DNA of 49,250 nucleotides from Acidimicrobiia bacterium (lineage in GTDB: Bacteria; Actinomycetota; Acidimicrobiia; Spongiisociales; Spongiisociaceae). Location of the stretch: contig VXMP01000007.1 in NCBI GenBank assembly GCA_009841075.1, positions 1 through 49,250 of the forward strand, written 5' to 3'. This document shows, piece after piece, positions 1-49,250 of this stretch. The translations under genes were made by a program, and so were the position numbers. Below the pieces are notes generated by a model. It was given only the letters and a program-made list of their open reading frames with translations. It was not told where the DNA came from and did not search any database. Position 1 is the stretch's first letter; each line of letters opens with the position of its first letter.

Positions 1-2
1 TT

Positions 3-197
3 GCGCGCCTGGGGGGGACCTCCGGCGGGCTACGTAGCCCGCCCTCCATTGCGGCTCCAAGTCCTCCCCAACCACCACGGCCGGCATCCCGGCTCCGGCC
101 ACCCATCACCAAAAGCTTCCCTTCCACCAAATTGGAACAGGCGGAAATCGAAGAAATCATCAAAGATAACCCCTATCTGGACAGGACTGCCCCTTGA
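3..197 (+). CDS. 3' end of a truncated gene, function unknown
   Basis: This frame is open from the left edge of the window to a TGA at 195-197, giving about 64 residues of a gene that begins outside. The visible part is a Pro/Ser/Arg-rich linker followed by an acidic helix (LEQAEIEEIIKDNPYLDRTA). That composition looks more protein-like than the overlapping frame starting at base 1. A 20-bp perfect palindrome (24-43) lies within it. I do not recognise the family. It could also be a decayed fragment at the edge of an accessory region. Confidence 0.3.
   Translation, partial: ARLGGTSGGLRSPPSIAAPSPPQPPRPASRLRPPITKSFPSTKLEQAEIEEIIKDNPYLDRTAP
24..43. repeat. 20-bp perfect palindrome
   Basis: GGCGGGCTACGTAGCCCGCC equals its own reverse complement. 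It has GC-rich arms around TACGTA and can form a strong hairpin or bind a dimeric protein. The function is unknown. It lies inside a possibly coding frame. Confidence 0.6.
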
Positions 198-364
198 GCG
201 AAGCCAACAAGCGGACGAACAGTTGGCCGAGGGTCGGAATAAAGTTAGGCGGCTACCGCTTTTCGCCTGTTCTTGACAGCGCCACCATACAACGGGCTAA
301 AGGTATTAATGGCAGGAACAATATCTAATATCTCTAATTAATATATATATATACCTTCACGGGT
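198..364. other. AT-rich gene-free spacer
   Basis: There is no convincing gene here. The right half is strongly AT-rich, with an alternating TA run at about 342-353, in contrast to the GC-rich core genes. It follows the 3' end of the small-gene operon on the minus strand and could hold its terminator, although no clear hairpin with a T-run is seen. Confidence 0.4.
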
Positions 365-673
365 TCAGTCATTGACGAGTTCCTTTAGCTGTTTGAGTAG
401 GGCCAGCCTTTCGGGTCTGTCCTGTCCTGGAAGGTTTTCAAAGTAGGCCTTTAGCTGCTTGAACTGGTCTTCTAATAAGGGCCTAGGGATAGCCTGCATA
501 GCCTCTATTAAGTTGGCCTGCCAGCCGTCCAGGTCGGCCCTGGTAGCTTCAATCAGAAAGAAGACCTGCACTAGTTCAGGCAGTGAAGTAGTTCTTTCCT
601 TTCCTACTTTTTTCAGTAGTCGGGCCAGTTCCCTGGCCCCTTGAAGAAAGCCTTTAGTCGGGTCAGTCATCAT
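365..673 (-). CDS. Small helical protein of unknown function, paralogue of the gene upstream
   Basis: The product has 102 residues, no signal peptide and no membrane segment. It is predicted mostly helical. Its C-terminal two thirds align by eye with the protein encoded at 663-998. Shared landmarks are a DLDGWQ motif, PR-LLE-Q in the middle, LP--DR, and a terminal KELVND. It is the last gene of a three-gene minus-strand run, overlapping its upstream neighbour by 11 bases, so co-expression is likely. I do not recognise the family. The two-copy arrangement suggests local duplication and perhaps a hetero-oligomer. Confidence 0.6.
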   Translation of the reverse strand: MMTDPTKGFLQGARELARLLKKVGKERTTSLPELVQVFFLIEATRADLDGWQANLIEAMQAIPRPLLEDQFKQLKAYFENLPGQDRPERLALLKQLKELVND

Positions 674-998
674 TGACCAGTTCCTTTACTGTTTCAACCA
701 GTTCCAAACAGTCGGCCCTGTCTGCTTCAGGAAGGCCTTCACAAAGTTCAGTCATTTCCTGCAATTGTTCTTCTAATAGGTGCCTTGGAAGACGGGCCAA
801 GGCCAGCAAAAGGTCTTCCTGCCAACCGTCCAAGTCGACCCTGATAAGTTTGATTAAGTGAAGTGCCGTAAACATCTCACCTGTATAACTTCCCTGGTAG
901 GCCCTTATCATTAGCCTGGTCAAGGCCTTGGCCTGTTTAACAAAAACCCTACCTGGATAAGAATATTTAACTGGTTCATATCTAAGTGGTTCAGTCAC
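663..998 (-). CDS. Small helical protein of unknown function, tandem paralogue
   Basis: The product has 111 residues. It carries the same VDLDGWQ / LPRHLLEEQ / LPEADRADCLEL / KELVND landmarks as the gene at 365-673, so the two are tandem paralogues. The N-terminal 35 residues are basic and differ between the copies. It overlaps the gene above (995-1216) by four bases and the gene below by 11. That indicates translational coupling in one operon read right to left. The function is unknown. Base composition is less GC-rich than the helicase next door, which fits an accessory origin. Confidence 0.6.
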   Translation of the reverse strand: MTEPLRYEPVKYSYPGRVFVKQAKALTRLMIRAYQGSYTGEMFTALHLIKLIRVDLDGWQEDLLLALARLPRHLLEEQLQEMTELCEGLPEADRADCLELVETVKELVNDD

Positions 999-1216
999 TT
1001 CAGGCCCCCGATATCAGCCAACCGAACAAAACCCTTATGACAGTCAAAACACCTGAAAGCTATAGCCAAAGTCTGGCCTGTCTGATAATGCCAACCAGAC
1101 GGGCCTACTTCATGACCCGAACATTCTGGCCAGTCCGGGATTAGTGCCTGCACTGTATTAGTGCCTGCACTGTCTGACGAGCGGGTCATCGGGCCCTCTT
1201 TACCGATCCTCTTCAT
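995..1216 (-). CDS. Small putative zinc-ribbon protein
   Basis: Up to 73 residues. A C-x2-H pair (CSGH) and a C-x2-C pair (CFDC) about 25 residues apart could bind one zinc ion. A WHYQTG segment lies between them. The first part of the reading frame contains a perfect 17-bp tandem duplication (1140-1173). Because 17 is not a multiple of three, the duplication changes the upstream frame, so the annotated ATG at 1216 may not be the ancestral start; a GTG inside the repeat is an alternative. It is the first gene of the small-gene operon, with its start 51 bases from the divergent helicase gene. The function is unknown. Confidence 0.5.
   Translation of the reverse strand: MKRIGKEGPMTRSSDSAGTNTVQALIPDWPECSGHEVGPSGWHYQTGQTLAIAFRCFDCHKGFVRLADIGGLK
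1140..1173. repeat. 17-bp perfect tandem duplication inside a small gene
   Basis: ATTAGTGCCTGCACTGT occurs at 1140-1156 and again at 1157-1173 without mismatch. It lies in the 5' part of the small zinc-ribbon gene and shifts its frame. This looks like a recent slippage event. Confidence 0.85.
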
Positions 1217-1267
1217 AGCCCTATCATCCTACAGCTTGGAACTCCACACCTCGTTTTTCCTAGGAAT

Positions 1268-3343
1268 ATGCGCGAGCTCAACGATACAAAGATAGATCAG
1301 ACGGCTTTGTCGCTGCTCCGGACGCTTACGGGTGATTCTGGGGCAAAGTTTTGGCCTCATCAATTGGAGGCTATCCGAGCGCTGGTGCGGGATCGTAGCC
1401 GGGTTTTGTTGGTGCAGCGGACGGGCTGGGGTAAGAGCGCGGTTTACTTTATCGCTACCCGATTGCTTCGTGATCGGGGTGGCGGGCCGACGATGCTGGT
1501 TTCCCCGCTGCTGGCTCTCATGCGCAACCAGATCAAGGCGGCCGAGAGCATGGGGGTGCGGGCTGCAACCATCAACAGCACCAATCAGGACGAGTGGGAC
1601 GAGATCGAGGAACGCGTCAAGAGCGGTCGGGTCGATCTTCTTTTGATCTCGCCGGAGCGGTTGGCGAACCAGAAGTTCCGCTCGAAGGTACTACCGGCGA
1701 TAGGTCGGCGTAGCGGTCTACTTGTGGTTGACGAGGCCCACTGCATCTCCGACTGGGGGCACGATTTCAGGCCCGACTATCGCCGGATCGTCCGGGTCCT
1801 TGACCTGCTACCGAGGGGAGTGCCGGTGCTGTGCTGTACTGCTACCGCCAATGACCGGGTAGTCAAGGATGTGATCGATCAGCTCGGTTCGAAAATGGTG
1901 CCGCTCCGGGGCCCCTTGGGTCGGGAGGGTCTCAGGCTGCACGTGCTCAAGATGCCCTCCCACGCCGAACGCATGGCCTGGCTAGCCCAGGTCATACCTC
2001 GTCTGGAAGGTACCGGGGTCGTTTACTGCCTCACGGTTCACGACACGATCCGGTTGTCCTCATGGCTGCGATCAAGAGGTATCGATGCGGTCGCCTACAG
2101 CGGAGGCACGGATCAGGATTCCAGGCTGGCTATCGAAGCAGACCTTCTGGCCAACCGGAGGAAGGTGGTGGTGGCTACCTCGGCTCTCGGTATGGGGTTC
2201 GACAAACCGGACCTTGCCTTTGTGATCCATTACCAGTCGCCTGGATCGCCGATCACGTATTACCAGCAGGTGGGACGGGCCGGTCGGAAGCTGGACAAGT
2301 CGTGGGGCATCCTCCTGAGCGGGTCCGAGGAACGGGATATACAGAACTTCTTCATCGAGAGTGCTTTCCCACCCCCGGATATCACCTCTGGGCTGGTGAG
2401 ACTTCTTGAACGTACTTCCGCCCCGATGTCTAAAAAAGGGATGCTCCGTGAGTTGAATATCAGGCCGGGTCAGCTGGAAAAGTTGCTCAAGGTATTGGAG
2501 GTGGAAGGGGCTATCGAACGGGAGGAGTGGGCCTGGCGGCGAACTTTGCGTCCCTGGTCGTATGACATGGATCGCTTGCGTTCTGTTACCTCGCTGCGTC
2601 GAGCTGAACAGAAACAGATGCTAGACTACATCTCCACCGACCGATGCCGTATGGCACTCATGCGGCAGTACCTTGACGACTCCGCAGCGGAACCATGCGG
2701 CATCTGCGACAACTGTGACATCCTCCGCATCCACATTGATACCAATCCTGAAGATCTCCGGCGGGCAGAGGAGCACCTACGAAGGGCGAAACATCCGATC
2801 CAGCCCCGCCGCCGGTTTCCGGATACAGGGATGATTGATCCCGAGCGACGGCTGGAGTTCGGTCGTGTCCTCTCTGTGTGGGGCGGCGGCGGCTGGTCCG
2901 ACCTGGTACGCCGCGGGAAGCAGGTGGACAACTCCTTTGATGACCGGTTGGTTAGAGCCGCAGCCCAACTGATCCGGCGAACCTCATGGGACAAAGGGTC
3001 TCCGCAGTGGGTAACCTTCGTTCCATCGCTACGTAATCCCGGTCTGGTGGCAGACTTCTCGATGCGCCTGGCGGCGTCCCTGGGCCTGGCATGCGAAGAT
3101 GTGGTGACCAAGGTAAGGGAAACCCACCCGCAGAAGTTGATGCAGAACAGCGAGCAACAGTACGCCAACGTCCGTGGTGCCTTCACCGTTCGCCCACAAG
3201 TCCCTACCGGACCCGTGTTGCTGGTGGACGACATCGTGGACTCACGCTGGACGATGACGGCCATCGCTTGGCTACTTCGGGGAGCAGGATCGGGACCGGT
3301 CTATCCGTTCGCTCTGTCCGACACCCAGGGGAGGTCGGTTTGA
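1268..3343 (+). CDS. RecQ-like ATP-dependent DNA helicase with C-terminal phosphoribosyltransferase domain
   Basis: A 691-residue SF2 helicase. Motif I is RTGWGKS (Lys about 56), motif II is DEAH followed by the RecQ CISDWGHDFRPDY segment, motif III is TATAND, and motif VI is QQVGRAGR. A RecQ-type zinc region (CRMALMRQYLDD, then CGICDNC) follows near 460-485. The last 120 residues end in LLVDDIVDSRWT, the PRPP-binding signature of type I phosphoribosyltransferases. The helicase is expected to unwind DNA 3' to 5'; the role of the PRTase part is not known to me. The start ATG has AGGA six bases upstream. It is coupled to the DprA-like gene through a TTGA overlap, which suggests a joint role in DNA processing, uptake or defence. 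Confidence 0.9.
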   Translation: MRELNDTKIDQTALSLLRTLTGDSGAKFWPHQLEAIRALVRDRSRVLLVQRTGWGKSAVYFIATRLLRDRGGGPTMLVSPLLALMRNQIKAAESMGVRAATINSTNQDEWDEIEERVKSGRVDLLLISPERLANQKFRSKVLPAIGRRSGLLVVDEAHCISDWGHDFRPDYRRIVRVLDLLPRGVPVLCCTATANDRVVKDVIDQLGSKMVPLRGPLGREGLRLHVLKMPSHAERMAWLAQVIPRLEGTGVVYCLTVHDTIRLSSWLRSRGIDAVAYSGGTDQDSRLAIEADLLANRRKVVVATSALGMGFDKPDLAFVIHYQSPGSPITYYQQVGRAGRKLDKSWGILLSGSEERDIQNFFIESAFPPPDITSGLVRLLERTSAPMSKKGMLRELNIRPGQLEKLLKVLEVEGAIEREEWAWRRTLRPWSYDMDRLRSVTSLRRAEQKQMLDYISTDRCRMALMRQYLDDSAAEPCGICDNCDILRIHIDTNPEDLRRAEEHLRRAKHPIQPRRRFPDTGMIDPERRLEFGRVLSVWGGGGWSDLVRRGKQVDNSFDDRLVRAAAQLIRRTSWDKGSPQWVTFVPSLRNPGLVADFSMRLAASLGLACEDVVTKVRETHPQKLMQNSEQQYANVRGAFTVRPQVPTGPVLLVDDIVDSRWTMTAIAWLLRGAGSGPVYPFALSDTQGRSV

Positions 3344-4287
3344 TAAGAGACGATAACTCTCTGGCGACCATCCTCCTGGTGAGCAGGATGGCAGGGGACG
3401 AGCCGGAGCCGCTCAATGCTTCGCCGTTCTGGAAACTGGTCGAACAGATTGGGGATCCAGGTGATCTGTTCGAGATGACCGAGGACGATCTGATCCGTGC
3501 CGGGTTGGCAGGGGACATGGCGGCGCGGGTGGTGGATCTCCTTGCCCGGAGTGTCGAGATGGCCTTCAAGTTGGAACGGCTTGAGCAATCCGGAGTAGTG
3601 ACGCTGACGCCTTTCGACGAGGGCTACCCGCAGGGTTGGCAGGCGAGGCTCGGATCGAAGCGACCGGTGATCCTTCATGCCGCCGGTGCCATTGATCTAC
3701 TGGATCAGCCAGGGATCGGCGTGGTGGGAAGCCGCAACGTGAGCGATGAGGGCGCGGAGGTCGCCAAGGCACTGGGTCGGCAGGCTGCTTCACTCGGGCT
3801 TCCTCTCATCTCGGGCGCGGCGCGGGGAGTCGACCAGTTGGCGATGAAGGCAGCATTCCAGGCCGGAGGAACCGTGGTCGGAGTCCCTGCCCACTCCCTC
3901 ACCCGGACGCTGAGGGAACCCAAGGTGCGGCAGGCGCTCCAAGACGGGCTGATGGTGATGTGCACCCCGTACGCACCAGACTCCCCTTTCACAGTCGGCA
4001 AGGCGATGGGCCGCAACAAGCTCATCTACGCGTTGTCGGAGGTGACGGTTGCGGTTTCCTCCGATTACGGCTCGGGCGGAACCTGGTCGGGCGCTACGGA
4101 GGCCATCAGAGGCAACTACTGCCGGGTGGCCGTGTGGAGAGGAAACGGAGAGGGTCCCGGCAACGAGCCGCTCGAGCAGAGAGGTGCCCAACCCTTGACC
4201 GATACATCCGATCTCGACCGGATCCTAGAGGAAGCCCGATCCGACCCGGAACAGGATCCGCCGCCTAAACAGGGAGCCCTCTTCTGA
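3340..4287 (+). CDS. DprA/Smf-like (SLOG fold) DNA-processing protein
   Basis: The product has 315 residues. I place the start at TTG 3340, five bases after GGGAGG and overlapping the helicase stop as TTGA; longer readings in this frame run inside the helicase gene. The Rossmann-like core has GIGVVGSRNVSDEGAE, SGAARGVDQLAMKAA and GGTVVGVPA, the DprA/SLOG nucleotide-or-DNA-binding signatures. A GSGGTWSGATEAI motif follows. A helical N-terminal part (about 1-80) resembles the SAM-like region of DprA. Canonical DprA loads RecA on incoming single strands. Here the coupling to a RecQ-PRTase suggests a specialised pair rather than the housekeeping competence gene. Confidence 0.85.
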   Translation: MIRDDNSLATILLVSRMAGDEPEPLNASPFWKLVEQIGDPGDLFEMTEDDLIRAGLAGDMAARVVDLLARSVEMAFKLERLEQSGVVTLTPFDEGYPQGWQARLGSKRPVILHAAGAIDLLDQPGIGVVGSRNVSDEGAEVAKALGRQAASLGLPLISGAARGVDQLAMKAAFQAGGTVVGVPAHSLTRTLREPKVRQALQDGLMVMCTPYAPDSPFTVGKAMGRNKLIYALSEVTVAVSSDYGSGGTWSGATEAIRGNYCRVAVWRGNGEGPGNEPLEQRGAQPLTDTSDLDRILEEARSDPEQDPPPKQGALF

Positions 4288-4390
4288 CCCGGTCCCGACC
4301 AGACGGTAAAATTTCTGCGTAACACTACAGGTAAAGGTATGCCCGAATTGATCACCATAAAGTTTCGGTCCAGACCCGGGATGCTCTCCG

Positions 4391-4531
4391 TCAGCTCAGA
4401 TCGCGAAGCTGGTGAAACGGGAGCGCCACCATATCATCGGTGCTCAACTCGCAAGCGCCCCACTTGATGCCGCCGACCGGGCTGGGCTTGATGCGTCTGC
4501 GAGCGATATCACATATGCGATCTGGTGACAA
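4391..4531 (-). CDS. Possible 46-aa small protein
   Basis: This frame encodes about 46 residues from TTG 4531. A GTG at 4543 lies directly after AAAGGGAGG and is too close to it to use that site well. The product begins MSPDRICDIARRRIKPSPVG and ends in FHQLRDLS. Composition looks protein-like (balanced charge, one Trp, one Cys), but no family is recognised. It sits between the DprA-like gene and the PIN toxin and could be an antitoxin remnant. Confidence is low because of its size and weak start signals. Confidence 0.3.
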   Translation of the reverse strand: MSPDRICDIARRRIKPSPVGGIKWGACELSTDDMVALPFHQLRDLS

Positions 4532-4574
4532 TGCGCAGCCCACCCTCCCTTTGGAGACGTTGATTTCGATTAAA

Positions 4575-4988
4575 TTAGGCGGCGGAGGCTTTAATTAGTT
4601 CCAAATCAGGGATTCCTTCAAAGTCCCGATTATGGGTGGCGAGTGGATAACCAAGCGTCAGAGCGGTGGCTGCTATCCAGGCGTCCGCCGTCTGAAGTTC
4701 TCTCCCCTGGCGTTTTCTTTGGCTCCGTAGAAGAGCGGAAGTCTCAACCGTCCTCCCATCAGGCCAAATAACCCTGTAAAGGGATAGGTGATCCCTTAAT
4801 CTGTTCATGCGCCTTTCTACCCAACCGGCATTAATGGCTCCGAACCACATTTCTTCCAGTGTCTGAAAGGCAACAATGGCTTGTCTGTGCCTTAGCCTTT
4901 CCTCGTAAAATAAATGATAGTCTCTCCTATCAAAGATAATACTTACAACACTTGTATCTACAACTACCGGTGTATCTTCGGATGGCAT
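4575..4988 (-). CDS. PIN-domain ribonuclease toxin (VapC-like)
   Basis: The product has 137 residues counted from ATG 4988, which overlaps the upstream stop as TGATG. A longer reading to 5033 would lie wholly inside the partner gene. PIN acidic residues are visible: VVVDTSVVS near the N-terminus, LEEMW in the middle, and TADAWIAATAL and THNRDFEGIPDL near the C-terminus. The family cleaves RNA with Mg2+ and is held in check by the partner. Translational coupling to the gene at 4988-5746 supports a toxin-antitoxin pair. The size is normal for VapC. Confidence 0.85.
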   Translation of the reverse strand: MPSEDTPVVVDTSVVSIIFDRRDYHLFYEERLRHRQAIVAFQTLEEMWFGAINAGWVERRMNRLRDHLSLYRVIWPDGRTVETSALLRSQRKRQGRELQTADAWIAATALTLGYPLATHNRDFEGIPDLELIKASAA

Positions 4989-5746
4989 CAGACGTCTCGG
5001 CCCTCGCGGATAGCCCGATCGAACGCCTCCCACTCTTCATCCGATAGACCAATTGGAACGATATCGTCCGGGTTGAATATTTTGGGGTTCGGATCGTTCG
5101 GAAACGCCTCCCTATCAAACGGTTCTAGACAAGAACGAGTTTCTTTGACCTCCTCCACATAGACGGTTTCCCAGTTTTCGTCCTTATCGAAAGTTCCTTG
5201 TCCAATGATCTTCACGTATTGCGTGGCAAGCCGCAGCATCTCCCCGTCAAGATCGGGACCGAACCGCAGCTTGACGTAAGAGAAACCGATCCGGTGAAGT
5301 TGGGCGGTGCGCTTGTGCCAGTTGACTTCCTTTAACTCTCCGTACAGTAAAGCCTTTTCCGGCTCGGGATCAGGTTCCGCGATAGGCTCGGAGCGTTCAA
5401 ACCGGATCCGGCGGGTATCGTCCGGAGTTCCTAGGGACAGAGTCATGCTCTCCGGCAAAACCAACGATATGGCCTCATATCGCTCCTGCACCTGCCGAGG
5501 AAGCGAGTCACCGGTATCTTCGTTCCAGTTCAGCAAGGCCTCCAAAGCCTGGGGGCCATGATCGGTAAGATCTGGTTGATCTTCTGTCGGTATCAAAACA
5601 AGTTCCGCTACAAATGACCCTTGTCGGGTAGCTCTTAGCCCCAGAGCGCTCTGGTCGCGCACCCACTGAGGAGGGCGGCCCCGTCCAGGCTCTCTACCGG
5701 CGAGATGTTCAACCATCCCGCGCATTGCACCAAGGATGGCCTGCAC
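4988..5746 (-). CDS. Long antitoxin-like partner of the PIN toxin, start uncertain
   Basis: From GTG 5746 the product has 252 residues, far longer than usual VapB antitoxins. The last 25 residues (PIGLSDEEWEAFDRAIREG) have the acidic amphipathic look of a toxin-binding tail. The central part is rich in beta-like segments (LVLPESMTLSLG; QYVKIIGQG) and unrecognised. The frame stays open upstream to 5887 and reads like protein (ADRLIATFEGPHIDEHG) but holds no ATG, GTG or TTG there. A strong AAGGAGG lies six bases before an ATC codon at 5830. Either ATC is used, the start has mutated, or GTG 5746 is real. Confidence 0.65.
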   Translation of the reverse strand: MQAILGAMRGMVEHLAGREPGRGRPPQWVRDQSALGLRATRQGSFVAELVLIPTEDQPDLTDHGPQALEALLNWNEDTGDSLPRQVQERYEAISLVLPESMTLSLGTPDDTRRIRFERSEPIAEPDPEPEKALLYGELKEVNWHKRTAQLHRIGFSYVKLRFGPDLDGEMLRLATQYVKIIGQGTFDKDENWETVYVEEVKETRSCLEPFDREAFPNDPNPKIFNPDDIVPIGLSDEEWEAFDRAIREGRDV

Positions 5747-5845
5747 AACCTCTACGAAACAGACGGCCGGGACCCCGTGTTCATCAATATGTGGCCCCTC
5801 AAAGGTGGCGATCAGTCGGTCAGCGGCGATTCTGCCCCTCCTTCG

Positions 5846-5888
5846 ATACGGATGTTGATACGGATGTTTTCGGAATGGTATACCATCC
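5846..5888 (-). promoter_or_regulatory. Probable operator region of the PIN module
   Basis: Two tandem copies of ATACGGATGTT (from 5846 and 5858) are followed by a perfect 12-bp palindrome ATGGTATACCAT at 5875-5886, whose outer bases also largely pair. Direct repeats plus a palindrome upstream of a toxin-antitoxin operon are typical sites for autoregulation by the antitoxin or its complex. Binding is inferred only from position and symmetry. Confidence 0.5.
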
Positions 5889-6100
5889 TACCAGAGGATA
5901 ACTGCTAAAAACCGCGCTATATCCTCATCCTCCTCTGGCTCACTACCTGATCATCTCATCCTGAGGTGCCGACACCCGGTCATAGCCTGGCTCTGATACC
6001 GATCCCTTAGATTTCTACCGAGTCGGCATGATTTTGTTATCAGAAATCGGTTCCCTGCTCTATACTTCAAGCCCATAGGATCCAGAAGGTTAGGCCGAAG
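5889..6100 (+). promoter_or_regulatory. Intergenic spacer with a possible promoter for the SLH nuclease
   Basis: No gene is seen here. A TATACT at 6061-6066, with a weak TTATCA-like -35 about 18 bases upstream, lies 35 bases before the ATG at 6101 and could drive the secreted nuclease. The rest shows no clear structure. Confidence 0.35.
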
Positions 6101-7714
6101 ATGCGACGGGCTTTAAAAATATTCCAGTTTAGATTAGTTATTTTAATCGTTGTTTTAGGTGGCGGGTTGTTTATTACTTCTCTGTTGGTGGGGACGGCCC
6201 GGGGCCAAAATGTCAATTTATGCGACCGTGAAGCGGGCGTAGGTTTTTCTGATGTCGGCGACCAGGACTACGGTGCCGAATATGTTCGTTGTATGAAGGC
6301 TTTGGGGCTGTCGCTCGGGCGTGGGGATGGCAGTTTCGGGGTCAACCAGAATCTCACCCGGGCTCAGATGGCTTCTTTTTTGGTGCGGCTTTGGAGGGAC
6401 ACGTTGGGTAGAGATTGTCCGGCAGGTGGCCATCCGTTCGACGATGTTTCAGTAGGAGGATCTCATTCGGCCAATATTGCCTGCCTCTACAACCTCGGAA
6501 TCACCAAGGGAACCACCTCCACCCGATACTCACCTTCCGACCCCCTGACCATCCGGCAGATCACCCTATTCCTGACCCGGCTCTATCAAGAGATCGGGGC
6601 GTCTTGTCCCGCCCGCAGCTCCGAACTCGAACGGGCGGTGTCCTGCCTGACCAACATCAACGTCATCTCCTCCCAGGATTATGGGACCGGAGGCGGAACC
6701 GTCACCCGATCTCAGATGGCCGTATATGTGGTCGGTTTGTGGCACAACATCTCGGGAAGGGGTGTTCCACCGCCTCCACCTTCCAAGCCAACGAGCACCA
6801 ATAACCCAGTAGGTGGTGCGATTGCCAATATTTTGCCACCCAGATCCAACACCACCTCAACAACTTCAACACCTTCCACCACGGTTGCGGATTCCGGCTC
6901 AAGCGTTTTGGCGGCATTGCAGGGTCTGACCGTGGAGCCGGAGCAACGATCCGGCTACAGCCGCTCCCTGTTCCGACATTGGAGGGATCTGGACCGCGAC
7001 GGCTGCGACACCCGCCGAGAGATTCTGAGACGTGACGCCCGCTCCCAAGAATTCGAGAACAGCTCCTGCGGGGATGACACCGGCATCTGGGTTTCCATAT
7101 ACGACGGCATCCAGGTCAGCACCGCCCGCTCGTTGGACATCGACCATCTGGTCCCTCTGGCCGAAGCCTGGGATTCCGGTGCCCACTCCTGGGACTCCAA
7201 CCGGCGAGAGCTGTTCGCCAACGACGAATCCGCTCTCCTGGCTGTTACCGCCCGATCCAACCGCAGCAAAAGCGCCTCGGACCCCGCCGAATGGATGCCT
7301 AGCAGCTCAGCCGCCCGCTGCCCCTATGCCTCGGCCTGGGTGGCCACCAAGGTTAAATGGAACCTGTCGGTAGACAACCGTGAATACAACTTTTTGGCCA
7401 ACCTGTTCAGGGGCGAATGCCAGGGAAGCGGCCTTTATCTGGGAACCCCGATTCTGGCCTTCCCCACTATTAGAACCCCCGGCCTGGAAATACCCACTTT
7501 GGAAGTCCCCGCCCTGACCGGAACCACGTCCACGACATCCACCACGGTCGCCCCCGGCAGGATCCCACCCAACCCGGGCGACAGCAAAAACTGCTCCGAC
7601 TTCAGCACCCATGCCGAAGCCCAGGCCTGGTTCGACACCTACTACCCCCACTACGGAGACGTAGCCCGCCTCGACGGAAACAACGACCTCAAGGCCTGCA
7701 CCAGCCTGCCGTAG
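6101..7714 (+). CDS. Secreted SLH-repeat protein with HNH (DUF1524-type) nuclease and excalibur-like tail
   Basis: A 537-residue exported protein. Residues 1-36 are a signal peptide (basic start, hydrophobic VILIVVLGGGLFITSLLVG, ending near ARGQ). About 40-215 holds three SLH-type repeats, each with an FSDV/FDDV-like start and TRAQMA or TRSQMA end. A Ser/Thr/Pro linker follows. About 270-455 is an HNH nuclease of the secreted actinobacterial kind: GYSRSLFRHW, DRDGCDTRREIL, then IDHLVPLAEAWDSG with the metal/catalytic His, NRSKS and PAEWMP. A second Thr-rich linker leads to an excalibur-like Ca-binding end (CSDF...LDGNNDLKAC). It likely degrades DNA at the cell surface for nutrition or competition. 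Confidence 0.88.
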   Translation: MRRALKIFQFRLVILIVVLGGGLFITSLLVGTARGQNVNLCDREAGVGFSDVGDQDYGAEYVRCMKALGLSLGRGDGSFGVNQNLTRAQMASFLVRLWRDTLGRDCPAGGHPFDDVSVGGSHSANIACLYNLGITKGTTSTRYSPSDPLTIRQITLFLTRLYQEIGASCPARSSELERAVSCLTNINVISSQDYGTGGGTVTRSQMAVYVVGLWHNISGRGVPPPPPSKPTSTNNPVGGAIANILPPRSNTTSTTSTPSTTVADSGSSVLAALQGLTVEPEQRSGYSRSLFRHWRDLDRDGCDTRREILRRDARSQEFENSSCGDDTGIWVSIYDGIQVSTARSLDIDHLVPLAEAWDSGAHSWDSNRRELFANDESALLAVTARSNRSKSASDPAEWMPSSSAARCPYASAWVATKVKWNLSVDNREYNFLANLFRGECQGSGLYLGTPILAFPTIRTPGLEIPTLEVPALTGTTSTTSTTVAPGRIPPNPGDSKNCSDFSTHAEAQAWFDTYYPHYGDVARLDGNNDLKACTSLP

Positions 7715-7775
7715 GGGTTAAAGGGGTAGCCACCGACCCACCTGCACCTGCCGAATGGTCGGATTTAAACCGGAG

Positions 7776-8888
7776 CTATCCCTCCAGGGCTTCGACTACC
7801 GCATCCAGGAAACGGCGACCCAGCGCCCCATCTATCAGCCGGTGATCGTAGGACAGGCTGAGCGGGAACTGCCGGACGATCTCAATCCGATCTTCCTCGA
7901 CAACCGGAGCGGGTTCGGCCCTACCCACCGAAAGGATGGCCGAGGTTCCGTAGGGGATGATCGGAGTGCCCAGTCCGCCGCCGACTGCGCCGATATTCGA
8001 AACGGTGAAGGTTTGCCCCTGAACCTCGTCCGGGCTTAGCGACCCGGCTTTGGCTCCGGACACCAGCCTCCTTACCTCATCGGCGAGCTCCTCCACTGTG
8101 AAGGTGTCGGCATCGCGCACCACCGCCACCATCAGGCCCTCCGGTGCTTCCACGGCAAACCCGAAATGGAAGAAGCGCCGTTCCAGGATGTGGTCACCGT
8201 CCACCACCGAGTTGAAGGCCGGAAATCGAGCCAGCACGGGAGTGAGACGGGCGATCAGCAGGGCCTCGATCGGGGGCTTACCCAGTCGGGAGCGTTGGGC
8301 CATCAAGCCATCCGACCGGGCTCGTCCGAAGGTGGTGACATGCGGGATTTCACGCCAGGAACGGGCCAGGTTTTCGGCGATTTTTCGGCGGATGCGGGTC
8401 ATCGGGGTGCGGATAGTGGCCCCACCTGAAGCCTCGTTTCGCACGTCCGATTCGGTTATCCGTCCCCTCGGTCCGGTACCAAACAGGGTCGACAGGTCCA
8501 CCCCCAGTTCGGTTGCCAATCGGCGGACCATCGGCAGAACCGGAGCAGGAAGCCCTTCATCGGCCTCCGGTAGTGAACCCACCACCAGGGCATCCTGAGA
8601 CTGAGTAGTTTCCTCGGCGGGATCGTCCGGCGTTTCCTCCCAGGATTCCCCTGGCTCCCCGATAACAGCCAGAACCTCGTCCACGGCTACCGTGTCGCCC
8701 TCCTCTCCACCCCGATGCAGCAACACTCCGGCATAGGGTGAGGGGATGTCGACGGTGGTCTTGTCGGTCTCCACCTCCACCAACGATTGGTCGAGAGCAA
8801 CCGCCTCCCCCACCTCCACATACCAGGTCAGGACGGTCGCCTCGACCAAGCCCTCGCCGACGTCGGGGAGTAGGAACCGATGGGCCAT
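7776..8888 (-). CDS. 2-oxoacid dehydrogenase E2 (dihydrolipoamide acyltransferase)
   Basis: The product has 370 residues counted from ATG 8888, which has GGAGG seven bases upstream. The lipoyl domain occupies about 1-75 with the modified Lys in VETDKTTV (residue 43). A peripheral-subunit-binding domain follows near 115-150 (VRRLATELGVDLSTLFGTGPRGRITESDV). The catalytic acyltransferase domain ends in SYDHRLIDGALG, the conserved HRxxDG site. It transfers acyl groups from E1 to CoA. It is the last gene of the E1-alpha/E1-beta/E2 operon. Substrate (pyruvate or branched-chain 2-oxoacid) cannot be told from sequence by eye. No E3 gene is adjacent. Confidence 0.93.
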   Translation of the reverse strand: MAHRFLLPDVGEGLVEATVLTWYVEVGEAVALDQSLVEVETDKTTVDIPSPYAGVLLHRGGEEGDTVAVDEVLAVIGEPGESWEETPDDPAEETTQSQDALVVGSLPEADEGLPAPVLPMVRRLATELGVDLSTLFGTGPRGRITESDVRNEASGGATIRTPMTRIRRKIAENLARSWREIPHVTTFGRARSDGLMAQRSRLGKPPIEALLIARLTPVLARFPAFNSVVDGDHILERRFFHFGFAVEAPEGLMVAVVRDADTFTVEELADEVRRLVSGAKAGSLSPDEVQGQTFTVSNIGAVGGGLGTPIIPYGTSAILSVGRAEPAPVVEEDRIEIVRQFPLSLSYDHRLIDGALGRRFLDAVVEALEG

Positions 8889-8890
8889 TT

Positions 8891-9865
8891 TCAATCCTCC
8901 AGCACGGTATAGGCCGCCGACAGGATCCGCTCCACCGAGGGCAGGTAATGATGCTCGGCCTGGCGCAGCGGAACCACCACGTCCCAGCCGGTGACCCTCA
9001 GAACCGGGGCTCGCAGGTAGAAGAGGGCCTGCTCCTGAATCCGGGCGGCGACCTCCCCGCCAAACCCTCCGGTCGAGGGGGCCTCGTGGATGACCACTAC
9101 CCGCCCGGTTTTTCGGGCCGAAGCCACCAAACAGTCCGCGTCGATAGGAACCAGGCTTTGCAGATCGATCACCTCCACCGAAACCCCTTCTGCTTCCAAC
9201 CGGTCCGCCGCCGCCGTGGTTTCACGCATCATCGCCCCATACGATATGAGCGAGAGGTCGGAACCCTTTCTCTCCAGGCGGGCCGATCCGATCGGGGTGG
9301 GGTCTCCGTCCTCCGGCAAAGCACCCCGAGCCGCCCGATACAGTCGGATCGGTTCCAGGAAGATCACCGGATCGGGATCCTCCAGCGCCGCCGATAGAAG
9401 ACCGTAGGCGTTGTCGGGGGTCGAACAAACCACCACCTTAAGGCCGGGGATGTGGGCATATATCGCTTCGGTGGATTCGCTGTGGTGCTCGGAGGCCCCG
9501 ATCCCCGCCCCGTAGGGAATCCGGATCACCATCGGAGCGGTAAAACGGTGTCGGGAGCGATGGCGTATCCGGGCCACATGGCTGATGATCTGGTCGTAGG
9601 CCGGATAGGAAAAGCCCATGAACTGCATTTCTACGATGGGCAGCAGACCGGCGATGGCCATACCGAAGGCGGCCCCGACGATCCCTGATTCGGCGACCGG
9701 CGTGTCGATCACCCGCTCTGCCCCGTATTTCTCCATAAGGCCGTCGGTGACTCGGAACACTCCTCCGGTTTGGCCGATATCTTCGCCCAGCAGGACCACC
9801 CGAGGATCTTCCAGCGCCCTATCCAGGGCCGAGTTGATGGCCTGGGCCAGGTTCACCTCGGTCAC
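8891..9865 (-). CDS. 2-oxoacid dehydrogenase E1 component, beta subunit
   Basis: A 324-residue transketolase-like subunit. Conserved segments include LGEDIGQTGGVFRVTDGL, RVIDTPVAESGIVGAAFGMA, QFMGFSYPAYDQI, GAGIGASEHHSESTEA and VVIHEAPSTGGFGGEVAARI, typical of PdhB/BkdB-type proteins. With the alpha subunit it forms the thiamin-diphosphate site that decarboxylates the 2-oxoacid. It overlaps the E1-alpha gene by four bases, and the E2 gene begins a few bases after its stop, so all three should be made together at fixed ratios. Confidence 0.94.
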   Translation of the reverse strand: MTEVNLAQAINSALDRALEDPRVVLLGEDIGQTGGVFRVTDGLMEKYGAERVIDTPVAESGIVGAAFGMAIAGLLPIVEMQFMGFSYPAYDQIISHVARIRHRSRHRFTAPMVIRIPYGAGIGASEHHSESTEAIYAHIPGLKVVVCSTPDNAYGLLSAALEDPDPVIFLEPIRLYRAARGALPEDGDPTPIGSARLERKGSDLSLISYGAMMRETTAAADRLEAEGVSVEVIDLQSLVPIDADCLVASARKTGRVVVIHEAPSTGGFGGEVAARIQEQALFYLRAPVLRVTGWDVVVPLRQAEHHYLPSVERILSAAYTVLED

Positions 9866-10926
9866 GGTCGTTCTACCTGAGCCCGGCGGCGCTGGTCAAG
9901 CAGTGCTCCGGTGGGGGTGGCATACATGGCATCGAAAATCTCGGTAGCCGTGAAGGGCGGAATGGCCTCGGCCTCCTGCACCGCCGCTTCGATTCGTTCG
10001 GTGGCCTTACGTTCCGCCTCGGCCTGACGTGCTTCGTCCCAGGCACCTTGGTCTACCAGCCAGAGACGAACCCGCTCCAGAGGATCGCGTTTCTGCCATT
10101 CCTCGACCTCTTGGTTGTCTCGATAGCGGCGGGGGTCATCGGTGGTGGTATGGGCGTTCATGCGGTAGGTGATCGCCTCGATCAAGGTGGGGCCTTGGCC
10201 GCTCCGGGCACGACCGACCGCCTCGGATACCGCGGCTTCGACCGCCAGGACATCGTTCCCGTCCACCATCACCCCGCCGAAACCGTAGGCCTCGGCCTTC
10301 TGGGCGATGGTTGGGGAGGCGGTCTGGCGGGATCGGGGCATCGAGATTGCCCAGCCGTTGTTTTGGCAGAAGAAGATGGTGGGGGTGCGATAGACGCCCG
10401 CGAAGTTCATGGCCTCGTGGAAATCCCCTTCCGAGGTGGCACCGTCGCCGAACATGGTCAAGGCCACCGCATCGCCGCCTTGGAGTATCTCCGCCCAGGC
10501 GATCCCCACCGCATGGATCATATGTCCGCCGACCGTTATCGAAGGGGGTAGTGCGTTGACTCCTTCCGGCGGGCAGCCTCCCCGCTCGTCACCTATGCGG
10601 GTTAACAACAGATTCTTCCACGGATATCCGAAAAATCGCATGGCCGCTGCGTCTCGATAGCTGGCCACCAGCCAGTCACGGCGGGAAAGTGGCGCCACTG
10701 CCCCGATCTGGCAGGCCTCCTGTCCGGCGTAGGACGCGTAGGTCGCCAACCGTCCCTGGCGCTGCAGTGCCGACGCCTTACGGTCATATAGGCGGGACTC
10801 GATCATGGCCTCGTAGCGCCTGATCACGGTACTGACCTGGGGTTGGGTTCCGTTGACGGTTCGTCCGTCAGGAGACAAGATCTGTAATAGGCCGGACATT
10901 ATCTGACAGGCTAACTGTTGCAACAT
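9862..10926 (-). CDS. 2-oxoacid dehydrogenase E1 component, alpha subunit
   Basis: The product has 354 residues. The thiamin-diphosphate motif is complete (GDGATSEGDFHEAMNFAG ... QNNGWAIS), and the YRDAAAMRFFG and RMNAHTTTDDPRRYR segments are those of PdhA/BkdA alpha chains. The latter holds the phosphorylation-loop region seen in relatives. The first 30 residues (MLQQLACQIMSGLLQ) are unusual, and a later start is possible. It is the first gene of the operon, divergent from the HesB-like gene 82 bases away. The short spacer must hold both promoters. Confidence 0.93.
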   Translation of the reverse strand: MLQQLACQIMSGLLQILSPDGRTVNGTQPQVSTVIRRYEAMIESRLYDRKASALQRQGRLATYASYAGQEACQIGAVAPLSRRDWLVASYRDAAAMRFFGYPWKNLLLTRIGDERGGCPPEGVNALPPSITVGGHMIHAVGIAWAEILQGGDAVALTMFGDGATSEGDFHEAMNFAGVYRTPTIFFCQNNGWAISMPRSRQTASPTIAQKAEAYGFGGVMVDGNDVLAVEAAVSEAVGRARSGQGPTLIEAITYRMNAHTTTDDPRRYRDNQEVEEWQKRDPLERVRLWLVDQGAWDEARQAEAERKATERIEAAVQEAEAIPPFTATEIFDAMYATPTGALLDQRRRAQVERP

Positions 10927-11008
10927 GATTCGGGGTTTAACCGACGGACGCTACTTGATAACCGACACCCTCTAGACTTCGTGTTTCTGACGAAGGGATT
11001 CAAAGACT

Positions 11009-11335
11009 ATGAGCGACACTGCTTTGGTGGAGATGACCCCGACCGCCGCCGAGAAGGTTCTTGAGCTCAGCGCCGGTGAAGCCCACCGTGAATATCTGCA
11101 CGTCTATCCGACCGGACAGGGCTGTTGCCGCACCATGTATGGGTTGGTGTTCATGGAAGAAGCCACCGACGAGTTCAAGGTGTTTGAGACCCACGGCGTG
11201 AAGATCGCCGTTAAAGAAGCCTTTCACGAAATCGTCTCGGGGGTAGAGATAGACTATGTGGAAACCCCTCAGGGGGAAGGCTTCACCGTCGTGAACTCCC
11301 GTCCGTCCGAGGGCGGCGGCTGTGGGTGCGGCTGA
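11009..11335 (+). CDS. HesB/IscA-like protein
   Basis: A 108-residue protein with the HesB-like fold pattern: MTPTAAEKVLEL helix, LHVYPTGQGCCRTMYGLVF strand-loop, VAVKEAFHEIVSGVEIDYVE and a Gly/Cys-rich end (GGGCGCG). Classical A-type Fe-S carriers place one Cys mid-protein and a C-G-C near the end. Here a CC pair and CGCG are present, so metal or cluster binding is plausible. Some HesB-like relatives elsewhere are selenoproteins; this copy has Cys throughout and no internal UGA. AAGGGA lies ten bases before the ATG. Confidence 0.8.
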   Translation: MSDTALVEMTPTAAEKVLELSAGEAHREYLHVYPTGQGCCRTMYGLVFMEEATDEFKVFETHGVKIAVKEAFHEIVSGVEIDYVETPQGEGFTVVNSRPSEGGGCGCG

Positions 11336-11351
11336 AACCTGAGGAGTCTTC

Positions 11352-12614
11352 CTAGGGCCGGCCGAATCGGAAACGGGTGGGGCGGAATGGGTAGATATCT
11401 ACGGTCGGTTCTTCCGAATCAACCAGCCGGGCAACAATTTCTCCGGTAATGGCGGCCTGGGTAAGCCCGACATGGTCGTGTCCGTAGGCCAGGAACACAT
11501 TGTTATAACCGGGTGCCCGACCGATCACCGGCAGGGAATCAGGATGGGAGGGACGAAAGCTCATCCAGCGTTCGGCACCGGACGGGTTCAGCTCGGGAAA
11601 CACCTGTCGGGAGGCTTCGATCAGCCGATCGGCACGGCGGAAATTCGGGGGAGCTTCCAGACCGGCCAGCTCGTCCGTGCCCGCCAGCCGCAGCCCTTGG
11701 GGCAGCGGGGTCAGGGCGAAGTGGAAATCCTTGGAGAGGATCGGGAAGGGTAGTTCCACCCCCGGGTCGGGAAGGTCTACACCGTAGCCCCGTTCAGTGT
11801 CCAGAGGGGTGGTGAACCCGAGCATGGCGGTCAGCGACTTTGACCAGGCACCGGCGGCTATGACCAACCCGTCTGCAGGTATGGCCCCATCTTGGGTTCT
11901 GACCTCACTCACTCCGTCCGAACCGACTTCAAACCCGACCACCTCCGAGCGAATCGTCTCCCCTCCTGCCTCCGAAAAGAGTTGGTGAAGCCGAGTGCAC
12001 AGCCGGCGGGGATCGCCCCATACCGCATTAGGAAACCAGACCCCGTGCGAGAAGCGACCCGACAAGGTGGGGGCGAGTTCGGCCACGCCCGCCTGGTCTA
12101 ATACCCGCATCGGCACCTGACGCCTGCGGGTGGTTTCGATCGAGAAGGCATCCTTCCGGTAGGTGGCCTCCGTTAGATAGCCGAGCAGATAGCCGCCCTC
12201 GGCAAACGCTCCTTCGGTACCTCCCACCGGCACCAGCTCCTCCCAGGCCCGCACCGACTGCTCGATCAAGGAGGTGATCGCAATCGAGGCCTCCTCCACC
12301 CGGGAAGGCCGACCGGCAGCCAGGAAGCGGAGCAGCCAGGACAGCATCCTGGGCAGGTATCTCCAACGGACGGCCAGCGGCGAAAGCGGATCCAGCAGCA
12401 TCTTGGGAAGGGAACGGATCACACCGGGCAGGGCGGTGGGCAGGCAATGGCCGGTGGCGATAATCCCGGCGTTGTGTCCCGAGGCACCATCACCGGGCGG
12501 GCCTCGGTCGATAACGGTCGCCTTATAACCGCGCCGGAGCAGGAACAAGGCCGAACACAGGCCCACCGCTCCCCCGCCGACTACCACTATACGGTCTCTG
12601 CTGTGGGTGGGCAT
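11352..12614 (-). CDS. FAD-dependent D-amino-acid/glycine oxidase-family oxidoreductase (DadA-like)
   Basis: A 420-residue DAO-family enzyme. The N-terminal dinucleotide-binding motif is VVVGGGAVGLCSALFLLRRGY, with the acidic residue of the second strand in VIDRG. Further FAD-fold landmarks are GASGHNAGII, VIAAGAWS and a C-terminal GRAPGYNNVFLAYGHDHVGLTQA that closes the flavin site. The family oxidises amino acids such as D-amino acids, glycine or sarcosine. ATG 12614 with AAGG eight bases upstream is preferred over an ATG 48 bases further up. It lies downstream of dapD on the same strand, about 100 bases apart. Confidence 0.9.
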   Translation of the reverse strand: MPTHSRDRIVVVGGGAVGLCSALFLLRRGYKATVIDRGPPGDGASGHNAGIIATGHCLPTALPGVIRSLPKMLLDPLSPLAVRWRYLPRMLSWLLRFLAAGRPSRVEEASIAITSLIEQSVRAWEELVPVGGTEGAFAEGGYLLGYLTEATYRKDAFSIETTRRRQVPMRVLDQAGVAELAPTLSGRFSHGVWFPNAVWGDPRRLCTRLHQLFSEAGGETIRSEVVGFEVGSDGVSEVRTQDGAIPADGLVIAAGAWSKSLTAMLGFTTPLDTERGYGVDLPDPGVELPFPILSKDFHFALTPLPQGLRLAGTDELAGLEAPPNFRRADRLIEASRQVFPELNPSGAERWMSFRPSHPDSLPVIGRAPGYNNVFLAYGHDHVGLTQAAITGEIVARLVDSEEPTVDIYPFRPTRFRFGRP

Positions 12615-12713
12615 GGGCTTTACCTTGACCTGGAGGGAGGTGAACAACCACCGGTACCCCACCCTCCGTAATCATTGGGGGTCGAAGGTTGGTGGTGGGT
12701 CACCTCAGGTTCG

Positions 12714-13538
12714 TTAAAGGGCGAAACCGAAGTCGCGGGCGGCGTCCATCAAGGCCAGTTTGTCGTCGTGGGTACCGGTTCGGCTGCCGATAATCAGGGC
12801 GCAGTTAACCCCGAACGTGCCACCGGCAAATTGTCGGCTGCGGGTTCCCGGGATGACAATCGAGCCGGCCGGAACCTCCCCTTTGTAGGTGACGGCCGGA
12901 TCTTGGGTGACGTCGATTATGTGGGTAGAGGCGGTGATCGAGTTTTGGGCGGCCAGAACCGCACCCTCCCGAACGATCACCCCTTCCACCACGATGCAGC
13001 GGGAGCCGATGAAGGCGTCGTCTTCGATGATGACCGGCCGGGCACCCGGAGGTTCCAGCACCCCCCCGATTCCCACCCCACCGGCCAGGTGCACCCGCCT
13101 GCCTATCTGGGCACCGCTACCTACCGTTGCCCAGGTGTCCACCATGGTGCCGGTCGCCACATAGGCACCGATGTTGACGAAGCTGGGCATCATCACCACC
13201 CCCGGTTCCAGATGGCTGCCATAGCGGGCGATCCCGCCCGGCACCACCCGGTTACCTCGGCCTTGATAGTCGCTCTTGAGGGGGAGACGGTCGTAATACT
13301 CGAAGGGGCCGGCGTGGAGGGTTTCCATCTCGGTCACCCGAAAGTACAGTTTGATGGCCTGCTGGATCCATCCGTTGACTATCCAATCGTCCCCTTCCTT
13401 CTCCGCCATCCGGACCCGACCCTTATCCAACAGCTCGACGGTTTGTTCGACCGCGGCTATCTCATGGGTAGCCAAGGAACCAGGATGTCCGGCCGCCTGG
13501 GCGATGACCTGGCTGAGCTCGTGGATCGGGTCGGTCAT
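12714..13538 (-). CDS. dapD: 2,3,4,5-tetrahydropyridine-2,6-dicarboxylate N-succinyltransferase
   Basis: The product has 274 residues, the length of the E. coli-type enzyme. The left-handed beta-helix hexapeptide repeats are clear (MMPSFVNIGAYVATGTMVDTW; GSGAQIGRRVHLAGGVGIGG; VIIEDDAFIGSRCIVVEGVIV), and the N-terminal helical domain has NGWIQQAIKLYFR. It transfers succinyl from succinyl-CoA to tetrahydrodipicolinate in lysine and diaminopimelate synthesis. No other dap gene is adjacent. It starts 24 bases after the DUF4349 gene on the same strand. Confidence 0.93.
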   Translation of the reverse strand: MTDPIHELSQVIAQAAGHPGSLATHEIAAVEQTVELLDKGRVRMAEKEGDDWIVNGWIQQAIKLYFRVTEMETLHAGPFEYYDRLPLKSDYQGRGNRVVPGGIARYGSHLEPGVVMMPSFVNIGAYVATGTMVDTWATVGSGAQIGRRVHLAGGVGIGGVLEPPGARPVIIEDDAFIGSRCIVVEGVIVREGAVLAAQNSITASTHIIDVTQDPAVTYKGEVPAGSIVIPGTRSRQFAGGTFGVNCALIIGSRTGTHDDKLALMDAARDFGFAL

Positions 13539-13562
13539 CTTCGTCCTCCTCCAGGATCAGGA

Positions 13563-15020
13563 CTAGTCCTGATCATCGGGCTGACCATCTCCGATCGAAA
13601 CGGGTTCATGGTGTTCAGAAGCAGAGCCATCACGGGATGATCGTGCCGCCTTCCATCGTCTGAATCCCCAATACAGAGCCCCTATCACCAGGAACACCGG
13701 CAGGAAGGCGATCAACCAGCCCGCCAGATACAGGAAAAAGCTCAGGAAGGTGATCAGGGCATTGAACCCGACCTCAAGGGCGGTGCCGAAGCCCGGGGCC
13801 CGGGCGGACTCTTCTTCTATATCCACCCCGACCGCCGCATATCCGGTCACCTCGTCCAGCGAACCACCTCCCTCGGTTAGGGGGGTGCCGGTAACCGAGA
13901 AGTCCACTTCTGAGTAGCCGGTTATAACCCGTCCGGCCATCCGTCGGTCGCTGACGGACTCCACTCGGACTGCGCTGACCAGACCGCCCGGTTCAATGCG
14001 GTTGAGGGTTCCGTTGAGGAGTTGGAACCGAAGCGGGTCACCGCTCTCGGCCGTACGAATACGAAGGCTATCGGAGGAAATGGCCAGGTCCACAATGGGC
14101 AGTTCGCCGGTGTTTTCCACCTGTATACAGAAAAACACCTCCGAGTTGTCCTCCAGTTCCAGGAATTGTTCCCCCAGGCAGGGGTCTTCGTCGGAGTCGG
14201 CCACCCAGGCCTGCACGTTCAGGCCGGTTGGCTCCTGAAGTTGTTGGATGGTCATTTCGATGGTCGACAGGCTGACCTGGTCGGACAGCGAGCGCAAGCT
14301 CCCTCGCAGGACTTCCAGGTCGGTCTCCCTTTGGTAGAGGGCGCTCTCGAGTTCGCTGATATCTTCGATGAAGGTGGCGGTGCTTATCAGCTCACGGAGC
14401 CGCAGTACGCTGGCCTCGGCGGTGGAGATACGGCTGTTCAGATCGACGATCCGTTCGGTTACGTCATCTGCCGAGACCCATCGATCGATCGGGGAACCCA
14501 CCTGACCCAACCGGTCCATGGCCGCCACGAAGTCTTCGGGCAACACCTTGAAAGTGAGAAAAGACGAGGAAAAGGGCTGGTTTTGGATCTGCTGGCCGAA
14601 GATAATCCCCCCCAACCCCTGGACAATGCCTACGGCTTCACGGGTGGCCGCCTCCACATCGGGAGACTCCACCGTTATCGAACCCCGATAGATGATGTCG
14701 CGGTCGATATTGGCCAGCCCGACGCCTTGGGTAATGTCCGAAGATTGTTCGTCTTCCGGAGATAGGAAATCGTCGGTGCCGGCTTGGGCCATGTCAGCGG
14801 CCATAGCCTCGGTACTCACAGCAAACTCTGCGTCTGCAGATTCCTCCCGCTCAGAAGCCGCGAAAGTCGTGGCGACGAAGGTGCCCTCCGAATCATCATC
14901 GGTTCCGCCACAAGCAGCCACCAGGAAAAATGCGGCTACTAGGGCGAAGAAAGAGGCCTGCATGGACGTCCGGACTGCTTGCCTCGTTTCGATAGGTGTG
15001 GGTAGCGCTGAGCCGGACAT
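13563..15020 (-). CDS. DUF4349 lipoprotein with C-terminal membrane anchor
   Basis: The product has 485 residues from ATG 15020, six bases after GGAGGAGGG. Near residue 40 a lipoprotein signal is seen (FFALVAAFFLVAACGG), with Cys as the lipid site. The DUF4349 core runs from about residue 110: IIYRGSITVESPDVEAATREA, GGIIFGQQ, FLTFKVLPEDF, and a coiled-coil stretch (LNSRISTAEASVLRLRELIS ... ESALYQRETDLEVLRGSL). A 23-residue membrane helix (FLPVFLVIGALYWGF) with a basic cytosolic tail lies near the end. It is an envelope protein of unknown job, transcribed away from the alcohol dehydrogenase. Confidence 0.85.
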   Translation of the reverse strand: MSGSALPTPIETRQAVRTSMQASFFALVAAFFLVAACGGTDDDSEGTFVATTFAASEREESADAEFAVSTEAMAADMAQAGTDDFLSPEDEQSSDITQGVGLANIDRDIIYRGSITVESPDVEAATREAVGIVQGLGGIIFGQQIQNQPFSSSFLTFKVLPEDFVAAMDRLGQVGSPIDRWVSADDVTERIVDLNSRISTAEASVLRLRELISTATFIEDISELESALYQRETDLEVLRGSLRSLSDQVSLSTIEMTIQQLQEPTGLNVQAWVADSDEDPCLGEQFLELEDNSEVFFCIQVENTGELPIVDLAISSDSLRIRTAESGDPLRFQLLNGTLNRIEPGGLVSAVRVESVSDRRMAGRVITGYSEVDFSVTGTPLTEGGGSLDEVTGYAAVGVDIEEESARAPGFGTALEVGFNALITFLSFFLYLAGWLIAFLPVFLVIGALYWGFRRWKAARSSRDGSASEHHEPVSIGDGQPDDQD

Positions 15021-15171
15021 AATCAACCCTCCTCCGAACAGTCACCTACACAAGCGTACCGGAAGAGCCAACCCTAGACGGCCCAAAGCAAGGTGCCCTC
15101 TAATATCCTGGATAGTTCCGCAAGTAGTCGGATTACCAGGTGAAGGCGGTTCCCTTGAGAAAACCTGAACA

Positions 15172-16263
15172 ATGCGGATAACCGCTCCGGTTCTGATCGA
15201 AGCCGGCCGGCCTATGGAGATGCTGGAGCTGGATGTCGACGACCCGGGCCAGGGGGAGGTACGGGTGAGGATGGTGGCCAGCGGGGTATGCCATAGCTGC
15301 CTGCACGCCGCCGACGGTTCCCACCCCAAGGTTCCCAAGCCGATCGTGTTGGGCGACGAAGGGTCGGGGGTGGTCGAAAAAGCCGGCAAGGGCTGCCTGA
15401 GTCTGGTGCCCGGCGATCATGTGATCATCTCGTGGGCACCGGTCTGCAGCTCCTGTACCCTCTGTCACCTGGGATTGCCGGCTCTTTGCACCAATCCTCA
15501 ACCCTTCGGCTATCTGTTTGACGGGACCACCCGTTTCCACCATCGGGGCAAAGATGTGCACCACTACGGGCCGTCCACCTTTTCTCCCTATATCGTGGTA
15601 CCGGAAGAGGGGGCGGTGAAGATTCGGTCGGATTTTCCGCTCGACCAGGCTGCCCTGATCGGCTGCTCGGTTACCACCGGATACGGGGCGGTGGTCAACA
15701 CGGCCCGGGTTAAGGCCGGCCAGTCGGTGGCGGTGCTGGGCTGCGGAGGGATCGGATTAAACGCCATCCAGGGGGCCTACCTGGCCGGTGCCCACCCCAT
15801 AATCGGCATCGACGTGCTCGAATCCAAGCTGGCTTGGGCCCGAGAGTTCGGGGCCACCCACACCATCAACTCGACCGCCTCGGATGTGGTGGAACGGGTC
15901 CGGGAAGTAACCGGTCCGGGAGTGGACGTCAGCGTGGTGGCGGTGGGCCATCCCCACCCTATGGAACAGGGGCTCCACATGCTGGGGCCGCAGGGAATCG
16001 AGGTGGTGATCGGCCTTCCGGTGCCCGGGTCCACCTTTCCGGTTGATCCTCATCTGCTCATCCAAGGGGAACGACGGATCACCGGGTCTCGTTACGGCAG
16101 CGGCAACCCCCATGTCGAGTTCCCGAAAATGATCGATTTGGCCCGTTCCGGCCATCTTCGTATAGGCGATCTGGTCACCGAGCGTTTCCGGCCTGACCAG
16201 GCCAACCAGGCCTTCCGATCCTTGGCGGCAGGAGAACAGGCCCGGGGGTTGATCGTATTTTGA
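15172..16263 (+). CDS. Zinc-type MDR alcohol dehydrogenase with altered zinc ligand
   Basis: A 363-residue medium-chain dehydrogenase of the class III / NDMA-like branch. GVCHSCLHA carries the catalytic Cys region, and the structural zinc lobe CSSCTLCHLGLPALC is complete. The nucleotide fold is VAVLGCGGIGLNAIQGAYLAGA. The usual GHEGxG motif reads GDEGSG, so the second catalytic zinc ligand appears to be Asp in place of His. The stop overlaps the start of the selenocysteine lipoprotein (TTGA), so the two are translationally coupled. A redox partnership is possible but only inferred. Confidence 0.88.
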   Translation: MRITAPVLIEAGRPMEMLELDVDDPGQGEVRVRMVASGVCHSCLHAADGSHPKVPKPIVLGDEGSGVVEKAGKGCLSLVPGDHVIISWAPVCSSCTLCHLGLPALCTNPQPFGYLFDGTTRFHHRGKDVHHYGPSTFSPYIVVPEEGAVKIRSDFPLDQAALIGCSVTTGYGAVVNTARVKAGQSVAVLGCGGIGLNAIQGAYLAGAHPIIGIDVLESKLAWAREFGATHTINSTASDVVERVREVTGPGVDVSVVAVGHPHPMEQGLHMLGPQGIEVVIGLPVPGSTFPVDPHLLIQGERRITGSRYGSGNPHVEFPKMIDLARSGHLRIGDLVTERFRPDQANQAFRSLAAGEQARGLIVF

Positions 16264-16967
16264 TCCGATCGATCAGCTGCTCAATAGCCCTGCTGATGGT
16301 GCTAACCGCTTGCGCGGGTGACGATTCGAATACCCCGGCCGGCACCACCCCGGCCTCGGTCCCGGAACCATCCACCTCTGTCACGACCGAAGCCGCCCCG
16401 CCGGAACGGACTACGGAACCGACCACCCTTCCTGCCGGTGGAGGTTCTTCCACTACAACTACCCCACCGCCGCCGACAACAACTACTACCACCACCGAGC
16501 CGGTCGTTTTAACCACTGCCCCGATTGTCGTCTCCTCCGACGTCCCCGATTACGACATGATCGACGTACACACCGGCGAAACGGTCAACCTCCGGTCGGT
16601 GGTTAAAGGAGACAAGCCGCTGCTGTTTTGGTTCTGGTCTCCTTTGTGAGAGACCTGCCGGGAGGAGGGTCCGGCCTTCGAGCAGTTCGCTCGACAAAAC
16701 GAACACCGACTCACCATCGTGGGAGTGGGGGGTTTGGGTTCTTATGAGAACACCCAGGAATATCTGGCCTATACCGGTGTGACCTTCACCCTGCTCTGGA
16801 CCGAAACCTGGGAGGTTTGGGATCATTACGGCATGGAAACCACCTCCGACTTCATCCTCCTCGACCCGGAGGGAAACCGGCTGACCGAACGCCCGGTGCC
16901 CTACAGCGAAGAGACGATTGAGAATCTGCTGACCGAGATGACCGAACCCGTTGAAGTCGCCGGGTAG
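16260..16967 (+). CDS. Probable selenocysteine-containing thioredoxin-like lipoprotein (UxxC)
   Basis: One in-frame UGA (16647-16649) interrupts a 235-codon gene. Reading it as selenocysteine gives FWSPLUETCREEGPAFEQF, a TlpA/redoxin active site with Sec130 and Cys133 (UxxC). The frame then stays open through a full thioredoxin fold to TAG at 16965-16967. Residues 1-18 form a lipoprotein signal with lipobox LTAC (Cys18). A long Thr/Pro/Ser spacer (about 20-85) lifts the domain off the membrane. Start TTG overlaps the dehydrogenase stop. By eye, the residue at the usual cis-Pro position is Thr. Hairpins follow the UGA. The paralogue downstream has UGA at the identical site, which argues against pseudogenisation. 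Confidence 0.85.
16650..16694 (+). promoter_or_regulatory. Candidate bacterial SECIS element(s) of the Sec lipoprotein
   Basis: Directly 3' of the UGA, GCCGG (16657-16661) pairs with CCGGC (16671-16675) around a purine-rich nine-base loop starting with G. A second perfect hairpin has TCGAGC (16678-16683), loop AGTTC and GCTCGA (16689-16694). Bacterial SECIS elements sit within the coding region just after UGA and expose a G early in the apical loop to SelB. Both hairpins have that G. Which one is used is unresolved. Confidence 0.55.
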
Positions 16968-17024
16968 GGGCCGCTACCCTCTTATTATGTTTGCGGACGT
17001 TTTACCAGGAGAACCCGAATAGAT

Positions 17025-18113
17025 ATGGGAAGCATCCGGCCGGCATCTTTGAAAGCCAGGCTGTCTGTGGTGGGTACCGCCACCCTGTTGGTCCTATCCC
17101 TTCTGGCAGCGGCACCTCCCCTACCGGCGGCGGAGGGCGGGTTCTCCGACGTTACCGGCGGCAGTCACGCCCCGGCCATCAACGCCCTGGCCGAGCTGGG
17201 CGTGTTTGACGGAACCGAATGCGGCGATGACCTGTTCTGTCCTCGGCAACCGATAGAACGTCGGGTGATGGCGGTGTGGCTGGTCAGGGTCCTGGGCGAA
17301 AGCCCGTCCGCTTCGACTTTTTCCCGCTTCGCCGATGTGGACGCCTCCGCCTGGTGGTCACCCTATGCGGAACATCTGGCCGTGAAATCTATAACCGCCG
17401 GATGCAAAACCGGCCCGCTCCGCTTCTGCCCGGACGAATCGGTCACCCGAGGCCAGATGGCCACCTTCCTGGTCAGGGCCTTCCAATTGCCTCCCGCCGC
17501 CGGGCGAGGCTTTGTAGACACCTCCGGCACCATCCATGCGGCCAACATCAATGCTCTGGCCGCCGCGGGAGTGACCACCGGTTGCCACCCCGCCCCGCTG
17601 CGTTTCTGCCCTGGCCAACCGGTGACCCGAGCCCAGATGGCCACCTTCCTGCACCGGGCCCTGCCGGAGGCGACCCAACCGGTGGAGATCAGCGCCGAGG
17701 TGCCGGATGCGGAGGTAACCGACATTCCCACCGGAGAGATCGTCAACTTCCGGTCGCTCATCAAAGGTGATACGGCGGTCCTCCTGTGGTTCTGGGCGCA
17801 TTGGTGACCGACTTGCCGGGCAGAAGCGCCCCAAGTCGAGCAGTTCGCTCGCAATAACGCCGACCAGGTAACCGTTATAGGGATCAACCCCTCGGCCTTG
17901 AGTGGAAGGCCGGCGAGCGCCAAGGATTTCGTCAGCAACTACAAGCTGACGTTCACCAACCTGCTAGACATCTCCAATTCGGTTTACGACCACTATGAGA
18001 GGCCATACAACTCCCAGGTGCTGCTGCTGGACCGAACCGGCCAACTGGTAAGTGAAGCACCCATGCGGTTTTCCGCTATCGAAATCCTCAAGCAGATCGA
18101 CCGGTTGGACTGA
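17025..18113 (+). CDS. Probable selenocysteine-containing SLH-redoxin fusion (UxxC)
   Basis: The product has 362 residues when UGA 17805-17807 is read as selenocysteine. Residues 1-37 are a signal peptide (LLVLSLLAAAPPLPA). About 38-220 are three SLH repeats with the Cys-containing GCKTGPLRFCPD / GCHPAPLRFCPG pattern and TRGQMA/TRAQMA ends. About 225-362 is a redoxin domain with FWAHWUPTCRAEAPQVEQF, giving Sec261 and Cys264. A normal Cys relative would read WCPTC. The domain continues through VTVIGINPSAL and VLLLDRTG to TGA at 18111. The residue at the cis-Pro position looks like Asn. It likely works at the cell wall or S-layer. The end overlaps the convergent dehydrogenase gene by 26 bases. 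Confidence 0.87.
17808..17851 (+). promoter_or_regulatory. Candidate bacterial SECIS element(s) of the SLH-Sec redoxin
   Basis: Two bases after the UGA, GACTTG (17810-17815) pairs perfectly with CAAGTC (17832-17837). A two-base CC bulge leads to a second helix, GGGC (17818-17821) with GCCC (17828-17831), capped by loop AGAAGC, whose second base is G about 16 bases from the UGA. This fits the known bacterial SECIS layout well. A weaker second hairpin (CGAGC, 17837-17841, with GCTCG, 17847-17851, loop AGTTC) lies at the same offset as in the sister gene. Confidence 0.65.
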
Positions 18114-19101
18114 AACCGGCTAACCGGATACCGAGGTCGTTTTCTTTCGGGGGGCGGGGAATAACCTCGTAACCCGGTTGTTCGGGTTCGTGATCAACTA
18201 TCTCCGCCGGAAACCCTTCCGCCCTCAAATCCACTCCGCAGGCGTCCTCCAAAAGTCGAACTATCCCGCTGGACCAGGCCCGGGATCCGTATGCCTGCTC
18301 GCCGCGGCGGAAGATGTCCAGCACCAGCGGCGCTATCTCCAGATCGGTGCCCTGCTCTTCGGCCAGCTGCCGGAACAGAGACATGTCCTTGACCACCAGA
18401 TCCATGGTGAAGTTGATGTTGTAGCTTCCGTTCAGAATCACCTGCGATTCGGTCTCATGGACGAACGAATTGCCTGAGCTGATGCGGATGGCTTCGTAGG
18501 TGGTGGCCAGGTCCGCTCCGCTGCGGCGGGCCACCATCAGGGCCTCACCGAGGGCGACCAGGTGAACCGAGGCCAGATAGTTGGTCACCACCTTTAAGAC
18601 CGAGGCCGACCCCAACGGGCCCACATGGAGGATGCGGCGGCCCAAGGTGGTCAGGACCGGTAGGGCCCGCTCGAAGTCTTTCCGCTCCGCCCCGACGAAG
18701 ATCGAGATGTTACCTGAGGCGGCCCGATGGCATCCGCCCGAAACCGGCCCGTCCATCGGCGCGGCACCGACAGATGTCAGCAGCTCACCGATCCGTCGGA
18801 CCTCGGCCGGGTCGGTAGTGCTCATCTCCAACCAGATCTTGTCCGGCCCCAGCCCCTCCAACACCCCGTCCGTACCTTCCATCACCAAGCAGACCGCAGT
18901 GGGCGAGGGCAGGCAGGTTATGACCAGGGCGCAGCGTTCGGCCAGATCGCGATCGGTATCGGCCCACTCCGCCCCCTGTTCCAGCAGCGGCCGGGCCGCC
19001 TCCTGATCCAGGTCGCGAACCACCACCTCGAACCCGTTTCGACACAGTGAAGCAGCTAGCTTGGAACCGACATTACCCAATCCGATAAAACCGACCCTCA
19101 A
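18088..19101 (-). CDS. NAD-dependent beta-hydroxyacid dehydrogenase (3-hydroxyisobutyrate dehydrogenase family)
   Basis: A 337-residue enzyme. The N-terminal Rossmann motif is VGFIGLGNVGSKLA. ITCLPSP and MEGTDGVLEGL follow. The substrate-binding DGPVSGG and the catalytic Lys region (SVLKVVTNYLASVHLVALGEA) are intact. The second, all-helical domain holds VVKDMSLFRQLAEE. The family oxidises 3-hydroxyacids or reduces semialdehydes with NAD(P). The C-terminal 40 residues (EPEQPGYEVIPRPP...) form an extra polar tail. It converges with and overlaps the SLH-redoxin gene end, an unusual tail-to-tail overlap. Confidence 0.9.
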   Translation of the reverse strand: MRVGFIGLGNVGSKLAASLCRNGFEVVVRDLDQEAARPLLEQGAEWADTDRDLAERCALVITCLPSPTAVCLVMEGTDGVLEGLGPDKIWLEMSTTDPAEVRRIGELLTSVGAAPMDGPVSGGCHRAASGNISIFVGAERKDFERALPVLTTLGRRILHVGPLGSASVLKVVTNYLASVHLVALGEALMVARRSGADLATTYEAIRISSGNSFVHETESQVILNGSYNINFTMDLVVKDMSLFRQLAEEQGTDLEIAPLVLDIFRRGEQAYGSRAWSSGIVRLLEDACGVDLRAEGFPAEIVDHEPEQPGYEVIPRPPKENDLGIRLAGFSPTGRSA

Positions 19102-19137
19102 GAGCCACCTCCTTTAGCCTCAAGGCTCTCGGAAGAG

Positions 19138-19187
19138 CGTTTTTCGCGTTCTCCCGATGACGTTTGGCCAGTTATAGCACTTTCCCC
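19138..19187 (+). repeat. 50-base dispersed repeat, copy 1
   Basis: It begins CGTTTTTCGCGTTCTC and continues GATGACGTTTGGCCAGTTATAGCACTTTCC-like. Copy 2 at 19696-19745 has the same core with scattered differences, in the same orientation. The TTTTTCGCGTTCTC core occurs a third time at 49153-49166. Confidence 0.65.
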
Positions 19188-19244
19188 ATCAACCTAAGAC
19201 TCCGTACACCGGTAACCGCCGTCAAGCCAAGTGGGGTGGGCGGA

Positions 19245-19535
19245 AACCAGGATTCGTCCGGAAAAATCGGAAACCCCCGTTCTGACCTTTTGAACCTTCT
19301 TGAACCGTGTTCGAGATACTCCAACCCAAGACCACGCACCCCTCCGGCTACACGACCACCCACCCACGAATCCCCCACCTTCCCAGACACTCCAACCGAG
19401 GGACAAGGCCTCTTCCATTCAGGTGAGTTTGAGGTGCTTGGGGGATTTTTTAGCGTTCCCGAAATTAGGGGTTGAATTTGTCTCAAAGTCATGATACGTA
19501 GTGGGTTGCCAAGCACCGAAGGCCGGGCAAGAGGA
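19245..19535 (+). repeat. Long dispersed repeat, copy 1 (second copy at 49015-49250)
   Basis: The best-conserved part is at the right end: ATGATACGTAG, GGGTTGCCAAGCACCGAAGGCCGGG and AAGAGGA appear in the same order at about 49198-49240. Going left, both copies share TTTTTT-x-GCGTTC, a TTGAGGTGCTT/TTGAGGCACTT segment, CTTCCAT, TTGAAC, and GGAAAC...TTCGTCCGGAAAAA. It codes for nothing recognisable and may be a non-autonomous element or intergenic repeat family. Confidence 0.65.
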
Positions 19536-19695
19536 GTAGGAACCCCGATCGGATCCCCGGCCATTTTGGGAATATTTGTATGGAGCGAACAGCCGAACCG
19601 CAGTCTCCCGGCTTCAGTCCGGGCATGGCTGACCACGCTCCTTCTTCGGAGGCGGTGGCGGGGGCTGGGGCCCGGCGTAGCCGGGCGAGGTGTGC

Positions 19696-19745
19696 CGTTT
19701 TTCGCGTTCTCGTGAGTGTTTTCCCTGGTTATAGGGCTTTTCCGG
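19696..19745 (+). repeat. 50-base dispersed repeat, copy 2
   Basis: It carries the same TTTTTCGCGTTCTC core (19698-19711) followed by GTGTTTTCCCTGGTTATAGGGCTTTTCC, matching copy 1 at 19138 in most positions. Confidence 0.65.
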
Positions 19746-19886
19746 TGAACTGTAAGGCTAAGGCACTTACGTAACTTTGTGCCCTTCTGGTTCAGAGCGT
19801 CACTGGTTTGATATGTGGGCCTTAGACGCCACTCGTACAAGTGAGGGAAAGTCGGAGGTTCGGGGTGTAGGGTGCCGGGGGTGGGG

Positions 19887-20639
19887 CTAGAAGGCGGTGT
19901 ATCCGCCGTCCACCAGGTAGGCGGTTCCGGTGGTGAAGGAGGACTCGTCGCTCGCCAGGTGAAGAACGGCTCGGGCGATCTCTTCGGGTTGGCCGAACCT
20001 GCCCATCATGTGCTTGTCCTCCAGCCTCTTACGGCGCTCTTGGGTAAGCGGGCTGAGCAAGGGGGTGTCGATCGCACCCGGGCAGACCGCGTTAACCCGG
20101 ATACCGGCGGCGGCGTGGTCGTATGCCAGGCATCTCACCAGGCCGATCACCCCGTGCTTAGAGGTGTTGTAGGCCACCTGACCCAACTCTCCGGTGAAGC
20201 CCGCCACCGAAGCCACACACACTATGGCACCACCTCCGGCCCGCTCCAGATGGGGGACGGCGTGACGGGCGGTTAGGAACATCGACTTCAGGTTCACCGC
20301 CATCACCCGATCCCAGAACTCCTCCGTGACCTCGGTTACGGTTCCCTTGCCGGCGATACCGGCGTTGTTGACCAGAATGTCCAGGCGACCGTACCTTTCG
20401 ACACCGGCTTCGATCATGGCCCGACAGTCGCTATCGGAGGTGACATCGGCCCGTACCGCCTCGGCCTTCCCGCCGTTCGAGACAATCTCCTTTGCCACCA
20501 CCGCCACCCGCTCCCCCGCCAGGTCGGCCAACACCAGACGGGCACCTTCCTCGGCGAAAAGTCGGGCGATGGCCGCCCCGATCCCCTGACCTGCCCCGGT
20601 TACTACCGCCACCTTGCCCGACAATCGGCCGGACATCAT
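19887..20639 (-). CDS. Short-chain dehydrogenase/reductase (3-oxoacyl-ACP reductase-like)
   Basis: A 250-residue classical SDR. TGAGQGIGAAIA is the cofactor loop, and ADLAGE with an acidic residue after strand 2 suggests NAD(H) preference. NNAGIAG, the catalytic Ser in CVASVAG and YNTSK (Tyr-x3-Lys) are all present. PGAIDTPL and the C-terminal VDGGYTAF complete the fold. The true substrate is unknown. It follows the alpha/beta hydrolase gene by about 25 bases on the same strand, so the pair probably acts in one catabolic route with the fumarylacetoacetase-family gene upstream. Confidence 0.92.
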   Translation of the reverse strand: MMSGRLSGKVAVVTGAGQGIGAAIARLFAEEGARLVLADLAGERVAVVAKEIVSNGGKAEAVRADVTSDSDCRAMIEAGVERYGRLDILVNNAGIAGKGTVTEVTEEFWDRVMAVNLKSMFLTARHAVPHLERAGGGAIVCVASVAGFTGELGQVAYNTSKHGVIGLVRCLAYDHAAAGIRVNAVCPGAIDTPLLSPLTQERRKRLEDKHMMGRFGQPEEIARAVLHLASDESSFTTGTAYLVDGGYTAF

Positions 20640-20664
20640 CAAACGCCCGAACCCGAGGGTGGTG

Positions 20665-21480
20665 TCACGAGGCCAAGAAGTCGACTATCACCTGGACCGA
20701 CCGCTCCATCTCTTCGACGTAGTGGCCGTGGCCGCTCCGTTCGAACACCTCCAGACGACCGTTGGGAAGGTGCTCGGCCACATATCGGGCCCCGGCCCCG
20801 TCCGGCCCGGCGTCCAACGGGGTGAGGATGTCTTCCGCCCCGCACATCACCAAGGCCGGGGCGGTCACGCTCGACAAGATAGGTCGGACGTCGGTGTCGA
20901 TCATGGCCTGACAGGCATCGATGAACACCTCCGTTTCGGTGTTTCGCTGCAGTACCCCCAGCGTTTCGGTCAACAGATCCGGACCGGCCTCGTCAAGGAA
21001 CCGTCTGGAAAAGGCCTTGGTCAGCAGCTCGGTGGCCAGCTCCTCCGACACCGCACCGTAGGCCGAGGCAACGTGCTGCCAGATCCGGAACATGTAGATG
21101 CTCATGGAATCGCACTTGGCCACCGCTCCGGCCCCCATCAGCAGTTTTTCCGTCTTTTCCGGATATCGGGCGGCGAAATCGAGGGCGATGAAGCTTCCCA
21201 TGGAACCGCCGTGGATGTGGGCTTTGTCAATCCCGAGGGCGTCCATCAGGGAGGCCAGGTCGTTGCTCCAGGTCTCCAGCGTGTAGCGCTGCTTGGGTCG
21301 GCTGCTCAGCCCATAGCCCCGATGGTCGTAGTCCAACACCCGGTAATGTTGGGACAGGCCGGGTGTGATGGTGGCATAGCCTTCATGCCCACTTACCGCC
21401 CCACCGATCTGCACCACCGTCTCGCCGGTTCCGTTGAACTCGTACCAAAGATCCACTCCGTTAACCCGGACGGTCGCCAT
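20665..21480 (-). CDS. Alpha/beta hydrolase
   Basis: A 271-residue alpha/beta hydrolase. The nucleophile elbow is GGSMGS, the acid lies in GAEDILTPLD, and the base His in SGHGHYVEEME. The oxyanion region is IGGAVSGHEGY, in place of the more common HG motif. DYDHRGYGLSSRP is typical of enol-lactone or haloperoxidase-like members. It sits between the SDR and a fumarylacetoacetase-family gene, which suggests ring or lactone cleavage. The substrate is not determinable by eye. ATG 21480 is preferred to the GTG one codon earlier. Confidence 0.9.
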   Translation of the reverse strand: MATVRVNGVDLWYEFNGTGETVVQIGGAVSGHEGYATITPGLSQHYRVLDYDHRGYGLSSRPKQRYTLETWSNDLASLMDALGIDKAHIHGGSMGSFIALDFAARYPEKTEKLLMGAGAVAKCDSMSIYMFRIWQHVASAYGAVSEELATELLTKAFSRRFLDEAGPDLLTETLGVLQRNTETEVFIDACQAMIDTDVRPILSSVTAPALVMCGAEDILTPLDAGPDGAGARYVAEHLPNGRLEVFERSGHGHYVEEMERSVQVIVDFLAS

Positions 21481-21521
21481 CACCTAACCTCCTTCGATAG
21501 CTTTTTTGACAGTTCTCAAAT

Positions 21522-22358
21522 TCAAGACGAACAGGCGGCCTCCACCGGGTTGGAAAGACGCCCGATCCCCTCTATCTCCAGGGTCACCTGGTCGCCCGGC
21601 CTCAGATATTCGGGTGGCTTTCGAGCCATGCCCACCCCGCTGGGGGTGCCGGTCGAGATGACCGCTCCTGTCCCGAGGGTGAGGAACTGGGACATGTGGG
21701 AGACCAGCTGAGGCACGTTGAAGATCAGGTCGGAGGTTTCACCGTCTTGTTTAAGGTTATCGTTGACCCACAGCTTGACGGCCAGGTTGTCGGCCGCTCC
21801 CAGCTCGTCGGCGGTGACGATCCAAGGGCCCATCGGTTTGAAGGTGTTCAAGGACTTTCCACGACTCCATTGCCCTTCGCTCAGCTGGATGTCCCGTGCC
21901 GAAACGTCGTTGACGATGGTGTAGCCGGCTATGTGGTCCAGGGCATCCTCTTCCGAAACGCAGCAGGCTTCCTGTCCGATTACCACGCCCAGCTCCACCT
22001 CCCAGTCCACCTGATCCGAAATGGGTGGAACCTGGATCGCATCGCCCGGGTTGATGATCGAAGAGTTGAAAAAGGAAAAAGAAACCGGCGACTCGGGAAT
22101 GGCCGCACCGGTCTCGGCGGCATGGAGTCGATAGTTGAGGCCGATACCCAGGAACTGGGGAGGGTTGGGTATCGGGGCCAGAAATCGAACCTCCGACACG
22201 CCATAACCAGGCGAGGCGGCCTGGTAAAGGTGCCTAAGCGAGGATTCGTCCGCCAGAGCGTCCATCAGCTCGGTACCGTCCGTCACGGGACATACCTTGT
22301 CGCCGCAAACGAACCCCCAACCTGAGGTGCCATCAACCTTGAACCGGGCTATACGCAT
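21522..22358 (-). CDS. Fumarylacetoacetate hydrolase-family protein
   Basis: A 278-residue FAH-superfamily enzyme. The C-terminal catalytic domain has FLGIGLNYRLHAAE, the metal-binding acidic cluster in VDWEVELGVVIG, NDVSARDIQ, GKSLNTFKPMGPWIV and ISTGTPSGVGMARKPPEYL. Members hydrate or hydrolyse C-C bonds in 2-oxo or beta-diketo acids with Mg2+ or Mn2+. The N-terminal 60 residues are the usual small cap domain. It is the first gene of the minus-strand trio FAH, hydrolase, SDR and is divergent from the RidA-like gene 74 bases away. Confidence 0.92.
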   Translation of the reverse strand: MRIARFKVDGTSGWGFVCGDKVCPVTDGTELMDALADESSLRHLYQAASPGYGVSEVRFLAPIPNPPQFLGIGLNYRLHAAETGAAIPESPVSFSFFNSSIINPGDAIQVPPISDQVDWEVELGVVIGQEACCVSEEDALDHIAGYTIVNDVSARDIQLSEGQWSRGKSLNTFKPMGPWIVTADELGAADNLAVKLWVNDNLKQDGETSDLIFNVPQLVSHMSQFLTLGTGAVISTGTPSGVGMARKPPEYLRPGDQVTLEIEGIGRLSNPVEAACSS

Positions 22359-22432
22359 TCTCTCTCTTTCCGGTAGCGTTAAGCCCCGATTGTATATGAT
22401 CCGAAGCTGACCTAAACAGGAGGCGAATCGTT

Positions 22433-22825
22433 TTGGGTATCGAAGCTGTAGACGTTGAAAAGCTGAGCCCTCCGCCGGAGCCCTACTCCCACGCCATCCG
22501 CGCCGGCAACACTCTTTACCTGGCCGGTCAGGTGGCGTTCGATAGAGATGGCCAAATCGTGGGCGACACGGTGGAAGAACAGGCCCGACAGGTGTGGCAG
22601 AACATTACGGACATTTTGGAGGCGGCCGGAAGTTCGGTAGCCGACGTGGTGAAGGTGACCTACATCATGCAGGACATTCGGGAAATCTCCGAGGAGTTTC
22701 CGGTACGGGAGGAAGTGTTCGCCGGTCGACCTCCTCCGGCTGTAACCGCTATGCAGGCGGCGGCGTTGGGGCTGCCCGGCCTGAAAATGGAGGTTGATGT
22801 GATTGCGGTGATGTCGGATGGGTGA
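22433..22825 (+). CDS. RidA/YjgF-family protein
   Basis: A 130-residue protein. Family marks are PYSHAIRAGNTLYLAGQV, QARQVWQNITDILEAAGSSVADVVKVTYI and PPAVTAMQAAALGLPGLKMEVDVIAV. The position usually holding the catalytic Arg (R-P-x-R-x-x-V) reads RPPPAVTA, so it may not be a classic enamine deaminase. It starts at TTG 22433 after AGGAGG. Its end overlaps the AtzG-like gene by eight bases, making it the head of a RidA/AtzG/amidase operon as seen in amide or pyrimidine catabolism. Confidence 0.9.
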   Translation: MGIEAVDVEKLSPPPEPYSHAIRAGNTLYLAGQVAFDRDGQIVGDTVEEQARQVWQNITDILEAAGSSVADVVKVTYIMQDIREISEEFPVREEVFAGRPPPAVTAMQAAALGLPGLKMEVDVIAVMSDG

Positions 22826-23027
22826 ACACACCACCGAATCGGTGGAGGCCTTGCTGCGATCCCAGGGCCTGACCGGACCGGAGTTCGACCCGGCCCGGAT
22901 CGCCGAGGCTTTGTCCGGCTGGGAGGAAGCCGGACGGGAGCTCGACCGACTGCTGACCGAGCACGAAGGAGAGGCACGCTCCTTAAACCCCACGGTCTTT
23001 TCGGCGGAGTGGGAAACCGGCCGATGA
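22818..23027 (+). CDS. AtzG-like small amidase-partner protein (GatC-type)
   Basis: A 69-residue acidic helical protein. It contains VEALLRSQGL, RIAEALSGWEEAGRELDRLL and a C-terminal NPTVFSAEW. Size, helical pattern and position directly before an amidase match AtzG/DUF4089 proteins, which clamp onto AtzE-type amidases as GatC does on GatA. It overlaps RidA by eight bases and the amidase start by four (ATGA), so equimolar synthesis is likely. The family call rests mainly on context and pattern. Confidence 0.7.
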   Translation: MGEHTTESVEALLRSQGLTGPEFDPARIAEALSGWEEAGRELDRLLTEHEGEARSLNPTVFSAEWETGR

Positions 23028-24424
23028 CCTCCTCCACCATTTCCTCTATCTCTCGCCGGCTCCGCACCGGTGCCACCACCTCGATGGAGGTCACCCAAGC
23101 TGCTTTGGATGCCATCGGACAGGTCAACGAACGGCTCTGTGCCTTCGTGCTGGTGGACGAAGAAGGTGCCATGCAAGCCGCCGAGCAGTCCGACCGGGCG
23201 CTCGAGGCCGGACGGCCGACAGGCCCCTTAACGGGTGTTCCTATCGCCATCAAGGACATCATTGACATGGAGGGACTCCCCACCGGATGCGGGTCGCCTG
23301 CCTATCCCGACACCCCTCGTGACCGTGATGCTGTAATTGTCACCCGCCTTCGGAAGGCCGGAGCGGTGATGGTGGGCAAGACCACCACCCACGAGCTGGC
23401 CTGCGGTGTCTACAGTCCTCCGGCCTGCAACCCTTGGGATACCGCCCGGCTGCCGGGTGGTTCCAGCGGCGGTTCGGGAGCGGCGGTAGCCGCCGGGATA
23501 GTACCGATGGCGCTCGGAAGCGATACCGGGGGCTCGATCCGCATCCCCGCCTCCGTGTGCGGGATCGCCGGTCTGAAACCCACCTTCGGAAGGGTTCCCA
23601 GGACGGGAGTCGAAACCCTGGCCTGGTCGCTGGATCATCTAGGACCGTTGGCCGCCTCTGTCCGGGACTGCGCGATCTCCCTCCAGGTGATGGCCGGCCC
23701 CCACCCCTCCGACCCTTCCACCGGCTCCTATCCGGTCCCGGACTTCTCCGAGAAGCTGGACCGAGGAATAGAGAGCCTCCGGCTGGGGGTATTGGCCGGC
23801 CCTCCCTTCTCACCGATGCAGGAGGATGTAGAAGCCGCCTTTCAGAACGGGGTATCCCACCTGAAGTCTCTGGGTGCCCGGGTGACGCCCCTGGAAATCG
23901 AGGAATTGAACTACACCATGCCGGCCGAGTTCGCCCTGGTGGCGACCGAAGGGGCCGCCTACCACCGCCGCTTGTTGAAAGAATGGCCGAATCTGATCGA
24001 CCCGGGGATACGTGAGCTGCTGACGATCGGGACCATCCTCCCTACCGGACATTATCTGAAAGGGAAGGCAGCCCGACAGATTATCCGCAACGCCCTGAGG
24101 ATGGCCTTCAACACCCACCGACTGGATGCGTTGATCACACCCACCCTGCCTGCCACGGCGGCCCGATCCGACCAGGACAACTTCGAATACGGAGCAACCG
24201 TAGAGGACGTGACCTCCTCCTATGTTCGCACCACCGCCCCCTTCAACCTGTCGGGCCAGCCCGCCCTGACCGTCCCGTGCGGATTCGACCGGAGGGGCCT
24301 ACCTATCGGCCTGCAGATCGCCGGACGACCCTTCGACGAGGCTACCGTCCTCCAGATCGGTTCCTGCTTCGAGGAAACCACCGACTGGTCGGAAGCGAAA
24401 CCGCCGATCCATACGGGGTTATAG
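23024..24424 (+). CDS. Amidase-signature hydrolase (AtzE/GatA-like)
   Basis: A 466-residue amidase-signature enzyme. The catalytic triad is visible: Lys in [12 protein letters not shown], the cis-Ser in [14 protein letters not shown] and the nucleophile Ser in [12 protein letters not shown]. The C-terminal part ends with [15 protein letters not shown] and [15 protein letters not shown]. It hydrolyses an amide to acid and ammonia; with an AtzG-like partner and RidA, biuret- or hydantoin-like substrates are possible but unproven. ATG 23024 is chosen because it overlaps the AtzG stop; GTG 23009 is an alternative. Confidence 0.92.
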
Positions 24425-24431
24425 GAAGGTC

Positions 24432-25445
24432 ATGACCGGACAGATGCGGGTTCTGGTCTTCGACGGACCCCACCGGTTCCATATCGAGACCCGTCCGCTA
24501 CCGAAGCCCGGACCCGGCGAGGTTCGTCTGCGGATGGCCTATGTGGGGATTTGCGGATCAGACCTGCACGGATACACCGGGGAGTCGGGTCGGCGGCTAC
24601 CCGGAATGATCATGGGCCACGAAGCCGCCGGATGGGTTGACCAAACCGGCTCCGGAGTCGAAGGATGGGAGGTCGGCACGCCGGTCACCTTCAACCCCAG
24701 CCTGCCCTGTGACGGCGGATGCGGTCATCGACTGGAGAACCACTGCGCCGCGCTACGGGTGATCGGGGTTACTCCCGACATCCAAGGAGCTTTCGCCGAC
24801 GCCATCGTGTTGCCCGCCGCCCGGGTGGTGCGGTTAGACGGCCTGAGCCTCCTCTGGGGAGCGGGGGTGGAGCCCATGGCAGTAGCGCTTCAGTCGGCTC
24901 GGCGGGCTCGGATCCGACCCGGCCAGAAGGTGCTGGTAGTGGGCGGGGGAATGATCGGCCAGGCCATCGCCCAGACCTGTCGGCTGGAGGGGGCGGCGGC
25001 GGTGAGCGTCTCCGATCCGATGCCCCATCGTCGGTCATTGGCCGAAGCGGGCGGGTTCCAGGCCTTGCAACCCGCCCAGGTCGAGGAGGCCGGCCCCTTT
25101 GATGTTTCGTTTGATGCGGTCGGGATCACCCCCACCGCCTACGCCGCCATCCAGAACATCCCCAAAGGTGCGATAGCCTGTTTCGTGGGTTTAGGGCTCC
25201 CCGAGGTAAGCATCCCGTTGTTTGATGTGGTGGTCGGCGAGAGGATGGTGGTCGGAAGCTTCTGTTATCCCGATGCGGTGTTCGAGGAGGCGCTGGACCA
25301 TTTGTCCGCCGGACGACTGGACCTGGATCCGCTGATCGGAGCGGTGGTCGGGTTCGAGGAGGTGGCCCAGGCCTTCGAAGATTTGGCCACCGGAATACGC
25401 TCCGATGTCAAGGTTATGATGTCCACCGGCCTTCCACCCGGCTGA
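24432..25445 (+). CDS. Zinc-type MDR dehydrogenase (sorbitol/threonine dehydrogenase branch)
   Basis: A 337-residue MDR. YVGICGSDLHGYTG holds the catalytic Cys, GHEAAGWV the His-Glu pair, and VLVVGGGMIGQAIAQTC the Rossmann motif. The structural zinc lobe is shortened to CDGGCGHRLENHC, so at least one of four ligands is missing or replaced by His. It begins seven bases after the amidase stop. It probably oxidises an alcohol or polyol made nearby; the substrate is not known. Confidence 0.9.
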   Translation: MTGQMRVLVFDGPHRFHIETRPLPKPGPGEVRLRMAYVGICGSDLHGYTGESGRRLPGMIMGHEAAGWVDQTGSGVEGWEVGTPVTFNPSLPCDGGCGHRLENHCAALRVIGVTPDIQGAFADAIVLPAARVVRLDGLSLLWGAGVEPMAVALQSARRARIRPGQKVLVVGGGMIGQAIAQTCRLEGAAAVSVSDPMPHRRSLAEAGGFQALQPAQVEEAGPFDVSFDAVGITPTAYAAIQNIPKGAIACFVGLGLPEVSIPLFDVVVGERMVVGSFCYPDAVFEEALDHLSAGRLDLDPLIGAVVGFEEVAQAFEDLATGIRSDVKVMMSTGLPPG

Positions 25446-25477
25446 AAATCCTTCCCGAACCAGGAGAATCCATACCT

Positions 25478-26302
25478 ATGCCGTTCGCATCGCTCCCCAC
25501 CGGAATCGACCTCTACTACCAGGTGGAGGGCTCCGGCTATCCCCTACTTCTGATCATGGGTACCGGTGCCGATCATTCCACCTGGGCCGGGCAGGTGGAA
25601 GCCTATCGGGATCATTACACGGTCATCACCTACGACGCCCGGGGCACCGGCCAGACCACCCGACCCTCCGACCCCACCTCCTATTCGATGAGGTTGCTGG
25701 GTGACGACGCCGCCGCCCTGTTGGATCACCTAGGAATAGAACGAGCCCATGTTTCCGGACTGTCGTTGGGTAGCGCCACCGCCCAGGAGCTGGCTATCAA
25801 CCATCCGGAAAAGGTGGCATCTCTGCAGCTCCACTGCACCTGGGGCTTTTCGGACGAGTGGTTCATCAGGATGATCGACACCAACGAGCTGCCGGTCCTG
25901 AACGATGACTACCCCATGTATATTCGGACGGCTCTGCTGTGGGTGGCCAGCCCCCATTTCATCAACCATCGGCCTAAGGATTTAGCCGCCTTCGAGTCGG
26001 GTTTCCTGTTCGACAACCCCCATCCTCCCAGCCGGGAGGGGATGCTGGGCCATTTCCACGCCGATAAAACCCATGACACACTAGACCGGCTCCATCGGAT
26101 CAAAGCACCCACCCTGATCACTTCCGGGGAGGTGGACTGGCAGGTTCCGACCCACTACGGCCTGGAGGTGCAGAAGCGAATACCCGGTGCCACCATGCAT
26201 GTGTTCACCGGCCCTTCCTCCAGCCATATCGCCTTCTACGAAATGGCCGAGGAATGGAACGCTTTCACGCTGGGATGGCTAAACCGACTCTCCGGAGTAT
26301 AA
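25478..26302 (+). CDS. Alpha/beta hydrolase
   Basis: The product has 274 residues. The nucleophile elbow is SGLSLGSATAQELA, the acid lies in TSGEVDWQVPTHYG and the His in GPSSSHIAFYE. DARGTGQTTRP and MGTGADHSTW fit the enol-lactonase/haloperoxidase-like group. AGGAG lies nine bases before the ATG. It is the last gene of the plus-strand run RidA to hydrolase and is a second, distinct hydrolase from the one at 20665-21480. Function beyond ester or C-C hydrolysis cannot be inferred. Confidence 0.9.
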   Translation: MPFASLPTGIDLYYQVEGSGYPLLLIMGTGADHSTWAGQVEAYRDHYTVITYDARGTGQTTRPSDPTSYSMRLLGDDAAALLDHLGIERAHVSGLSLGSATAQELAINHPEKVASLQLHCTWGFSDEWFIRMIDTNELPVLNDDYPMYIRTALLWVASPHFINHRPKDLAAFESGFLFDNPHPPSREGMLGHFHADKTHDTLDRLHRIKAPTLITSGEVDWQVPTHYGLEVQKRIPGATMHVFTGPSSSHIAFYEMAEEWNAFTLGWLNRLSGV

Positions 26303-26341
26303 GGAAACCTGTAGAAGAAAATCCGGCCTAAACCGGTTTGG

Positions 26342-26881
26342 TTAGCCGCCGTGGGCTTCTTCGTAGGAGGCACCACCCGTACCGTCCACCCAGTAGCGTC
26401 TGGCCCAACCCACACCCTGCCAGGTCTTGACCTCGGTAGGTACCACCTTGATCAGCCAGCGGGGTTGGTTGATGGTGCCGGTCAGATATTCGGGGCCGTT
26501 CGGTCCTAGATAGCGATAGGACATTTCCTTGGCCACCTCCACCCAGTGGCCTCCCACGTTGGGTTCTTCTACCACCTCGGCCATGCCCTGCATGATCACC
26601 TTGGGGATCTCCATGCTCCGACCCATGTCGTCGGGTTCGCTGTGGGGGGCGTCCACCACCAGGGAAACCCGGGGGTCCGCCTGCATGTACTGGCACCAAA
26701 CCGCCCGTTGCCGTCCCACCAACCAAATGGCCTCTCCGTCCCACTGATACCACAGCGGGATTACATAGGGTGCGCCGTCGGGAGTAAGACACGCCACCCG
26801 GGCCAGGTAATTACCGGCCAGAAAATCGTCAAACTCGTCTCTTTGCAGGCCCCCTAAGTTCCCCCGAAAATCTTCTGCCAT
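26342..26881 (-). CDS. Pyridoxamine-5'-phosphate-oxidase-fold flavin/F420-binding protein
   Basis: A 179-residue split-barrel protein. LARVACLTPDGAPYVIPLWYQWDGEAIWL, the loop RQRAVWCQYMQADPRVSLVVDA and MQGMAEVVEE are the usual barrel strands. Actinobacterial members often bind F420, FMN or haem. F420 is plausible because a CofC gene lies elsewhere in the window. It stands alone on the minus strand, converging on the hydrolase gene. Its role is unknown. Confidence 0.85.
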   Translation of the reverse strand: MAEDFRGNLGGLQRDEFDDFLAGNYLARVACLTPDGAPYVIPLWYQWDGEAIWLVGRQRAVWCQYMQADPRVSLVVDAPHSEPDDMGRSMEIPKVIMQGMAEVVEEPNVGGHWVEVAKEMSYRYLGPNGPEYLTGTINQPRWLIKVVPTEVKTWQGVGWARRYWVDGTGGASYEEAHGG

Positions 26882-27250
26882 GCTGGTGTCGCCTTTCTGC
26901 TCGCCTGGTGGCCGGATTCTTTACGGCCATGTTGACCCCCCATCTTATCCCCTCCTAAACCCGGGGCCGTTATCCCGGGTCTGGGAGGGTGCTAAACAGA
27001 GGAGTAGGCCTGGCCCGTCTGGTGGGGTGTATAGTTTGGGGATCGGGGTTTTTCACGTTAGTTTCCCCCGAGTGCGGTAAGCCCGCCGTTGAGATCAAAA
27101 GGGTTTTAGCATGTACCCTCCTTTCCCCTCTGCGGCGGGTTTACCTTTGGTTGGTGCAAAAATGTGGGCCGGACATTTTCAGCATCCTCCTCGGAAGGCG
27201 ACGGCCACTATCCAGGACATCGCAGGGAGGAGTTATATAGAATAGCCGAG
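26882..27250. other. Gene-free spacer with a large stem-loop
   Basis: About 370 bases between the divergent oxidase-fold gene and the ABC ATPase. The main feature is a long stem-loop at 26950-26989: outer arms CCCTCC and GGAGGG, a three-base internal loop, and inner arms ACCCGGG and CCCGGGT around an eight-base loop. A T-poor 3' side argues against a simple terminator. The AGGGAGGAG at 27224-27232 is the nearest ribosome site to the ATPase gene. No gene or tRNA is seen. Confidence 0.5.
26950..26989. repeat. Two-tier inverted repeat
   Basis: CCCTCC (26950-26955) pairs with GGAGGG (26984-26989), and ACCCGGG (26959-26965) with CCCGGGT (26974-26980). The 13 paired positions make a stable hairpin in either strand. 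The role is unknown; it could be a protein-binding site or RNA structure. Confidence 0.6.
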
Positions 27251-28312
27251 GTGCCTAACTCCTCCCCAGCCGCAAACGCCTCACCGAACGGTCATCACGC
27301 CGCCCTGGCCGTCCGTGACCTGGTCAAAACATTTCTGGTCGGCGGCGGGATCTTCGGAGCGCCGAAGGGAGAGGTTTCGGCGGTAGCGGGGGTTTCCTTT
27401 CAGATCGGACCAGGCCGAACCTTGGGGCTGGTCGGGGAATCAGGTTGTGGGAAGTCCACCACCGCCCGGAGCATTCTTCGGCTGATCGAACCCACCTCGG
27501 GCGAGGTGCTGCTCTCCCGTCCCCTCGAGGGGGGAGGGAGCGAGCAGATCGACGTTATCGCCGCCGATCGCAAACAGCTTCGGGAGCTGCGCCGCCACAT
27601 GCAGATCGTCTTCCAGGACCCCTTCGCCTCCCTCAACCCTCGCATGTCGGTCGGCTCCGCCATCGAGGAGCTCCTGCACGTCCATACCGACCTGTCCCGA
27701 GCCGATCGGAAGGCACGGGTGGGCGAGCTGCTTTCGCTGGTCGGCATGAACCCCAATGTTGCGGAGCGCTACCCCCACGAATTCTCCGGCGGACAGAGAC
27801 AAAGGATCGGAGTAGCCCGTGCATTGGCCCTAAACCCCGGCTTCCTGATCCTGGATGAGCCGGTTTCGGCGTTGGACGTATCGATCCAGGCCCAAGTGCT
27901 AAACCTGCTGGAAGACCTCCAAAGCCGTCTCGGCCTGACCTATCTGTTTATCGCCCATGACCTGGCGGTGGTGCGACACATCTGTGACGAAACCGCCGTC
28001 ATGTATCTGGGCAAAATCGTGGAGCAGACCGACACCGATCGCCTGTTCGCCGAGCCGATGCACCCTTACACCCAGGCCCTGCTCTCGTCCGTTCCCGTCC
28101 CCAACCCCAAGGTCCAACGCCGGCGGTCCCGTATCCTGTTGGAAGGGGACGTTCCCAGCCCGATCAACCCACCCACCGGATGCCGTTTCCATACCCGCTG
28201 CCCGATCGGCAAAGACCAGGAGATATGCCGGATCGAAGAACCGCCCCTGCAGGAGGAAGCGCCCGGCCATCTGGTGGCCTGCCATTTCGCCGAAGCCCGG
28301 GCCATTATCTGA
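27251..28312 (+). CDS. Oligopeptide/dipeptide ABC transporter ATP-binding protein (OppF/DppF-like)
   Basis: Walker A is [14 protein letters not shown], the Q-loop [17 protein letters not shown], the signature [15 protein letters not shown], Walker [13 protein letters not shown] and the H-loop [11 protein letters not shown]. The OppF-type C-terminal extension with [16 protein letters not shown] is complete and may bind an Fe-S cluster as in relatives. The start is uncertain: GTG 27251 lies 18 bases after AGGGAGGAG, and the frame is open further upstream. The usual permease, binding-protein and OppD partners are not in the window, so this is a lone ATPase gene. Confidence 0.9.
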
Positions 28313-28326
28313 GCCTCTTACCGGAT

Positions 28327-29268
28327 TTGACCTCACCTGTCGAACCTTCCTTCCGGCGGCTGGGCCGGGACCGCACCCACTTCGTTTTCGATGCTTCAAT
28401 AGAACCGGCCATCAAGGTGGGCCTCGGCGAGTCGATCCGGGTGGAAACCCAGGATGCCCACAGCGGGACCATCACCGGGCCGGAGGTGGTCTACGAAACC
28501 CTGGACCAGGTTTTGGACACCATCGGCGGAGCTAATCCGGTCACCGGCCCGATCTTCATCGAAGGCATCGAAGCGGGTGATTGCGTGACGGTGGAGATAC
28601 AGCAGGTGGAAGGGGCACCGGTAACCGGCTTCGGGTATATGACCACCACCCCCACCCTCCATCCTTCGCTCATGGCCGAATCGGTCATCTGTCCCAGAAC
28701 CGACTCGGGCGACGTGGCCATCCCCACCGCTCAAGGCCCGATAAGCGTTCCCTATCGACCGTTCATCGGTACCTTGGGCCTGGCACCGGCGGGCGAACCG
28801 ATCCCTTCCTTCCAACAAAGTCCTCGCATCCTCGGCAACGTGGACCTGCCCGAAATCACCGCCGGCGCAACCGTGTTGCTCCGGGCGGAAGTGGATGGCG
28901 GCCTGGTTTCCCTCGGTGATGCCCATCTGTCCCAGGGCGACGCCGAGATCCATCGTTCGGCCATCGAATGCCAGGCCGATGTGCGGTTGAGATTCGGACG
29001 GGCCACCCCCGACCAGGCCGGATACTACGGACTTCCCCAGGTGAACACCGCTTCGGAGCTGGGAAGTGTCGCTCCCGGACCCGGCCATCTCGAAGACCTG
29101 GTCCGAGCCGCCTACGACGACCTGTCCCTCCGGCTGTGCCACACCGGACGATTCTCACGGGCCGAGGCCTACCGCCTGCTGGGTGCGGTCGGCACCGTTC
29201 GGATCGGCCAGGTGGTGCCGCCGGTATATTCCACCCTGGCCAAGATCGAACGCCGCTACCTAGGATGA
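28327..29268 (+). CDS. Acetamidase/formamidase-family protein
   Basis: A 313-residue FmdA/AmdA-family protein. Landmarks are ESIRVETQDAHSG, GPIFIEGIEAGDCVTVEI, PYRPFIGTLGLAPAGE, GGNVDLPEIT-like GNVDLPEITAGATVLL and VSLGDAHLSQGDAEIH, which carry metal-binding Asp, His and Glu residues in known members. It releases ammonia from short amides. I choose TTG 28327, 15 bases after the ATPase stop; a longer reading would overlap the ATPase gene. With the neighbouring aminotransferase it fits organic-nitrogen use. Confidence 0.9.
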   Translation: MTSPVEPSFRRLGRDRTHFVFDASIEPAIKVGLGESIRVETQDAHSGTITGPEVVYETLDQVLDTIGGANPVTGPIFIEGIEAGDCVTVEIQQVEGAPVTGFGYMTTTPTLHPSLMAESVICPRTDSGDVAIPTAQGPISVPYRPFIGTLGLAPAGEPIPSFQQSPRILGNVDLPEITAGATVLLRAEVDGGLVSLGDAHLSQGDAEIHRSAIECQADVRLRFGRATPDQAGYYGLPQVNTASELGSVAPGPGHLEDLVRAAYDDLSLRLCHTGRFSRAEAYRLLGAVGTVRIGQVVPPVYSTLAKIERRYLG

Positions 29269-29275
29269 GAGCCCT

Positions 29276-30427
29276 ATGGTGAAACCCTCTCCGATAGTCG
29301 AATCGCTACCCCGGTCGGGTATCCGTGAAATCATGGAGATGGCCTGGACCGTCCCTGATGTGATCCATCTGGAGGTCGGGGAGCCCAACTTCGACACCCC
29401 CGCCCACGTGGTGGAGGCTGCTCATCGGGCGGCCCAGGACGGCTTCACCCGCTACACCCCCAACGCCGGAATACCGGAGCTACGGGAAGTGCTGGCCGAA
29501 AAGGTGCGTAATCGTAACCACATCGAAGCCGAAGCCGACCGGATCGTGGTCACCCCGGGTGCGGTGGTCGGGATTTACAGCACCTTGGCGGCGGCGGCCG
29601 AGGCCGGTTCCGAGATGCTGCTCAGCGACCCGGCCTGGCCCAACTATCAGCTGATGACCCGCCTGCTGGGAGTCAACTCAGTCCGCTATCCGCTGGCCGA
29701 GGAGGACGATTTCATCCCGAACGCCGCCCGGATCGAACCCCACATCACCGACCGCACCAAGGTGCTGCTACTGAACTCACCAGGTAACCCGACCGGTGCC
29801 ACCACCCCCAAAGCGGCCCTGATAGAGCTGATGGAGCTGGCCAGAACCTACGACTTGTGGGTGTTGTCAGACGAGGTGTACGACGAGATCTGGTTCGACA
29901 GCCCCCATGTTTCGGCCGGCCCCTTCGACCCGGACGGTCGGGTGGTGACCTTCTTCAGCTTCTCCAAAACCTACGCCATGACCGGCTGGAGGGTGGGCTA
30001 CCTGGTAGCACCTCCGGCGCTGGCCGAAAGCGTCATCAAAGCCCAGGAACCGATCTCGTCATGTGTCAACGCCCCGGCCCAGAAAGCCGCAGTGGAGGCC
30101 ATCACCGGCCCCCAGGAGATGGTCGTCGAAATGCGCAACGCCTGCCGCCACCGCCGCGACCTGGTGGTGGAGCTTTTGGAAAGAGAAGGCATCGCCCATG
30201 TCCGCCCCACCGGTGCCTTCTACCTGATGGCCGATGTAAGCCGAAGCGGACTAAGCGGATACGACTTCGCCCGCCGCCTGGTCCTGGAACGAGGGGTAGC
30301 GGTCGTACCAGGGAATACCTTCGGACCAACCGGTGACAAATATGTCCGCCTGTCCCTGGCCACCGCCACCGACCCCCTGATCGAAGGGGTAACCCGCTTG
30401 GCGCAAGCTATCAACGAATGGGGATAG
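29276..30427 (+). CDS. Class I/II pyridoxal-phosphate aminotransferase
   Basis: A 383-residue fold-type I aminotransferase. It has EVGEPNFDTP, YTPNAGIPELREVLAEK, LNSPGNPTGA, SDEVYDEI, the PLP Lys in FFSFSKTYAMTGWRVGY and the substrate carboxylate Arg in KYVRLSLA. The pattern is that of aspartate/prephenate-type enzymes (AspC-like). Substrate is uncertain. It starts seven bases after the formamidase-family stop and likely shares its transcript. Its end converges on the large accessory gene with a gap of only five bases. Confidence 0.93.
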   Translation: MVKPSPIVESLPRSGIREIMEMAWTVPDVIHLEVGEPNFDTPAHVVEAAHRAAQDGFTRYTPNAGIPELREVLAEKVRNRNHIEAEADRIVVTPGAVVGIYSTLAAAAEAGSEMLLSDPAWPNYQLMTRLLGVNSVRYPLAEEDDFIPNAARIEPHITDRTKVLLLNSPGNPTGATTPKAALIELMELARTYDLWVLSDEVYDEIWFDSPHVSAGPFDPDGRVVTFFSFSKTYAMTGWRVGYLVAPPALAESVIKAQEPISSCVNAPAQKAAVEAITGPQEMVVEMRNACRHRRDLVVELLEREGIAHVRPTGAFYLMADVSRSGLSGYDFARRLVLERGVAVVPGNTFGPTGDKYVRLSLATATDPLIEGVTRLAQAINEWG

Positions 30428-30432
30428 AAGCC

Positions 30433-33400
30433 TCAGTCGGAATCGGCAAGGATCTCGGCGTGTTCATCATGGTGCTCTGCCTCGGCTTCGTATGCTTCCG
30501 CCAGCCTACGAAGCATCCGAGCGGTACGGGGCCATTGGATATCTATCTGTCGCATCCATTGCCGATATTTCCGGGCAAGTTCTCGCTCTTGATCGCCGCC
30601 TTCGTACTGACTACGGACCGTAACGCCCCTTGAGTTTCTTAGACCCCTGGCCATGCCGTCCTCGATTTCCTGACTACAGAGTTCTTCCAAGACTTCTCGG
30701 ACGCTCTCGTGCGGCCATACCCCGTCTTTACCGATTGGGCTACCGGAGAGCAGTTCCCCGATATACCCGTCCCCGATGCTTGTAAGGTCGTAAACCGCCA
30801 GCAAACGGCGGGCTTTGACTATCCAAGATTCCAGCACATCGGAGCTGATGTCTTCGCCGATGGCATCAATCCCAGGGAGGGTTCTCCAGCCTCCCAATAT
30901 CGACCAGGCAACATCAACCGATAACGACCAAACATCCTCCACCTCATTCTGATATGCCGAATACACCAATCGGGCAAAAAACTCCGGATCGGCAGCCAGC
31001 TTCCTATGGACCGCCAAGGGAGTACGCGCCACCCCCCAGTCGAAAAGTCTGCAAAAGGCTAATTCCGACTCGAACAAAGTATCCGAATCAGGTTTTACCG
31101 CTTCAAGATGATCCAACAACCGACCTATGTAGTAACGATCCATTTCGCCAAGCACCTGCTCGATATCGCTACCGATCGCCTTGTTCAGCACCATCTCAAT
31201 GCCATCCGGCCCCACAAAACCGTTGTCGTCTTTTTTCAAAGCTACAGCCAAAGCGTTGATAGCAAGCCAGGGCCTGTCATGCTCCATGAGGTTCCCAACA
31301 TATTCGGAAATATCCCTCGGGTCTACACCGTAGGCGCTGATCCGGCCGATCTGCTTCCAGTACAGGTCGTTGACCGATCTGCCCTGCTTATCAAGTAGTT
31401 TCCAAACCTCGGAGCAGGGACGAAGCGCCAAGAAAACTTGGGCTTGAACTTCTAGAGGTAGGTCACGGATCTGGCCGGCGATTTTCTCTGCCCAGAGGAA
31501 TCCGTCTGTTTCAGACTTTTTCCGTACCCAGCCTCCTACCAACTCTTGGATTTGGCCACTATCTGATCCTGCCCGGGCCAGCAGATCGCAAAGTGCTTCA
31601 TCAGATAGTTCCAGGGCCGCGGCAATTCCGACATAGGCCGGGCATTCTGCCTGTTCCGCAACTCCTACTATGGCTTCCAAGCCTCCTGACTCCCACAATT
31701 CTCTCACCGCTCGCCTGCGCTCCTCTTCTGGTCTTTCACCCCAATCAAAAAGACGAGCCGCTTCCCCAACCCGAACATCCAACGCTGTCACGAAACTCTC
31801 TAAACACAAGCGGGTTCGAATCCGCTCTAATTTTTGGTAGGTGGCTTCGTTAAGCCCCTGAGGGAGGGAATCGTTATGAGAGCACCAATGGAGCAACCTA
31901 TCTATAGATTGCCACAGGTGTAACCGTTCTTCCTCAGCAATATCCTCCGGCCGCAACTGCATCAGAGAATTCGTGACCTGATCCTGCGCCTCGGGAAAAA
32001 GGCCAAGAAACTTATCTATCCAGGGAACAAGTTTCGCCGGGTTGTTGGCGATACTGCCCATTGCAAGTCGGGCTCCTTCCTTAACAAAATGATGGAATTC
32101 TTGGGAAGTGTTAGGCGAATTGTCCAACCACTCCACACGGAAACGCGGTCGACGGATACCAAAACTCACATTGCGCCTTGACAAAACCCGACGAGCGAGA
32201 GCCTGTCCAACATCCGGATGATGCTCCAAGAGGCGGTGGAAAGTATCCAAACGCCGATCCACACAGGCACCGGTTTGGGGGTGCCAAGGCATCAAAACAG
32301 TTTTGGCGCTGTTTAATGGTCGGTTTGAAAGCTCCCCTCCCGGGTCTATAGTCGTCAGGCGAAGAAGGGATTCTATGCCCTGGGGGAAGAAGTCGGAGGA
32401 CCAACAAATTGTCTCCAGTGCCCAAAGAAGCCCTGTGTGTGGAGAACTATGAAATGGGTCCCTGTGCTTATTAAATGTGTCGGTGAACATAGACCTAATC
32501 AAGGGAGAATCACCTAACAAATCTTCCTCAACGGCCTCAAGAAATACTTCGGGTGCCGCTTCGGCCAGAAGTGGGAGTTCGTTGGAAAGCTGCCGCCATA
32601 GTTTCCCCCCCTCATCCTTTCCGGCCCGCTTTAGAAGTTCTGAAACCAACGATTTCGCCCGCCCCACTCCGTCGGATTGGCCCATCCCGTGAAGTCCCAT
32701 TACAGACAAAATGCCCACTCCGGAAGCTAGACCTCTCCGTAGGACAGGCGAGGCGTTAGGGTCTTTGCCTAGAAGTGGGGCGGCCCATTGATCAGCCTCC
32801 CTCATCTCCATTATGGGATCAAGAGTCCCCAATACGTCAAGTACGGCTCCGTACCACCGCTCTAAATCCTCCCCTATCACCATATGCTTGAGAAGTTCCC
32901 ACGCGTCCTCGGGATTAGCTACACGCCAAAGAGTCCCTGAACGCCTAAAGGGGGGATCATCCATATGTTCCCATCTTTGTAGTAAGCGCTCTACCACCCC
33001 ATAACTTTGGCCTGCAACACGGGCGACAATGTCCCGATCTCCTGGCAAATGACCGGACCAGCTTCCGACCAATACCAGGATGGCCAGGGTTTTACCTTCC
33101 ATTCCCTGTGCCCAAGGGGGCCGCGCTACCTTCGGATAAACAGCAAGCGACCGCCGTAAGGAAACCAGGCTTCGTCTGGCACACACCGCATATCGGTCCG
33201 CCCGATCGGGTTCAATGCCGATACTCTTAAAGGCCTCCCGACCTTCGGCGCGGCCGATTCGAGGAAGTTCTATAAAAGGTCTCCCCGCGTCCTCTGTAGA
33301 CATAGGTACTAGCACACAGTGACCTGCTGCCACCGCTGCTTGATAATTGCCCCCATCGAATAACGGGATTAGGACATTCCTGCCCTCCCCGGAAGCAAGC

Positions 33401-34365
33401 ATCTCCCATAATTCAAGGTGCTTGATAACAAAAATATCACTTAAATTCCCCCCGTCCGTAGAAAGTGCTGCTGCCATAAACGCCACCGCCTCTTCTCGGC
33501 CTCCCGCTCTGACCCCGATAACTTGAGTACCGTCTTCCAATTTTTTCAGCATACGGTCGGCCAAGGCCTCCCGCCCTGCTAAAAGCAGGGATTCGGATAG
33601 AGATGGATCCGTACTCTCGGACCAAAGTTTCCACCAACTTTCCAGTGTGTCCGCTCCACTGAGATTAAGGCCCATTTTTTGCGAAATCCAAAACCGGGCT
33701 CCGGGTTGGGTCTCAAGCCATCCTTCAAGGTCGTCTGCGTCAAGCACTCTTACGTTATGCCATTCGCTCAATTGGCGTTTGCCCTGCGCCCAAACCTCTT
33801 TCTTCGGCCAACGACGTGGTGTGACATATACAAAGGTTGTATGTCTCGGGTCACAATCAAGCGGGTCCTTTGTCCTCTTTGCATAGTCTTTTTCCGCCTT
33901 CTGTTGAGGATTTTTTGCGGTGCTAACCTCCCATCTAGATGGTCCAGCCGGAACATATGGCGACCCACTTCCTCCATCTACCCTTAGGTCCCAACCCTGC
34001 AAATCAATACCCGCCCCGGCACGACCAGACAAGCCTGTAACACCGGGAGTGTTCTTCAACAAACACCTCACTAAACGAGGTAAATCGCCTCTGGCTTCCG
34101 ATGTATTTGCCCAGCTTGCAAGTGCGCCGGCATTTACCAGTCCAGGGCGCATTCCGATGGTGCTGAGAGCCGGTGCCCTGACCACTACCCGGTCGCCATC
34201 CACTTTGAGTACTTGAGCCTCATAGGGTCCGGCACCGCTATCCATGATCCCGATTGAGTCCCCCTCTTTGACGGCCAACCCGTCTAAATCGGAATGCGCG
34301 AGGCTTCCTTCAACAACGCCGTCTGGCGATGCATGATCGAAAGCGACGATTAAAGGGGCCGACAT
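30433..34365 (-). CDS. Large putative defence protein: nuclease-like domain, degenerate P-loop region, helical repeats
   Basis: The product has 1310 residues. About 85-230 looks like a PD-(D/E)xK-type nuclease: GRAGAGIDLQGWD (Asp121), SRWEVSTAK (Glu146, Lys151), then TTFVYVTPRRWPKKEVW and VLDADDLEGWLETQPGARFW. Around 280-300, QVIGVRAGGREEAV sits where a Walker A would be, but Lys-Ser is replaced by Arg-Glu. The rest is mostly helical with repeat-like Trp/Leu stretches, resembling a STAND-like sensor arm. The tail is very charged. It is preceded 17 bases upstream by a 170-aa gene on the same strand. The architecture suggests a self-killing or DNA-degrading antiviral sensor; this is inference. 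Confidence 0.75.
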   Translation of the reverse strand: MSAPLIVAFDHASPDGVVEGSLAHSDLDGLAVKEGDSIGIMDSGAGPYEAQVLKVDGDRVVVRAPALSTIGMRPGLVNAGALASWANTSEARGDLPRLVRCLLKNTPGVTGLSGRAGAGIDLQGWDLRVDGGSGSPYVPAGPSRWEVSTAKNPQQKAEKDYAKRTKDPLDCDPRHTTFVYVTPRRWPKKEVWAQGKRQLSEWHNVRVLDADDLEGWLETQPGARFWISQKMGLNLSGADTLESWWKLWSESTDPSLSESLLLAGREALADRMLKKLEDGTQVIGVRAGGREEAVAFMAAALSTDGGNLSDIFVIKHLELWEMLASGEGRNVLIPLFDGGNYQAAVAAGHCVLVPMSTEDAGRPFIELPRIGRAEGREAFKSIGIEPDRADRYAVCARRSLVSLRRSLAVYPKVARPPWAQGMEGKTLAILVLVGSWSGHLPGDRDIVARVAGQSYGVVERLLQRWEHMDDPPFRRSGTLWRVANPEDAWELLKHMVIGEDLERWYGAVLDVLGTLDPIMEMREADQWAAPLLGKDPNASPVLRRGLASGVGILSVMGLHGMGQSDGVGRAKSLVSELLKRAGKDEGGKLWRQLSNELPLLAEAAPEVFLEAVEEDLLGDSPLIRSMFTDTFNKHRDPFHSSPHTGLLWALETICWSSDFFPQGIESLLRLTTIDPGGELSNRPLNSAKTVLMPWHPQTGACVDRRLDTFHRLLEHHPDVGQALARRVLSRRNVSFGIRRPRFRVEWLDNSPNTSQEFHHFVKEGARLAMGSIANNPAKLVPWIDKFLGLFPEAQDQVTNSLMQLRPEDIAEEERLHLWQSIDRLLHWCSHNDSLPQGLNEATYQKLERIRTRLCLESFVTALDVRVGEAARLFDWGERPEEERRRAVRELWESGGLEAIVGVAEQAECPAYVGIAAALELSDEALCDLLARAGSDSGQIQELVGGWVRKKSETDGFLWAEKIAGQIRDLPLEVQAQVFLALRPCSEVWKLLDKQGRSVNDLYWKQIGRISAYGVDPRDISEYVGNLMEHDRPWLAINALAVALKKDDNGFVGPDGIEMVLNKAIGSDIEQVLGEMDRYYIGRLLDHLEAVKPDSDTLFESELAFCRLFDWGVARTPLAVHRKLAADPEFFARLVYSAYQNEVEDVWSLSVDVAWSILGGWRTLPGIDAIGEDISSDVLESWIVKARRLLAVYDLTSIGDGYIGELLSGSPIGKDGVWPHESVREVLEELCSQEIEDGMARGLRNSRGVTVRSQYEGGDQERELARKYRQWMRQIDIQWPRTARMLRRLAEAYEAEAEHHDEHAEILADSD

Positions 34366-34382
34366 ATACCCATCCTAGGCTC

Positions 34383-34895
34383 CTACATCAAAAGATTAGT
34401 GGGCTTCCTGGGCTCGAAGAGGTCGAGCACCTGCTCAAATTGGCCTCGGAAGCGATCCCGCACCTTTCTACGTTCTGCGGGTTGTAATGAGGGGTAGCTC
34501 TCCGCCGTCGAGATGTCACAGCCCTTTAGTGGGATATCGAAGTGGTGAGGCGAATTCGGCTGATACCTACCGTCCTCAAGCACGTTCGTAGGCCACAAAT
34601 CAAATCCCGCATCCTTGATAGCAGCGACGTTTGCCGTCCCGAACCGAGACCATCGTGACCCGAATCCCCTAATCAGCTCGCCAAGTTCATCCGGTCGGAG
34701 AATGCCATAGACCGAAAGGGTGAGCGACCCATCTCCATCCAGGCCTAGCTCCCGTAGCACTTCCCCGTATAAGGAATAGTTCAGAATGCTGTTGGTCATG
34801 ATCTGTTCTATGGATTGAGCACCCACCCCAAAGTGTACAACCAACATGGCAGGCGGCGGCGTGGGTTCCTTGCGTAAACGAATTTCAATATTCAA
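34383..34895 (-). CDS. Unknown 170-aa protein, partner of the large accessory protein
   Basis: The start is TTG 34895, with AGAGG about 12 bases upstream. The product is a soluble alpha/beta protein with no signal or membrane helix. Segments include PPAMLVVHFGVGAQSIEQIM, a LTLSVYGILRPDELGELIRGF stretch and DAGFDLWPTNVLEDGRY. No family is recognised. It ends 17 bases before the 1310-aa gene and is certainly in the same transcript, so it may be an adaptor, regulator or immunity partner. The upstream 150 bases are AT-rich and probably hold the promoter. Confidence 0.6.
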   Translation of the reverse strand: MNIEIRLRKEPTPPPAMLVVHFGVGAQSIEQIMTNSILNYSLYGEVLRELGLDGDGSLTLSVYGILRPDELGELIRGFGSRWSRFGTANVAAIKDAGFDLWPTNVLEDGRYQPNSPHHFDIPLKGCDISTAESYPSLQPAERRKVRDRFRGQFEQVLDLFEPRKPTNLLM

Positions 34896-35042
34896 AAGCT
34901 TGGGTTACCTCTAGATTTCTCTACTTAAGTATAGATGAAATCAGAGATTTAACAAAATTAACAGCTTAGCATACGAATCTTCAATTACTTAATAACGCCG
35001 GTTTTTGGCCCGGAATTGAAGCCTCCTCCAAGTTGGGCTGCC
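34896..35042. other. AT-rich spacer between two accessory modules
   Basis: About 147 bases, visibly AT-rich against the GC-rich core. It separates the large-protein pair from the HEPN/nucleotidyltransferase set. No gene is seen. It likely carries the promoter of the pair at 30433-34895. Confidence 0.4.
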
Positions 35043-35486
35043 TTACCTTGCTAACCCCCCACCCTTGGGAAGTAAAGCCAGGGCCTTTTCTACGATTTGC
35101 CTGACCAGATCAGCCACCTCTTGGCACCAGGTATAGCTGTCTTGGTCGGCGTCTCTGATGTAGGGATGGATCATATTGTTATAGCGGGTAAATCTATCAA
35201 GATCATCATCGCCAAGACTCTGATTTATCTGTTCCTTGATACTTTCTGCCGGGCAGTCGGCAAGGAGGGTGACTATGTCTTGGCTCCGGGGGGCCGTAGC
35301 TCCCTCGGCTATGTAAGCGGCTTTGATAGCCAGTTCTGCTACCAACACCATCTGATGACACGCCAATGGCCAGTAACTCCGTTCAGCGGCGAAACCTGCC
35401 GATTCAACCAGCATTCCGGCGCGCTCTATCCAAACGGCGGCTTTATCTCCGGTGTTGGCAGGCAGTTCGCTCATACGGTTAATCAT
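35043..35486 (-). CDS. HEPN-domain protein with intact R-x5-H motif
   Basis: A 147-residue helical protein, clearly paralogous to the one at 36070-36471 (WIERA...ACHQMV..AE.AIKAAYI, APRSQDI..LLADCPA, DADQD). It keeps RYNNMIH, the R-x4-6-H signature of HEPN ribonucleases. It lies 95 bases downstream of the nucleotidyltransferase on the same strand. In known HEPN-MNT pairs the HEPN protein is the toxic RNase and the MNT protein adds nucleotides to silence it. This copy is the better candidate for the toxin. Confidence 0.75.
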   Translation of the reverse strand: MINRMSELPANTGDKAAVWIERAGMLVESAGFAAERSYWPLACHQMVLVAELAIKAAYIAEGATAPRSQDIVTLLADCPAESIKEQINQSLGDDDLDRFTRYNNMIHPYIRDADQDSYTWCQEVADLVRQIVEKALALLPKGGGLAR

Positions 35487-35581
35487 AACGCCTGCCCTAA
35501 GTAATTACAGTCTATCAAAAGGCTGGAGACTCTATTCGGCAGGTTAATCCGGTGCAGGAAGTCTTTAGTAGAGCCCTTAGT

Positions 35582-36073
35582 CTATCGATCTTTGATCAAG
35601 CTTGTAAAACTGTTTCGCTTGCCCTGCTCACGGTCATACAGCAGGATTCCTTCTTGGCGTACCCACATGCAAGGGCTGGTGACCACACTTTTGCGGCGTT
35701 CCAGGTCTTCTACGTCGGTGATTTTCGCATCAACCTTAAAAGGACAGTAAGGCCTGGCCGCCCTTTCGATAGCAACAGACCAATTCTTCCAGCTTTTCAG
35801 TGGCAGATCGTCCACCGCTATCAAAAGGTCGATGTCGGAAGATACCGTATCCTCACCGCGGGCTACCGATCCGAACAGGAACACCTTGTCGGGCTCAAAC
35901 CGAATCACAACGGCCAGAACCTGATCCACATAGTCGCGGGGCAGGCCCGGATAAGGAAGAGGCAGGCCCTTCCACCGGGCTGAATCCTGCTCGGCCCTTA
36001 AGTCCCGTTCTGGCAGGGTTAGCTTTGGTGGGGGTTGTCCGCCCTCTTCTTTGCTAATAATCAGAGAGTTCAT
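35582..36073 (-). CDS. MNT-type minimal nucleotidyltransferase (antitoxin-like)
   Basis: The product has 163 residues. The catalytic signature GSVARGEDTVSSDID matches GSx10DxD exactly, and a third Asp lies in KVDAKITD. A Pro-rich N-terminal 45 residues (GGQPPPKLTLPERDL) is extra compared with minimal MNT proteins. Start ATG overlaps the upstream HEPN stop (ATGA). The expected role is nucleotidylation of the HEPN partner or of RNA. Having HEPN genes on both sides is unusual. Confidence 0.85.
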   Translation of the reverse strand: MNSLIISKEEGGQPPPKLTLPERDLRAEQDSARWKGLPLPYPGLPRDYVDQVLAVVIRFEPDKVFLFGSVARGEDTVSSDIDLLIAVDDLPLKSWKNWSVAIERAARPYCPFKVDAKITDVEDLERRKSVVTSPCMWVRQEGILLYDREQGKRNSFTSLIKDR

Positions 36074-36471
36074 GCCAAGGCCTCCTCAACCCTTCGCATG
36101 ACCAGATCAGCCATTCTCTTGAATCTGAGATAAATATCCTGGTCAGCATCCTCGCCCTCTGGATATAAAGCGATGTAATAACTTGAGAACTCATCTAATT
36201 TATCCTTGTCAAGAACCTTGGTGACCTGTTCCCTAATCCTTGCCGCCGGACAGTCGGCTAAAAGAGCATATATATTATGGCTCCTGGGAACCGGAACTTC
36301 ATGGTCGATATAGACGGACTTAATGGCCATTTCTGCCATCCTCACCAGATGATGACAAGCTTCCGACCAGTTTCTCCGGCCGGCCAAAAAACTCGCCGTT
36401 GCCGCCTGGGTTCGGGCACGCTCCATCCAAACGGCTGCTTCGGATCCGTTATTGTCCGGGAGGTCGCTCAT
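36070..36471 (-). CDS. HEPN-domain protein with degenerate active site
   Basis: A 133-residue paralogue of the protein at 35043-35486, with the same WMERA, ACHHLVRMAEMAIKSVYI, PRSHNIYALLADCPA and DADQD landmarks. The region matching R-x5-H of the sister reads SYYIALYP, so both Arg and His are lost and RNase activity is doubtful. It overlaps the MNT gene by four bases. It could be a structural decoy, a dimer partner of the active copy, or an antitoxin-like subunit. Confidence 0.75.
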   Translation of the reverse strand: MSDLPDNNGSEAAVWMERARTQAATASFLAGRRNWSEACHHLVRMAEMAIKSVYIDHEVPVPRSHNIYALLADCPAARIREQVTKVLDKDKLDEFSSYYIALYPEGEDADQDIYLRFKRMADLVMRRVEEALA

Positions 36472-36530
36472 GACGAAATCATACCGCCCTACCTAGACCA
36501 ACCGTCAGAGTAACAACGGGTGGGAAGGGT

Positions 36531-36817
36531 TTATTCGGTGGGGTTGTCCCTCTCCAGGGTGGCCTCGTCCACCAGCAGCGTCACCGTGTTATCCAGTATC
36601 TGCAGGAAACCTCCCCCGATGGATGGGCTGATCTGATCTCCTCCGGTGTGGATGGTCACCGTGCCGGAGGCCAGCGCCGCCATCAGAGGCTCGTGATGGG
36701 CCAGGATCCCGATCTCGCCGTCCACGGTCTTGGCCACCACAAACTCGGCCTCGCCGGACCAAAGCAGCTCCTCGGGCGAAACCACGTCCACCCGCATGGG
36801 AGTGGTACCCACCGCCA

Positions 36818-36818
<1 letters not shown>
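36531..36818 (-). CDS. atpC: ATP synthase epsilon subunit
   Basis: The product has 95 residues. It contains the N-terminal beta-sandwich of F1 epsilon: MRVDVVSPEELLWSGEAEFVVAKTVDGEIGILAHHEPLMAAL (VVSPEELLWSGEA and GEIGILAHHEPL are diagnostic). The long C-terminal helical pair of many epsilon subunits is absent, as in several actinobacteria. Epsilon couples rotation and can inhibit ATP hydrolysis; loss of the helices would remove most inhibition. It is the last gene of the operon and overlaps atpD by one base (TGATG). Confidence 0.93.
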
Positions 36819-38245
<1,427 letters not shown>

Positions 38246-38255
38246 TTACTCCATT

Positions 38256-39152
38256 TCAGCTCGCCGACAGCGCCTGGGCGCCGCCCACGATTTCGGCTAT
38301 TTCGGTGGTGATCTCGGCCTGTCGGGCCTGGTTGGCGGTGCGGGTGAGAACCTTGATGAGCTCCTCGGCGTTGTCGGTGGCGGCCTTCATCGCCCTTTGC
38401 CGGCTGGCATGCTCGGAGGCGGAGCTTTCCAGCAGATGGCCGTAGATGGCCGACTCCACATAGCGGGGCAGCAACCTCCCCAAGATGACACCCGGATCCG
38501 GCTCGAACTCATAGGAAACCGCCACCTCCGATCCCGCCGTTCCCTCATTTTCGTCATCGGAGACGGGCGGGGTGACCGGCAGCACCTCGGTACGGGTGGG
38601 AACATAGGACAAAGCCGAGCGATACACCGTGAAGAAGACGTCCACCGCATCCACTGCACCGGACCGATATTCCGTCATCAAGGCGGTAGCGATCCGGCGG
38701 GCATCGGCGTAGGTGGGCTGATCCGTCACCGCCAGAAAGCTTTCGGCGATTTCGTAGCCTCGGAAAGCGAAATATGTCTGGGCCTTTTTCCCCACGGCGA
38801 ACAGGCGAAGCTCCACCCCCCGGGCACGTTGTTCGACCATAAAGCGCTCCGCCCTCCTCAGCACCGAAGAGTTATAGGCACCGGCCAGCCCGCGATCGGA
38901 GGTCACCACCAGCACCCCCATAGTGGTGAGATCCCGGCGTTCCAGCAGCGGATCGCTCGCATCCCCCGAGGCCCGGGCCACGTTGCGGATCACCTCGATC
39001 ATCTTGTCGGCGTAGGGTCGGGAGGCGTGGACCCGCTCGCGGGCCTTAACGATGCGGGAGGCGGCGATCAGCTCCATCGCACGGGTGATCTTCTTGGTGG
39101 ATTCGACGCTCCGAATCCGCCGGCGGATAGCTCGTAGTTCGGCGCTGGCCAT
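38256..39152 (-). CDS. atpG: ATP synthase gamma subunit
   Basis: A 298-residue central stalk subunit. The N-terminal helix LRAIRRRIRSVESTKKITRAMELIAASRIVKA and the C-terminal helix SERASRQRAMKAATDNAEELIKVL-like stretch ending in QARQAEITTEIAEIVGGAQAL are diagnostic. VVTSDRGLAGAYNSSV is the conserved middle motif. It rotates inside the alpha3beta3 ring. A short insertion (about 195-215, SDDENEGTAG) is acidic and variable in the family. Confidence 0.96.
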   Translation of the reverse strand: MASAELRAIRRRIRSVESTKKITRAMELIAASRIVKARERVHASRPYADKMIEVIRNVARASGDASDPLLERRDLTTMGVLVVTSDRGLAGAYNSSVLRRAERFMVEQRARGVELRLFAVGKKAQTYFAFRGYEIAESFLAVTDQPTYADARRIATALMTEYRSGAVDAVDVFFTVYRSALSYVPTRTEVLPVTPPVSDDENEGTAGSEVAVSYEFEPDPGVILGRLLPRYVESAIYGHLLESSASEHASRQRAMKAATDNAEELIKVLTRTANQARQAEITTEIAEIVGGAQALSAS

Positions 39153-39161
39153 GTCGGAGGG

Positions 39162-40694
<1,533 letters not shown>

Positions 40695-40747
40695 TTCGAT
40701 TTCAACTCCTAAACGTTTGGTCTAAGCCCTGGTTAAAGCGGGTCGTC

Positions 40748-41281
40748 TCATCCGACCACCGTGTCCCGCAGCTGCGACAGGCGGGTACGTACCGAGCCGT
40801 CAATCACCGTGTCGCCTATCCGGGCCACTATCCCCCCCAGGATCGATTCGTCCAACACCACCCGAACCTCCAGCTCGTTACCCATGCGCTTCCCCAGAGC
40901 CCGGGCCAGCCGTTCGACCGTTTCATCGTCCAGGGGGATGGCGCTTCTAACCTCCGCCACCGCCCGATCGCGGGCTGCCGCCCAACGGGCGGTGAGCTGG
41001 TCGGCTATCGCCATCAGGTCGTCGCCCCGCCCTAAACCCACCGCAAAGCTCACGAAGGCGACGGTAAGCCGGTGGGCCTGGGTGCTGAGCAGGTCGTCGA
41101 TAACCGCCTGCTTCCGGTGGATCGGGAGCCTACGGCTGCTCAACGCCTCCTGCAGTTCTTCGGAACCTTCCAAGGCTCGGGCTATCACGTACAGCTCGTT
41201 CTCGATCCGCTCCAGAGCCCCTTCGCTCCGGGCCATCTCGAAGATGGCGGCGGCGTAACCCTGAACCGATGCGGATGACAT
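40748..41281 (-). CDS. atpH: ATP synthase delta subunit
   Basis: A 177-residue OSCP/delta subunit. QGYAAAIFEMARSEGALERIENEL and the C-terminal ILDESILGGIVARIGDTVIDGSVRTRLSQL-type segment (GGIVARIGDTVIDGSV) are the family marks. It joins the peripheral stalk to the top of F1. It starts at ATG 41281, directly after the stop of atpF with no spacer. Confidence 0.95.
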   Translation of the reverse strand: MSSASVQGYAAAIFEMARSEGALERIENELYVIARALEGSEELQEALSSRRLPIHRKQAVIDDLLSTQAHRLTVAFVSFAVGLGRGDDLMAIADQLTARWAAARDRAVAEVRSAIPLDDETVERLARALGKRMGNELEVRVVLDESILGGIVARIGDTVIDGSVRTRLSQLRDTVVG

Positions 41282-41850
41282 CTAAGAACCGGTCTCCAGT
41301 TCGGCCAGATAGTCGTCGACCAAAGCCAGCTGGGTTTCGCGGTCCAGGCTGCGGCCCACCACCTTCTCGGCCAGGTCGATGGAAAGATTGGCCACCGTTC
41401 CTCGGGCTTCGGCCAGCGCCCGAGCCGTTTCCGCGTCGGCTTCCTGACGGGCCCGGGTCATTATCTCCTCGGCTTCCTGCTGAGCCCGGGCAATCGTTTC
41501 GGAACGGACCGTCTCGGCAGCCTGTCGAGCCTCTTCAACGATGCGGGTAGCTTCGTCCTTGGCCCCGGCGATCTGCTCCCGATAGTCGGAAGCCATCTGC
41601 TCGGCCTCCTGTTTGGTGTTCTCGGCCGCCTCCAGCTTGGAGCGCTCCGCCTCCTGGCGCTTGGACAGGGTTTCGCCCAGGGTGGGGACGACCCAGCGCC
41701 AGATGAAAAAGAAAATAATGGCGAAAGCGATAATCCCCGCGATCAGCTCGGAGGTCTCGGGCAGCAACAGATCAAGGCCACCGCTTTCGGCTTCTTCGGC
41801 TGCTATCACCAGCGGGGCCGCCGCCATGTATCGCCTCTTCAGGTTGTTCA

Positions 41851-41851
<1 letters not shown>
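41282..41851 (-). CDS. atpF: ATP synthase b subunit
   Basis: A 189-residue subunit. An N-terminal membrane helix (ELIAGIIAFAIIFFFIWRWVVP) is followed by a long charged coiled coil (EAERSKLEAAENTKQEAEQMASDYREQ...), the usual b architecture. It dimerises into the peripheral stalk that holds delta and alpha. About 35 residues precede the membrane helix, a common actinobacterial feature. The start overlaps the atpE stop as TGATG. Confidence 0.95.
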
Positions 41852-42156
<305 letters not shown>

Positions 42157-42190
42157 TTACTTGTTTGTTTCAATAACCTTACGGCCCATA

Positions 42191-43018
42191 TCAGTGGGCA
42201 GGCTCCAGCGAAGTTTGTATGTAGACCGCCGAGAGCAGGGTGAAGATGTAGGCCTGCAGGATCGCCACGACCAGCTCGAACACCCAAATCGCCAGGCCGA
42301 AGACGAACCATACGATCCCGATCCCGGCCTTGATTCCGATGTCGCCTACCCCGCCCAGGAACAGCACGCCCGACACGAGTAGCAGGGTCAGCATCAGATG
42401 CCCGGCCACCATGTTGGCGAAGAGCCGCACCGCCAGCGTGATGGGACGTAGCACGAAGATCGAAACCAGCTCGATCAGTCCGACCAGCCAACGCAGTGCC
42501 AAAGGCACCGACTTGGGCCAGATCGTGTCGATGAAGTAGTGCTTGAAACCGTTCTTGGCGAACCCCACGAACACGAAAATCACCCAGGTAACCATGGCCA
42601 GAAAGGCGGGTATTGCCATCCGGGAACTGATCGGAAAGTTAATCAGGGGGGTGACCTTAAAGACGTTCCCCACCAGTAGGAAAAAGAACAGCGACAGCAG
42701 GTAGGGCAGGTAGCGCATGCCGTGAGCGGTTCCGATCACCCCTTTGGCGATGTCGTCGCGGACGAAACCGACCAAGGACTCGATGGCGATCTCGAAGCGG
42801 GAGGGAACCAGCTGCTGTCTACGCAGACCTACAAATAAAGCCCCCAACACGATGGCCATGGCGGCGAAGATGAGGAACACCGTTCGGGTGAAATTGAAGC
42901 CTCCGATGGAGAACAGTGGAGTGGTGAACTCGAACAGCTCGTTGATATCGGTGGGCGCGCATATGACCTCGCCCTCCACATCGCAGGCAGAAACCGCCAG
43001 AACTGTCACATCACCCAT
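42191..43018 (-). CDS. atpB: ATP synthase a subunit
   Basis: A 275-residue membrane protein with about five to six hydrophobic helices. The essential Arg lies in LRPITLAVRLFANMVAGHLMLTLL. The N-terminal part faces outside and contains EGEVICAPTDINELFEFTTPLFSIGGF. It forms the two proton half-channels against the c-ring. The start overlaps the end of the upstream small membrane gene by eight bases. A 70-base AT-richer gap separates it from atpE. Confidence 0.95.
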   Translation of the reverse strand: MGDVTVLAVSACDVEGEVICAPTDINELFEFTTPLFSIGGFNFTRTVFLIFAAMAIVLGALFVGLRRQQLVPSRFEIAIESLVGFVRDDIAKGVIGTAHGMRYLPYLLSLFFFLLVGNVFKVTPLINFPISSRMAIPAFLAMVTWVIFVFVGFAKNGFKHYFIDTIWPKSVPLALRWLVGLIELVSIFVLRPITLAVRLFANMVAGHLMLTLLLVSGVLFLGGVGDIGIKAGIGIVWFVFGLAIWVFELVVAILQAYIFTLLSAVYIQTSLEPAH

Positions 43019-43529
43019 GCGACCGAGTACTCCTTTTCTCTGCTGACCGGGTTCCTTCGACCGGATTTGATTGTAGGGGGGTTCGCTTCCTTCCGAGCCG
43101 CGCCGCCTCCCAGAGGAGAATCGCCAGGTAGGTGGATATAACGGTCAGGCCGAGAGCCAGGCGATCCACCTCCAATAGGGCGGCTACCGCCAACATGGTG
43201 GCTGCCGTCAATCCGAGACGGGCGACGAACCCGAATAACGCACCGGCATGATAGGCCCCGAGCGATATTCTCGCCAACCGTGACATCAGCATCCCGGACA
43301 GGAGATAGTACCCGACCACGATGGCCAGCCCGATCGCGGCGGCTATCGCCCCCCGCAGGCCTCGGACAACACCGAAAATCGCCAGGGCAAGCGGGCCGAC
43401 AATCACCATGCGGCGTAGCATGGAAAGGGCCAGGTTCCACTCGGCGGGGGGGCGTGCCGCCAGGTAGTGCTCCACCTCTTGGCGAGATATTCCATCCGAA
43501 GCCGACCGGGGCCGGGTATCAGCTGCCAA
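43011..43529 (-). CDS. Small membrane protein of the ATP synthase operon (AtpI-like position)
   Basis: A 172-residue protein with four predicted membrane helices (MVIVGPLALAIFGVVRGL; AAAIGLAIVVGYYLLSG; LGLTAATMLAVAALL; LTVISTYLAILLW) and a basic C-terminal tail. Position between the AtpZ-like gene and atpB and the helix pattern match the ATP synthase I/AtpI group, which assists c-ring assembly. Sequence identity to AtpI is weak by eye. Confidence 0.75.
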   Translation of the reverse strand: MAADTRPRSASDGISRQEVEHYLAARPPAEWNLALSMLRRMVIVGPLALAIFGVVRGLRGAIAAAIGLAIVVGYYLLSGMLMSRLARISLGAYHAGALFGFVARLGLTAATMLAVAALLEVDRLALGLTVISTYLAILLWEAARLGRKRTPLQSNPVEGTRSAEKRSTRSHG

Positions 43530-43818
43530 GGGGCTGCCTTCCGGTGGGGGTTCGACCCACCATCCACAGGCGATAGAACCCGCTGCCGGAACCGGCGATG
43601 ATGCCGATCACCACCAACCAGGGAGAGGTGTTGAGCCATTGATCGGCAGCCAGGCCGAGCAGGGTACCGGCCATGATCGAACCGAAAAAGGCCCCGCCGT
43701 TGATCCACCCCTCGGTAACTGCGGCAGTGGCCCCCTTATGGGCGGATTGCAAGGCGTTACCCGCGGAGGACGGGGCGTTTTCAGGGCGGGGACCAGGCTG
43801 TCCGAGGGCGTCGGGCAT
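43519..43818 (-). CDS. AtpZ/AtpI-like small membrane protein
   Basis: A 99-residue protein with two membrane helices: GGAFFGSIMAGTLLGLAADQWL and SPWLVVIGIIAGSGSGFYRLW. The short GxxxG-rich hairpin with a charged loop is the AtpZ pattern; AtpZ is proposed to help Mg2+ handling or c-ring insertion. It is the first gene of the ATP synthase operon. No ribosome site is visible, and a -10/-35 pair is placed so that the transcript could be leaderless. TTG 43821 is an alternative start. Confidence 0.8.
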   Translation of the reverse strand: MPDALGQPGPRPENAPSSAGNALQSAHKGATAAVTEGWINGGAFFGSIMAGTLLGLAADQWLNTSPWLVVIGIIAGSGSGFYRLWMVGRTPTGRQPLGS

Positions 43819-43827
43819 CAAGCGGGG

Positions 43828-43857
43828 ATGGTAGCAAGCTTGTGATTGTCGTCACAA
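43828..43857 (-). promoter_or_regulatory. ATP synthase operon promoter with CRP-type palindrome
   Basis: TGTGATTGTCGTCACA (43841-43856) matches the CRP-family consensus TGTGA-N6-TCACA perfectly. On the minus strand TTGTGA (43857-43852) could be a -35 and TACCAT (43833-43828) a -10, 18 bases apart, placing the start of transcription near the first codon (43821-43818). The palindrome would then overlap the promoter. A CRP/GlxR-like regulator is inferred; the regulator gene is not in this window. Confidence 0.55.
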
Positions 43858-43870
43858 TTAGGAGCCCGGC

Positions 43871-43914
43871 TATAAACCTATTCCTACGACATGACTAGGA
43901 TGCGACTAGTCATG
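43871..43914 (+). promoter_or_regulatory. Promoter and operator of the Phd-PIN module
   Basis: A TATAAA at 43871-43876 is a candidate -10. Just downstream is a perfect 9-bp inverted repeat, CATGACTAG (43890-43898) and CTAGTCATG (43906-43914), seven bases apart. It is well placed for autorepression by the Phd-like antitoxin. AGGGGCTCCTGTA follows before the ATG. Confidence 0.6.
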
Positions 43915-43942
43915 CTGGCGGTTATAGAAAGGGGCTCCTGTA

Positions 43943-44230
43943 ATGACCATTCGGAACGATCTAATTGGCGCTGCCGAGTTCAAAGCTCGGTGCCTGCAAA
44001 TCATGGATCATGTAAAGGAAACGGGCACTGAGGTAACCATCACCAAACACGGCCATCCGGTTGCCAAACTGGTCCCCGTTACCTTCCCCACCAGGCGGCC
44101 GCTTATCGGATCCTGCCGGGATTCTCTGGTAATCCATGATGAGGAGGACCTGATCCCTTCAACATTGGATGAATGGTCGGACTGGGAAGACGGATTGCTG
44201 CTTGGCCCGGACGAAGTGACTAATTCCTGA
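43943..44230 (+). CDS. Phd/YefM-type antitoxin
   Basis: A 95-residue protein. The N-terminal DNA-binding half has GAAEFKARCLQIMDHVKETGTEVTITKHGHPVAKLVPV, the Phd/YefM signature (its core being VTITKHGHPVAKLVP). The C-terminal half is acidic (DEEDLIPSTLDEWSDWEDG), as needed to neutralise the toxin. Its stop overlaps the toxin start by one base (TGATG). A perfect inverted repeat lies upstream as the likely operator. Confidence 0.92.
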   Translation: MTIRNDLIGAAEFKARCLQIMDHVKETGTEVTITKHGHPVAKLVPVTFPTRRPLIGSCRDSLVIHDEEDLIPSTLDEWSDWEDGLLLGPDEVTNS

Positions 44231-44637
44231 TGTTACTGCTGGACACCAACGCCTTGTTATGGGTGACACAGGATAACCCTCGCCTCTGCCCCCGTGCCCT
44301 GAAAATAATCCGAGAGGGGTGGTATGTCGACTCGGTAGCCGTTTCGGTCGTAACATTTTGGGAGATCGCCATGCTGGCGGAACGGAACCGACTGAACCTG
44401 GAATGCACCCCGGCCCGGTGGCGATGCGAACGGCTAGAGGAAGGGCTGCGTGAGTTACCACTCCATGGTACCGAGGCAGTGCACGCGGTGGCATTAGGAA
44501 GGGAAGGGTTCCACCAAGACCCTGCCGACCGTTTTATCGTCGCTACAGCCATACTCGGCGGACACACCCTATTAACAACCGACCGAAAAATTCTGGCCTG
44601 GCCTGGGCATCTCAACCGGATTAACGTGAGCAGGTAG
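44230..44637 (+). CDS. PIN-domain toxin (VapC-type)
   Basis: A 135-residue PIN ribonuclease. LLLDTNALLW carries the first Asp, VVTFWEIAMLAERNRL the Glu, and DPADRFIVATA with TTDRKIL the C-terminal acidic residues. Pairing of PIN with a Phd-type antitoxin is common. It cleaves RNA in known members. The following 105 bases up to the convergent gene show no clear terminator. Confidence 0.92.
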   Translation: MLLLDTNALLWVTQDNPRLCPRALKIIREGWYVDSVAVSVVTFWEIAMLAERNRLNLECTPARWRCERLEEGLRELPLHGTEAVHAVALGREGFHQDPADRFIVATAILGGHTLLTTDRKILAWPGHLNRINVSR

Positions 44638-44743
44638 CCCTTATCCGGCATCCTCCAGTAAAGGAAGGACGCAGAAAGCGGTGCCATTGTGCTTGGTCAC
44701 CAAGTTTCACCCGCTCATCTTTCGTCGATGTCCAGGAAGGGGG

Positions 44744-46957
44744 TTAAGAAGTACCTTTGTCTGCCCCCGGTATGGCCCGGGCCACGGTCCAATCGCCTCG
44801 ACGATAAAGCACCGACTTAACCTGGGTGGGCTCGCACTTCAAAGCCTGTGCCAGCCCCGCCATGCCCGAACCGGGCTCTATGCCGGTTAGTCGTTCCACC
44901 AAGGCCCATCCGGGAACCAGATCATCCTGATGGATAACCCGGGCAACCAGCGACATGTCGGAACGATCGAGAATTAAGAGCAGGAAGTCTTCGATCTCGC
45001 CCTGTCCGGCCAGGGCGAAGGGTCGGCCGGAGCCCAGTGCCGGTCCGTCCATCCTCGTGTCGGGAAAGGTTATAGAAATATGGTTACCGTCCGCCGACTC
45101 GAATCGGAGTGAATCGTTGGGCTTGACCCCCAAGGCTTTGGCGGCCGGAGTGCCCAGGCGCCTACCGCTGCCCCGTATCAGGTCGTGGTTGATTTTGATG
45201 AGGAGCCCGACCCGTTCCCGACCCAGAATGAAAACCCCTCGGGTATTACGGGGCGACTCCGCGGGATACACATACTTCTCATCGGGTGACCTCATCCTGA
45301 TCCGTCCTTTTTCGAGAACGAAGGCCGCCGCCCTGGCGTAGGAACGAACCGAGGTCTCCCGGGCACCGAAGGTTTCGTACATTTGTTCGGCGAGATCGTC
45401 CAGCAACATCGAGCCCTTTTCTTCCAGAATCGACTTCATGGAGGCAGCTATCCCTTGGTATTCGGGATAGCCCCACTCGCTCAGAGCCCAGTGGTTCATG
45501 CTGGTCCGTACGAAGCGTCCGTCCCTCGAAAGAACATTGCCTGTCGATCGGGGCGAGCGCTTTATTTCCAGGTATTCCAGCATCTCGTCAACCGTCATCG
45601 GCCTCTGGTGATCGTCCAGGGCCAGGGCACATTTGTCGGTGATCGGTCCCCTCCAACGCACCATCTGTCCCTTCAACAACCGACACCGGTTGTTACGGGT
45701 GAGCCATAGATCCATGAGGTCCTCCCGCATTCCCCATCGGGCCAGAGACCGCCGAGCCGACTGGTAATCGATGCGCCCGAATCGATCGGCGCGGCCGAGA
45801 ATGGCCGGGGTGGGATCATCCGACGCGGTTGCCTTGTGCTTCCACCAGCTGCCATCCCTCAGGTAAGGCCCGGCCAGGGTCAGGAAAACCCGCGAGTAGT
45901 CGGGTGTATTCGGGGGTGATTCCAAAGCACTTTTGACCAGAACCTGGGGTGCGGCCACTCCGAGCCGGCGTTGAATCGAATCCACCTGGTGACTGATGGG
46001 ACGACCCGGAATGGTGTCGCAGAAGTTGATCAGCCGATTCATGAGACTTTGCTCGATTTGGCGTACCCGCTGATGGGTTAGCCCTACCAGATCGGCGGTT
46101 TCCTTTAAGGTGGGGCGGCGTTCCTCCAACGGGCCCTGCCGGAACCGAAAGATCCTCGCCTCCCGATCGGACAGCTTCGCCACCCATCGTTCCAGCACCT
46201 GAAAGGGATCCGGGGGCGCTACCGACAGGTCTTGCAGTCGAACCTTCGCCAAGGAGTCCCACTCTTCAAGGGTGGTTACCTTTTCTTTGAGAAGGTCCAA
46301 GGCGTCACCCAGGGTCTCGGCCTTCGACTCCGACCGAGCCCAGGCCGCGATGCCGGCCAGAATAGGTATCTCCCGAAAGGTGGCCGGAACCATCAGGTGC
46401 TCGACCGGCTTCGGCATATAAGGCCGGGTTTCGGCGGGGGCGAGCTCGGTGCTTTCGATCACACAGAGCAGGTCGATAAGGGTTTTGGGGCCGACCGCAG
46501 GCCATTCCATAACCTCGCTCACCAATAAAGGGCGTTGAAGACGGCCGGGTTGGTTGCTGCGGACAAAACGGTCAACCGCATTACGGGTGCGACTGCGAAA
46601 AGGCAGATCAGAGAGCAACTGCAACGGGAAACCGGCCGGGATGGCAACGTCTGTCAGTGGGACCGGCAAGGCGGTCAGACATTCTCCCAACCTCTTCCGG
46701 GCGGCACCGACCAGAGTAGGCTGGGCAACACGCTCCAGGAAGTTTCGGTCCAGGTCGCCCAGCAGCAGATTGTCGTCCTGCGCCAGCCGTTTTAGGGAAG
46801 CCGGTGCCTCGACCCCTCCGTGCGACCGGCGATAAGGCCTGGGAACGAGCGGGCATCCGGCGGCTCCCCAGGGCGTTCCTGCTCCCGGCTGTTCATGGCC
46901 GCTGCCATTGATCGACGGGGGTTTACTATAAGATTTAGAGCCATTGATGTTGTTCAT
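44744..46957 (-). CDS. Putative regulator fusing an RNAP alpha-CTD-like domain with a sigma-70 region 4-like HTH
   Basis: The product has 737 residues from ATG 46957; TTG 46975 is an alternative. About 105-170 resembles an RNAP alpha C-terminal domain (LLSDLPFRSRTRNAV; VMEWPAVGPKTLIDLL). About 280-310 holds a sigma region 4-like HTH (LKETADLVGLTHQRVRQIEQSL). The middle and end contain two winged-helix-like segments (TVDEMLEYL...GRFVRTSMNHWALSEWG; LLDDLAEQMYETF...VLEKGRIRMR). No sigma region 2 is present, so it is not a full sigma factor. It may be an RNA polymerase-associated regulator. It is a monocistronic gene, with an AT-rich upstream region. Confidence 0.8.
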   Translation of the reverse strand: MNNINGSKSYSKPPSINGSGHEQPGAGTPWGAAGCPLVPRPYRRSHGGVEAPASLKRLAQDDNLLLGDLDRNFLERVAQPTLVGAARKRLGECLTALPVPLTDVAIPAGFPLQLLSDLPFRSRTRNAVDRFVRSNQPGRLQRPLLVSEVMEWPAVGPKTLIDLLCVIESTELAPAETRPYMPKPVEHLMVPATFREIPILAGIAAWARSESKAETLGDALDLLKEKVTTLEEWDSLAKVRLQDLSVAPPDPFQVLERWVAKLSDREARIFRFRQGPLEERRPTLKETADLVGLTHQRVRQIEQSLMNRLINFCDTIPGRPISHQVDSIQRRLGVAAPQVLVKSALESPPNTPDYSRVFLTLAGPYLRDGSWWKHKATASDDPTPAILGRADRFGRIDYQSARRSLARWGMREDLMDLWLTRNNRCRLLKGQMVRWRGPITDKCALALDDHQRPMTVDEMLEYLEIKRSPRSTGNVLSRDGRFVRTSMNHWALSEWGYPEYQGIAASMKSILEEKGSMLLDDLAEQMYETFGARETSVRSYARAAAFVLEKGRIRMRSPDEKYVYPAESPRNTRGVFILGRERVGLLIKINHDLIRGSGRRLGTPAAKALGVKPNDSLRFESADGNHISITFPDTRMDGPALGSGRPFALAGQGEIEDFLLLILDRSDMSLVARVIHQDDLVPGWALVERLTGIEPGSGMAGLAQALKCEPTQVKSVLYRRGDWTVARAIPGADKGTS

Positions 46958-46975
46958 AGGTTTTGAATATACCAA

Positions 46976-47059
46976 AGGAAATATTTGGATAAGCCAAAAC
47001 TAAAAGATTTTTATGTCAAATTTTAAGAATATTTTGAAAGAAGGACAACAACCCGAAAC
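46976..47059 (-). promoter_or_regulatory. AT-rich upstream region of the alpha-CTD/sigma4 gene
   Basis: About 84 bases, strikingly AT-rich (AAAAGATTTTTATGTCAAATTTTAAG and similar). It separates the stop of cofC from the start of the fusion gene and probably holds the promoter. No exact -35/-10 pair is claimed. Confidence 0.35.
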
Positions 47060-47671
47060 CTAGTAGAACAAGGTAGCCTGCAGAGCTTCGGCCAACCAGA
47101 GCCCCTTGGGATGACCGATTGCCGCCCGAAGGTCTCTTGGTTGATCGATGTCGAGCAGAAACCCAGGGGTGGCCAAAATCGCCGGAACCGGTCGGGTAGC
47201 CAGGTGGCGATGGAAGCTGCCCTTCCCATACCGAAACCGAAAAGCATCCCATCCTCCCAGGGCGGAAGTGCCTCCGTCGTAGGACGGTGCCACCACCCTT
47301 TCCTTGATTATCAGGAGGTTGAGCACGCTTTTCACCTCATCGGAGGTCAGGCAGGGAAGGTCGGCGTGGATGATCAGCCAAGGTCTACCGCCAGCTTGCC
47401 GGACCGCGGCTCGGGCGGCCCCGTTCAGTCCTTGGCCGGAAGGTTCGGCGATCACCGGATAATGGGAACCACGGGCCCATTCCCGAACCGAATCAGAGGC
47501 GGTGACGATGTGGGGGATAGCTCCGGCCCCTACCACCGTTTGGGCGGTGTGTTTGGCCAAAGCCCGAGCCAAATCTGCCCGTAGGTCGGGTTGCAGTGCT
47601 TTGGCCAGCCTCCGAAAGGCGTCGCGGAAGGAACGGATCGGAAGTGCCACCAAGGGTTCACTCGTCGGCAT
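47060..47671 (-). CDS. cofC: 2-phospho-L-lactate guanylyltransferase (coenzyme F420 synthesis)
   Basis: A 203-residue nucleotidyltransferase of the CofC/FbiD type. It begins LVALPIRSFRDAFRRLAKALQPDLRADLAR, and has VIAEPSGQGLNGAARAAV, IIHADLPCLTSDEV and VVAPSYDGGTSALGGWDAF with RFRYGKGSFHRHL near the end. It activates 2-phospholactate or phosphoenolpyruvate with GTP for F420 assembly. The other F420 genes are not in the window. It overlaps the MFS transporter gene by 14 bases. Confidence 0.88.
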   Translation of the reverse strand: MPTSEPLVALPIRSFRDAFRRLAKALQPDLRADLARALAKHTAQTVVGAGAIPHIVTASDSVREWARGSHYPVIAEPSGQGLNGAARAAVRQAGGRPWLIIHADLPCLTSDEVKSVLNLLIIKERVVAPSYDGGTSALGGWDAFRFRYGKGSFHRHLATRPVPAILATPGFLLDIDQPRDLRAAIGHPKGLWLAEALQATLFY

Positions 47672-48914
47672 GGTCGATCCGGGGTAGAGGGTGGGGTTTC
47701 AAGCGTCGAGGCAGCGGGCGTTCGTCGATCGGGAGGTGAAGGGCCGCAGCGATGAGGTTGACCCCGATGGCGATCCACCACATCAGGTCGTAGGAGCCGG
47801 TGTGATCGTATATGTAACCGCCCAGCCAGACTCCGGTAAAGCTTCCGATCTGATGGGATAGGAAAACCACGCCGAACAGGGTGGCCAGGTAGCGCACCCC
47901 GAAAACCTGCTCCACAATGCCCGAGGTTAGAGGAACCGTGGCCAGCCACAGCAATCCCAGACCCACCGCAAACAGGTAGATTGCCGGTTCGGTCCGAGGT
48001 GCAATCAGCATCGCCAGGGTGATTACCGACCGCAGGATATAAAGGGTGCTGAGGCCCCGCTTCTTGGACCATCTTTGTCCGTACAGACCGCTTCCGAAGG
48101 AACCGAAAATATTGAACACCCCGATTAAAGAGATAGCAACTGCACCCACGATTGCGCCCAGGCCCAGATCCTGCACAAAGGCCGGGAAATGAACGGTGAT
48201 GAAGGCTATGTGGAATCCGCAGGCGAAGAATCCTGCGTTCAAGAGCAGATAGCCCCGATGAGAACGGGCCTCCACCAGGGCCTCGCCCATGGTCTGGTCG
48301 GTGGTTTCTTCCCCCTTGGCGGTGGTGGTGTTGGGGACCAGGAAGGCCAAGGGGACGATTACCAGACTGATGGCCGCCAACCAGAGCAGGGCCGATTGCC
48401 ATCCGAAGGAGCCGATGAACCCCTGGCCTATCGGGGAGAAAAACACCTGGCCCATGGATCCGGCGGCGGTACCCAATCCCAGCGCCAGTGACCGATGTTG
48501 GGGTCCGACCGCTCGGGCTATTGCCACCATGGCCAGAGAAAAAGCGGTGAAAGCCACCCCCGCCCCCACTACCACCCCGGCGGTGAGGTGGAGTATCAGA
48601 ACATCCTGGGCTTGCGCCATCCCCCAGATACCGGCCGAGTAGACGACCGCTCCCCCCACCAGAATGTATCGAGGTCCGTATCGGTCGGCCAAGGCACCGG
48701 CAAAAGGAAGCCCGATCCCCCAAAGCAGGTTCTGTATGGCCAGGGCCAAGGCGAAGGTCTCCCTCGTCCAATCCTGAGCGAGGGTCATCGGCGTCAGGAA
48801 CAAGCCGAATATGGAACGAATCCCGAACCCGATCATCCCGATCAGACACCCGGCGATTATGACCGCCGCCGGGGACTTCCAAGCCGGAGATCGGATGTTG
48901 GAGGGGGTGACCAA
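47658..48914 (-). CDS. MFS transporter
   Basis: A 418-residue permease with about 12 hydrophobic helices. ALADRYGPRYILVGGAVVYSAG is the loop 2-3 motif, and GLYGQRWSKKRGLSTLYIL lies between the two halves. GVRYLATLFGVVFLSHQIGSFTGVWLGGYI resembles oxalate/formate antiporter-like MFS members. I choose TTG 48914, five bases after AAAGGAG. A longer frame upstream begins in Gly/Pro-rich, unlikely sequence. The substrate is unknown. It shares a transcript with cofC. Confidence 0.88.
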   Translation of the reverse strand: MVTPSNIRSPAWKSPAAVIIAGCLIGMIGFGIRSIFGLFLTPMTLAQDWTRETFALALAIQNLLWGIGLPFAGALADRYGPRYILVGGAVVYSAGIWGMAQAQDVLILHLTAGVVVGAGVAFTAFSLAMVAIARAVGPQHRSLALGLGTAAGSMGQVFFSPIGQGFIGSFGWQSALLWLAAISLVIVPLAFLVPNTTTAKGEETTDQTMGEALVEARSHRGYLLLNAGFFACGFHIAFITVHFPAFVQDLGLGAIVGAVAISLIGVFNIFGSFGSGLYGQRWSKKRGLSTLYILRSVITLAMLIAPRTEPAIYLFAVGLGLLWLATVPLTSGIVEQVFGVRYLATLFGVVFLSHQIGSFTGVWLGGYIYDHTGSYDLMWWIAIGVNLIAAALHLPIDERPLPRRLKPHPLPRIDHADE

Positions 48915-49250
48915 GATGACTCCTTTTTTCTGTCCGCCGCCACCACCGAATGCTAGGCCCCCGAACCTAAAGTCCCACAGCACCATCCGCCAACGTCCTC
49001 AACCTTTAGAGGAGGAGCGGAAACCCGGGATTTCGTCCGGAAAAAGTGCCCTGTTTGTCAATCACGAACCTACTTGAACAGACCGTTTCGGGACACTCCC
49101 ACTCAAGGCCAACCGCCTTCCATCTAGGTGGTTTGAGGCACTTCGGGAGCGTTTTTTCGCGTTCTCAAATAAGAGGGTTGAAAATGTCCGTGGCCCATGA
49201 TACGTAGGGGGTTGCCAAGCACCGAAGGCCGGGTAAGAGGAATGGTATCC
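48915..49250. other. Gene-free right edge of the window
   Basis: No gene is seen. From about 49015 it is a copy of the repeat at 19245-19535, and the window ends inside or just after it. The part next to the MFS gene holds that gene's ribosome site (AAAGGAG) and possibly its promoter. Confidence 0.5.
49015..49250 (+). repeat. Long dispersed repeat, copy 2
   Basis: It shares with 19245-19535 the order GGAAAC...TTCGTCCGGAAAAA, TTGAAC, CTTCCAT, GTTTGAGG-x-x-CTT, TTTTTT-x-GCGTTC, and the nearly identical end ATGATACGTAG-GGGTTGCCAAGCACCGAAGGCCGGG-AAGAGGA. It also has the TTTTTCGCGTTCTC core (49153-49166) found at 19140 and 19698. It is truncated by the window edge. Confidence 0.65.

Follow-up and report, generated by a model that had tools for sequence, protein, structure and literature searches.

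Does the UGA codon at positions 17805–17807 of this stretch of DNA (the window, 49,250 nucleotides long) end a small surface-layer-homology (SLH) protein, or does it place a selenocysteine (Sec, U) in the active site of an enzyme carried on the cell wall? The best overall explanation, to which we assign a probability of about 80%, is that the gene spanning the codon encodes a secreted, wall-anchored seleno-thiol-disulfide oxidoreductase acting on surface proteins.

The fusion gene and its redoxin domain

The gene occupies positions 17025–18113 of the forward strand, on which the parts of this gene and of its upstream redoxin neighbour described below also lie, and encodes 362 residues when UGA261 is read through, its frame closing at an ordinary TGA terminator (18111–18113). 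The first-pass annotation had described a signal peptide, three SLH repeats, the motif FWAHWUPTCRAEAP with UGA at the first Cys position, and an open frame on to a normal stop, all of which are borne out by the translation, Pfam and a local HMM. The signal peptide (residues 1–36, positions 17025–17132, MGSIRPASLKARLSVVGTATLLVLSLLAAAPPLPAAEGG), recognised by eye, has a basic n-region, a hydrophobic core and an AxA-type end. It is followed by an SLH trimer (residues 37–216, positions 17133–17672), in which Pfam SLH (PF00395) scores 46.2 bits against a cut-off of 20.8 and the local HMM resolves three repeats, and by a TlpA/AhpC-TSA-type redoxin domain (residues 223–362, positions 17691–18110), which matches AhpC-TSA (PF00578) with 49.6 bits against a cut-off of 26 and also matches Redoxin. 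Around the UGA the translation reads LLWFWAHWUPTCRAEAPQVEQFAR, with the active site W-U261-P-T-C264 and the UGA at the first Cys position of a CxxC motif.

Long chance open frames are common in the GC-rich window, so a single sequence would be insufficient; a chance frame is excluded because full-length UGA homologues are conserved in relatives. Among 138 genomes of the order, full-length SLH–redoxin matches that contain a single TGA, always at the same codon, occur in this genome and in eight others of the same genus or family (55–62% identity), two of which carry further fusion paralogues. In total, the search for SLH plus thioredoxin-fold proteins with UGA readthrough that had been proposed at the outset returned 13 non-redundant fusions spread over ten genomes, all from a single Acidimicrobiia lineage, and UGA stands at the identical codon in 13 of 13. 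Twelve of them have three SLH repeats (including L097, from a named contig), and the thirteenth (L054) has RCC1 repeats and two weak SLH repeats, the latter detected solely by the local HMM. The fusion of SLH repeats to a Sec-redoxin is confirmed as a real observation. All fusion homologues come from assemblies that resemble metagenome bins, and isolate names suggest marine sponges as a possible habitat.

RCC1 repeats are fused upstream of Sec-redoxins at two loci (L054:2713–4986 and L117:3–980), giving the same enzyme another surface architecture; the N-terminus of the former may hold frameshifts. The SLH-fused rows require one change in a tree of 113 redoxin domains (support 78/91; 76% of bootstrap trees), which fits a single gain of the fusion without proving it; from the sequences, the gain looks specific to one lineage. 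Gene-neighbour clustering finds MMPL, GATase and SDR genes beside the fusion within the genus and no conserved redox partner gene next to it in other genomes.

By sequence and fold, the redoxin part is closest to Mycobacterium tuberculosis DsbF (PDB id: 3ios) and MPT53 (1lu4) and to ResA/StoA. In its AF2 model (pLDDT about 61–88), U261 is positioned immediately before the active-site helix (residues 262–277), with C264 as the Cys of the UxxC motif. MPT53 (DsbE), DsbF and Bacillus subtilis ResA and StoA are likewise exported thiol-disulfide oxidoreductases, but they carry Cys in place of Sec, lack SLH repeats and have the canonical cis-Pro. In the fusion protein, the column that we take, from knowledge of TlpA/ResA, to be the cis-Pro position holds Ser330. 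This column is Pro in 26 of 26 Cys rows, and among the 110 Sec homologues it is Pro in 56, Ser in 42 and His in 11. With Ser at the cis-Pro position, the activity may therefore differ from that of ResA/DsbE. The NCBIfam equivalogs ResA, StoA, DsbE, NF041054 and NF041057 all score far below their cut-offs for the fusion protein, and by its sequence the redoxin is a relative of these families, not a member. Two of them, the Rcas_1661 family thioredoxin-like (seleno)lipoproteins (NF041057, an exported lipoprotein family by name) and the ResA-like WAxxUGC proteins (NF041054), are also thioredoxin-like with Sec or Cys; they differ from the fusion in motif and anchor, and its scores are 19–22 bits against cut-offs of 190 and 300.

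The strongest competing explanation keeps the protein and changes its chemistry: the enzyme might act in oxidative folding in the manner of MPT53/DsbF, or serve as a Sec-dependent peroxide or organic-hydroperoxide reductase that shields the surface from oxidants. We regard this as a serious contender, at well under even odds. MPT53 and DsbF are the closest solved folds, AhpC-TSA and Redoxin are among the Pfam matches, and the replacement of cis-Pro by Ser is unlike canonical ResA/TlpA. However, Sec is generally favoured where a protein reduces or exchanges rapidly, and not as a stable oxidant. Against this explanation also stands the active site itself, which is a thioredoxin-type UxxC and not the TxxU that PMC13188914 gives for Sec-peroxiredoxins. 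Within the preferred reading, a thiol-disulfide oxidoreductase acting on surface proteins, disulfide isomerisation or repair is preferred over pure oxidation with moderate confidence.

Reading of the UGA codon

Under translation table 11 the frame does end at UGA 17805, which would leave a 260-residue SLH protein followed by a decaying redoxin remnant. This is very improbable: every homologue retains the SLH and redoxin halves, with UGA at a single shared codon, the hairpin described below is conserved and the genome has the full Sec machinery. Furthermore, dN/dS among the fusion homologues is about 0.43 on the 3′ side of the UGA vs 0.37 in the SLH part, which shows that purifying selection acts on the downstream codons.

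The genome (2.30 Mb, 96% complete) contains selA, selB, selC and selD. The tRNA-Sec scores 76.4 bits against a cut-off of 47 and is called SeC, with anticodon TCA, by ARAGORN; selA (437 bits, cut-off 268) and selB (322 bits, cut-off 242) are adjacent on one contig, and selD reaches 374 bits against a cut-off of 125 in a family search. Another selB candidate, a gene on contig C50 with GTPase matches, was rejected, as it is Der. Across the order, selA is above its cut-off in 110 of the 138 genomes. The selD gene of this genome is itself a UGA gene, with GGGUTSK in its catalytic loop (L193, contig C63, UGA at locus position 1528), and its hairpin has a GUU loop at +36 to +38 past the UGA vs +38 to +40 for the GUU in the redoxins.

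After removal of duplicates the redoxin set comprised 110 UxxC and 3 CxxC sequences, to which 20 further loci were added as Cys controls. All 23 CxxC homologues have Cys at the UGA position, forming a Sec/Cys pair with the UGA genes. The two groups are also separated by a SECIS-type hairpin. In the fusion gene it lies at positions 17836–17852 (UCGAGC-AGUUC-GCUCGC, 5 bp), with the loop 34 nt past the UGA; its family form, UCGAGC-AGUU(Y)-GCUCGA, lies between +31 and +47, counted from the U of the UGA, and has 6 bp in most relatives. Of the 110 UGA-redoxins, 106 have an unbroken inner 5-bp stem, vs 0 of 23 Cys-redoxins. Synonymous recoding with pooled codon usage leaves an intact stem in 4.8% of cases (maximum 10.9%) vs 96% observed, and the Ala in the stem is encoded by GCT in 106 of 110 UGA genes vs 11% elsewhere in the same genes. 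In 35 sequences, the covariation of the hairpin exceeds that of all 500 shuffles, with compensatory changes from C-G to U-A in three sequences and from A-U to G-C in one; such changes are rare, since the stem hardly varies.

The bacterial SECIS model described in PMC13188914 has a loop of 3–9 nt, a stem of 4–16 bp, a G in the first two loop positions, a spacing of 16–37 nt and a minimum free energy of at most −7.5 kcal/mol. The geometry of the fusion-gene hairpin agrees with these published values (loop AGUUC, 5 bp, 34-nt spacing). Its free energy of −7.4 kcal/mol falls marginally short of the limit; that of the hairpin in the neighbouring lipoprotein gene is −8.7, the family median is −8.8, and 92% of the family reach the published limit. 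A second possible hairpin beside the UGA (17809–17838, CGACUUG..GGGC-AGAAGC-GCCC..CAAGUCG) shares nucleotides with the base of the SECIS-type stem. Structure between the UGA and the SECIS-type hairpin is stable in all sequences, although its register varies. A covariance model of the hairpin region, run on the same genome, scored convincingly only at the two redoxin genes of the window and therefore revealed no further selenoproteins. A scan for promoters and terminators gave chance-level results.

Decoding of UGA261 as Sec, as first proposed from the sequence, is supported because the complete machinery, the pairs of UGA and Cys homologues, a hairpin that the Cys homologues lack and purifying selection past the UGA all point the same way. 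The first-pass annotation had also set out what a pair of separate genes would look like: an SLH gene and a redoxin gene with its own start and ribosome site past the UGA. SLH-free redoxins are indeed widespread in the class; here, however, the UGA comes 38 codons into the redoxin domain, and within 50 codons past it the sole start-type codon of the fusion gene is a TTG at codon 31, which has no ribosome site. In the homologues only GTG or ATG codons occur past the UGA, none with a convincing ribosome site, and the chance of two genes is minimal. Genome-wide reassignment of UGA to Trp or another amino acid has equally negligible standing, as the fusion gene and several homologues terminate with TGA, homologues have Cys and not Trp at the codon, and a tRNA-Sec with anticodon TCA is present. 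The ordinary-stop, two-gene and UGA-as-Trp readings were rejected on the conservation of UGA at the same codon, the start of the redoxin before it and the TGA terminators.

The SLH part and the proposed substrates

In a full-length AF2 model built with 11 sequences the SLH part has a pLDDT under 50, whereas a separate SLH alignment with more relatives (16 sequences) resolved the fold, with a pLDDT of 90.6. The resulting model shows a true SLH trimer: in Foldseek the nearest structures are Bacillus anthracis Sap (3pyw, TM 0.82) and Paenibacillus alvei SpaA (6cwc), both at a TM of about 0.8. At the TRAE-type ligand motif the three repeats read ERRV, TRGQ (residue 141) and TRAQ (residue 201), compared with TRAE, TVEE and TRAQ in SpaA (PMC6081394). 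The fusion protein thus has the three-repeat fold of Sap and SpaA, with TRAQ in the third repeat, but it differs from them in having ERRV and not TRAE in the first repeat, an invariant Cys pair in each repeat and an enzyme attached. The invariant Cys number six, in three pairs (66/72, 127/135 and 187/195).

Six further SLH proteins of the genome carry the same six Cys and two more carry some of them, which makes disulfide-bonded SLH coat proteins plausible substrates. The SLH modules of the genome (L208–L219) fall into two classes, with the six invariant Cys or without Cys at those positions; an example of the latter, at 6101–7714 of the window, carries a GmrSD_C nuclease-type domain. Elsewhere in the genome there are one DsbD-TM/CcdA-type gene and one polysaccharide pyruvyl transferase gene (PS_pyruv_trans), whose sole NCBIfam match, CsaB, scores 134.5 bits, below the cut-off of 213.

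We propose the following mechanism. SelB and Sec-tRNA(Sec) would decode UGA261, guided by the hairpin about 34 nt downstream, and the signal peptide would direct export of the product. The N-terminal SLH trimer, whose fold comes from the model, would then hold the protein on the cell wall, leaving the Sec-Pro-Thr-Cys centre of the C-terminal TlpA/ResA/DsbE-like domain to carry out thiol-disulfide exchange on surface proteins. As substrates we would expect above all the disulfides of six-Cys SLH coat proteins made by the same cell, those of the enzyme's own anchor included. Isomerisation or repair of these bonds appears the favoured activity, with electrons presumably drawn from a CcdA/DsbD-type membrane protein and perhaps handed on by the lipoprotein Sec-redoxin of the adjacent gene.

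A class-wide family of UxxC redoxins with predicted export

This tandem partner, a putative seleno-lipoprotein redoxin directly upstream of the fusion gene (16260–16967), has a lipobox (LTAC), a Thr/Pro-rich linker and a UETC centre. Its UGA codon (16647–16649, read as U130) lies in the motif FWFWSPLUETCREE and is followed by a SECIS-type hairpin at 16678–16694 (UCGAGC-AGUUC-GCUCGA). The TTG start of the lipoprotein gene overlaps the stop of a zinc-type alcohol dehydrogenase gene (15172–16263). In the class-wide profile search, a UETC-type lipoprotein paralogue was found in 9 of 9 genomes with the SLH fusion, as assessed from the scores and from the copies inspected, and in three genomes (that of the window, G022 and G023) it adjoins the fusion gene. 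Pneumococcal Etrx1 and Etrx2 (4hqs, 2yp6) are surface-attached TlpA-type redoxins analogous to this partner; they differ from the fusion in being lipid-anchored and Cys-based.

A further step would be a two-tier selenium relay, in which the Sec-lipoprotein in the membrane and the SLH Sec-redoxin in the wall pass thiol or selenol redox equivalents outward from a CcdA/DsbD-type membrane protein and maintain the disulfides of the six-Cys SLH coat. We consider such a relay unlikely, if conceivable. If true, it would mean that S-layer-type proteins have a redox system of their own, based on Sec, whose two redoxins are encoded side by side in some genomes.

Of 395 genomes in the class, 145 gave matches to the redoxin profile, with a single TGA in most of the stronger matches. 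A scan across GTDB r220, with one genome per species, kept 80 loci, nearly all of them from metagenome assemblies of Acidimicrobiia or other Actinomycetota. About 110 non-redundant UxxC Sec-redoxins (L063–L172) were collected from Acidimicrobiia and near relatives, several of them in tandem pairs. They are mostly lipoprotein-like, with linkers rich in Thr/Pro or in Ala/Glu, and a rough pattern test finds a lipobox-like motif in about 80 of the 97 UGA-redoxins other than the fusions. The view of the gene as a surface selenoprotein is supported, with the qualification that the gene is no lone oddity but belongs to a class-wide UxxC family.

Its novelty needs a similar division. A 2026 inventory of 119 prokaryotic selenoprotein families (PMC13188914) includes UxxC redoxin families, among them the Prx-like thiol:disulfide oxidoreductase and Redoxin family selenoproteins (PF00578 or PF08534), which share the fold, the centre and SECIS-type decoding with the fusion; the latter differs in that its domain is C-terminal to an SLH trimer. 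The main text of that inventory contains no mention of SLH or S-layer in a word search, and titles and counts in the open-licence literature revealed nothing relevant that combines SLH or S-layer with selenocysteine or selenoprotein. The domain combination appears to be undescribed, because the inventory text is without SLH, no NCBIfam model reaches its cut-off and no paper title is relevant; the redoxin chemistry and the anchor are each known. The suggestion that an SLH–Sec-redoxin fusion is new therefore appears to hold, though export of a selenoprotein is not in itself a novelty, given that a seleno-lipoprotein family and TlpA-type families have been catalogued.

As no NCBIfam model matches at its cut-off, ordinary annotation probably truncates such genes at the UGA and lists them as lipoproteins or short SLH proteins, so that the enzyme goes unnoticed. 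No study of SelB–SECIS recognition in the Acidimicrobiia lineage was found, and the near-invariant hairpin, with its roughly 110 natural variants and few compensatory changes, makes a good test set for that recognition. Throughout the Acidimicrobiia the analysis reveals a family of UxxC redoxins that are predicted to be exported, and in the fusion described here selenocysteine chemistry would be placed outside the cell, on a wall-binding module.
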